37,821 nucleotides of DNA from Halorubrum yunnanense. Lineage in GTDB: Archaea; Halobacteriota; Halobacteria; Halobacteriales; Haloferacaceae. A program made the translations under genes and the position numbers. Position 1 is the stretch's first letter; every line of letters begins with the position of its first letter. This document shows positions 1-37,821 of the stretch, in pieces. The notes beneath the pieces are model-generated. The model worked only from the letters and a program-made list of their open reading frames with translations. It did not search any database and was not told where the DNA came from. The stretch is from positions 101,307 through 139,127 of the forward strand of contig NZ_JAODIX010000001.1 in the NCBI RefSeq assembly GCF_026586675.1, given 5' to 3'.

Positions 1-122
1 CCCCGCGGCCTCCCTCGCGCGGGCTGCTCGCGGCCGCCGTGGGTGGCCGCTCACAGGCGCACGCCAGGTGGATTGGCGGGAGTCAGAGCATGGGACGTGT
101 GAACGACGACGTTCGGTGGGCC

Positions 123-1436
123 TCAGTCCGCCGCGACTGCCTCGGCGTCGTCGCTCGTGTCGAGCGTCTCCTCGACCTGCGTCACCACCGCCGCGAACGC
201 GACGACCGCGAGCCCCGCGCCCACCGCGAAGGGGACGAGGAAGCCGAACCCGACGAGCCAGCCGGACGCCAGCGGGCCGAGCGCGATGCCGAAGCCGAAC
301 CCCATCGTGAGGACGGAGAGGGTCGTCCCGGACTCGCCCTCCCGCGCGAGGTCGCCGGCGAGCGCGAGCGACGGGGCGAAGACGCACGCGACGGCGACGC
401 CCTGCGCCAGCCGGACGAGCGTCATCACGATGGGGTCGGTGACGATCCCCTGCAGCAGCGTCGTCGGCACGAGGAGGACGAACCCGGCGAGCAGGAAGGG
501 GCGGCGCCCGATCCGGTCGCTGGCCTGTCCGACGGGCACCTGCAAGACCACGTTCGCGATGGTGACGGCGGCGAACTGGAGCCCGAACCATACCGGCGCC
601 TGGTCGAGCCGGACGTTCACCTGGTTCTGGAGCGTCGCGTACAGCGCGATACACAGCCCCATCGCCACCGTCGCCAGCCCGAGCGCGAAGATGGGGTCGA
701 GCAGGCGGTCCTCGCCGCGCACGCGGATCGAGAGGTCGTCGCTCGCCTCGCTGGACTCGGCCGCGTCGCGCACGAGGAGGAAGACGAGGCCGAAGCTGAG
801 GTACGCTCCCCCGCAGGCGGCCGCGAACGCGGCGTCGAACCCGCCGACGACGGGGAGCCCGATCGGCGAGAGGTCGTACGGGCCCGCCTCGACGACGGCG
901 CCGGCCAGCACCGGTCCGAAGCCGAAGCCGATCAGCCGGAAGGTGTTGTACACGCCGAAGTTCCCGCCGCGGTCGGCGTCGGCCGACGCGTACTCGTTGA
1001 CCAACGCGACCGTCGCGGGGATGATCAGGGCCGCGCCGAGCCCCTGTATCGCCCGGAGGGCGATCAGCTGCCAGTAGACGGTCGCGACCGTGTACAGCCC
1101 GCTCGCGGTCCCCAGGAGTAGGATGCCGATCAGCACGAACGGGCGCCGGACCCCCATCCGGTCCGAGAGGCGGCCGGTCACCGGCTGCGAGAGGCTGTTG
1201 AGGAAGCCGAAAAGCGAGAGGACGAGCCCGATGAGCAGCGGCTCGGTCACCGTGACCGACGCCGCGCCGACGCCGACCTCGGTGCCGAGGAGCGCGCCGA
1301 TGTCGATCAGGTCGCTCGCGATGTACAGCGGCAACACGACGATGAGAAAGGAGTTGCCGGCGGCACCGACCATCCGAGCGAGCGCGAGCACGATGACCCG
1401 CCGGTCGGTGTCGGCGATGCCGGAGAGCGTCCCCAT
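123..1436 (-). CDS. MFS transporter
   Basis: A 437-residue, largely hydrophobic protein of the usual major facilitator length, with about 12 predicted membrane segments in two halves. The inter-helix loop near residues 90-96 carries GRLSDRMGVRRP, the classic MFS loop 2-3 signature. A second copy of the pattern, GQASDRIGRRP, sits near residue 300 in the second half, as expected from the internal duplication of the family. It would be a secondary transporter in the cytoplasmic membrane; the sequence layout is drug-efflux-like, but the substrate cannot be read. The start is supported by a TATA-like ttataa about 25 bp upstream (around 1459-1464), which fits a leaderless transcript. It is transcribed in the same direction as the kinase gene upstream but has its own promoter. 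The acidic C-terminal tail is typical of halophiles. Confidence 0.88.
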   Translation of the reverse strand: MGTLSGIADTDRRVIVLALARMVGAAGNSFLIVVLPLYIASDLIDIGALLGTEVGVGAASVTVTEPLLIGLVLSLFGFLNSLSQPVTGRLSDRMGVRRPFVLIGILLLGTASGLYTVATVYWQLIALRAIQGLGAALIIPATVALVNEYASADADRGGNFGVYNTFRLIGFGFGPVLAGAVVEAGPYDLSPIGLPVVGGFDAAFAAACGGAYLSFGLVFLLVRDAAESSEASDDLSIRVRGEDRLLDPIFALGLATVAMGLCIALYATLQNQVNVRLDQAPVWFGLQFAAVTIANVVLQVPVGQASDRIGRRPFLLAGFVLLVPTTLLQGIVTDPIVMTLVRLAQGVAVACVFAPSLALAGDLAREGESGTTLSVLTMGFGFGIALGPLASGWLVGFGFLVPFAVGAGLAVVAFAAVVTQVEETLDTSDDAEAVAAD

Positions 1437-1537
1437 TTCCTTCCGCTTCGGTCGGGATTATAAAGGCGTTTGCGAACGACGGGAGTCGTTCCGGTTCCGG
1501 GTCGGTTCGCGGGCCCGACGCGGGGAGGCGTCGGCCC

Positions 1538-3331
1538 TTACGACTCGGCCATCGGCGGGTGCTCGCGCTCGACCCCGCGGAACTCGAAGCGCGCGCCGCC
1601 CGCCGCCGACTCGGTCGCCGCGACCGTCCAGCCGTGCGCCATGGCGATCTCGTGGACGATCGCCAGCCCGAAACCGGTGTTGCCCTCGGTGTCGGTCTGC
1701 CCGGCCTCGAAGAGGTCGTCCGCGACGCTCTCCGGAATTCCCGGCCCGTCGTCAGCGACGTAGAAGCCGTCGTCGAGGTCGCCGACGCGGACCGTCACGT
1801 CCGGGCCGGCGTGTTCCGCCGCGTTCCGGAGGAGGTTCTCGAAGAGGTTCCGGAGCCGGTCGGGGTCGGCCGACACGTCCCGGTCCGTCTCGACCGCGAG
1901 CTCGGCGTTCCCGGTGTCGACCGTCTCCCAGCTGTTCGCCATCACGCCCGCGATCGACACCGGTTCGGTGTCGCCGACGGTCTCCCCCTCGCGGGCGAGC
2001 GTGAGGGTGTGCTCGACGATGGACTCGATGCGGTCGAGCGCGTCGGCGGCGGCGTCGAGGTGTTCGTCGTCGTCGTCAGCGTCCATCTGCGCCAGGTCGA
2101 CGCGGCCCTGCGCGACGTTGAGCGGGTTCCGGAGGTCGTGCGAGACGATGCCTGCGAAGGAGTCGAGCCGCTCGTTCTGGCGTCTGAGCGCCTCCTCGCG
2201 CTCCTTGAACGCCGTGATGTCCTCCTGGAAGCCGACCCACTCCGTGGTCCGACCGTCCCCGTCGCGGATCGGGGCGATGCTGACGCGGTTCCAGAACTCG
2301 GACCCGTCCTTCCGGTAGTTCAGCAGCTCGACGCTCGTCGACTCCTCCGCCTCCACCGCCCGGCGGAGCTCTGAGACGGACTCCTCATCGGTGTCGGGCC
2401 CCTGCAGGAACCGGCAGTTGACCCCGATCGACTCCTCGCGGCCGTAGCCGGTCATGTCGACGAACCGGTCGTTGACGTACACCATCGGGTTGTCCGGCCG
2501 GTCCGGGTCAGAGACGGTGATGCCGACCGGCGCCTCGTCGAGCGCGCGCGTCTTCGTCTCCAGCTCCTCACGTCGCTCCACCTCGTCCGAGACGTCGCGC
2601 AGGATGCCGACGCTCCCGTCGAAGCACTCGCCCTCGTACGGCAGCGCCGCCATGTGGTCCCGGCAGGGGATCGGCTCGCCCTCTTTCGGCTCGATGTCGA
2701 CGCGGAACCGCTGGATGTCCGGACTGCTGCTGGAGAGGATGGTCCCGAGCCGGTCTTCGGACTCGCTGACCGCGTCGTCGCCTTTTATCAGTCCCGGCTT
2801 GCTGCCGACGATCTCCTCGACGTCGTAGCCGGTCAGCTCCGCGAACGGCTCGTTGACGAACTCGAACGTCCCCGTCTCGTCGACGACGTACACGGGGTAA
2901 CCGAGCGCCTCGATGACCGTGGAGTAGCGGTCCGCGAGCTCCTTGGTCCGGTGTTCGTCCACCGCCTGGTGGACGCGGTTCGCGAGCCGTCGCAGCTGCT
3001 CCGGGCCGCCCTTCTGGAAGTAGCCGGTGACGCCTGCGTTGAGCGCCTGACTCGCGATCTCCTCGCTTCCCTTCCCAGTGTACAGCATGAAGGGGGCCGA
3101 GCAGTCGATCTCGCAGACCCGTTCGAAGAACTCCAGCCCGTCCATCTCGGGCATGTCGTAGTCGCTGACGATGCAGTCGAACCGCCCGCCGTCGAGCTCG
3201 TCGAGCGCGGCCGACGGCTCCGTGACGGCCGTCACCGCGACGTCCTCCAGTTCGCGCTCGAGGTACGCCTCCGTCAGGTCCAGCACGGAGGGGTCGTCGT
3301 CGACGTGTAACACGTCGATCTGTTCTGGCAT
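1538..3331 (-). CDS. Hybrid sensor: receiver-PAS-LOV-histidine kinase
   Basis: A 597-residue soluble signalling protein with no membrane segments. An N-terminal receiver domain (about 1-120) has the phospho-acceptor Asp57 (CIVSDYDMP), Thr85 and Lys107. A PAS domain follows at about 135-250. The second PAS (about 262-375) matches LOV blue-light domains: it has GVNCRFLQG with the photoactive cysteine at Cys306, then ELLNYRKDGSEFWN. A HisKA helix has the phospho-accepting His398 (IVSHDLRNP). The ATPase domain has the N box around Asn503, DDGPGIP (527-533) and GFGLAIV (553-559). The receiver placed before the sensors is a common haloarchaeal arrangement. A TATA-like tttatga lies about 25 bp before the ATG, so the start looks sound. 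No partner regulator is adjacent. The kinase assignment is secure and flavin binding by the LOV domain is a strong inference. Output is unknown. Confidence 0.9.
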   Translation of the reverse strand: MPEQIDVLHVDDDPSVLDLTEAYLERELEDVAVTAVTEPSAALDELDGGRFDCIVSDYDMPEMDGLEFFERVCEIDCSAPFMLYTGKGSEEIASQALNAGVTGYFQKGGPEQLRRLANRVHQAVDEHRTKELADRYSTVIEALGYPVYVVDETGTFEFVNEPFAELTGYDVEEIVGSKPGLIKGDDAVSESEDRLGTILSSSSPDIQRFRVDIEPKEGEPIPCRDHMAALPYEGECFDGSVGILRDVSDEVERREELETKTRALDEAPVGITVSDPDRPDNPMVYVNDRFVDMTGYGREESIGVNCRFLQGPDTDEESVSELRRAVEAEESTSVELLNYRKDGSEFWNRVSIAPIRDGDGRTTEWVGFQEDITAFKEREEALRRQNERLDSFAGIVSHDLRNPLNVAQGRVDLAQMDADDDDEHLDAAADALDRIESIVEHTLTLAREGETVGDTEPVSIAGVMANSWETVDTGNAELAVETDRDVSADPDRLRNLFENLLRNAAEHAGPDVTVRVGDLDDGFYVADDGPGIPESVADDLFEAGQTDTEGNTGFGLAIVHEIAMAHGWTVAATESAAGGARFEFRGVEREHPPMAES

Positions 3332-3502
3332 GGCGCGCCTTACGCACCCGACTCATAAACGAATACCGACCCGGATATCAGTTCTGAGTACGCGGGTTTC
3401 GGACGATGCGGCGCGGGCGCGGTCACCCCCGGCGTCGGGACCGATGCCGCTCCCGCCGCGCGTGGCTGATTCTTAAGGCGACGCGGCGCGGAGCCCCGGG
3501 CG

Positions 3503-4954
3503 ATGGCTGGCGGCACGCTCCCCGGGACGGCCACCGACGAGGCGGACGGGAGCGACCGCGTCGTCTTCCACGTCGACATGGACTGCTTTTACGCCTCCTG
3601 CGAGCGCCTCCGTCGGCCCGAGCTGGAGGGCGAGCCCCTCGTCGTCGGGATGGGGTACGAGGCGGGCGAGACGATCGGCGCGGTCGCGACCGCGAGCTAC
3701 GAGGCCCGCGCGGTCGGCGTCGAGAGCGCGATGCCGATCTCGGAGGCGCTCGGCCTGCTCCCCCGCCGGGCCGACGCCGACCCCGACGACCCGAACGCGC
3801 CCGGCCCCGAGGAGACCGGTCGGTACCTCCCGGTCGACCTCGACTTTTATAAGGAGGTCGCGAGCGACGTGAAGGCCGTCCTCCGCGACTGCGCCGACAC
3901 GCTCCGCGAGGTGAGCGTCGACGAGGCGTACCTCGACGTCACCGACCGGACCGCGTGGGACGCCGCCGGAGCGGACGCGTCGGGAACGGCGGACCCCGAC
4001 GACGGCGATCCCCCGCCGAGCGCCGCGGCCGGCCCCGCCGAGGCGCGGACCCTCGCGGAAGGGTACGCCCGGCACGTCAAAGAGCGCATCGAGCGCGAGG
4101 CCGGGGTGCCCGCGAGCGTCGGCGTGGCCCCGGACATGTCGACCGCGAAAGTCGCCAGCGACGCCGACAAGCCGGACGGGCTCGTGGTCGTCCCGCCCGG
4201 TTCGGTCGAGCCGTTCCTCGCCCCGCTCTCGACCGCCGACATCCACGGCGTCGGCCCCGTGACGGAGCGCACCCTCGCCGAGATGGGGATCGAGACCGCC
4301 GCCGACCTCGCCGCCGCCGACCCCGACCGCCTCGCCGACGAGCTGGGCGAACGCGGCCCCGAGCTCGGCCGGCGCGCCCGCGGCGACGACGACCGGGAGG
4401 TCACGCCGACCGGCCTCCCGAAGAGCCTCTCGCGGGAGTCGTCGCTGTCGCCGACCGACGACCGGGAGACGAAGCGCGAGACCGTCGCGGCGCTCGCGGC
4501 CGACGTGGCCCGGCGGGCCCGCGAGCGGGGGTGTCTCTACCAGACCATCGGGATCAAGGCGGTCGAGCCCCCATACGACGTCAACACCCGAGCGCGGAGC
4601 CTCTCGGGGCCGGTCGACGACCCCGACCTCGTGGAGTCCGTCGCATTCGACCTCCTCGCGGAGTTCGCCGACGACCGGGTCCGCAAGCTCGGCGTGCGCG
4701 TCTCGAACCTCGACTTCGCCGAGAGCGACCAGGCGACGCTCGGGGGGTTCGAGGCGGGGGGCGAAAGGAGCGACGTCGACTTCGCCGACGCGTCGGGAAC
4801 CCGGTCGGACGCCACCGACGGCGACGGCGGGAAGCTCACCGACTGGGTCGGCGGCGAGCCGACCGCCGGGGACGGGAGCGAGACGGACGAGGCCCGGGAC
4901 CGGCGGGCGCGCGAGCGCGACGACGGCCAGGCGTCGCTCGGCGACTGGTCGTGA
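3503..4954 (+). CDS. dinB: DNA polymerase IV (Y family)
   Basis: A translesion DNA polymerase that copies past damaged bases. The 483-residue protein is longer than the usual 350-420 of the family. The catalytic acids are visible: Asp25 in HVDMDCFYASCE, and Asp140-Glu141 in SVDEAYLDVT. The steric-gate region and the little-finger domain follow (VGPVTERTLAEMGI helix-hairpin-helix near 250; KSLSRESSL near 310). The extra length is in low-complexity acidic stretches: one after the catalytic motif (about 150-175), and a long one near the C terminus (about 415-475). The last eight residues, QASLGDWS, resemble a PCNA-interacting peptide (Q-x-x-L-x-x-aromatic), as expected for a polymerase recruited to the clamp. 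A TATA-like ttcttaa about 28 bp upstream supports the ATG. It stands alone, followed by a NUDIX gene with its own promoter. Confidence 0.93.
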   Translation: MAGGTLPGTATDEADGSDRVVFHVDMDCFYASCERLRRPELEGEPLVVGMGYEAGETIGAVATASYEARAVGVESAMPISEALGLLPRRADADPDDPNAPGPEETGRYLPVDLDFYKEVASDVKAVLRDCADTLREVSVDEAYLDVTDRTAWDAAGADASGTADPDDGDPPPSAAAGPAEARTLAEGYARHVKERIEREAGVPASVGVAPDMSTAKVASDADKPDGLVVVPPGSVEPFLAPLSTADIHGVGPVTERTLAEMGIETAADLAAADPDRLADELGERGPELGRRARGDDDREVTPTGLPKSLSRESSLSPTDDRETKRETVAALAADVARRARERGCLYQTIGIKAVEPPYDVNTRARSLSGPVDDPDLVESVAFDLLAEFADDRVRKLGVRVSNLDFAESDQATLGGFEAGGERSDVDFADASGTRSDATDGDGGKLTDWVGGEPTAGDGSETDEARDRRARERDDGQASLGDWS

Positions 4955-5031
4955 GGCCCGGGAGTGAGCCGGAACCGCGAGGGCGGCGTCCGAGCGCGGG
5001 GATTTAGGTGCGCGAGCGCCGACGCCGAGGC

Positions 5032-5577
5032 ATGGACGACCTCGCGTGGGAGACGCTCGACACCGACATCGACTACCGCTGCCCCGGCTTCGACGTGCGC
5101 CGCGACGAGGTGCGCTTCCCGGACGGCGACACCGACGGGTACCACTACGTCGACGAGCCGCCCGCGGTCGTGGTACTGCCCCTCACTCCTGACGGCGACG
5201 TCGTCGTCATCGACGAGTGGCGGCAGGCGGTCGGCCGGGTCAACCGCGGGCTCCCCGCCGGGACGGTCGAGCCGGAGGACGCCGACGATCTGGCGGGCGC
5301 GGCTGCCCGCGAGCTCGCCGAGGAGACGGGGTACGAGGCCGACGCCTTCGAGCGCCTGACGACGGTGGAGCCGACGAACGGGATGGCGAACGCGGTCCAC
5401 CACCACTTCCTCGCGACGGGGTGTGAGCCCACCGCGGAGCGCGACCTCGACCACAACGAGTCGATCGCGGTCGAGACGGTCCCGTACGACGACCTGCTCG
5501 GGGCCGTCGTCGACGAGGGGCTCCGCGACGGGCGGGCCGTGACCGCGGTGCTCTGGTACGAGCTGCTGCACCGCTGA
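5032..5577 (+). CDS. NUDIX hydrolase, ADP-ribose pyrophosphatase-like
   Basis: A 181-residue enzyme that would cleave a nucleoside diphosphate linked to another group. The Nudix box is visible as LPAGTVEP... followed by ARELAEETGYEA at about residues 80-104. It has the REx2EExG core that binds the catalytic magnesium; the upstream acidic position is Asp rather than the usual Glu. The LPAG segment before the box and the overall length resemble ADP-ribose pyrophosphatases (NudF-type), but the substrate is not certain. I chose the ATG at 5032 over a GTG at 5008 because gattta lies about 28 bp upstream of the ATG, matching a leaderless start. It is downstream of dinB in the same direction with a 77-bp gap. 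Confidence 0.85.
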   Translation: MDDLAWETLDTDIDYRCPGFDVRRDEVRFPDGDTDGYHYVDEPPAVVVLPLTPDGDVVVIDEWRQAVGRVNRGLPAGTVEPEDADDLAGAAARELAEETGYEADAFERLTTVEPTNGMANAVHHHFLATGCEPTAERDLDHNESIAVETVPYDDLLGAVVDEGLRDGRAVTAVLWYELLHR

Positions 5578-5648
5578 GCGCGGCCCCTCGGACGCCGGGA
5601 GCGCGGGACACGAACAGCCCTATTATGCGTCGGCCCGTACGTCAGGCG

Positions 5649-6512
5649 ATGGCAGATCCCTCCGGCGACGACGCGCACCGACGGGAGCCGGGCGCTCCGG
5701 ACAGCACGGCCTCTCCGGCGGCCTCGGACGGTCCGGGCGGCCGTGCCGTCGCGGTCGCGATCGTTACGGCCCTGCTCCTGGGAGCTCTCGGCCCCGCGAT
5801 CGCCCTCCTCAGCGGGGGCGTGGTGCTCGGGGTCAACACCGTGACGGGCGGGCTCCCGCTCGCCGCGAGCCTCGCGCTCACGCTGGTGTTGGGCCAGTAC
5901 GTCGCGTTCGGCGGGCTGGCGCTCGCCTACCTCGCGTGGCGGGGGCTCGACCGCGCCGGGATTGTCGCGTACCTCGGCGTGCGGCGCCCGAGCCTGAAGG
6001 AAATTGGTCTGATCGTCGGGAGCTGGGCGCTCATCCTGGTCACGATCATGGCGGTCTCGCTCGTCATCCAGGCGCTCGGCACCGAGACCGCCTCGAACCA
6101 GAGCGCGGAGCTGGCGATGCAGAACCCCGCGATCATCCCCCTGCTCATCGCGGCGTCGTTCCTCGTGATCGGCCCCTCCGAGGAGATCCTCTACCGCGGC
6201 GTCGTACAGGGGCGGCTCCGCGAGACGCTGTCGCCGGCGCCCGCGATCCTCGTCGCCTCCGCGATCTTCGCCGCGGTCCACGTGATGGCGCTGACCGGCG
6301 GGCTCTCCGGGCGGCTCACCACCATCGCCATCCTCTTCCTCCCGAGCATCGTCTTCGGCGCGGTGTACGAGTACACCGAGAACCTCGTCGTCCCGGCCCT
6401 GCTCCACGGCCTCCACAACGCCGTCATCTTCACCATCCTGTACGTCACGATCGCCTACGGCAACCGGATTCAGGAGATGGCCGAAGGCGGGACTGCGCTG
6501 CTGGCTATTTAA
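5649..6512 (+). CDS. CPBP-family intramembrane metalloprotease
   Basis: A 287-residue membrane protein of the CPBP/Abi (Rce1-like) family, which cleaves or processes membrane-associated peptides. After a polar N terminus of about 30 residues there are roughly eight hydrophobic segments. The family motifs are present: SEEILYRGVVQ (EExxxR, near residue 180), FAAVHVM (FxxxH, near 205), and a final LLHGLHNAVIF (HxxxN, near 255). These provide the metal-binding and catalytic Glu, Arg and His residues. Its target is unknown; haloarchaea carry many paralogues. An upstream in-frame ATG at 5625 is less likely because cctattat lies about 26 bp before 5649, which fits a leaderless start there. The stop codon is embedded in a 12-bp palindrome. 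Confidence 0.87.
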   Translation: MADPSGDDAHRREPGAPDSTASPAASDGPGGRAVAVAIVTALLLGALGPAIALLSGGVVLGVNTVTGGLPLAASLALTLVLGQYVAFGGLALAYLAWRGLDRAGIVAYLGVRRPSLKEIGLIVGSWALILVTIMAVSLVIQALGTETASNQSAELAMQNPAIIPLLIAASFLVIGPSEEILYRGVVQGRLRETLSPAPAILVASAIFAAVHVMALTGGLSGRLTTIAILFLPSIVFGAVYEYTENLVVPALLHGLHNAVIFTILYVTIAYGNRIQEMAEGGTALLAI

Positions 6513-6516
6513 ATAG
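6505..6516. promoter_or_regulatory. 12-bp perfect palindrome over a stop codon
   Basis: CTATTTAAATAG is a perfect 12-bp palindrome that includes the stop codon of the CPBP protease gene. It resembles a TATA element readable on both strands. It could mark the edge of the accessory segment that follows, act as a promoter toward 6.54 kb, or be chance. Confidence 0.35.
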
Positions 6517-6551
6517 GCGAGCGACGCAGCGCGTTTTCGACCGGCGGCGAC

Positions 6552-6905
6552 GACGTGATATTTATAAAAGAACGAGGCGGTCGGCGCGCGCCTTCGAGCG
6601 GTCGCCCTCGGCGACCGCGAGGAGCGCGTGCGAGGGAGTCGCCGGCTCCCGAAGCGAAGCGGAGGGTGCCAGCGACGAGGCTGGGGAGGTGTGAGGTGCT
6701 GTGCGGTTGCGGTCGGGGTGGGACTCAAGGGGGCAGCCGGGAGGGCGAAGCCCGACGACGCAAGCACCACAGCGAAGAAGCGAGTGCAACGAGCGACTGA
6801 GCGAGGAGCGCAGCGAGTCGTGCGAGTCCTCCCGGCTGGGGCTTTGGAGGTGTTCACCGCAGAGTCAGCGATCACGTATAGCCGAGCAGCTGGGATTTTA
6901 GAAGC
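6552..6905 (-). repeat. Dispersed structured element, copy A
   Basis: This is the minus-strand copy of a repeat family seen three times here (copies B and C lie at 15911-16332 and 37693-37821). Read on the minus strand, a weak TATA-like ctatacg (6875-6881) is followed 21 bp later by GTG (6857) and the conserved CAAAGCCCCAGCCG. A hairpin with arms 6828-6838 and 6734-6744 (perfect 11 bp, cagccgggagg against its complement) encloses a degenerate serine/arginine-codon-like loop. Next comes a block of about 53 bp (6676-6728) almost identical to copy B, and an AT-rich end, atttataaa (6554-6562). A second degenerate copy of the promoter-proximal part lies 54 bp upstream of the first (cagctggga, ending near 6905). 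From the GTG the minus-strand frame is open through the whole element and begins VNTSKAPA. This copy fills the gene-less gap between the CPBP protease and tnpB. Confidence 0.75.
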
Positions 6906-6959
6906 GGTCACCGCGCGTAGTCGACGACTCGATTGATGAGTAATCGAACTCTCATACCG

Positions 6960-7029
6960 TTGACATCCTCCCCGCGCTGAAGCGCGAGGATTCCCACGGC
7001 ACCGTACCGCTGGGTTGGGATATTGTGGT
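6960..7029 (-). ncRNA. Putative TnpB guide-RNA scaffold and IS right end
   Basis: Immediately downstream of tnpB on its strand is a G+C-rich hairpin (cctcgcgcttcagcgcgggg) followed by aggatgtcaa, ending near 6960. This position and fold match the right end of IS200/IS605-type elements, which in the TnpB systems known to be RNA-guided is the 3' part of the omega (re)RNA, with the guide read from the flanking host DNA. If so, the guide begins with acggtatgagagttcg on the minus strand, just beyond 6960. The exact boundary and transcription are inferred. A related hairpin lies at 8404-8445. Confidence 0.6.
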
Positions 7030-8310
7030 TTACGACGTGACCTGTTCTTGAGGTGCGAACGCACCAGTTTCTTTGTCAAACAAGAACGTCGATGGCTGTG
7101 CCAACCAGCCGTTACTCCTATCCACCGACAGATTCGGTGAACTCGGAGATACTTTCTGCCGAATGTTCTCAGCGCCGTTCACGTCCGCGTTCGCGACTGT
7201 CCCGCACTCGTCGCAGACATACAGTCCGCGTTCAACACGGTTCGCCTTTCGTTCCCGACCACAGCACGAACACGACTTCGAGGTGTCCCGCTCAGACACG
7301 TACTCGACCGTGATGCCTGCCATCTCGGCTTTGTATTCGAGGAGATCGGTGAAGCGGTCGAACGCCCACGAGTGCAGGTCAAGATTACCGTGTTTCCCCC
7401 AGTCTTTCGACTCACTGTTCTTCGCATCCTCACGGATGCCGGAGAGATCGCCCACCACGATAGTTCCAACACCTTCGTCAACACATCGCTGAACGATGTG
7501 TTTCGAGAGTGTGTGGAAGTAGTGCGTGCGGCGAGCCGACTTCTTGTGGTTCAACCGCGTGGCCTGCTCGGAGTTCGAGTCGTCACACCGAGCGATCCGC
7601 TTGCTGAAGTAGTAGTCGTCCTGTTTCAAGCAGTTGAGCGGGTACAACTCGCTGTGACCGTCTTCGTAGGCGAGCGCCGCAAAGTTGTTGATACCGAGAT
7701 CAACACCCACCGTCTTCTCACCGGGGGCGTCAGCCACGTCGATCTCGACCTTACAGACGAAGTGTAGTTCCCACTCGTCGCCCGTCCGTACAATCTTGAC
7801 TTGTTGGACGTTCTCCACGGCGGAGAGGTCAACGTTGGGGCGAGTTTGGTACTTGCACAGGACGAAATCCGACCAGTACTCCTTCAGGTTCGATCCTTTT
7901 GAGAGCCGAACTCGGTCGTACTGAGTGTCGAGTTTGAAGCCTTTCTGCTTGAATGTGACTGTGGAACGCGGGTGCTCGTCGCCGTGTTTGCGGTAGCCGG
8001 GCGGGTTCGCTTTCGCATCTCCGCTTTGCCGGTTGCCGTACCAGCCGTTGAACGCCTCAGCGAGTTCTTGAAGGACTCGCTGACTTGACTGCGAATGCAG
8101 GTCATCATAGCGTTCGTGGTTTTTGAGGTACGTGGTGAGTTCGTTGTGGTTGGGAATGTGACCGATTTCATCCCAGACCCGACTGCATGTCCACCGGCCG
8201 ACGTTCCAGAGTTTCGAGGCGGCGAACCCGAGCGAATCAAGGTCGTCTTGCACCCGAGACTGGTTCCGTATGGAAGCAGTGTAGGTGCGAGTAACGACCT
8301 GTTTCGCCAT
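7030..8310 (-). CDS. tnpB: TnpB, IS200/IS605 (IS1341-type) RNA-guided nuclease
   Basis: A 426-residue TnpB/OrfB. The N-terminal half is the helical and WED-like region. The RuvC-I acid is Asp204 in VGVDLGINNF. The zinc ribbon is CSCCG...CDECG (Cys347, Cys350, Cys366, Cys369). RuvC-III is ADVNGAENI with Asp376. The RuvC-II segment reads TIVVGDLSGIRED, where the usual ExL-type glutamate position holds Gly287; Glu294 is a possible substitute. The length is normal and the frame is intact. No tnpA lies beside it, so this is a solo tnpB, normally mobilised in trans if at all. Its codons and residues (more Lys, Asn and Ser, lower G+C) differ from neighbouring genes, which fits lateral arrival. A conserved hairpin end follows the stop codon. 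The left end is not sharply visible. Confidence 0.92.
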   Translation of the reverse strand: MAKQVVTRTYTASIRNQSRVQDDLDSLGFAASKLWNVGRWTCSRVWDEIGHIPNHNELTTYLKNHERYDDLHSQSSQRVLQELAEAFNGWYGNRQSGDAKANPPGYRKHGDEHPRSTVTFKQKGFKLDTQYDRVRLSKGSNLKEYWSDFVLCKYQTRPNVDLSAVENVQQVKIVRTGDEWELHFVCKVEIDVADAPGEKTVGVDLGINNFAALAYEDGHSELYPLNCLKQDDYYFSKRIARCDDSNSEQATRLNHKKSARRTHYFHTLSKHIVQRCVDEGVGTIVVGDLSGIREDAKNSESKDWGKHGNLDLHSWAFDRFTDLLEYKAEMAGITVEYVSERDTSKSCSCCGRERKANRVERGLYVCDECGTVANADVNGAENIRQKVSPSSPNLSVDRSNGWLAQPSTFLFDKETGAFAPQEQVTS

Positions 8311-8403
8311 ATGTAACCAATGTAGACAAACTTACTTGAAGGCTTGGATGGAGCAGCGTGGAATATCCAGCCGTGCCATCGGACGGTGGACTGTGAAGGG
8401 TGG

Positions 8404-8445
8404 TGTCGGATTCATCCCCGCGCTAAAGCGCGAGGCTTTCTCCTC
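8404..8445 (-). ncRNA. Orphan IS200/IS605-like right-end hairpin
   Basis: Read on the minus strand, this is gaggagaaagcctcgcgctt, tagcgcggggatgaatccgac. It shares the core cctcgcgctt(c/t)agcgcgggga with the end of the tnpB element at 6960-6990, but has different flanks on both sides. No tnpB precedes it on the minus strand; rnpB does. It may be the remnant right end of another, now lost IS1341-type element, or an unrelated hairpin at the end of the rnpB transcript. Confidence 0.45.
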
Positions 8446-8469
8446 GATTCTCCGTAACTACCGAGTACA

Positions 8470-8830
8470 GGCGGACTGAGGGGAGTAAGCCCCCTTCGGT
8501 TCGTCCCGACATTCGGCTGAGCGTCCGCGCCGTGGCCGGACTACCTTGTGGCGCGGACTTGCACCGGCGAGGATTCGCCGTTCCATCCGTTCCCGCCCGT
8601 CTGTAACGTGGCAAAGCCACGCCAACGTGGCAGAGCCACGCGCCCTCACCGGGTTAACTCCCTTCCCTTGCGGGTCGGTTCGCACGGATCATCGGTCGAG
8701 GCGGGGGGTGTCGTTGCTGTTCCAGAGCCAGCCGTCTCCGACTCCGGGCGTGTGCCCGGTCGCCCGTCCGGCCGGTGGGGGGACTTTCCTCATGCCAGAG
8801 GCACGGGAGTCGGGCTCCCTCTGTCCGAAC
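8470..8830 (-). ncRNA. rnpB: RNase P RNA (archaeal type A)
   Basis: This is the catalytic RNA that trims the 5' leader from tRNA precursors. Read on the minus strand, the universally conserved CR I element is ggcatgaggaaagtcc (8781-8796). Mid-molecule there is gaacggcgaatcctcgccgg followed by tgcaagtcc, the P11-P12 neighbourhood. The conserved 3' region is cgaaccgaagggggcttac (about 8485-8503). The ends were set by P1 pairing of cggac (8823-8827) with gtccg (8472-8476). A length near 360 nt is normal. Two tandem small hairpins of the form gtggc-t-gccac occupy 8603-8644, probably an extended P12-like arm. A TATA-like cttatt at 8851-8856 lies about 26 nt before the proposed start. The exact ends are estimates. 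Confidence 0.92.
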
Positions 8831-8890
8831 CGTCGTTGTCCGCGGCCGCGAATAAGCGATCCGGTCGGGGATCGTGACTCTCGGTGCCTC

Positions 8891-8968
8891 CGACTCCCGC
8901 CGATTTCGACTCCCGCCGGTTTCGACTCCCGCCGGTTTCGACTCCCGCCGACTTCGACTCCCGTCGAC
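8891..8968. repeat. 16-bp tandem repeat upstream of rnpB
   Basis: Five consecutive copies of cgactcccgccgNttt (starting at 8891, 8907, 8923, 8939 and 8955), with the last one diverged. The array ends about 35 bp upstream of the putative rnpB TATA box and about 110 bp before the divergent AMMECR1 gene. No convincing protein is encoded here. It may be a regulatory array or simple slippage DNA. Confidence 0.7.
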
Positions 8969-9080
8969 CACGCCCCCCGATCCGGCGGACGCATCGAGGA
9001 GACTCGGACGCTGCGAGGGACCGAAATGCCATCGCTTCACAAGGGAAGCGTTCAAGTCGTCAGCAACGTAATAGACTATC

Positions 9081-9683
9081 ATGTCCGAGGCCCAGACCGT
9101 TCAGCTGTCGTACGACGACGGTGCACGAGCGGTCGAACTCGCGCGGGAGGCGGTCGAGTCGTTCGTCCGACATGGACAACGCGAACAACCCGGCAGCATG
9201 CGCGAGGCGTTCTACGCCCGCACCGGGGCGTTCGTCCGACTGGAGTCAACAAGGGGCCGCGGCCGGCTCCGCGGCTGCGCCGGCGCGTGGGAGACCTCCG
9301 ACCAGCTCGGCCACGCCATCGTCGAGGCCGCGATCAAGGCCGCCTCCGGCGACTCTTGCGGCTCGGAGGTCGAGCCGAAGGAGCTGGACAACATCACCGT
9401 CTCCGTGTTCGTCGTCTCGAACACGGTGCTCACCAACGACCCCCTCGCTGACCTGAATATCGGCACTCACGGCGTCGCCGTCGACGGCGGCAACTCGCAC
9501 GGCTGGCTCTACCCGACCGTCCCCGTCGAGAACGGCTGGTCCGGCGCCGAATTCCTCTCGCGCGCCTGTCGGAAGGCGAAGCTCGCCCCGGACGCCTGGC
9601 AGGACGAGGACACGATGGTGACGCTCATCGAGGGCCAGGTGTTCCGAGAGCGCGCCGACGGCGGCGCCGTCGAAGAGCTGTAA
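9081..9683 (+). CDS. AMMECR1-family protein
   Basis: A 200-residue protein of the AMMECR1/TIGR00296 family, conserved in archaea and eukaryotes and of unsettled biochemical function. The family hallmark LRGCxG appears as RLRGCAGAWE near residue 68. The following helix-rich segment (IVEAAIKAAS), the strand NITVSVFVVSN and the HGWLYPTVPVENGWSGAEFLSRACRKAKL region are collinear with the family. The length is typical. It is transcribed divergently from rnpB and convergently with the nicotinate phosphoribosyltransferase gene. No clear TATA box sits at the canonical distance, so the start is chosen by homology to the usual N terminus only. Confidence 0.85.
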   Translation: MSEAQTVQLSYDDGARAVELAREAVESFVRHGQREQPGSMREAFYARTGAFVRLESTRGRGRLRGCAGAWETSDQLGHAIVEAAIKAASGDSCGSEVEPKELDNITVSVFVVSNTVLTNDPLADLNIGTHGVAVDGGNSHGWLYPTVPVENGWSGAEFLSRACRKAKLAPDAWQDEDTMVTLIEGQVFRERADGGAVEEL

Positions 9684-9691
9684 GGCCGGCC

Positions 9692-9773
9692 TCCCCCGTT
9701 ACTTCTCCGCCCCGTAGTTGACCGCTTCTGCGTCCCCCGTTACTTCTCCGACCCGTAGCCGACCGCTTCTGCG
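9692..9773. repeat. 41-bp tandem duplication at the 3' end of pncB
   Basis: Two adjacent 41-bp copies (9692-9732 and 9733-9773), each starting tcccccgttacttctccg, differ at only a few positions. The inner copy encodes the last residues and stop codon of pncB. The outer copy is a duplicate in the 3' untranslated region that would read AVNYGAEK-stop instead of AVGYGSEK-stop, but is out of frame with the gene. Confidence 0.85.
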
Positions 9774-10900
9774 TCCGCCAGCGCCCGCTCCGTCGCGGCC
9801 CCGAGGTCGGCGGCGTCGTCGGCGACGACCTCCCCGTCGCGGACGACCGGCTCCATGAGCGACTCGGCGTCGTCGGGGCCCGACCGGTCCGCCAGCCCGA
9901 CCGCGTGCGCGCCGTCGGCGGTGCGGTAGACGGCCTTCGTCCCGGAGAGCTTGCCGCGCTTCGCGGCCGGCTCGCCGTCGACCGAGACGATGTCGAGCGC
10001 GAAGTCGACGGGGTCGGCGTTGGAGACGTACCCGCCCACGCCGAAGCCGTCGACGACGTCCCGCAGCTCGCGGAGGTCCGCGGGCCCGAGCCCGCCGGAG
10101 ACGTACACGTCGATGTCGGCGTGGCCGCGGGCGTCGAGCTCCCACCCGACCTCGCGGACGATGTGCCGGAAGTCCCCCCGCCGCGAGCCGGTGGTGTCGA
10201 GCCGGACGCCGTCGAGCCGGTCGCCGAGCGCGTCGACCGCGCGGAGCGTCTCGTCGACCTCGTCGGAGTAGGTGTCGCACAGCGCGACCCGCGGCACCGA
10301 CTCGCCGACGGCCTCGTCGAAGGCGCGCCACGCCGCCTCCTGCTCGCCGCGGCCGAAGCAGATGGAGAGGGCGTGGGGCATCGTCCCCGACGCCTCCCGG
10401 TCGAGCAGGTCGCCGGCGGCGACGTGCGAGAAGCCGTCGAACCCGCCCACCAGCGCGGAGCGCTCGACCGCCGCCGTCATCGCGGGGTGGACGTGGCGCG
10501 CGCCGAAGGAGAGCACCGACGACTCGGGCGCCGCGACCCGGCAGTCGAGCGCGGCGGTCGCCATCCCGGAGGCGTGCGAGAGGAAGCCCAAGAGGGAGGT
10601 CTCCAGCCGGGCGAACGCCAGGTACGGCCCCTCGATCCGCATCACCGGGCCGCCGTCGAACAGGCGCCCCTCGGGGACCGCGTCGGCGTCGACGTCGCGC
10701 CCCTCCAGGAGCGCGAGCGCGTCCTTCAGCCCGGCGAACAGCTCGAAGTCCCCGTCGGGGAACTGGTCGGCCGTCACCTCGGCGACCACTCGCGGATTCC
10801 GGCCGGCGTGCTCCAGCGCGGCCTCGGTCCGCTCGAAGTAGGCGTCGGTCGCTCGGCCGCTCCTGATGGCGGCCGCGTCGACGATGTCGAACTCTGTCAT
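9740..10900 (-). CDS. pncB: Nicotinate phosphoribosyltransferase
   Basis: It joins nicotinate to PRPP to give nicotinate mononucleotide, the committed step of NAD salvage. The 386-residue protein has the family's features: an FLSHASGMAT segment, SFGARHVHPAM, the helix-strand VRLDTTGSRRGDF phosphate-binding region near residue 230, and DVYVSGGLGPADLRELRD followed by GVGGYVSNADPVDFALDIV near 290-320, which belongs to the alpha/beta barrel. The length fits the short archaeal form. A nicotinamidase-like enzyme that could supply nicotinate is encoded 2 kb away on the other strand. The 3' end is duplicated in tandem (9692-9773). Assignment within the NAPRT/quinolinate phosphoribosyltransferase superfamily is good. 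Confidence 0.88.
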   Translation of the reverse strand: MTEFDIVDAAAIRSGRATDAYFERTEAALEHAGRNPRVVAEVTADQFPDGDFELFAGLKDALALLEGRDVDADAVPEGRLFDGGPVMRIEGPYLAFARLETSLLGFLSHASGMATAALDCRVAAPESSVLSFGARHVHPAMTAAVERSALVGGFDGFSHVAAGDLLDREASGTMPHALSICFGRGEQEAAWRAFDEAVGESVPRVALCDTYSDEVDETLRAVDALGDRLDGVRLDTTGSRRGDFRHIVREVGWELDARGHADIDVYVSGGLGPADLRELRDVVDGFGVGGYVSNADPVDFALDIVSVDGEPAAKRGKLSGTKAVYRTADGAHAVGLADRSGPDDAESLMEPVVRDGEVVADDAADLGAATERALADAEAVGYGSEK

Positions 10901-11016
10901 ACACGGAACACGCCCGCGCGAGAGGAAAAGCGGTCCGGGTCCCGCGCCGGCGCGTCGTCCGCCCGACCGTCCTCACTCCCGCGACCGACCGTCCTCACTC
11001 CCGCGCCCGACCGGTC

Positions 11017-12822
11017 TCACCCCCGCGACCGACGCGCGAGCACCGACACCGCCGCCAGCACTCCGAGGAGGCCGGCGACGACGCCGAATCCGGGCGTCCC
11101 GTCGTCGGTCGAGGCGTCCGGGCCCGACGAGCCGTCGTCGGTCGAGGCGTCCGGGCCCGACGAGCCGTCGTCGGTCGAGGCGTCCGGGCCCGACGAGCCG
11201 TCGGCGTCGTCGCCGCCCGGCCCCGTGTCGTTCCCGTCGTCGGAACCGCTCCCGTCGTCCGCGCCGCCGTCGGTCCCGTCGCTCCCGTCGTCGGTCGCGG
11301 GGCGTTCGAGGCCCGCGTCGGGGCGCAGCTCGAGCACGCCGGCGGGCTCCGGGGCGTGGGCGATCGTCACGGTGGTGCCGTCCCGGACGACGCCGTAGGC
11401 GCCCGGGAAGTCGCCGCCCTCGATCTCGTACACCTCACCCGTCTCGTACTCGGCGTCGCCGTGGGCGGTAATCATCCCGAGGTACGTCTCGCGGAAGTCC
11501 GCGGCGTCGGCGGGAGTCCGCCACTCGGTCACCCAGACGTAGCCGTCGCGGGCGTCGTCGCCGTCGCCGGCGCGGTACGGGTAGAGCTCGTCGCCCGCCC
11601 AGCCATCGGTCGACTCGTGGGCGTAGTTGAAGTTCGCGCGCGTCTCCAGTTCGCGTTCGGGCCGCGTGTGGATCCGGACGTTCTCCCGGACGCTCGCGCC
11701 GGGTTCGAGCACCGGGTAGTCGTACTCGAGGCTCTGGTACCAGAACATGACGAACATCGACGCCTCGCCCGCCGTCTCGGCGCCGTCGACGCCCTGCTCG
11801 GGGTAGGTCTCCCAGTCGCCCGTCGCCGCGTCCTCGAACGCGACCTCGTCGGTCTCGTACTCGGGGTTCCGGTGGATCACCTCGGCGGTGCTCCCGGGCG
11901 GCTCGGTCATCGTCTCGTTGACGGCCGCCCACCCGCCCTCCTCGACCAGCTCCTCGACGTAGAGCGCGCCGTCGGAGTACGGGTGGAGCACGGTCTGGAG
12001 GATGCCGAAGTTGTAGTCGCTCGCCGAGCCGCCGCCCCCGCCGGCGGAGTCCGGGGCGTCGAGACAGGTCCAGTTGTCCGCACAGCGGGCGGCGTAGCGC
12101 TCCTCGATGTGGACGGCCTCGCCCTCAACGATCCCGTCGATCGCGAGGTCGCCGTCCTGCGTGGCGTCGACGTAGCGGGGCCGCGTGAGGTCGTGGTACT
12201 GGTCTTGCATCCCGTGGACCAGCTCGTGGGCGAGCGTCGACGGGTCGATCCGCGTCTCCTCGCCCTCGGCGACGACGAGGACGATCCGGTCTTGGGCCGG
12301 GGAGTAGAAGCCCGAGACGGCGCCGCCGAACACGGCGTCGATCTCCTCGTTCGCGTCCGTGTCCTCGCCGACGACGAACAGCGCCTCCCACACTTGGTCG
12401 TTCCAGCGCCGGAACGCCTCGCTGCTGTTGTTCCCGCCGGCCGTGTCGTTCGCGAACGCCTCGCGGGTGACCGTCTCGACCGGCACGTCCTCGCGGAACG
12501 GCCGCTCGCGGACGTGCTCGACGCGCGCCATCGTCAGGTGCGTCAGCGCCTCCAGCTCGGAGTCGTCCAACCCGTCGCTCTGGTTGAAGGAGAGCTCCTC
12601 CTCGTAGTGGGTCCCGTTCCAGCAGCCGACGAGGTCGGTCCCGTCGCCCGCGTCGCACTCGGCGGCGGTCGCGCTGGCGGGCGCGTCGCCGCCGGCGACG
12701 TCCGCGGGGCCGGCGGTGGCGCTTTCGGCGACCGGACCGGCGGCGGCAGCGACCCCGCCGACTCCGAGCGTGAGGAGGGCGATCGCGGCGGCGACGACCG
12801 AGAGGGTGAGAACCCGTCGCAT
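11017..12822 (-). CDS. PGF-CTERM surface protein with HEXXH motif
   Basis: A 601-residue secreted protein. A Sec-type signal peptide opens it (MRRVLTLSVVAAAIALLTLG). The C terminus has the PGF tripeptide (about 577-579), a hydrophobic helix and an RRSRG basic tail; this is the PGF-CTERM signal that archaeosortase A removes to attach proteins to the cell surface. Mid-protein, LAHELVHGMQDQ (His near 199) is a zinc-metallopeptidase-like HEXXH site. The layout matches what I recall as the Hvo_1808 family of surface proteins, of unknown function. Before the PGF is an acidic Asp/Gly/Ser linker with three identical 11-residue repeats (SSGPDASTDDG; DNA 11101-11199). I chose this start because the signal peptide begins here and ctactta lies about 25 bp upstream; the frame stays open far upstream only because of high G+C. 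Confidence 0.82.
   Translation of the reverse strand: MRRVLTLSVVAAAIALLTLGVGGVAAAAGPVAESATAGPADVAGGDAPASATAAECDAGDGTDLVGCWNGTHYEEELSFNQSDGLDDSELEALTHLTMARVEHVRERPFREDVPVETVTREAFANDTAGGNNSSEAFRRWNDQVWEALFVVGEDTDANEEIDAVFGGAVSGFYSPAQDRIVLVVAEGEETRIDPSTLAHELVHGMQDQYHDLTRPRYVDATQDGDLAIDGIVEGEAVHIEERYAARCADNWTCLDAPDSAGGGGGSASDYNFGILQTVLHPYSDGALYVEELVEEGGWAAVNETMTEPPGSTAEVIHRNPEYETDEVAFEDAATGDWETYPEQGVDGAETAGEASMFVMFWYQSLEYDYPVLEPGASVRENVRIHTRPERELETRANFNYAHESTDGWAGDELYPYRAGDGDDARDGYVWVTEWRTPADAADFRETYLGMITAHGDAEYETGEVYEIEGGDFPGAYGVVRDGTTVTIAHAPEPAGVLELRPDAGLERPATDDGSDGTDGGADDGSGSDDGNDTGPGGDDADGSSGPDASTDDGSSGPDASTDDGSSGPDASTDDGTPGFGVVAGLLGVLAAVSVLARRSRG
11101..11199. repeat. Three 33-bp in-frame repeats
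   Basis: Three essentially identical 33-bp units starting at 11101, 11134 and 11167 encode the acidic spacer peptide SSGPDASTDDG before the PGF-CTERM anchor. Copy-number variation between strains would change the length of the stalk without breaking the frame. Confidence 0.85.
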
Positions 12823-12948
12823 AGGGGCGATTACGACCGACCGGGTAAGTAGTTTGTCGGTGCGGAACTCGACCTGTGAGCGCGTTGTCGAGACGCCGAC
12901 GGGCCCGCCGCCTCCTCCTTTTTGCATCCGCGCTACGAACCCCCGAGC

Positions 12949-13527
12949 ATGCCGTACGACCCGAGCGAGACCGCGGTGATCGTCGTCGACATGCAGAACG
13001 GGTTCTGCCACCCGGACGGGAATCTCTACGCCGAGCCGAGCGAGGCGGCGATCGGGCCGGTGACGGCGCTGGTCGAGCGGGCGCGCGAGGCCGGCGCGAC
13101 CGTCGTTTACACGCGAGACGTCCACCCGCCGGAGCAGTTCGACGAGACGTACTACTACGACGAGTTCGACCGCTGGGGCGAACACGTCGTCGAGGGGTCG
13201 TGGGACGCCGAGCTCGTCGCGGGGCTCGACGTCCGCGAGGGCGACCACGTCGTCGAGAAGCACACCTACGACGCCTTCTATCGGACCGACCTGGAGGGGT
13301 ACCTCGACGCTCACGGCATCTCCGATCTGCTGATCTGCGGGACGCTCGCGAACGTCTGTGTCCTCCACACGGCCGGCAGCGCGGGGCTCCGGGACTACCG
13401 CCCCGTCGTCGTCGAGGACGCCCTGGGGTACATCACCGAGGACCACCGCGAGTACGCCGTCGAGCACGCGAACTGGCTGTTCGGCGAGACGACGACTCGG
13501 GAGAGCGTCGCGTTCTTGGAGGCGTGA
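12949..13527 (+). CDS. pncA: Nicotinamidase-like cysteine hydrolase
   Basis: A 192-residue isochorismatase-fold hydrolase that probably converts nicotinamide to nicotinate. The catalytic triad is readable: Asp in VVDMQNGF (near residue 12), Lys in VEKHTYDAF (near 105), and Cys in GTLANVCVLHTAG (near 142). Candidate metal ligands are present as TRDVHPP and WGEHVVEG, in the same order as in nicotinamidases. The upstream in-frame ATG at 12922 is less likely, because cctttttgc sits about 28 bp before 12949, giving a leaderless start. Its partner enzyme, nicotinate phosphoribosyltransferase, is encoded nearby, which supports nicotinamidase over other members of the superfamily. The substrate is still an inference. 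Confidence 0.75.
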   Translation: MPYDPSETAVIVVDMQNGFCHPDGNLYAEPSEAAIGPVTALVERAREAGATVVYTRDVHPPEQFDETYYYDEFDRWGEHVVEGSWDAELVAGLDVREGDHVVEKHTYDAFYRTDLEGYLDAHGISDLLICGTLANVCVLHTAGSAGLRDYRPVVVEDALGYITEDHREYAVEHANWLFGETTTRESVAFLEA

Positions 13528-13657
13528 GCCGGCGGGGGCCACGGGCGTGAGTTGACGGGCGCGTCACGGACTCAACCGGCCGTACAGCCCTGAGAACCGT
13601 TATCAGCCGCGCGAATCGGCGTGTAACCCTTTTGAATCCCGACCGGGACGGTCGCGT

Positions 13658-14233
13658 ATGGAACTCTCTCGACGCGGGATGCTCGCCGGGGTGGGAGCCG
13701 CGTGCGCGGCCGGCGCCGTCGGATTTGCCGGGGCGACGGCGGTGACGGACGGCGAGTCCGCGAGCGACGGCGGAGCGGGGGGCGGCGGATCGATCGACGA
13801 CGACCCGGTCGGTGGCGGTTCGACCGACGACGGGTCGAACGACGGCCCGGCTGGCGCGGTGGACGCCGACCCGGACGCCCCGTTCGAGGCGCGCCTCCTC
13901 CGCGACGGCGAAGACGACCGGCGGCTGTTCGACGCGGGCGACCTCGACAAGGTCGAGGGCGTCTTCGACGACGACGGCGAGTACCTCGTGTACGTCGCGC
14001 TCGGCGACGACGGGGTCGACGTCTTCCAGGAGCGGCTGGCGGCCTCGGGCGCGGTCGACGAGCCGGAGCGGTTCGTCGTCTCGATGACCCTCGACGGGAC
14101 CGAGGTCAGGCGGGTCGAGCTGGACGAGCCGACGGTGGCCGAGCTCACCGGCGACTGGGGCGGCCTGTTGACGCTGCCGTTCGGCGAGGAGCGCGTCGCG
14201 GAGTCGGTGTATGAGTCGCTGGCGTCGACCTAA
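13658..14233 (+). CDS. Tat-exported small protein, function unknown
   Basis: A 191-residue protein. The N terminus, LSRRGMLAGVGAACAAGAVGF, is a twin-arginine-like signal followed by a hydrophobic core. There is no clear lipobox Cys, so it may be released or stay anchored by the uncleaved helix. Residues about 30-70 are a Gly/Ser/Asp linker. The C-terminal 110 residues form a compact alpha/beta region (FEARLLRDGED, YLVYVALGDDGVDVFQERL, VVSMTLDGTEVRRV), which reminds me of the P1 head repeats of SecD, but too weakly to name it. Many haloarchaea have similar unnamed exported proteins. It has its own promoter region and no obvious operon partner. Confidence 0.72.
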   Translation: MELSRRGMLAGVGAACAAGAVGFAGATAVTDGESASDGGAGGGGSIDDDPVGGGSTDDGSNDGPAGAVDADPDAPFEARLLRDGEDDRRLFDAGDLDKVEGVFDDDGEYLVYVALGDDGVDVFQERLAASGAVDEPERFVVSMTLDGTEVRRVELDEPTVAELTGDWGGLLTLPFGEERVAESVYESLAST

Positions 14234-14336
14234 CTCGTTAGGCACGGCAGTGATAAACGGTCGATCCGCGCCGATAAGCGGCCCCCCCGCGGCGCGGAGG
14301 GGATCGGTTATGCCTCCGGCGACCGTATCGAACCGC

Positions 14337-14498
14337 ATGAACGAGGGCGACGACGACCGGGGGACGGCGCGTGAGACGCCCGACGAGACCGGCGGGCGGC
14401 CGTGTCCGCGCTGCGAGACGCCGATGTACCACAGACACTGCAAGTACGTCTGTCCGGCCCACGGCGTCGTCTACGACTGTAGCGACACGTTCTACTGA
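14337..14498 (+). CDS. Zinc-finger micro-protein (CPxC type)
   Basis: A 53-residue protein with a polar N-terminal tail of about 25 residues and a compact zinc finger, CPRCETPMYHRHCKYVCPAHG, followed by VVYDCSDTFY. Candidate ligands are the CPRC pair, the HC/CP pair and the late Cys. It resembles the small zinc-finger proteins widespread in haloarchaea (an HVO_2523-like family as I recall), thought to bind nucleic acids or proteins. Earlier in-frame starts at 14211 and 14310 are disfavoured because ggttatgc lies about 28 bp upstream of 14337, suggesting a leaderless start. The aromatic, cysteine-rich end is unlike random G+C-rich frames. Confidence 0.75.
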   Translation: MNEGDDDRGTARETPDETGGRPCPRCETPMYHRHCKYVCPAHGVVYDCSDTFY

Positions 14499-14689
14499 GC
14501 GCGGCGTCGGTACGCCGGGTTTCCCCCGGCGCGGTCCCTGTTTTAGTCTCCCCCTACCGCGCCGGAATCAGCCGTTGGCCGCACGGAGACAACAATGGAT
14601 GTGCGAACTGTTATGTTCTTGGAGAGCGACTTTTGATCTATGACCGGCGACCCGCTCTTGACCCTCCTCGCCGACCGTCAGGGGTCATC

Positions 14690-15655
14690 ATGGTAGAGCA
14701 AACCCAGGTTGCCCGGAGCAAGCGGATCCAGCGTCGGACGGGGAAGACCTTCCACGTCGCCACCCGGCTGCTGCCGAAGCGGATCCGCCACGCGACCTAC
14801 GTGCTGTACGGCTTCTTCCGGACCGCCGACGAGGTCGTCGACGCCGAGGACACCGGCCCCCCAGCCGAACAGCGCGCCGAGCTCGACCGCCTCCGACGGG
14901 CCGCCCTCGGCGAGGAGCCGACGGACGACCCCGTCCTAGAGGCGTTCGCCGAGGTCACGGCGGAACACGGGATCGCCGACGAGGACGTCCGCTCGTTCGT
15001 CGACGCGATGGAGAGCGACGTCGACACCGACCGCTACGAGACGTACGAGGAGCTGGAGACGTACATGGACGGCTCCGCGGCCGCGGTCGGCCGGATGATG
15101 ACGGCGATCATGGACCTCGACGCGGAGACCGAGGCGGCGGCGCTCCCGCACGCCACCAAGCTCGGCGAGGCGTTCCAGATGACCAACTTCATCCGCGACG
15201 TCCGCGAGGACGTCGTCGAGCGCGACCGGATCTACCTCCCCATGGAGACCCTCCGGCGACACGGCGTGAGCGAGGAGCAGATCCTCGAGCTCTCCTTCGA
15301 CGCGAACGTCGCGGCCGCGGTCCGCGAGGAGCTCGCCCGGACCGAGCGCCTCTACGAGGAGGGCGTCGCGGGGATCAAGTACCTCCCCGACGACTGCCAG
15401 CTGGCGGTGTTGCTCGCGGCCGTGCTGTACGCGGACCACCACCGGCTCATCCGGGACCTGGGGTACGACACGGTGTCGACGACGCCCGAGCTCTCCTTCG
15501 CCCGCAAGATCTCGCTGCTCGTCCGGACGCGCTGGAAGTGGCAGTGGAACAAGGACCCCGAAGCGGTGTTCCACGAGGTGTGCCGCGGCTTCGACGGCAC
15601 CCGCGACCGCCACGAACACGGGTCGCGCGGCTCGGGCGTCGCGCAGTCGGATTGA
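14690..15655 (+). CDS. crtB: Phytoene synthase
   Basis: It condenses two geranylgeranyl diphosphates to phytoene, the first committed step to haloarchaeal carotenoids (bacterioruberin, and beta-carotene for retinal). The 321-residue protein has both Asp-rich motifs of squalene/phytoene synthases: YGFFRTADEVVD (about 40-51), and NFIRDVREDVVERDRIYLP (about 168-186) with the diagnostic RIYLP. Squalene synthase is less likely given the motif details and length. An in-frame start 57 bp upstream is possible but gives an atypical N terminus. A TATA-like tgttatgtt near 14609-14617 would give a short leader. A tiny membrane-protein gene follows after 19 bp and is probably cotranscribed. Confidence 0.88.
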   Translation: MVEQTQVARSKRIQRRTGKTFHVATRLLPKRIRHATYVLYGFFRTADEVVDAEDTGPPAEQRAELDRLRRAALGEEPTDDPVLEAFAEVTAEHGIADEDVRSFVDAMESDVDTDRYETYEELETYMDGSAAAVGRMMTAIMDLDAETEAAALPHATKLGEAFQMTNFIRDVREDVVERDRIYLPMETLRRHGVSEEQILELSFDANVAAAVREELARTERLYEEGVAGIKYLPDDCQLAVLLAAVLYADHHRLIRDLGYDTVSTTPELSFARKISLLVRTRWKWQWNKDPEAVFHEVCRGFDGTRDRHEHGSRGSGVAQSD

Positions 15656-15674
15656 GCGCGGGGCGCCGGTCGAC

Positions 15675-15884
15675 ATGGACAGGTCGCGGTTCGTCGGCCT
15701 CGCGCTGCTCGCGTTCGGCCTCGTCTTCCTCTCGTTCATCGTCCGCGGCACGACGCGCCTCATCGCGCCCTACGAGCTGGCCGTGGCGCTGTCGGCGCCG
15801 ATTCTCTTCGTCGCCGCGGGGCTGCTGGCGGTCCTCGCCGTCCTCGCGACGCTCGACGTGACCGGGATCGGGCGGTTGGAGTGA
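15675..15884 (+). CDS. Small two-helix membrane protein
   Basis: A 69-residue protein that I do not recognise. It has a short basic start (MDRSR), a hydrophobic segment at about 6-24 (FVGLALLAFGLVFLSFIV), a connecting RGTTRLIAPYE loop, and a second hydrophobic segment at about 38-62. Positive charges before helix 1 and in the loop suggest a hairpin in the cytoplasmic membrane. It starts 19 bp after the phytoene synthase stop codon on the same strand, so it is probably expressed with it. Whether it helps anchor carotenoid enzymes is only a guess from position. Confidence 0.65.
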   Translation: MDRSRFVGLALLAFGLVFLSFIVRGTTRLIAPYELAVALSAPILFVAAGLLAVLAVLATLDVTGIGRLE

Positions 15885-15910
15885 GCCGCGCTGTCGAGAT
15901 GACTCCCGCC

Positions 15911-16094
15911 AAAGCCCCAGCCGCTCAGTTATAAATAGTTGACCGGGGATCGACGGTGAACTCCACCAAAGCCCCAGCCGCTCAGTTATAAATAGTTGAC
16001 CGGGGATCGACGGTGAACTCCACCAAAGCCCCAGCCGCTCAGTTATAAATAGTTGACCGGGGATCGACGGTGAACTCCACCAAAGCCCCAGCCG
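15911..16094. repeat. 57-bp tandem repeat, promoter-like, three copies plus part
   Basis: Three identical 57-bp units begin at 15911, 15968 and 16025 with aaagccccagccgctcag, and a partial fourth begins at 16082. Each contains ttataaata, and about 25 bp further on ggtgaactcc. The repeats therefore triplicate the head of the dispersed element: a TATA-like box plus the following start. There are no unique spacers, so this is not CRISPR. Each upstream GTG would read VNSTKAPAAQL and stop; only the last leads into the long frame. Confidence 0.9.
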
Positions 16095-16332
16095 CGTGGA
16101 GGGCGCACGCTCGCTGCGCTCCTCAGTCGTTCGCTCTGCTCACTCCTTGCGGTGCTTGCGTCGCCTACGCCCTCCACGCGGCTGCCCCTTTGAGTCCCAC
16201 CCCGACCGCAACCGCACAGCACCTCTCACCTCCCCAGCCTCGCCGCTCGCTCCGCTCGCGGCGTCCCTCGCGCGTGCACCTCGCGCCCTTCGGGCGCTCG
16301 CAGGCACGCGCCGACCGCAGTCCAATTTATAA
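15911..16332 (+). repeat. Dispersed structured element, copy B
   Basis: The most complete copy of the family. After the tandem head, the last TATA-like box (16043-16051) is followed at 16070 by GTG and the conserved caaagccccagccg. A perfect 17-bp hairpin has arms 16089-16105 and 16168-16184 around a 62-nt loop. The block from about 16190 to 16243 (tttgagtcccaccccgaccg onward) is nearly identical to copy A. It ends with atttataa (16325-16332), like copy A. A frame from GTG 16070 to 16336 is open for 88 codons (VNSTKAPA... to SPIYK). I cannot tell whether it is translated, so I list it as a repeat. It fills the gap between the small membrane protein and hisD. Confidence 0.78.
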
Positions 16333-16457
16333 GTGATTGTCGTCGCTCGCGGTTATTTCCCTATGATGCAGCGGGGGTCCGGTCGGTGAGGTCCGGCGAT
16401 ACCAGCCGGAGTGGGCGAAGTCGGAACGCCCTTTTGACCGCGGCTCGGAGGGAGCGT

Positions 16458-17735
16458 ATGGACGTACGAACCGTCGCCGACCTCTCGCCGGCCGAGCGGC
16501 GCGCCTTCTTCGAGCGCGACGCCGGCGTCGACGCGGTCCGCGACGACGTGAGCGGGATCGTGGGCAGAGTGCGGGAGGAGGGCGACGTCGCGCTGCGGGA
16601 GTTCGCCGAGGAGTTCGACGGCGTGAGCGTCGGCAACATCGACGTCACCGACGACGCCGAGCGCGCGCACGCCCAGCTCGACGACGCCGACGACCCGGCC
16701 CTCGACGCGGTCCGCGAGGCCGCGGCGAACGTCCGGGCGTTCCACGAGCGACAGCGCCCCGAGGACTGGCGCGAGGAGTTCGACGGCCGGGAGCTGGGCC
16801 GCCGATTCCGACCGATCGACCGCGCCGGGGTGTACGTGCCCGGCGGCGCGGCGGCGTACCCCTCCAGCGCGCTGATGGGCGTGATCCCCGCGACCGTGGC
16901 GGGCGTCGACCACGTCGCCGTCGCGACCCCGCCCGCCGAGGAGATCAACCCTGTCACCCTCGCGGCGATCCACGAGGCCGGCGCCGACGCGGTGTACCAG
17001 ATCGGCGGCGCGCAGGCCATCGCCGCGCTCGCGTACGGCACGGAGACGGTGACGAACGCGCAGAAGGTCGTCGGCCCCGGCAACAAGTGGGTCACCGCCG
17101 CGAAGGCGATCGTGCAGGGCGACGTCGAGATCGACTTCCTCGCGGGGCCGAGCGAGGTGCTCGTGCTCGCCGACGAGACCGCGGACCCCGACCTCGTCGC
17201 GGCCGACCTGATCGCGCAGGCTGAACACGACCCGAACGCCTCCGCGGTCGCCGTCACCGGCGACGCCGACCTGGCCGCCGCGGTTGCGGAGGCGGTCGAC
17301 GAGCAGGCCGCCGAGCGCGAGCGCGAGGAGACGATCCGGGCCGCCCTCGACGACGACGCCTCCGGGGTTCTGCACGCCCGGTCGATGCCCGAGGCGGTGC
17401 TGTTCGCCGAGGAGTACGCGGCCGAGCACCTCTCGATCGTGGCCGACGACGACGAGGCCCTCTTGGAACGGATCACGAACGCCGGCTCCGTCTTCCTCGG
17501 GCCGTACTCCCCCGTGGCCGCCGGCGACTACGCGACCGGGACGAACCACGTGCTGCCGACGAACGGCGGCGCGAAGCGCTACGGGGGACTCTCCGTGGAC
17601 ACCTTCCTCCGGTCGTCGACGGTCCAGCGGCTCGACCGCGACGCGCTCGGCGACCTCTCGGAGACGGTCACGACGCTCGCGGAGGCCGAGGGGCTGGAGG
17701 CCCACGCCGAGAGCGTCCGGAAGCGGTTCGAGTAG
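16458..17735 (+). CDS. hisD: Histidinol dehydrogenase
   Basis: It catalyses the last two oxidations of histidine biosynthesis, L-histidinol to L-histidine with NAD and zinc. The 425-residue protein matches the family throughout: RAGVYVPGGAAAYPSSALM (near 120-140), QIGGAQAIAALAYGT, the signature VGPGNKWVTAAK (near 210), LAGPSEVLVLAD, QAEHDPNASA with zinc-binding His (near 255), EEYAAEHLSIV with the catalytic Glu-His, and NHVLPTNGGAKRYGGLSVDTF. An earlier in-frame ATG at 16386 is disfavoured because a TATA-like cttttga lies about 26 bp before 16458. It stands alone, with no other his gene in the window, which is common in haloarchaea where his genes are scattered. Confidence 0.95.
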   Translation: MDVRTVADLSPAERRAFFERDAGVDAVRDDVSGIVGRVREEGDVALREFAEEFDGVSVGNIDVTDDAERAHAQLDDADDPALDAVREAAANVRAFHERQRPEDWREEFDGRELGRRFRPIDRAGVYVPGGAAAYPSSALMGVIPATVAGVDHVAVATPPAEEINPVTLAAIHEAGADAVYQIGGAQAIAALAYGTETVTNAQKVVGPGNKWVTAAKAIVQGDVEIDFLAGPSEVLVLADETADPDLVAADLIAQAEHDPNASAVAVTGDADLAAAVAEAVDEQAAEREREETIRAALDDDASGVLHARSMPEAVLFAEEYAAEHLSIVADDDEALLERITNAGSVFLGPYSPVAAGDYATGTNHVLPTNGGAKRYGGLSVDTFLRSSTVQRLDRDALGDLSETVTTLAEAEGLEAHAESVRKRFE

Positions 17736-17799
17736 CCGGAGCGCTTCGAACGCTCGACACCGCCCTCCGCTTCCTTCCGGGGCGACGCGTGCGGAACAA

Positions 17800-17817
17800 G
17801 AGCGGTATATATCGCTC
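17800..17817. promoter_or_regulatory. TATA box inside an inverted repeat upstream of phnD
   Basis: GAGCG-gtatatat-CGCTC places a strong TATA-like core between perfect 5-bp inverted arms, 113 bp before phnD. A regulator bound to the arms would cover the box. A second TATA-like catatac at 17876-17882 would give a shorter leader. Which one is used is not known. Confidence 0.45.
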
Positions 17818-17929
17818 TCGACCGGTACGTGTCGGTACCCGGTGACACCCCCCAGTCGGGACTCCTCAGACCCGCCATATACGGCTCATAGCAGCCTTCT
17901 TGACCCGGATTCGTGATTGTGCGTTCGTA

Positions 17930-19138
17930 ATGGTGGAAGACACCGGCAACCGGGGCGAAACGAGTTCGAGACGCCGATTCATCCTCGCGGGCGGCGCGAT
18001 CGGGATCGCTGGACTGGCCGGCTGTTCCGGGGGGAGCGACGACGGCGAGGCCGGAGCGGGCCTCGACGGCGGCGATGGGAGCGACGGAAGCGACGGGACC
18101 GACGACGGGTCGGGCGATCCGATGCTCACGGACGCCTCGGAGTTCGATCCCGCGGAGCCCGGCTGGGAGGGGAACAACTACCTGATGACGGCGGTCTCGG
18201 AGAACGACTACTTCCAGGGGAGCCAGACGGACCTGGAGAACATGCGGAACCAAGACGTCGAGGAGATAGCTCACGGCAGCCCGCCACGGGAGCTGCCGGA
18301 CGACGAGAGCGAGTGGGTCGACCCCGACCCGCTCATTTTCGTGGACAAGCCCGGCGAGTCCGGCCAGACGCAGTACCAGGATACCATCCAGCCGCTGCTG
18401 GACCGGCTTGAGGAGACGACGGGCCGGACGGTCGAGTGGCAGCCCGTCGACTCCAACGCGGCCACGGTCGAGTCGTTCCGGGCGGGGCGCGGACATCTGG
18501 GCGATATCTCGACCGGAACGTCCGCCTTCGGGGTCAACCTCGGCGGCGTCGTTCCGTTCGCGGTCCCGATAAGTCCCTCTGGACAGTTCGGCTACCGGCT
18601 GCTGGCGGTCACCCGCGACGACGAGCACGACATCCAGTCCGTCAACGACTTCGCGCGCGACGATATCACAGTCGCGCACTCCGAGCCGGCGTCGAATTCC
18701 GGTAATCAGGCGCCGTCGGCGCTTTTCGACCAGTTCTTCGACGTGACGGCCGGAGAGGACTACGAAGTCAACTTCTCGGGCGGCCACGACCAGACCGCCC
18801 GCGGCATCGCGGTGGGCGACTACGACGCCGGGCCGATCTGCAGCACCTGCGTCGATGACCTCGTCGGGTCGACGGAGGACATCGACTACGACGATTTCAA
18901 AGTGGTCTGGGCGAGCAACCCGTTCCCGCCGGGTCCGATGGTCCACCGCTACGACCTCCACCCGGACATCGTCGACGGGATCAAGGAAGCGACCATCGGG
19001 ACCGACTGGACGGACACCGAATACGCCGAAAACACCGGTGAGGCCGAGTACGTTGAAATCAACTACAAGAAGGTTTTCAACGACATCCTGATCATCCAGC
19101 GGTACAACGGCGTCGAGTACGAGAGCGGGAACCTGTAA
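17930..19138 (+). CDS. phnD: Phosphonate-type ABC transporter, substrate-binding lipoprotein
   Basis: A 402-residue exported binding protein. The N terminus [21 protein letters not shown] is a Tat signal ending in a lipobox with Cys near residue 35, followed by an acidic Gly/Ser/Asp tether, so the protein sits on the outer face of the membrane. The body is PhnD-like: [22 protein letters not shown] (about 145-165), a [14 protein letters not shown] segment, and late [16 protein letters not shown] and [14 protein letters not shown], typical of phosphonate/phosphate/phosphite-type periplasmic proteins. It heads a tightly packed operon with the ATPase (2-bp gap) and two permeases. The exact ligand (phosphonate, phosphite or phosphate ester) cannot be read. 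Confidence 0.87.
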
Positions 19139-19140
19139 CG

Positions 19141-19989
19141 ATGCTCGAAACGGAGAACCTCGGAAAGACGTACCCGACCGGCGACGAGGCGCTCAGCGAC
19201 GTCTCCGTGCGGATCGACGGCCGCGAGGTGGTCGCGATGATCGGCCCGAGCGGGGCCGGAAAGAGCACGTTCGTCCGGTGTATCAACCGGCTGGTCGAGC
19301 CGACGACGGGGAGCGTCCGCCTCGACGACACGGAGCTGACCGCGCTGGACGACGACGGGTTGCGGGACGCGCGCCGGAACGTCGGGATGGTGTTCCAGGA
19401 GTACAACCTCGTCGAGCGGCTCACCGTGATGGAGAACGTGCTCTCCGGGCGGCTCGGCTACGTCTCGAACTGGGCCGCGCTCCGGCGGAACTTCCCGCCG
19501 GACGACGTCGAGCGCGCCTACGAGCTGCTGGAGCTCGTCGGACTCGACGGCATGGAGGACAAGCGGGTCGACGAGCTCTCGGGCGGACAGCGCCAGCGCG
19601 TCGGGATCGCGAGGGCGGTCGTCCAGGAGCCGAAGATCCTGCTGGCCGACGAGCCGACCTCGAGTCTCGACCCCGAGACCTCCCGCGACGTGATGGAGCT
19701 GCTCACCGACATCGCCGACGACCGCGACGTACCCGTGCTGATCAATATCCACGAGGTCGACCTCGCTGAGGCGTACGCGGACCGTATCCTCGGGCTTCAC
19801 GCCGGCGAACTCGTCTTCGACGGGCCGGCGAGCGATCTCACCGGCGAGTCGAAGGGCGTCATCTACCGGGGGGAGGAGCCGCCGGAGTCGGCCGCGACCG
19901 ACCCGGACTGGCTGTCGGGTCCGGACGACGAGTCGAGCGCGCGGAACGGGCAGGACGCCGGTTCCGACCGCCTGCCCGCGGAGGACTGA
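19141..19989 (+). CDS. phnC: Phosphonate-type ABC transporter ATPase
   Basis: The ATP-hydrolysing subunit of the importer, 282 residues. Walker A is GPSGAGKST (about 35-43). The Q-loop is [12 protein letters not shown]. The signature is [14 protein letters not shown] (about 146-159), Walker B is [13 protein letters not shown], and the switch His is in NIHEVDLA. The spacer [23 protein letters not shown] is characteristic of PhnC proteins. The C-terminal 50 residues are a poorly conserved acidic extension. It lies between phnD and the first permease with 2-3 bp gaps, so it is clearly cotranscribed. Confidence 0.92.
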
Positions 19990-19992
19990 CCC

Positions 19993-20829
19993 GTGGCGAC
20001 CGAGTCGACCTCGCCGGCGGGGTCAACGGGCGCGGCCGACCGGCGGACGTGGCGGCGCCCGACCGCGTTCCGGAACCGGTACACGAAGTGGGCGGTGTAC
20101 GGGGTCGTCCTCGCGCTGATCGCGTGGTCGGTCGCGAGCCTGCGGATCACGCCCGGCCGCTTTCTCTCCGGAATCGGGTACGGCTACGAGCTGATCGACT
20201 CGATGCTGCCACCCGAGACCGGCAGCGAATACACGCTCAGGCTGTTTGACCGCATGATCGAGACGATCGCGATGGCGATGGTCGCCACCGTCGCCGGGAT
20301 CGCGATCAGCCTGCCGGTCGCGTTCGGAGCGGCGGAGAACCTCGCGCCGCGGCCGGTGTACTACCTGAGCCGCGGGGTCATCAGCGCTACGCGCGCCATC
20401 GACGGACTGATCGTCGCGATCATCGCCGTCATCGCGCTCGGGTTCGGCCCGCTCGCGGGGATCGTCGCGATCAGCTTCAAAACGATCGGGTTCTTCTCGA
20501 AGCTGTTCGCCGAGGACTTGGAGGACATCGACATGGGCGGCGTCGAGGCAGTCCGGGCGACCGGCGCGACCCGCTTTCAGAGCGTGGTCTACGGGGTCGT
20601 CCCACAGGTCGTTCCGCGGTTCGCCGGGCTCGCCGTGTACCGGTGGGACATCAACATCCGGTCGTCGACGATCGTCGGGATCGTCGGCGCCGGTGGGATC
20701 GGCGTCCTCCTCCAGCGAGCCTACCAACGGTACGAGTACGACTACGTGGCGGCGATCCTCGTCGCGATCATCGCCGTGGTCTTGGCCGCCGAGTTCGTGA
20801 GCGCCGTCGTCAGACGGAGGGTCCAGTGA
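19993..20829 (+). CDS. phnE: Phosphonate-type ABC transporter permease 1
   Basis: A 278-residue membrane subunit starting at a GTG three bases after phnC. It has about six hydrophobic segments. The permease-ATPase contact loop is EDLEDIDMGGVEAVRATGATRFQSVVYGVVPQV (about 175-208), with the EAxxxxG pattern of binding-protein-dependent permeases. YRWDINIRSSTIVGIVGAGGIG is a hallmark of PhnE. The 40-residue N-terminal tail is polar and Ala/Thr-rich. It overlaps the next permease gene by 1 bp. Confidence 0.9.
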   Translation: MATESTSPAGSTGAADRRTWRRPTAFRNRYTKWAVYGVVLALIAWSVASLRITPGRFLSGIGYGYELIDSMLPPETGSEYTLRLFDRMIETIAMAMVATVAGIAISLPVAFGAAENLAPRPVYYLSRGVISATRAIDGLIVAIIAVIALGFGPLAGIVAISFKTIGFFSKLFAEDLEDIDMGGVEAVRATGATRFQSVVYGVVPQVVPRFAGLAVYRWDINIRSSTIVGIVGAGGIGVLLQRAYQRYEYDYVAAILVAIIAVVLAAEFVSAVVRRRVQ

Positions 20830-21623
20830 TGGCGGGCGCGACGCGCCGGTGGAGCCGGTTCGACGCGCGAGAGCGGCTCTTCCGGATCGGCGGTGCGCTC
20901 GTCGCCGTCGCCGTCGTGGTCGCCTCGTGGGAGTGGCTCGACATAAGCCTCCGGTACGTGACCACCGCGCCGGCGCAGGTCGGCGATCTGTTCGGACGGA
21001 TGGTCCCGCCGGACTGGGGGTACCTGCCGAACGCGGTCGGCCCGCTCGCCGAGACGATCCAGATCGCCGTCGTCGGGACGATCGCGGCGGTGGCGATGGC
21101 GGCCCCGGTCGCGTACATCACCGCCGAGAACACGACGCCGAACCGGGCGACGTACGCGCTCGGGAAGCTCATCGTCACCGTCTCGCGGTCGGTCCACACG
21201 ATCGTCTGGGCCCTGCTGTTCGTCGTGATGTTCGGGCCGGGGGCGCTCGCCGGCACCGTCGCGACCGCCGTGCGGTCGATCGGGTTCCTGGCGAAGCTCC
21301 TCGGCGAGGAGATCGAGGAGATCGACTTCGGGCAGGTCGAGGGGGTCCGCGCGACCGGCGCGAGCCCCGTCCAGCTGCTCGTGTACGGGATCGTCCCGCA
21401 GATCAAGCCGGCCTTGGTCGGACTCAGCGTGTACCGCTGGGACATCAACGTGCGGGCGGCGACGATCCTCGGGTTCGTCGGCGCCGGCGGGATCGGCGTC
21501 CAGCTGTTCGAGGCGATCGACTCGTTCGCCTGGCGCACGGTGTCGGCGCTCTTGGTCGCCATCCTCGGCGTCGTACTGGTGAGCGAAGGGGTGTCGGCGT
21601 ACGCCCGCCGGAAGGTGCGCTGA
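20829..21623 (+). CDS. phnE: Phosphonate-type ABC transporter permease 2
   Basis: A 264-residue second permease, paralogous to the preceding one. It shares the same landmarks: EEIEEIDFGQVEGVRATGASPVQLLVYGIVPQI, and YRWDINVRAATILGFVGAGGIG. Together the two probably form a heterodimeric channel. The start ATG at 20829 overlaps the TGA of the first permease, implying coupled translation. It also keeps a short basic N terminus before the first membrane helix (near 18-35). The operon appears to end here, 111 bp before the HAD gene. Confidence 0.9.
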   Translation: MAGATRRWSRFDARERLFRIGGALVAVAVVVASWEWLDISLRYVTTAPAQVGDLFGRMVPPDWGYLPNAVGPLAETIQIAVVGTIAAVAMAAPVAYITAENTTPNRATYALGKLIVTVSRSVHTIVWALLFVVMFGPGALAGTVATAVRSIGFLAKLLGEEIEEIDFGQVEGVRATGASPVQLLVYGIVPQIKPALVGLSVYRWDINVRAATILGFVGAGGIGVQLFEAIDSFAWRTVSALLVAILGVVLVSEGVSAYARRKVR

Positions 21624-21734
21624 ATTCACCTGTCGGCGGAGCGATCCCCGCCGCAACCCTCCGGAACGGATCGGTACCGAAGCATAACCGGCCCGCGCCG
21701 CGACCGACCCGCGAACCGACGACACACGAGACAC

Positions 21735-22505
21735 ATGACGACGCCTCACCACACCGACGCCCCGATCGACCGAGAGAACGACGAGGTCGTCCTCTTCGAT
21801 ATGGACGGCGTGATCCTCGACGGCTGGGGGACCGACGACGCGGTCCACGGCCGCGCCCTCGACGACGTGCTCGAGGAGCGAGACATGCGAGTGACCGGCG
21901 ACCTGCGTCGCCCGCTGGAGACGTACGAGTACGACGACGCGTTCCGCGCCGCCTGCGAGGAGCTCGGCGTCGATCCGGCGACGCTGTTCCGGGCCCGCGA
22001 GGAGCGCAGCGCGAAGCGCTCGATCGCGCGGCTCGCGGCCGGCACGAGACGGCTCTGCCCCGACGTCGACGCGATCGGCGAGCTCGCGGAGCGCGTCCCC
22101 CTGGGGCTCGTGAGCAACAACTACCACCCGACCGTCGAGTTCGTCGTCGACCACTTCCGGCTCGACGCGTTCTCGTTCGTCCGCGGCCGCGACCTCGGCC
22201 CGGAGGGGTTCCGCCGTCGCAAGCCGGAGCCGTACTACCTGAACGAGGCCCTCGACGCGCTCGGCGCCGAGGGCGGCCTCTACGTCGGCGACCGCGCCAC
22301 CGACGTGATCGCCGCCGAGCGGGCCGGGCTCGACGGCGTGTTCCTCAGGCGGGAGCACAACGCCGCGCTCGACCTCGACGCCGAACCGGTCGTGGAGATC
22401 GAGAGCCTCCGGCAACTCGTCGAACTCGTCGACCCGACCCCGCCGGCCGCGGAGACGGACCGACCGGGATCGAGCGCCCCGAGCGACGGGCCGCGGTTCG
22501 AGTAA
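21735..22505 (+). CDS. HAD-superfamily hydrolase
   Basis: A 256-residue phosphatase-like protein. Motif I is LFDMDGVILDG (nucleophile Asp near 22), motif II is LVSNN (near 130), the lysine motif is RRKPEPYYL (near 158), and motif III is GLYVGDRATDVIAAERAG (near 182). A helical cap sits between motifs I and II. The substrate is unknown. It follows the phosphonate importer in the same direction, so a role with imported phosphorus compounds is possible, but it lacks anything specific to phosphonoacetaldehyde hydrolase that I can point to. The C-terminal 40 residues are a halophilic acidic/proline-rich tail. Confidence 0.82.
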   Translation: MTTPHHTDAPIDRENDEVVLFDMDGVILDGWGTDDAVHGRALDDVLEERDMRVTGDLRRPLETYEYDDAFRAACEELGVDPATLFRAREERSAKRSIARLAAGTRRLCPDVDAIGELAERVPLGLVSNNYHPTVEFVVDHFRLDAFSFVRGRDLGPEGFRRRKPEPYYLNEALDALGAEGGLYVGDRATDVIAAERAGLDGVFLRREHNAALDLDAEPVVEIESLRQLVELVDPTPPAAETDRPGSSAPSDGPRFE

Positions 22506-22557
22506 CCCCGTCGGACCCCGCAGAAACGGTTATCTCGCGCAGTCGCGTCGGGACGGT

Positions 22558-23508
22558 ATGACTCCGTCGCCGCCGACCCTGTTCGAGGGGCTCAGGGCGC
22601 TTGAGGCGACGGTCGCGGTCCTCGTCGTCTCCGTCGTCGCCGCCGTCAACGCCGAAGGCGGTCGGTTCGACTTCGCGCCCGTGTTCTCGGACGCCTGGAC
22701 GCTCGCGTTCCTCGCCGGCACCGCGGGGACGCTGCTGTGGCTGTGGGGGATCGAGGTCACGCCGCTCTTGGGCGCAGCGGGGGTCGCCGCCATCGCGGTC
22801 GGCTTCGCCGCGAAGGACACGGTGGTGAACCTCTTCGGCGTGATCGCCCTGTACTTCGACGACACCTCCAAGATCGGCGACTACATCGTCCTTGACGACG
22901 GCACCGCGGGGACCGTGATCAAGGTCGGCGTGCGCTCGACGACGCTGCTCACCCGTGACGAGCTGCTGGTGACGGCCCCCAACGCCGCGCTCAACGCCGC
23001 CAAGGTGACGAACGAGTCCGCGCCGCAGCGCCGGCGCCGGGTCCGGGTGCCGATCGGCGTCGCCTACGGAACCGACGTCGACGCGTTCGAGGCGCTCGCG
23101 GTCGAGGCCATGCTCGCGGAGCCGCTGGTCCTCGACTCCCCGAAGTCGCGACCCCGACTCCGCTCGTTCGGCGACTCGGTGCTGTAGTACGAGCTCCGCC
23201 GTTGGGTCAACGGGCCGAGGCCCCGCCGGCGCGCCCAGCACACGCGCAACCGCGCGCTGTACGTGGCGCCCTCCGACGCCGACATCGAGGTCCCGTACCC
23301 GAAACGCGACGTGACGGTCACCGCCCCCGGCGACGCGGATGGCGGGACTCCGAGCAAGCGGGCCCCGGCCCGTCCCGCCGTCGACGGGGGAGCGCCGAGC
23401 GGTGACGGCGGCGCCGACCGCGAGCCGCGAGCGGACGGTCAGTCCGGATCGGCCGTGAGAGCGGAACCGCTGCCGGGGCCGATCGCCCGGATCGCGCAGC
23501 GAACGTAA
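22558..23508 (+). pseudogene. MscS-type mechanosensitive channel, in-frame TAG
   Basis: Residues 1-209 read as a small MscS: two hydrophobic segments (about 12-30, 43-75), the pore-lining helix GAAGVAAIAVGFAAKDTVVNLFG, and the beta domain with FDDTSKIGDYIVLDDGTAGTVIKVGVRSTTL and VTAPNAALNAAKVTN. After GDSVL a TAG (23185-23187) interrupts the frame. The same frame then continues as YELRRWVNGP...NRALYVAPSDADIEVPYPKRDVTV, which is the expected C-terminal alpha/beta domain of MscS. Homologues have an acidic residue at this point (L-E-Y-x-L-R-x-W), so one base change GAG to TAG explains it. The continuation ends at 23508 after a variable tail. Either a recent nonsense mutation or a sequencing error is possible. 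ggttatc about 28 bp upstream supports the start. Confidence 0.85.
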
Positions 23509-23576
23509 CCGTTAGCGGCAACGGAGACCGGCGATCTGCCGGCAGGGTTTTTACCGTTCGAACGGAAGACATCTGC

Positions 23577-23942
23577 ATGAGTACCGAAACGGCCGACGCG
23601 GAGAGCGACCCGGCGATCGAGGTGACCCCCGACGCCGCGCAGGAGGCGCTCTCTCTGCTGGAGGGCGAAGAGCTCGACACGGAGGAGGCTGGCCTCCGCC
23701 TGTTCGTCCAGCAGGGCGGCTGCGCGGGTCTCTCGTACGGGATGCGGTTCGACACGGAGCCGGAGGAAGACGATCTGGTCGTCGAGCACCACGGGCTACG
23801 CGTCTTCGTCGACCCCGCGAGCCGGAACTACATCGGCGGGAGCAAGCTTGACTACGAGCACGGCCTGCAAGCGGCCGGCTTCGAAGTTGAGAACCCGAAC
23901 GTCGTCTCCGAGTGCGGGTGCGGCGAGTCGTTCCGGACGTGA
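23577..23942 (+). CDS. Iron-sulfur assembly protein, IscA/ErpA/HesB family
   Basis: A 121-residue A-type carrier that passes Fe-S clusters or iron to target proteins. The three conserved cysteines are there: Cys in QQGGCAGLSYGM (near 50), and the pair in SECGCGESF at the C terminus (near 114-116). The middle, FVDPASRNYIGGSKLDYE, is the family's most conserved strand-turn. The first 15 residues are an acidic tail. A TATA-like gtttttacc about 28 bp upstream supports a leaderless ATG. It follows the broken MscS gene and is transcribed independently. Confidence 0.92.
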   Translation: MSTETADAESDPAIEVTPDAAQEALSLLEGEELDTEEAGLRLFVQQGGCAGLSYGMRFDTEPEEDDLVVEHHGLRVFVDPASRNYIGGSKLDYEHGLQAAGFEVENPNVVSECGCGESFRT

Positions 23943-24030
23943 GGCGACGCCCCGGCCGCTCCGAGCGCGGTCCCTCCCCGCGTCGCCGCCGACTCGCGCT
24001 TTTAAAAGGTTCCGACCGGTAGTAGCCGGC

Positions 24031-24276
24031 ATGAGTCTCGACGCGTCGACGACGACAGACGGCGAGCGGGTGTACACCGACCGGACGATGGTCGAGCGGG
24101 GCGCCGAGGGGCCCTTCTACGTCGTGTTCGCGGACGCCGAGGGGTCGAACCGGTGGGGGTTCCGCTGCGGGAACTGCGACTCGTTCGACACGGCGATGGA
24201 CACGATGGGCCGGATCCAGTGCACGGAGTGCGGCAACATCCGGAAGCCGGACGAGTGGGACGCGGCGCACGAATAA
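24031..24276 (+). CDS. Small CxxC protein (DUF5816-like)
   Basis: An 81-residue haloarchaeal protein with two CxxC pairs, WGFRCGNCDSFD and RIQCTECGNIRKP, forming a likely zinc ribbon, and the conserved middle MDTMG. It resembles the family I recall as DUF5816; no function is known. The start is set by tttaaaagg about 28 bp upstream of the ATG, which gives a clear leaderless arrangement. In the upstream gene's shadow the frame stays open further, but nothing there is conserved-looking. Confidence 0.75.
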   Translation: MSLDASTTTDGERVYTDRTMVERGAEGPFYVVFADAEGSNRWGFRCGNCDSFDTAMDTMGRIQCTECGNIRKPDEWDAAHE

Positions 24277-24333
24277 CCGCGGTCGCGAAATCGTGAGAAA
24301 CTTTATCACGAATGGCGGCGAACGCCGAGGTAG

Positions 24334-24672
24334 ATGGCCACTGCGAGCATCCCACCGACGGCGGAGGCCAGAGACGTCTTTCGTGAACTCGGGTACACCG
24401 TCTCCGAGGGCGGACAGGAGTTCGTCGCGGAGCGGAAGTGGCGGCGCGTGCTCGTGACGGTGCTGTGTATGGACGACGACGACCTGGACCCGTATCTGAC
24501 AGACGGCGGCGAGACCCCGCGGCTCCGCTGTTTCGTCACGTGGCGCGACCGGGCCGGCGACCTGCGCGACGGCCTGGTCTCGGAGAAGCCCCCGTACGAC
24601 TGGGCGGTCATCGGCATCGACGCCGACGGCGAGGACTTCGCCGTGATGGAAGGCGCGCCCGGCAGTCCCTGA
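24334..24672 (+). CDS. Conserved-looking hypothetical protein
   Basis: A 112-residue soluble, acidic protein that I do not recognise with confidence. It reads as alpha/beta: EARDVFRELGYTVSEGGQEFVAERKWRRVLVTVLCM, then LRCFVTWRD and YDWAVIGIDADGEDFAVM. There is no signal, no membrane segment and no metal motif. The start is supported by actttatcac about 30 bp before the ATG, and it is followed by the dodecin gene with a separate TATA box. Its codon use is like its neighbours, so it is a genuine resident gene. Confidence 0.7.
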   Translation: MATASIPPTAEARDVFRELGYTVSEGGQEFVAERKWRRVLVTVLCMDDDDLDPYLTDGGETPRLRCFVTWRDRAGDLRDGLVSEKPPYDWAVIGIDADGEDFAVMEGAPGSP

Positions 24673-24729
24673 CGGCGGTCTCGGATTCCACCTGCATTTA
24701 TATACTCGTGCGTGTAACTGACACACGAC

Positions 24730-24930
24730 ATGGTGTTTAAAAAGATCACGCTGATCGGGACGAGCGAGGAGAGCTTCGACGCCGCCGCCGACGAGGCGAT
24801 CGATCGCGCCGAAGACACTCTCGAGAACGTCTACTGGGCGGAGGTACAGGAGTTCGGCGTGGAGCTGCAAAGCGCGCCCGACCGAGAGTATCAGGCCGAG
24901 GTCGAGGTCGCCTTCGAGCTCTCGGATTGA
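24730..24930 (+). CDS. Dodecin (flavin-binding)
   Basis: A 66-residue dodecin, which assembles into a hollow dodecamer that stores riboflavin or related flavins and quenches their photochemistry. It is close to the Halobacterium protein as I know it: [30 protein letters not shown], then [13 protein letters not shown] and [11 protein letters not shown]. The flavin-stacking Trp (near 36) and the flavin-contacting Gln (near 55) are both present. The TATA-like tttatatac lies about 28 bp upstream. It may be relevant that a LOV flavin photoreceptor is encoded in the same window, but the two are 21 kb apart. Confidence 0.93.
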
Positions 24931-25052
24931 GGCGTCGAACGACCCGTTCGCGAACTCTCGGCAGCTCTCTCGGGACTCGCAGCCGGGCGCGTCGGGCTCG
25001 CCGCCCCCGCGCGACGACCGACTCCCATCCACACGGATGTACCGACGGCCGG

Positions 25053-25402
25053 TTACAGTTCCCGTCCGCAGCTCGGACAGTACGCCGCCCCCGAATACTC
25101 ACTGAGCGCCGTTCCGCAGCTCGGGCAAAACGACGGGTCGGTCCCCGAGCCCGGACCGCCTTCCGGAGTGCCACCGCTCTCGTCTGCCCCCTCATAGATC
25201 TCCGTGTCCCCGGCCGTCGGACCCTCTGACTCGACGTACACTTCCGTATCCCCAGAGCGCTGCTCACCGGCACCGGAAGCCGAACCGCCCGTCGCCGCGG
25301 ACGGCTCCTGTAGCCGTTCGCTGATCGCGGCGTCTGCGATCTCTGAGCGGAAGAACCAGTATCCGACTGACCCGTCGAACCACTCCGGGTTAGTGGCTCG
25401 CG
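25053..25402 (-). pseudogene. 5'-truncated zinc-ribbon protein gene
   Basis: On the minus strand a frame runs from about 25402 to 25053. It begins without a start codon at ...NPEWFDGSVGYWFFRSEIADAAISERLQ, continues through a Gly/Ser/Glu linker, and ends with a two-knuckle zinc ribbon, CPSCGTALSEYSGAAYCPSCGREL. A 62-codon gene could begin at a GTG at 25241, keeping only the linker and ribbon. The upstream in-frame segment is aromatic-rich and looks like real protein rather than random frame, and it is cut off at the point where liv operon remains begin on the other strand. I therefore read it as the C-terminal part of a once larger, probably membrane-associated protein. Confidence 0.6.
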
Positions 25403-25477
25403 AGCTTGGAGGCGTTCACCGGGGCGCTCCTCATCGCGCTCGTCGTGTTCGTGCTCGGCCGTCGGGTCGCCTGGTGA
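25394..25477 (+). pseudogene. Remnant of a branched-chain amino-acid permease (LivM 3' end)
   Basis: The plus-strand frame WLASLEAFTGALLIALVVFVLGRRVAW-stop is one hydrophobic helix with a basic end, like the C terminus of LivM permeases. An in-frame TAG at 25391 lies directly before it. Its TGA (25475-25477) overlaps a GTG (25474) that begins the LivG remnant, the usual coupling in liv operons. The identification rests mainly on position before livG and livF. Confidence 0.5.
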
Positions 25478-25827
25478 CGGGCCCCTGCGTCGCGGACACG
25501 TCGTGTGACACGCTGAGCCACGGCGAGAAACGGACCGTCGAGATCGCCCTGGCGCTCGCCATCGAGCCGAACGTGTTCCTGATGGACGAGCCCACCGCGG
25601 GGATGAACCCGACGGAGGTCACCGAGATCGTCTCGCTGATCCGCGAGCTCGACGCGGACCTGGACGCCACGTTCGTCGTGACTGAGCACAACATGGACGT
25701 TGTCACCGACATCTCAGACCGGATCGTCGTGCTCGCCGAGGGGGCGATCCTCGCCGACGGGACGCCGGAAGACGTGCTGACGGACGACCGCGTGACTGAG
25801 GCGTACCTGGGAAGTGATAGCGTATGA
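25474..25827 (+). pseudogene. livG: Remnant of LivG, branched-chain amino-acid ABC ATPase
   Basis: It retains the C-terminal half of the ATPase: the signature TLSHGEKRTVEIALALA, Walker B VFLMDEPTAGMNP, the switch TEHNMDVV, and the C-terminal LAEGAILADGTPEDVLTDDRVTEAYLG, which is typical of LivG. Walker A and the first 130 or so residues are absent; only about 14 residues precede the signature after the GTG. Without Walker A it cannot bind ATP normally. An internal deletion is the simplest reading. Its TGA overlaps the livF ATG at 25824, so the original operon spacing is preserved at this end. Confidence 0.8.
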
Positions 25828-26537
25828 CGATACTCGACGTCGACGACATCGACACGTACTACGGGAACAGCCACGTCCTCCACGGGATCTCCCTCGAAAT
25901 CGACGAGGGCGAAGTGGTGACGCTGCTCGGCCGCAACGGCGCCGGGAAGACGACGACGATGCGTTCCATCGTCGGCGCGTCGCCGCCCCGGTCCGGGTCG
26001 GTCACGTTCCGCGGCGAGGAGATCGCGGGCAAAACGCCCGACGAGATCAACGGGCTGGGGATATCGCTCGTCCCCGAGGACCGCCGGGTGTTCCCCACCC
26101 TGACGGTCCAGGAGAACCTCCGGCTCGCGTCTAACCTCGCGAGCGATCCCCGGCCCGTCGAGGAGATGTACGAGCTGTTTCCGGCGCTCGACCCGCTGCG
26201 AAAGAGCAAGGGGCAGAACCTCAGCGGCGGCGAACAGCAGATGGTGCCGGTCGCCCGCGCGCTGGTGCAGGCGCCCGACGTGCTGCTGCTCGACGAGCCG
26301 ACCGAGGGGCTCGCACCGGTCATCGTCGACGACCTGAAGGAGATCGTTCAGACCGTCGTCGACGAGAACGTCACCGTCCTCCTGACCGAACAGAACGTGA
26401 ACTTCGCGTTCGACCTGGCGGAACGAGGGTACATCATGGACACCGGACAGATCGTGTTCGACGGTACCGTCGAGGAGATACGCGACCGCGACGACCTCCT
26501 CGAAACCTACCTCTCCGTGGGGACCGCGGATGCCTGA
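25824..26537 (+). CDS. livF: LivF, branched-chain amino-acid-type ABC ATPase
   Basis: A 237-residue, complete ATPase. Walker A is GRNGAGKTTT (about 36-45), the signature is LSGGEQQMVPVARA (near 133), Walker B is VLLLDEPTEGLAP, and the switch is LTEQNVNFAFDLAERGYIMDTGQIVFDGT. These are LivF-specific patterns. Its normal partners LivG and LivM are represented only by remnants just upstream, and no LivH or LivJ is seen. It cannot form the standard importer from this locus alone. It overlaps the acyl-CoA ligase gene by 8 bp, so livF may survive by translational coupling or by serving another permease. Confidence 0.9.
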   Translation: MTILDVDDIDTYYGNSHVLHGISLEIDEGEVVTLLGRNGAGKTTTMRSIVGASPPRSGSVTFRGEEIAGKTPDEINGLGISLVPEDRRVFPTLTVQENLRLASNLASDPRPVEEMYELFPALDPLRKSKGQNLSGGEQQMVPVARALVQAPDVLLLDEPTEGLAPVIVDDLKEIVQTVVDENVTVLLTEQNVNFAFDLAERGYIMDTGQIVFDGTVEEIRDRDDLLETYLSVGTADA

Positions 26538-28179
26538 GGAGCTCACGCTCCGTCCGTTCTTCTGGCGGGCGACCCGGCTGTTCCCGGAGACGGAGGTCGT
26601 CTCGCGCACCCACGGCGGGGTCGAGCGGTACACGTACGCCGACTTCGCCGACCGCGTCCGGCGGCTGGCGGCCGCGCTCGCGGAGCTGGGCGTCGAGCCC
26701 GGCAACCGGGTCGGGACGCTCGGCTGGAACACGCACCGGCACTTCGAGGCGTACTACGCGGTCCCCCTCTCGGGCGCGCAGCTCCACACGGTGAACCTCC
26801 TCTTACAGGACGACCACGTCGAGTACATCGTCAACGACGCCGCGGACGACGTGCTGATCGTCGACGAGGACGCCGTCGAGACCCTCGACCGGCTGTGGGA
26901 CGACATCGACGGCGTCCGCGAGGTCGTCGTCATGGGCGAGTCGGCCCCGGAGACGGAGTCCGACCTGCCGCTCTCGGCGTTCGAGGAGCTGATCGCGGAC
27001 GCCGACCCGGTGGAGTCGTGGCCGCCGCTCTCGGAGGACGATCCGGCCGGGATGTGCTACACCTCCGGGACGACGGGGAAGCCGAAGGGCGTCGAGTACA
27101 CGCACAAGATGATCTACGCCCACGCGATGATGGTGATGACCCCCGCCGCGCTCGACATCGCCGAGGACGACGTAGTGATGCCGGTCGTTCCCATGTTTCA
27201 CGTGAACTCGTGGGAGTTCCCCTACGCCGCGACGATGGCGGGGGCGAAACAGGTGTACCCGGGACCGTCGCCGGACCCGGCGGACCTCGTAGAGCTGATC
27301 GAGTCCGAAAACGTGACGCTCACCGCGGGCGTCCCCACCGTCTGGATCGACGTGCTCGACCACCTCGACGAGCACGGCGGCGACCTCTCCTCGCTGGAGC
27401 GCATCGTCGTCGGTGGGAGCGCGGCGCCCCGAGAGGTGATGCGCCGCTACGAGGATGAACACGACGTGACGATCGAGCACGCGTGGGGGATGACCGAGAC
27501 GATGAGCATCGGCTCCGTCTCCCGCCCGACCTCGGGGATGGCCGATGCCGACCGCGAGGCGAAGCTCGACAAGCGGGCGAAACAGGGGCTGCTCTCGCCC
27601 GGCCTGGAGATGCGGGTCGTCGACGACGACGACGAGCCGGTCGTCTGGGACGGCGAGGCGTTCGGCGAGCTGCTCGTCCGCGGCCCCTCCGTCGTCGAGG
27701 AGTACTACGACCGCCCCGAGGCCAACGCGGCGGACTTTCTCCCCGCCGACGACGGCGGGGCGCGGTGGCTCCGCACGGGCGACATCGCCACCGTCGACGA
27801 GGACGGCTACGTGGAGGTCGTCGACCGCGCAAAGGACGTCATCAAGTCGGGCGGCGAGTGGATCTCCAGCATCGAGCTCGAGAACGCCCTGATGGCCCAC
27901 GAGGACGTCGCCGAGGCGGTCGTGATTGCGGCCTCGCACGAGCGCTGGCAGGAGCGCCCGCTGGCGTTCGTCGTGCCCAAGGCGGGCCGCGAACTCGACG
28001 TCGAGGGGATCCGGGCGTTCCTCGCCGACGAGTTCCCGCGGTGGTGGCTCCCGGACGACGTTCGGTTCCGCGAGGAGATCCCGAAGACCGCGACCGGGAA
28101 ATTCGACAAGAAGACGCTCCGGGAGACCGTCGACGAGCCGCCCCTGCCGTACGCGCCCGGAGAGGGGGGCGAGGAATGA
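26530..28179 (+). CDS. Acyl-CoA ligase (AMP-forming)
   Basis: A 549-residue member of the adenylate-forming superfamily that activates a carboxylic acid, probably a medium- or long-chain fatty acid, to its CoA thioester through an acyl-AMP. Motifs are YTSGTTGKPKGVEYTH (P-loop-like, about 177-192), HAWGMTETMSIG (near 317), LRTGDIATVDEDGYVEVVDRAKDVIKSGGEWIS (hinge, near 415-445) and the catalytic lysine in KTATGKFDKK near 520. The domain order and length match the FadD/medium-chain class. It overlaps livF upstream (8 bp) and the SDR gene downstream (ATGA), so the three are one transcript. Chain-length preference is unknown. Confidence 0.9.
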   Translation: MPEELTLRPFFWRATRLFPETEVVSRTHGGVERYTYADFADRVRRLAAALAELGVEPGNRVGTLGWNTHRHFEAYYAVPLSGAQLHTVNLLLQDDHVEYIVNDAADDVLIVDEDAVETLDRLWDDIDGVREVVVMGESAPETESDLPLSAFEELIADADPVESWPPLSEDDPAGMCYTSGTTGKPKGVEYTHKMIYAHAMMVMTPAALDIAEDDVVMPVVPMFHVNSWEFPYAATMAGAKQVYPGPSPDPADLVELIESENVTLTAGVPTVWIDVLDHLDEHGGDLSSLERIVVGGSAAPREVMRRYEDEHDVTIEHAWGMTETMSIGSVSRPTSGMADADREAKLDKRAKQGLLSPGLEMRVVDDDDEPVVWDGEAFGELLVRGPSVVEEYYDRPEANAADFLPADDGGARWLRTGDIATVDEDGYVEVVDRAKDVIKSGGEWISSIELENALMAHEDVAEAVVIAASHERWQERPLAFVVPKAGRELDVEGIRAFLADEFPRWWLPDDVRFREEIPKTATGKFDKKTLRETVDEPPLPYAPGEGGEE

Positions 28180-28964
28180 GCGACACCTCGCCGACGCCGG
28201 ACGACGCCCTCCCGGACCTCTCCGGGCGGGTCGCCGTCGTCACCGGCGGCGGTCGCGGGATCGGGAAGGCGATCGCGCTCGGGATGGCCGCCGCGGGGGC
28301 GACGGTCGTCCCCTCGGCGCGGACCGCGGCGGAGGTCGAGTCGGTCGCCGAGGAGGCCCGCGACCTCGGCGTCGAGGCGCGCGGGATCACCGCCGACGTG
28401 ACCGACGACGGCGACGTGGACGCGCTCGTCAAGGAGACCGTCGACGCGTTCGGCTCGCTGGACGTCCTCGTCAACAACGCCGGCTTCAACCCCGGCGACG
28501 CGCTCGGCGACCCGACCGACGTCGAGAGCGACGCGGTCGACGACGTGCTGGACGTGAACCTGCGGGGAGCGTTCCGAACCCTCCGGGCCGCCGGTCCGCA
28601 CCTGAAGGAAGCCGAGGGGAGTGTCGTCAACGTCGCCAGCGTCGCGGGCGAGGTCGGACTCCCGAAACAGCACCCGTACGTCGCCTCGAAGCACGGGCTC
28701 GTCGGGGTCACGAAGAGCGCGGCGATGGACTGGGCGCCGGACGTGCGGGTGAACGCGGTCGCCCCGGGTTACGTCGCGACCGACCTCACGGAGGCGCTCC
28801 AAGAGAACGAGGGGCTCCGGCAGTCGGTCCTCGACCGGACCCCCCTCGACCGGTTCGCCGACCCGATGGAGATCGCGGGCCCGGCCGTCTTCCTCGCGAG
28901 CGACGCGGCCAGCTTCGTCACCGGCGAGACGCTCGCCGTCGACGGCGGCTGGACGGCGCGGTGA
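28176..28964 (+). CDS. Short-chain dehydrogenase/reductase (FabG-like)
   Basis: A 262-residue Rossmann-fold oxidoreductase. The nucleotide-binding motif is TGGGRGIG (near 23-30), the NNAG motif is VLVNNAGF (near 100), the catalytic Ser is in VVNVASVAGEVG (near 154), and YVASKHG carries the Tyr and Lys (near 168-172). The C-terminal FLASDAASFVTGETLAVDGGW is the standard FabG-type end. In this acyl-CoA gene cluster it may act as a hydroxyacyl-CoA dehydrogenase or ketoacyl reductase; the sequence does not decide between them. The start overlaps the ligase stop codon (ATGA). It converges on the phosphotransferase gene with only 2 bp between. Confidence 0.9.
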   Translation: MSDTSPTPDDALPDLSGRVAVVTGGGRGIGKAIALGMAAAGATVVPSARTAAEVESVAEEARDLGVEARGITADVTDDGDVDALVKETVDAFGSLDVLVNNAGFNPGDALGDPTDVESDAVDDVLDVNLRGAFRTLRAAGPHLKEAEGSVVNVASVAGEVGLPKQHPYVASKHGLVGVTKSAAMDWAPDVRVNAVAPGYVATDLTEALQENEGLRQSVLDRTPLDRFADPMEIAGPAVFLASDAASFVTGETLAVDGGWTAR

Positions 28965-28966
28965 GT

Positions 28967-30034
28967 TCAGAGTCGTTCGGTCTCGCCTTCGACGTACGCC
29001 AGCGTGCGCGCCGCGAGCGTGGGCACCTGCGCCTCCATCTTCGGGTACAGCGGGTCGTCGCTGTCGTCGCTTAGGTGCCGCGCCAGGAACATCTCCCCGA
29101 GCGCGGCCATCTTGTAGGCCGCGAGCGCCCGGTAGAATCGCTCGTGGGCGAACTTGCGACCCGTCGTCGCCTCGTAGCGCTCGACGAGCGCCCCGCGGGT
29201 CGGATACCCCTCTCGCGCGGTGAACGTCGACATCAGCTCGGGCATCGCCGGGTCCGGGTCGCCCTCGTCGTACCAGAACAGGAGCAGCCAGCCGAGGTCC
29301 GCGAGCGGGTCGCCGAGCGTCGACAGCTCCCAGTCGAAGACGGCGACGACCTCCGGCGGGGTCCCGGGGCCGTACATCACGTTGTCGAGCTTGAAGTCGC
29401 CGTGGACGAGCGTCTCGGCGTGCCCGTCGGGGACGTTGTTGGCGAGCCACTCCCCGACCGCGATCAGGTCCGGGACCTCCCTGACCGCCTCGGTGGTCTC
29501 GAAGGCCCACTCGAGTTGACCCGTCCAGCGCTCGACCTGTCGGGCCGTGTACCCCTCCGGACGACCGAACTCGCCGAGCCCGACCGCCTCGTAGTCGACC
29601 GCGTGGATCGCCGCCAGCGTGTCGACGAGCCCGGTGCCGACCCGCTCGCGGGCGGCCGGCGCCGCGAAGCGCTCCGGCTCCGTCTCCCTGAGCACGTCGC
29701 CGTCGGCGCGCTCCATGAGGTAGAAGTCGCTGCCGAGGACCGCGTGATCGTCGCAGGCCCGCAGGGTCTCGGGGACGGGGACGTCGGTGCCCCCGAGCGC
29801 GTCGACGACGCGGTGCTCCCGGAGCACGTCGTGGGCCGTGTCGGCCGTCTCTCCGGGGGGCGGTCGGCGGACCACCAGCTCGCGGTCGCCCCACGTGACG
29901 AACAGCGTCTCGTTGGAGTGCCCCTCGGCGTGTCGCTCGACCGCGAACGCGTCCGTCGGCCCGAACTCGGCGGTCAGATACGCCTCGAGCGCGTCGTCGT
30001 CGACCAGCCGGTTGAGGTAGTCGGGGTCGGTCAC
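28967..30034 (-). CDS. APH-type phosphotransferase, ACAD10/11 kinase-domain-like
   Basis: A 355-residue member of the aminoglycoside-phosphotransferase/choline-kinase fold. Visible are FVTWGDRELVVRRPPP (nucleotide-binding strands with the Lys/Arg position), LVHGDFKLDNVMYG (catalytic loop, catalytic Asp near 217) and VFDWELSTLGDPLADLGW (metal-binding DFG-equivalent, near 236-253). The pattern HGDFKLDN...DWELSTLGDPLADLGW is the hallmark of the subgroup fused to acyl-CoA dehydrogenase in vertebrate ACAD10 and ACAD11, where it phosphorylates 4-hydroxyacyl-CoA. Here the acyl-CoA dehydrogenase is the next gene, divergently transcribed, which supports the same role. An aminoglycoside resistance function is unlikely. 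Confidence 0.85.
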   Translation of the reverse strand: MTDPDYLNRLVDDDALEAYLTAEFGPTDAFAVERHAEGHSNETLFVTWGDRELVVRRPPPGETADTAHDVLREHRVVDALGGTDVPVPETLRACDDHAVLGSDFYLMERADGDVLRETEPERFAAPAARERVGTGLVDTLAAIHAVDYEAVGLGEFGRPEGYTARQVERWTGQLEWAFETTEAVREVPDLIAVGEWLANNVPDGHAETLVHGDFKLDNVMYGPGTPPEVVAVFDWELSTLGDPLADLGWLLLFWYDEGDPDPAMPELMSTFTAREGYPTRGALVERYEATTGRKFAHERFYRALAAYKMAALGEMFLARHLSDDSDDPLYPKMEAQVPTLAARTLAYVEGETERL

Positions 30035-30149
30035 GGGCGATCCGCCCCCGCCCGGTCCGTCGCCGAGCGACTCACTGCCGTCTGGTCCTCCCCCGCTCGC
30101 CGGAGCTCCGAACGAATTTTACCGTTTACGGCATATTTGACTAACATTG

Positions 30150-30238
30150 TAAATCAATTTGCGATACAGAAGTGGTTAGACTCGGGATTTATAGCCTTTT
30201 GGGAGCGGATCGCCGGAACTACTATTTACATTGATAAA
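30150..30238. promoter_or_regulatory. Repeated half-sites in a divergent AT-rich promoter region
   Basis: The 215-bp gap between the phosphotransferase and acyl-CoA dehydrogenase genes is sharply AT-rich. Within it, TAAATCAAT (30150-30158) forms part of ATTG-taaat-CAAT, an inverted repeat. A related half-site lies in the opposite direction at 30230-30238 (ATTGATAAA). The second adjoins actattta (30221-30228), the TATA-like box about 25 bp before the dehydrogenase ATG. This looks like an operator controlling the divergent pair, but the binding protein is unknown. Confidence 0.4.
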
Positions 30239-30249
30239 CAAGCGTTGCT

Positions 30250-31470
30250 ATGGAGTACGACGACATCGGTCGCGGGCCGGAGATCGCCGAGGCCGTCAGA
30301 GAGTTCGTCGACGAGACGGTGCTTCCGGTCGAACGGGAGTGCCTCGGCCGCGGACCGATCCCGCCGGCGGAGATCGAGGCGCTGCGCGACGCCGCGCGCG
30401 ACGAGGGGGTCTACGCCCCGCAGGTCGACGAGGAGTACGGCGGGCTCGGGCTCGGCTTCCGCGAGATGCTGCCGGTGTTCGAGGAGGCGGGCCGGAGCCT
30501 GCTCGGGCCGACCGCGCTCCGGTGTGCGGCGCCCGACGAGGGGAACATGCACACCCTCGAGATCGCGGCCACCGACGAGCAGAAGGAGCGCTGGCTCCGG
30601 CCGCTGGCGGCCGGGGAGATCAATTCGGGCTTCGCGATGACCGAGCCCATGCAGGGCGGGGGGTCGGACCCGAAGATGCTCGCGACGACCGCCGAGAAGG
30701 ACGGCGACGAGTGGGTCATCGACGGCCACAAGTGGTGGACGACCGGCGGCGTCGAGGCGGACGTGCTGTTGACGTTCGCCCGCACCGACCAGGAGGCGCA
30801 CCCGTACGCCGGCTGTTCGGTCATCCTCGTGCCCGCCGACGCCGACGGCGTCGAGATCGTCCGGAACATCCCGCACCTCGGCGAGGGACTCGTCGGGACG
30901 ACGCACGCCGAGATCCGGTTCGACGACGTCCGCGTGCCGGTCGAGAACACGCTCGGCGAGGAGAACGAGGGGTTCACGCTCGTCCAGCAGCGACTCGGGC
31001 CGGCCCGGCTCACGCACTGCATGCGCTACGCCGGGATGGCCGACCGCGCGCTCGACATCGCGACCGCCTACCTCTCGGAACGGGAGGGGTTCGGCGAGCC
31101 GCTCTCGGAGAAGCAGGGGCCGCGGTTCCGGATCGCCGACCGCCGCACCGAGCTCCACGCCGCCCGCACGATGGTCCGGCACGCCGCCGGGCGGATCGCT
31201 GACGGCCACGAGGCGCGCATCGAGGTGGCGATGGCGAAGACGTTCGCGGCGAACGTGACCCAGGAGGCGATCGACGACGCGCTCCAGTTCTGCGGCGGCA
31301 ACGGGATCGCGTACGACCTGCCGATCGCGCGCTTCCACGAGAACGTCCGGCAGTTCCGCCTCGTCGACGGCGCCGACGAGGTCCACCGCCGGTCGATCGC
31401 TCGGGACGCCTTCGAGGACCCGCCGACCGAGGAGCTGGAGCCGGTCACGCGGTTCGGCGAGTTCGACTGA
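30250..31470 (+). CDS. Acyl-CoA dehydrogenase, ACAD10/11-like
   Basis: A 406-residue flavoenzyme. It has FAMTEPMQGGGSDPKML (FAD/substrate contact, near 125-140), KWWTTGG (near 160), GFTLVQQRLGPARLTHCMRYAGMADRALDIA (near 240-270) and the late DALQFCGGNGIAYDLPIARFHENVRQFRLVDGADEVHRRSIA. The final segment carries DGADEVH in place of the YEGT motif of short- and medium-chain dehydrogenases. This is what I expect of the ACAD10/11 branch, which acts on phosphorylated 4-hydroxyacyl-CoA. Together with the neighbouring kinase-like gene this suggests catabolism of 4-hydroxy acids, as an inference. actattta about 25 bp upstream supports the start. Confidence 0.87.
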   Translation: MEYDDIGRGPEIAEAVREFVDETVLPVERECLGRGPIPPAEIEALRDAARDEGVYAPQVDEEYGGLGLGFREMLPVFEEAGRSLLGPTALRCAAPDEGNMHTLEIAATDEQKERWLRPLAAGEINSGFAMTEPMQGGGSDPKMLATTAEKDGDEWVIDGHKWWTTGGVEADVLLTFARTDQEAHPYAGCSVILVPADADGVEIVRNIPHLGEGLVGTTHAEIRFDDVRVPVENTLGEENEGFTLVQQRLGPARLTHCMRYAGMADRALDIATAYLSEREGFGEPLSEKQGPRFRIADRRTELHAARTMVRHAAGRIADGHEARIEVAMAKTFAANVTQEAIDDALQFCGGNGIAYDLPIARFHENVRQFRLVDGADEVHRRSIARDAFEDPPTEELEPVTRFGEFD

Positions 31471-31491
31471 GCCGGCGGTCGACGGCGGGGG

Positions 31492-32022
31492 TCACTCGCC
31501 GTCGCCGTCCTCCTGGAACACCTCGAACAGCTCGGGGTCGGTCCCGAACTTGAGGACGTTCGTCACGACGGAGTTCCGGAGGTTGTTGATGAGCTCGCCG
31601 TGTTCCTTGTAGAACTCGTGGATCCACTTCGACTCCTGTTCGCGGTCCTCGAACATCATGATCGTCTTCCACTGGTAGTCGCCGTCGGAGAGGAAGTACA
31701 TGAACGTGTGGCGGCTCGACCGGACGTGCTCGAGCGCGTCCCGCCAGTGCTCATCGAACCCCTCCGGATTGAACTGGAACTCGAACAGCGAAAAAAAGAG
31801 GTGCTCCTCGTTGGGGACCAGCGCCTCGCGGAACACCCCGTCGTCGCGCATCCGCCGGATCGACTCGTTGACGGTGACGTGAGAGACGTCGATGTCGTGC
31901 TCCTCGGCGAGGAGGTCGCGGAGTCCTCGGGAGGTGAGCTGCGGGTCTCGGGCGAGTTCCTGCAGGATGATCGTGTCCCGCTCGGAGAGGTTCCAGTCGG
32001 AGGTCGGCGGTTTCTCGGGCAT
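31492..32022 (-). CDS. HTH transcriptional regulator (Lrp/AsnC-like N terminus)
   Basis: A 176-residue protein. The N terminus forms a winged helix-turn-helix: LSERDTIILQELARDPQLTSRGLRDLL followed by DVSHVTVNESIRRMRDDGVFRE (recognition helix). The C-terminal part (about 75-165) is alpha/beta with LFFSLFEFQFNPEGFDEHW, HTFMYFLSDGDYQWKTIMMFEDRE and ESKWIHEFYKEHG, possibly a ligand- or dimer-forming domain that I cannot name. It lies beside acyl-CoA dehydrogenase genes and is a plausible regulator of them. A GTG at 32076 is an alternative start, but it would lie upstream of the expected transcript start from the shared TATA box at 32077-32086. Confidence 0.78.
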   Translation of the reverse strand: MPEKPPTSDWNLSERDTIILQELARDPQLTSRGLRDLLAEEHDIDVSHVTVNESIRRMRDDGVFREALVPNEEHLFFSLFEFQFNPEGFDEHWRDALEHVRSSRHTFMYFLSDGDYQWKTIMMFEDREQESKWIHEFYKEHGELINNLRNSVVTNVLKFGTDPELFEVFQEDGDGE

Positions 32023-32076
32023 GCTCTCCGTGGAGGTGGACGCGTCATGGTAATCAGTATTTGGACGGGCGAACAC

Positions 32077-32086
32077 CTATTTATCC
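32077..32086. promoter_or_regulatory. TATA box, possibly bidirectional (HTH regulator / alaX)
   Basis: Ctatttatcc is about 27 bp before the alaX ATG at 32108, the usual haloarchaeal leaderless spacing. Its core reads ataaatag on the other strand, facing the HTH regulator gene, so the one box may serve both genes. An alternative weak box, aaatact, near 32056-32062 would place a shorter leader before the regulator. Confidence 0.55.
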
Positions 32087-32107
32087 GACCGCGACCACGG
32101 GCCGTCA

Positions 32108-33433
32108 ATGACCGCGTCACGCGCGCCGGGAGAGCCCGAAGTCCGGGAGTTCGAGGCGACGGTGGAGTCGATCGACGGCTGCGAGGTCGTCTTGAGCGAG
32201 ACGTTCTTCTACGCCGAGTCCGGCGGCCAGCCGGCCGACAGGGGGACGATCGACGGCGTCCTCGTCGACGACGTGACCGAGCGCGACGGCCGGGTCGTGC
32301 ACGCTCTCGCCGAGGAGCCCCCGGCGTCGCTCTCGGTCGGCGAGACGGTGTCGGCGATCGTCGACGACGCGTTCCGGACGTACTGCACCCGGGCGCACAC
32401 CGCCTCGCACGTGCTGTACGGCGCCGCCCGCCGGACCTGCGAGGACCTCGGCTACGCCGGCTTCGACATCTCGGCGGAGAAGGTGCGCGTCGACCTGACG
32501 ACGGCGACCCCCATCGACGACGCCGACCTCGTCGAACTCGAACGGCTCGCCAACCGGGTGGTGTGGGACTCGCTGCCCGTCTCGTGGGAGACGCTTCCGG
32601 AGAGCGAGGCCCGCGCGGTCGACGGGATCGCGTTCAACGCGAAGACCGAGGAGGGCGCGATGAGCGGGAGCGAGGCGGTCCGCGTCGTGACGATCGGCGG
32701 GGGCGACGCGGGCGACAAGGGCGACCCTGAAGAGGGCGACGCCGCGCCGGCCTGGGACGTCGCCGCCTGCGGCGGCACCCACGTCCGGAACACGAGCGAG
32801 ATCGGCCCGGTCTCGGTGCTTGACCGCTCGAACCCCGGCGAGGGCGTCACCCGCGTCGAGTTCGCGGTCGGCCCGACGGCGATCGACCACGACGCCGCGG
32901 TCCACGCGGCCGCGCTCGACGCCGCGACGGGCCTCGACGCGCGGGTCAGCGACCTCCCCGACGCCGTCGATCGCCTCCGCGCCGAGGTCAACCGGGTGGA
33001 GGGAGAGCTTCGGGACGCCCGGACCGATCTGCTCGTCGCCCGACTCGGTGAGTTCCCGAGAACGGAAATCGGCGGATCGACGTGGGCGGTGGGCACGGTC
33101 GACGACGCCGACCCGAACGACCTGCGGGGGCCGGCAGAGAACGTTCTCGCGGGCGACGGTGAGGAGAGCGACGGCGACGCGAGCGACCGCGGTGCGGCCG
33201 GCGACGCCCCCGACGCGATCGCGGCGGTCGGTGCGGGCGACGCCCCGTTCGTGGTCGTGGCGGTCGCTGACGAGGCGGCCGGTGCGGGCGGGGGGGCACC
33301 CGACGCGGGGGAGATCGTGGACGCCGTCACCGACGAGTTCGGCGGCGGCGGGGGCGGCGGCCCGACGTTCGCCCAGGGCGGCGGGCTCGATGCCGACCCC
33401 GCCGCCGTCGTCGCGTGGCTCCGCGACAGATGA
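32108..33433 (+). CDS. Alanyl-tRNA editing protein (AlaX, long form)
   Basis: A 441-residue stand-alone editing protein that hydrolyses Ser or Gly mis-attached to tRNA-Ala. It contains the editing core without the aminoacylation domain: TFFYAESGGQPADRGTID (near 35-52), the zinc-binding HxxxH in RAHTASHVLYGA (near 98-105), and CxxxH in AACGGTHVRNTSEIG (near 220-228). A coiled-coil-like stretch (about 285-315) and a Gly-rich C-terminal DHHA1-type domain ending GGGGGGPTFAQGGG follow, making it the long AlaX class. It carries two acidic halophile inserts, near 200-215 and 345-365. Its ATG is about 27 bp from a strong TATA box and it overlaps the next gene by ATGA. Confidence 0.88.
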   Translation: MTASRAPGEPEVREFEATVESIDGCEVVLSETFFYAESGGQPADRGTIDGVLVDDVTERDGRVVHALAEEPPASLSVGETVSAIVDDAFRTYCTRAHTASHVLYGAARRTCEDLGYAGFDISAEKVRVDLTTATPIDDADLVELERLANRVVWDSLPVSWETLPESEARAVDGIAFNAKTEEGAMSGSEAVRVVTIGGGDAGDKGDPEEGDAAPAWDVAACGGTHVRNTSEIGPVSVLDRSNPGEGVTRVEFAVGPTAIDHDAAVHAAALDAATGLDARVSDLPDAVDRLRAEVNRVEGELRDARTDLLVARLGEFPRTEIGGSTWAVGTVDDADPNDLRGPAENVLAGDGEESDGDASDRGAAGDAPDAIAAVGAGDAPFVVVAVADEAAGAGGGAPDAGEIVDAVTDEFGGGGGGGPTFAQGGGLDADPAAVVAWLRDR

Positions 33434-34446
33434 CCGGTAAGATCGGGCCCGAGGCGCTCGCGGAGGTCCTCGCGGCGACCGGGGCCGACGACGCGGCGGT
33501 CGACGTGGGGGCCGCCTACGGCGAGGACGCGGCCGCGATCGATCTCTCCGGCGCGGAGTCGACGCTCGTCGTCGCCGTCGACCCGCTCTCGCTGGCGGCC
33601 GACGCCGTGGGCGAGTTCGCCGTCCACGTCGCCTGCAACGACGTGGCCGCGAGCGGCGCGGACCCGCGATGGCTCACGCACACGCTCTTCCTGCCCGACG
33701 GCGAGCCGGACCGCCTCCGGACCGTCACGGAGCAGGTGGACGCGACCGCGGACGACCTCGGAGTCGCGATCGTCGGCGGCCACACGGAGGTGTTGCCGTC
33801 GCTGGAGCGGCCCCTCTGCTCGATGACCGCGCTCGGGACGACTGACCGCCTCGTGTCGACCGCCGGGGCCGAGCCGGGGGACCGCCTCCTCCTCACGAAG
33901 GGCGCCGGTATCGAGGCGACCGCGATCCTCGCGACCGACTTCCGCGAGGAGTGCGCCGAGGCGGGTGTCTCGGCCGCAACGCTCGACGCGGCCGCCGGCT
34001 TCCTCGACGAGGTGAGCGTCGTCTCCGACGCAGCCGCCGTCCGCGACGCCGCGAGCGCCATGCATGACCCGACCGAGGGCGGCCTGCTGACCGCGCTCGT
34101 CGAGACCGCGAGCGCGAGCGGGACGGTCCTCGCGGCCGAGCGCGACCGGGTCCCGGTCCGACCCGAAACGCGGGCCTGCTGCGACGCGCTCGGCGTCGAC
34201 CCGCTGGCGACGTTCGGTTCCGGGGCGCTGCTGGCGGCGATTCCCCCCGAGCGCGTCGGCGAGGCGACCGACGCGCTGGCGGCCGCGGAGATCGCTGTTG
34301 GCGAGATCGGCGAGGTCCGGGCGGCCGACGACGTTGAGGCCGCTGACGCCTCGGACGGTCTCGGCGCGGGGGCCGGCGCCGTCCTCCTCGATGGCGACCG
34401 GATCGAGGAGCCCCCCCGCGACGAGCTATACCCGCTCTGGGAGTGA
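33430..34446 (+). CDS. AIR synthase-related protein (HypE/PurM-like)
   Basis: A 338-residue member of the PurM/HypE/ThiL ATP-binding superfamily. Visible are YGEDAAAIDL (near 35-44), AVHVACNDVAASGADPRWLTHTLFLP (near 65-90, the conserved NDxxxxGA turn), VGGHTEV (near 115), DRLLLTKGAGIEATAILATDF (near 152-170) and AMHDPTEGGLLTAL (near 211-224). These are the superfamily landmarks. No hydrogenase or purine gene is nearby, so a HypE or PurM role is not supported; haloarchaeal members of this branch are of unassigned function. It overlaps alaX by ATGA and is probably cotranscribed with it. Confidence 0.82.
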   Translation: MTGKIGPEALAEVLAATGADDAAVDVGAAYGEDAAAIDLSGAESTLVVAVDPLSLAADAVGEFAVHVACNDVAASGADPRWLTHTLFLPDGEPDRLRTVTEQVDATADDLGVAIVGGHTEVLPSLERPLCSMTALGTTDRLVSTAGAEPGDRLLLTKGAGIEATAILATDFREECAEAGVSAATLDAAAGFLDEVSVVSDAAAVRDAASAMHDPTEGGLLTALVETASASGTVLAAERDRVPVRPETRACCDALGVDPLATFGSGALLAAIPPERVGEATDALAAAEIAVGEIGEVRAADDVEAADASDGLGAGAGAVLLDGDRIEEPPRDELYPLWE

Positions 34447-34496
34447 CCCCCACACCAACCGCTCACCTTTTTTCGTGTGGGATCGAACGCAGAGCC

Positions 34497-35657
34497 ATGA
34501 CTGGCGCACGCGTCGGCTCGTCGCTGACCGACGAACAGGAGGCGATCCGGGAGCTCGTCCGGGAGTTCGCGGTCGAGGAGCTCCGGCCCGGGGCCGCCGA
34601 GGCCGACGAGACCGAGTCGTTCCCGGAAGGCGCTTGGGACGGGCTCGCGGAGCTCGGGCTGACGGGGCTGACGGTCCCCGAGGCGTACGGCGGATTCGAC
34701 GCCGACGAGACGACCTACGCGGTCGTCAACGAGGAGCTGGCGTACGGCCACCTCGCGGTCGCGACCGCGCTCTCCGTCCACTGCCTCGCGACCTCCTGTA
34801 TCGCCGAGTTCGGGAGCGAGGCACAGCGGGAGCGCTGGCTCCCGGAGATGGCGGCCGAGGGACGCCCCGTCGGGATGTTCTGTCTCTCCGAGCCGCACGC
34901 GGGTTCGAACCCGGCGGAGATGTCGACGACCGCCGCGTACGACCCCGAGACCGACGAGTACGTGCTCAACGGTGAGAAGCAGTGGATCACGAACGGGCAG
35001 CGGGGCGGCGTGGCGATCGTCTTCGCGAAGGCCGACAGTGCGGACAAGGGGTCGATCACCCAGTTCCTCGTCCCGGCCGACACCGAGGGGTTCGAGGTCG
35101 GTGAGAAAGAGGAGAAGCTCGGGCTCCGCGCCTCCGACACGACCGGGATCAGCTTCGACGACTGTCGGGTCCCGGCCGAGAATCGGCTCACTGAGGAGGG
35201 GGAGGGGCTCTCGGCGGCGTTCCGGACCCTGACCGGCGGGCGGATCGGGATCGCGGCACAGGCGGTCGGGGTCGCGCAGGCCGCGCTCGACGAGGCGACG
35301 GCGTACGCCGCCGAGCGAGAGCAGTTCGACGAGCCGATCGCCGAGATCCAGACGGTGCGCCACAAGCTCGCGGAGATGGCGACGGACGTCTCCGCGGCCC
35401 GCCTGCTCGTCCGCGAGGCGTGCCGGCAGGCCGAGGCGGGCGAGGACAACCGCGTCGCGGCCTCGAAGGCGAAGTACCGCGCCAGCGAGGCGGCGATGTC
35501 CGTGACCAACGAGGCCGTCCAGATCCACGGCGGCTACGGCTACACGACCGACTTCGACGTGGAGCGCCTCTACCGCGACGCCAAGATCACGGAGATATAC
35601 GAGGGGACCACGGAGATCCAGAAGACGATCATCGCTCGGGGGGTGTTGGGCGAGTGA
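34497..35657 (+). CDS. Acyl-CoA dehydrogenase (short/medium-chain type)
   Basis: A 386-residue flavoenzyme that oxidises acyl-CoA at the alpha-beta bond. Landmarks: FCLSEPHAGSNPAEM (near 125-139), EKQWITNGQRG (near 160-170), RIGIAAQAVGVAQAALDEATAYAAEREQFDEPIAEIQ (near 243-280), VTNEAVQIHGGYGYT (near 335-350) and AKITEIYEGTTEIQKTIIARGVLG, where the Glu of YEGT is the catalytic base. I chose 34497 rather than an in-frame start 54 bp upstream because cacctttttt lies about 28 bp before it. It overlaps the HAD gene downstream by GTGA, so the two are coupled. Its partners in beta-oxidation are not all in the window. Confidence 0.93.
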   Translation: MTGARVGSSLTDEQEAIRELVREFAVEELRPGAAEADETESFPEGAWDGLAELGLTGLTVPEAYGGFDADETTYAVVNEELAYGHLAVATALSVHCLATSCIAEFGSEAQRERWLPEMAAEGRPVGMFCLSEPHAGSNPAEMSTTAAYDPETDEYVLNGEKQWITNGQRGGVAIVFAKADSADKGSITQFLVPADTEGFEVGEKEEKLGLRASDTTGISFDDCRVPAENRLTEEGEGLSAAFRTLTGGRIGIAAQAVGVAQAALDEATAYAAEREQFDEPIAEIQTVRHKLAEMATDVSAARLLVREACRQAEAGEDNRVAASKAKYRASEAAMSVTNEAVQIHGGYGYTTDFDVERLYRDAKITEIYEGTTEIQKTIIARGVLGE

Positions 35658-36256
35658 CGGGGGACGACGCCGCCGTGCCGAGCGTCGACGCCGACGGGAG
35701 CCTCGCGGGCTCCGACGCGATCGTCTACGACCTCGACGGGACCCTCGTCGAGCTCGCGGTCGACTGGGGCGCGGTCGCGGAGTCGGTTCTCGACGTCTAC
35801 GCCGGACACGCGGTCAAACCGCCGACCGACGAGCTCTGGGGACTGCTGGAGGCGGCCGACGGGTACGGGATCGGCGACCCGGTCGAGGAGGCGATCGCGG
35901 TCCACGAGCGGTCCGGCGCGCGCGACTCGACGCTGCTCCCGCTCGGAGAGCGGTTGGTCGAGGGGGGCGACGGGGGGGCGGGCACGCCCCCGACCGGCGT
36001 CTGCTCGCTCAACTGCGAGGAGGCGTGTCGGGTCGCCGTCGACACCCACGGCCTCGGCGACGCGCTCGACCCGGACGCGATCGTCGGCCGCGACACCGCC
36101 GAGACGCACAAGCCGGACCCGGAGTCGCTGCTCGCGGCGGTCGATGCGCTCGGCGCGGCGCCCGAGGACGCGCTGTTCGTCGGGGACTCGCGGCGCGACG
36201 CGGTGACGGCGGAGCGCGCCGACGTCGCGTTCGCGTGGGCCTCGGACCTGATCTGA
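35654..36256 (+). CDS. HAD-superfamily hydrolase
   Basis: A 200-residue phosphatase-like protein beginning at a GTG that overlaps the stop codon of the acyl-CoA dehydrogenase. Motif I is IVYDLDGTLVEL (nucleophile Asp near 26), the lysine motif is ETHKPDPESLL (near 155), and motif III is ALFVGDSRRDAVTAERA (near 174). A small helical cap lies between motifs I and II, and CSLNCEEACRVAV occupies the motif II position, an unusual Cys-rich sequence. The substrate is unknown. The stop codon abuts the stop of the next, convergent gene with no gap. Confidence 0.83.
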   Translation: MTGDDAAVPSVDADGSLAGSDAIVYDLDGTLVELAVDWGAVAESVLDVYAGHAVKPPTDELWGLLEAADGYGIGDPVEEAIAVHERSGARDSTLLPLGERLVEGGDGGAGTPPTGVCSLNCEEACRVAVDTHGLGDALDPDAIVGRDTAETHKPDPESLLAAVDALGAAPEDALFVGDSRRDAVTAERADVAFAWASDLI

Positions 36257-36751
36257 CTACTCTCGGGTGCCGTCCTCGGCGCCGCCGCCCTCCTCGGCGC
36301 TCTCGCTTTCGTCGCCGTCGGTGTCGGCATCGGTGGCATCGCCGTCGCCGGTGTCGACATCCACGCCGTCGCCGTTTTCGTCTCGCTCGACCACGCCGTC
36401 GCCGTTTTCGTCTCGCTCGACCACGCCGTCGCCGTTTTCGTCTCGCTCGACCACGCCGTCGCCGTTTTCGTCTCGCTCGACCCCGCCGTCGCCGTTTTCG
36501 TCTCGCTCGACCCCGCCGTCGCCGGCCTCGGTGCGGCGCGCGTAGAGCGCGACGGCGACGGCGGTGACGAACCAGATCGGCGCGCCGACGCGGACCGCGA
36601 AGGCCGCGCGGGCCCCCCACGAGTCGAGGGTGACGAACGCGGAGAGGACCGCGACGACCGGGGCGCCGACGAGGATCGTGAGCACGAACGTCGTCTGCAT
36701 CACCCAGCCGTAGTCGATCCCCTCGAACTCGGCCCGCTCGACAGGTTGCAC
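36257..36751 (-). CDS. Membrane protein with acidic repeat tail (DUF5822-like)
   Basis: About 164 residues. The conserved part is the first 80: EGIDYGWVMQTTFVLTILVGAPVVAVLSAFVTLDSWGARAAFAVRVGAPIWFVTAVAVALYARR, two membrane helices joined by a short loop. I recall this as DUF5822, of unknown function. Then comes a strictly repeated ten-residue unit, GVVERDENGD, five times (DNA 36361-36510), and a Glu/Asp/Thr-rich end, which would hang in the aqueous phase. I prefer the GTG at 36751, because the usual family start is just before DYGW and gattt lies about 28 bp upstream; a TTG at 36778 is an alternative. It converges on the HAD gene with no spacer. Confidence 0.68.
   Translation of the reverse strand: MQPVERAEFEGIDYGWVMQTTFVLTILVGAPVVAVLSAFVTLDSWGARAAFAVRVGAPIWFVTAVAVALYARRTEAGDGGVERDENGDGGVERDENGDGVVERDENGDGVVERDENGDGVVERDENGDGVDVDTGDGDATDADTDGDESESAEEGGGAEDGTRE
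36361..36510. repeat. Five 30-bp in-frame repeats
   Basis: Five near-identical units of 30 bp start at 36361, 36391, 36421, 36451 and 36481, encoding the acidic decapeptide GVVERDENGD (first unit GGVERDENGD) in the minus-strand membrane protein. The near identity suggests recent expansion by slippage or unequal recombination. Confidence 0.9.
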
Positions 36752-36880
36752 GCCCTCGTCTCGGGCACCGAGGGGCAAATCGGTGGCGGTCGCGGGGCGG
36801 GTCGGGAGGCCACGACGTGACGAGGCGGAGTCGCCCTCCGAATCGGACGATTTTAACCGGTCGCGAGGGTGACTCCGGGT

Positions 36881-37687
36881 ATGACCACGACGCGCGGACT
36901 CCGGGGCCGCGAGGCGCCGATCACGATGCTGACCGCGTACGACGCTACCACCGCGGCGGTCGTCGACGAGGCCGGAATCGACGTCGTCCTCGTCGGCGAC
37001 AGCATGGGGAACACCGCCCTGGGCTACGACTCGACGCTCCCCGTGACGCTCGACGAGGTCGCGAGCCGGACCGGGGCGGTCGCCCGCGCGACCGAGGACG
37101 CGCTTGTCGTCGCCGACATGCCGTTCCTATCCTTCGGCGTCGAGGAGGCGGAGTCCGTGCGAAACGCCGGCCGACTGCTGAAGGAGGCCGACGCCGACGC
37201 GGTGAAGATCGAGAGCGGCCCCCACACGGTCGAGATGACGCGGCGCATGACCGAGGTCGGGATCCCCGTGATGGCGCACCTCGGCTTGACCCCCCAGCAC
37301 GTCAACCAGTTGGGCGGGTACACGCGGCAGGGGACCGACCAGGACGCCGCCGAGGAGATCGTCGAGCTCGCCGGGGCGCACGCCGACGCCGGCGCGTTCG
37401 CGCTCGTGTTAGAGCACGTGCCCGCGAACCTCGCTGGCGCCGTGACGGAGGCGCTCGACATCCCGACGATCGGCATCGGCGCGGGCCCCGACTGCGACGG
37501 GCAGGTGCTCGTGATCGACGACGCGGTGGGGCTCGGCGAGTGGTCGCCGCCGTTCTCCCGCCAGTTCGGCGACGTGCGCGGTGAGATGCTCGGCGCGGTC
37601 GAGGGCTACCGCGAGGCCGTCGAGAGCGGCGAGTTCCCGGCCGACGAGCACTCGCACGTGGAGTCGGAGCTCGAGGACCTGTACTGA
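36881..37687 (+). CDS. panB: 3-methyl-2-oxobutanoate hydroxymethyltransferase
   Basis: It makes ketopantoate from alpha-ketoisovalerate, the first step toward pantothenate and coenzyme A. The 268-residue protein has the family pattern: TAYDATTAAVVDEAGIDVVLVGDSMGNTALGYDSTLPVTLDEV (about 17-60), with the metal-binding Asp in VGDS; ADAVKIESGPHTV (near 105-120); MAHLGLTPQHVNQLGGYTRQG; and FALVLEHVPANLAGAVTEALDIPTIGIGAGPDCDGQVLVIDDAVG. Start chosen at 36881 because attttaac lies about 27 bp upstream; an in-frame GTG at 36869 would be too close to that box. A CoA precursor enzyme beside several acyl-CoA genes is suggestive but may be chance. It is followed by element C. Confidence 0.94.
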   Translation: MTTTRGLRGREAPITMLTAYDATTAAVVDEAGIDVVLVGDSMGNTALGYDSTLPVTLDEVASRTGAVARATEDALVVADMPFLSFGVEEAESVRNAGRLLKEADADAVKIESGPHTVEMTRRMTEVGIPVMAHLGLTPQHVNQLGGYTRQGTDQDAAEEIVELAGAHADAGAFALVLEHVPANLAGAVTEALDIPTIGIGAGPDCDGQVLVIDDAVGLGEWSPPFSRQFGDVRGEMLGAVEGYREAVESGEFPADEHSHVESELEDLY

Positions 37688-37692
37688 GTCGG

Positions 37693-37821
37693 ATATTTAC
37701 GAGCGAACGGCGGCGCTGCGGTGAACTCCTCCAAAGCCCCAGTCGAGAGGGCGGCGCACGCTCGTTGCGCTCCTCAGTCGCTCGTTTCACTCGCTCCCTC
37801 CGGTGCTTACGTCGCCTGCGC
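37693..37821 (+). repeat. Dispersed structured element, copy C (cut by window end)
   Basis: TATA-like atatttac (37693-37700) is followed 25 bp later by GTG (37721) and the conserved gtgaactcctccaaagcccc. The hairpin arm here is cagtcgagagggcg, different from copies A and B; its partner should lie just past the window end. The frame from the GTG is open to the end (VNSSKAP...). Only the first 129 bp are present, 6 bp after the panB stop codon. Confidence 0.75.

Follow-up and report, generated by a model that had tools for sequence, protein, structure and literature searches.

Three copies of a repeat element in the window

The window analysed here is a stretch of 37,821 nt of the Halorubrum yunnanense contig NZ_JAODIX010000001.1. 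A sequence-only reading had placed three copies of one dispersed element in it, and reading and repeat search confirmed all three with their shared blocks, at 6552–6905 (copy A), 15911–16332 (copy B) and 37693–37821 (copy C). A and B form an inverted repeat (80 nt, 91%), B and C a direct repeat (103 nt, 83%). The order described for them, a TATA box followed by a GTG, CAAAGCCCCAGCCG, a hairpin and the GAGTCCCACCCCGACCGCAA block, also held, a distance of 27 nt separating the GTG from the initial T of the TATA-like box. The proposed hairpin is real, but its extent had been drawn too short. On the complementary strand the stem goes further (CAAAG-GGG-CAGCCG... pairing with ...CGGCTG-GGG-CTTTG) and is extended by a rod of G.A-rich internal loops. 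We call this longer core hairpin hp1.

Copy A lies on the plus strand. Its 5′ domain (TATA-like box, hp3, hp2 and linker; assigned from sequence and alignment) occupies 6552–6712 and is followed by hp1 at 6713–6847 (covariance model R1, 108.3 bits, E 6.4e-18; predicted fold energy −61.8 kcal/mol) and, at 6848–6905, by the 3′ end with one degenerate tandem unit, read from the sequence. Copy B has the minus strand as its sense strand. Here hp1, the class-wide motif, spans 16080–16205 (106.7 bits, E 1.3e-17; −71.2 kcal/mol), and the 5′ domain at 16206–16325 contains the linker, the GAGGCTGGGGAGG block, hp2 and hp3; with the TATA-like box TTTATAA at its end (16326–16332, not assigned to a strand) this second folded domain reaches 16332. 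On the other side of hp1, at about 15911–16079 (minus strand), are three tandem 57-bp units, each made of a 3′-arm repeat and a spacer with a TATA-like box (direct repeat D6, spacing 57). Every unit has its own TTATAAAT box and GTG, the boxes lying on the plus strand at 15929–15936 (unit 1), 15986–15993 and 16043–16050. Copy C is represented by a core hairpin at 37731–37821 (minus strand; R1, 58.1 bits, E 2.9e-8) whose 5′ end is missing, cut by the window end. In the contig, 11 N and a C-run follow just beyond this point, at the partner arm, so that copy C is incomplete in this assembly.

Several other features lie in the window. A gene at 7030–8253 (minus strand) resembles an IS1341-type tnpB. 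Its 3′ end coincides in part with a match to the Rfam sot0042 RNA (168 bits; 6969–7154, minus strand), and copy A lies about 60 bp past this match. Rfam also identified an archaeal RNase P RNA at 8474–8825 (minus strand; 176.5 bits), just past which a 16-bp tandem repeat of the GACTCCCGCCGGTTTC type occupies about 8860–8971. At 36361–36524, perfect or near-perfect 30-bp tandem repeats lie within a predicted minus-strand gene.

The core hairpin folds on one strand

The hairpin hp1 consists of a base GAAAG/CTTTC, a GGG/GGG loop, a variable stem P1 and an apical rod with conserved G.A, A.A and bulged-C loops (alignment of 67 sequences). In Halorubrum the foot reads CAAAG/CTTTG, in which one base pair is swapped relative to the other genera (C-G for G-C). 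In an unsupervised covariation analysis the twelve best column pairs were all predicted base pairs, with scores of 98–49 against a shuffled maximum near 22. For the named structure, 92.9% of the pair cells were paired (71.6% when shuffled) and 447 were doubly changed (147 when shuffled). The covariation score was 0.522, compared with 0.160 for the shuffled alignment and 0.05–0.11 after sliding of the partner. The median fold z-scores against shuffles were −6.0 for hp1, −4.3 for hp2 and −4.5 for hp3 (73 copies). The earlier suggestion that selection acts on the fold is thus strongly supported, both by covariation and by compensatory changes within orthologous copies (see below).

Wobble pairs in the basal part of P1 were GT in 41 cases and AC in 8. 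One core pair occurred as C-G (98), T.G (38), T-A (19) and C.A (0), so that the exchange of C-G for T-A passes via T.G and never via C.A. The bias recurred in hp3 (GT 22, AC 6), and tandem GA/GA loops were frequent in hp3 and hp2. The excess of GT over AC indicates that the folding strand is the one reading GGGTGGGACTSAAAGGGGC, which is the plus strand in copy A and the minus strand in copies B and C. By these same counts, the strand on which promoter and frame had been set for copy B is the opposite of the folding strand. G.T pairing is tolerated in DNA too, and the wobble bias therefore cannot separate RNA from single-stranded DNA.

The Halorubrum form and the small-protein reading

Copies in Halorubrum have the extra second folded domain and tandem 51–57-bp units with TATA-like boxes. 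Alignment of 31 copies from the own genome gave the order hp3, hp2, block GAGGCTGGGGAGG, variable linker, GGGACTCAAAGGGGCAG, hp1, CTGGGGCTTTGGAGG. The unit period was 57, 54 and 51 bp in 45, 8 and 6 loci, respectively, a pattern suggestive of three length classes and not of coding. Of 82 Halorubrum copies, 29 had a TATA-like box 14–17 nt upstream of GGTGGCGCG, and 35 of 92 had one at exactly +30 past the 3′ arm, the background rate of such boxes being 0.00024 per base. These TATA-like boxes belong to the element. Given the usual archaeal distance from TATA box to start, the 5′ box would start transcription within hp3.

The GTG had also been read as the possible start of a leaderless gene for a small protein. 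The position of the GTG, 27 nt past the start of the TATA-like box, and unit lengths that are mostly multiples of three speak for such a gene. However, the GTG is not conserved, other copies having GGAGAAC, GGCGAAC or TGCGAAC at this place; each of the six frames of the units is interrupted by stops in some copies; and a codon-phase signal was looked for in the units and none was found. The copies had been thought to stay in register through length differences of multiples of three, but this applies to most unit lengths and not to the lengths of hp1 and of the linker, and the length of the hairpin varies freely. With no conserved start, open frame or codon phase, we rejected a protein-coding gene and regard the leaderless variant as extremely improbable.

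The element is a large family found across most of the Halobacteria

The three copies belong to a large family. The own genome has about 160–190 copies, a number extrapolated from about 0.8 Mb of its sequence and from candidate counts. In a BLAST search of this genome with copy B, 40 of the 187 candidates were scored and yielded 76 places, and the scans of about 0.8 Mb gave roughly one copy per 18–20 kb, or about 160 per genome if the density is even. The family was present in all 22 Halorubrum relatives examined, with 81–273 candidates each.

Distant matches revealed hp1 as the ancient core of the element. Matches listed in a pattern scan of named genomes for hp1 include Natrinema, Haloarcula, Haladaptatus, Haloglomus, Halosimplex, Natronococcus, Haloparvum, Halonotius, Halobium, Halapricum, Halorarius, Halolamina, Halorientalis and Halobaculum. 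A covariance model of the hp1 core, built from 67 sequences, matched 125 of the 145 Halobacteria genomes sampled, from 50 of 58 genera. In a sample of the phylum, it matched none of the 124 genomes outside the Halobacteria. Copy number was very uneven and 20 of the 145 Halobacteria genomes had no match; any host function must therefore be dispensable. Assembly gaps or contig ends in or near hairpins were seen just after window position 37821 (G000:C1), at L011 and at the ends of contigs C23, C39, C44, C46 and C62, and draft genomes thus probably under-count the element.

No Rfam family matched the element at gathering or permissive thresholds. Searches of the open literature by sequence strings and by topic gave no description; one may be included among a published 224 candidate RNAs. 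In the main text of a REP survey (PMC12306157), the string 'halo' is absent.

Copies lie between genes and mostly on chromosomes

According to a simple gene finder based on codon usage, none of 64 Halorubrum copies and none of 131 class-wide copies was inside a called gene. The Halorubrum copies were in 25 convergent and 7 divergent gaps and, in co-directional ones, 15 times sense and 17 times antisense, compared with a background of 206 convergent, 251 divergent and 670 co-directional gaps. They prefer convergent gene pairs, without strand preference. Of the 131 class-wide copies, 79 shared their strand with the downstream gene. Outside Halorubrum, 55 of 143 copies had a head-to-head partner within 60 nt; the spacer in these pairs was 27–39 nt and often dyad-symmetric, e.g. 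GGTTGGCCAACC.

In a complete relative there were 14 copies in 400 kb of chromosome versus one weak match in the 364-kb second replicon (megaplasmid). PLSDB gave six weak matches. Phage and viral collections gave none, and we rejected an origin from phages or viruses. Hit lists along complete chromosomes, as read, showed both strands mixed.

Two kinds of flanking repeats were observed in other lineages. At seven loci of uncultured Halobacteriales (L134, L147, L152, L164, L165, L169 and L181) an inverted motif, GTGTTCAGATA / TATCTGAACAC, is located about 45 nt out on each side of the core, like transposon ends. In Halobacteriales QS_1_68_20 (L140, L143, L150, L170 and L174) repeated units built on GGTGGCCGGCAC precede the core; this array differs from the Halorubrum units and sits on the opposite side of the core.

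Site, orientation and pairing are kept while the sequence changes

The site of copy B, upstream of hisD, carries the element in seven Halorubrum genomes and lacks it in many relatives. At further sites the element was present in 27 of 34 orthologous comparisons, and orientation at orthologous sites was the same in 42 of 42. Five relatives were empty at site L103:2341 (55–58 nt, versus 623 nt when occupied). No target duplication was visible at this single empty site, the boundaries of which are not exact.

The identity of hp1 was 75.4% between orthologous sites, 75.9% between copies of the same genome and 73.5–74.4% between copies of different genomes. The intergenic flanks at orthologous sites were 66–67% identical, compared with 61% for unrelated flanks. 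As the flanks also evolve fast, turnover of hp1 above the neutral rate is suggested by these values but not proven. Where basal pairs had changed at orthologous sites, 80 of 112 stayed paired, and 30 of 32 copies kept a fold z-score below −3. Near-identical copies within a genome, as a sign of recent spread, were not seen. Recent homogenising by ectopic gene conversion is not supported, since copies of the same genome are barely more alike than those of different genomes and none is near-identical.

Partner enzymes and known repeat systems

Reverse transcriptase (PF00078) was absent in 39 of 39 Halorubrum genomes, and we rejected a reverse-transcriptase route, or a SINE-like retroelement, because the hosts do without this enzyme. 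The Y1 transposase (PF01797) was not found in four near-complete, copy-rich Halorubrum genomes (G015, G018, G043 and G062). A Y1 (IS200-type) transposase as an obligatory partner was rejected on this ground.

Like REP/BIME sequences, the element is extragenic, dispersed and palindromic, folds in a strand-specific manner and is enriched between convergent genes (here in Halorubrum). It also shares with BIMEs the inverted pairs seen in 55 of 143 copies outside Halorubrum, in place of which Halorubrum has the 5′ domain. In contrast, REPs are bacterial and 20–40 nt long, whereas the present element is archaeal and about 110–300 nt long with an elaborate conserved core; RAYT-associated REPs have the TnpA-REP (Y1) transposase as partner, and here none is needed; and the Halorubrum form differs by its tandem TATA-bearing units. 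Like MITEs, the element is short, non-coding, dispersed and intergenic. MITEs, however, make a target duplication, and none was seen at the single clean empty site (within its inexact boundaries). For terminal inverted repeats, another feature of MITEs, the picture was mixed: no uniform ones were seen, some genomes having TGTTCAGATA-type flanks or GAACAGC..AAAGCCCC ends and Halorubrum neither. With Rfam RNA families the element shares a covariation-supported fold on one strand, but it matches none of them.

The closest description found in the literature is that of the PATEs/SMRs (PMC3119063). These repeats of Haloquadratum and Halorubrum are non-coding and palindromic, with heterogeneous sequences and no target duplication; different repeats have been reported at identical positions between strains, and PATEs are described as having ends like those of IS605-type transposons, one being located in a virus and a plasmid (PMC3119063, PMC10544981). 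The present element is likewise non-coding, palindromic and heterogeneous, and its only clean empty site showed no target duplication. Unlike PATEs, it is absent from the phage and viral collections and rare on plasmids. As the element lacks tested features that define RAYT-linked REPs, MITEs and retroelements, it can be said to work like such repeats but not to be a member of them.

Possible roles of the element

The copies might be a multi-copy family of trans-acting structured non-coding RNAs, each transcribed independently from its own promoter. The folding strand set by the wobble bias, the conserved internal loops (alignment of 67 sequences), the TATA-like boxes that Halorubrum copies carry at fixed positions and the lack of a fixed relation to the strands of neighbouring genes fit this idea. 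However, transcription from the 5′ box would begin inside hp3, comparable boxes were not seen in the class-wide copies read, and 100–200 divergent copies would be unusual for a trans RNA; we consider the idea rather unlikely. A cis-acting RNA element in untranslated regions (a terminator, 3′-end protector or leader element) would account for the enrichment between convergent genes in Halorubrum and for the same-strand downstream gene in 79 of 131 class-wide copies. Against it stand the almost equal sense and antisense numbers in Halorubrum (15:17) and the presence of the same fold in convergent, divergent and co-directional gaps, and we consider it improbable.

Alternatively, the strong depletion on the secondary replicon, the preference for convergent genes and the head-to-head pairs with dyad spacers could reflect a site acting at the DNA level, i.e. 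a hairpin or cruciform that proteins of chromosome maintenance (replication, repair or supercoiling) bind or process, by analogy with the gyrase and polymerase sites in BIMEs. A double-stranded site would not need strand-specific folding, though, and both orientations are mixed along complete chromosomes, as the hit lists show; such a site seems unlikely. Template-switch correction of quasi-palindromes is able to produce paired changes without selection, and functionless old palindromic insertions could have been kept palindromic in this way. But this process would not be expected to yield an excess of GT over AC on one strand, and it should erase the G.A, A.A and GGG/GGG internal loops, which are conserved class-wide. 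We regard this explanation as highly improbable.

The family, its fold and folding strand, its class-wide range, its intergenic and chromosomal location, the stability of site and orientation, and the maintenance of pairing while the sequence turns over are established. The reading that we favour, to which we give about an even chance, is that of a family of non-coding repeats, dispersed between the genes of Halobacteria and mostly on their chromosomes, which would work like REP/BIME or PATEs, the folded strand being recognised and the fold being kept for the host. One particular strand, once single, would fold into the conserved hairpin and might then be recognised by a protein, as RNA in the case of transcription or as DNA in the course of replication or repair. 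Rare gains would occur via some enzyme, and old copies would be retained for the benefit that the fold brings to the host chromosome or its transcripts; the element would thus be rarely gained and then kept. More tentatively, and with the balance somewhat against it, the element could be a new class of structured elements present in most Halobacteria with up to about 200 copies per genome, in which selection keeps the fold in place while the sequence turns over. It would then act throughout the chromosome as an RNA or folded-DNA system that has a recognition protein of its own, and would resemble no described repeat.

In either case, a covariation-supported structure with a hundred or more copies per genome in some genera extends across most of an archaeal class and is absent from Rfam. 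Its orthologous sites, at which place, orientation and pairing persist although the sequence does not, offer a natural experiment on structure-only selection or copy-to-copy replacement. If functional, the element would add to haloarchaeal biology a layer that spans the chromosome; if mobile, it would move without needing a reverse transcriptase or a Y1 transposase.

Some copies contain smaller palindromes or foreign-looking hairpins. At loci L003, L014, L017 and L021 and in the orthologous copies L276 and L303, smaller palindromic inserts are nested in the hairpins of the element (e.g. CAGCCGGCGGCTTCGCCGCCGGC beside GAGAGCGAAGCTCTCGC), as though the loops were targets of another mobile palindrome. 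In L063 and L064, which are orthologous to copy B and belong to G007 and G002, the linker contains a hairpin of foreign appearance, GAAGACGTTCCTGCTCGCTTCGCTGCGCGGGCTGCGACTT.., and in L064 this hairpin takes the place of the whole core hairpin.
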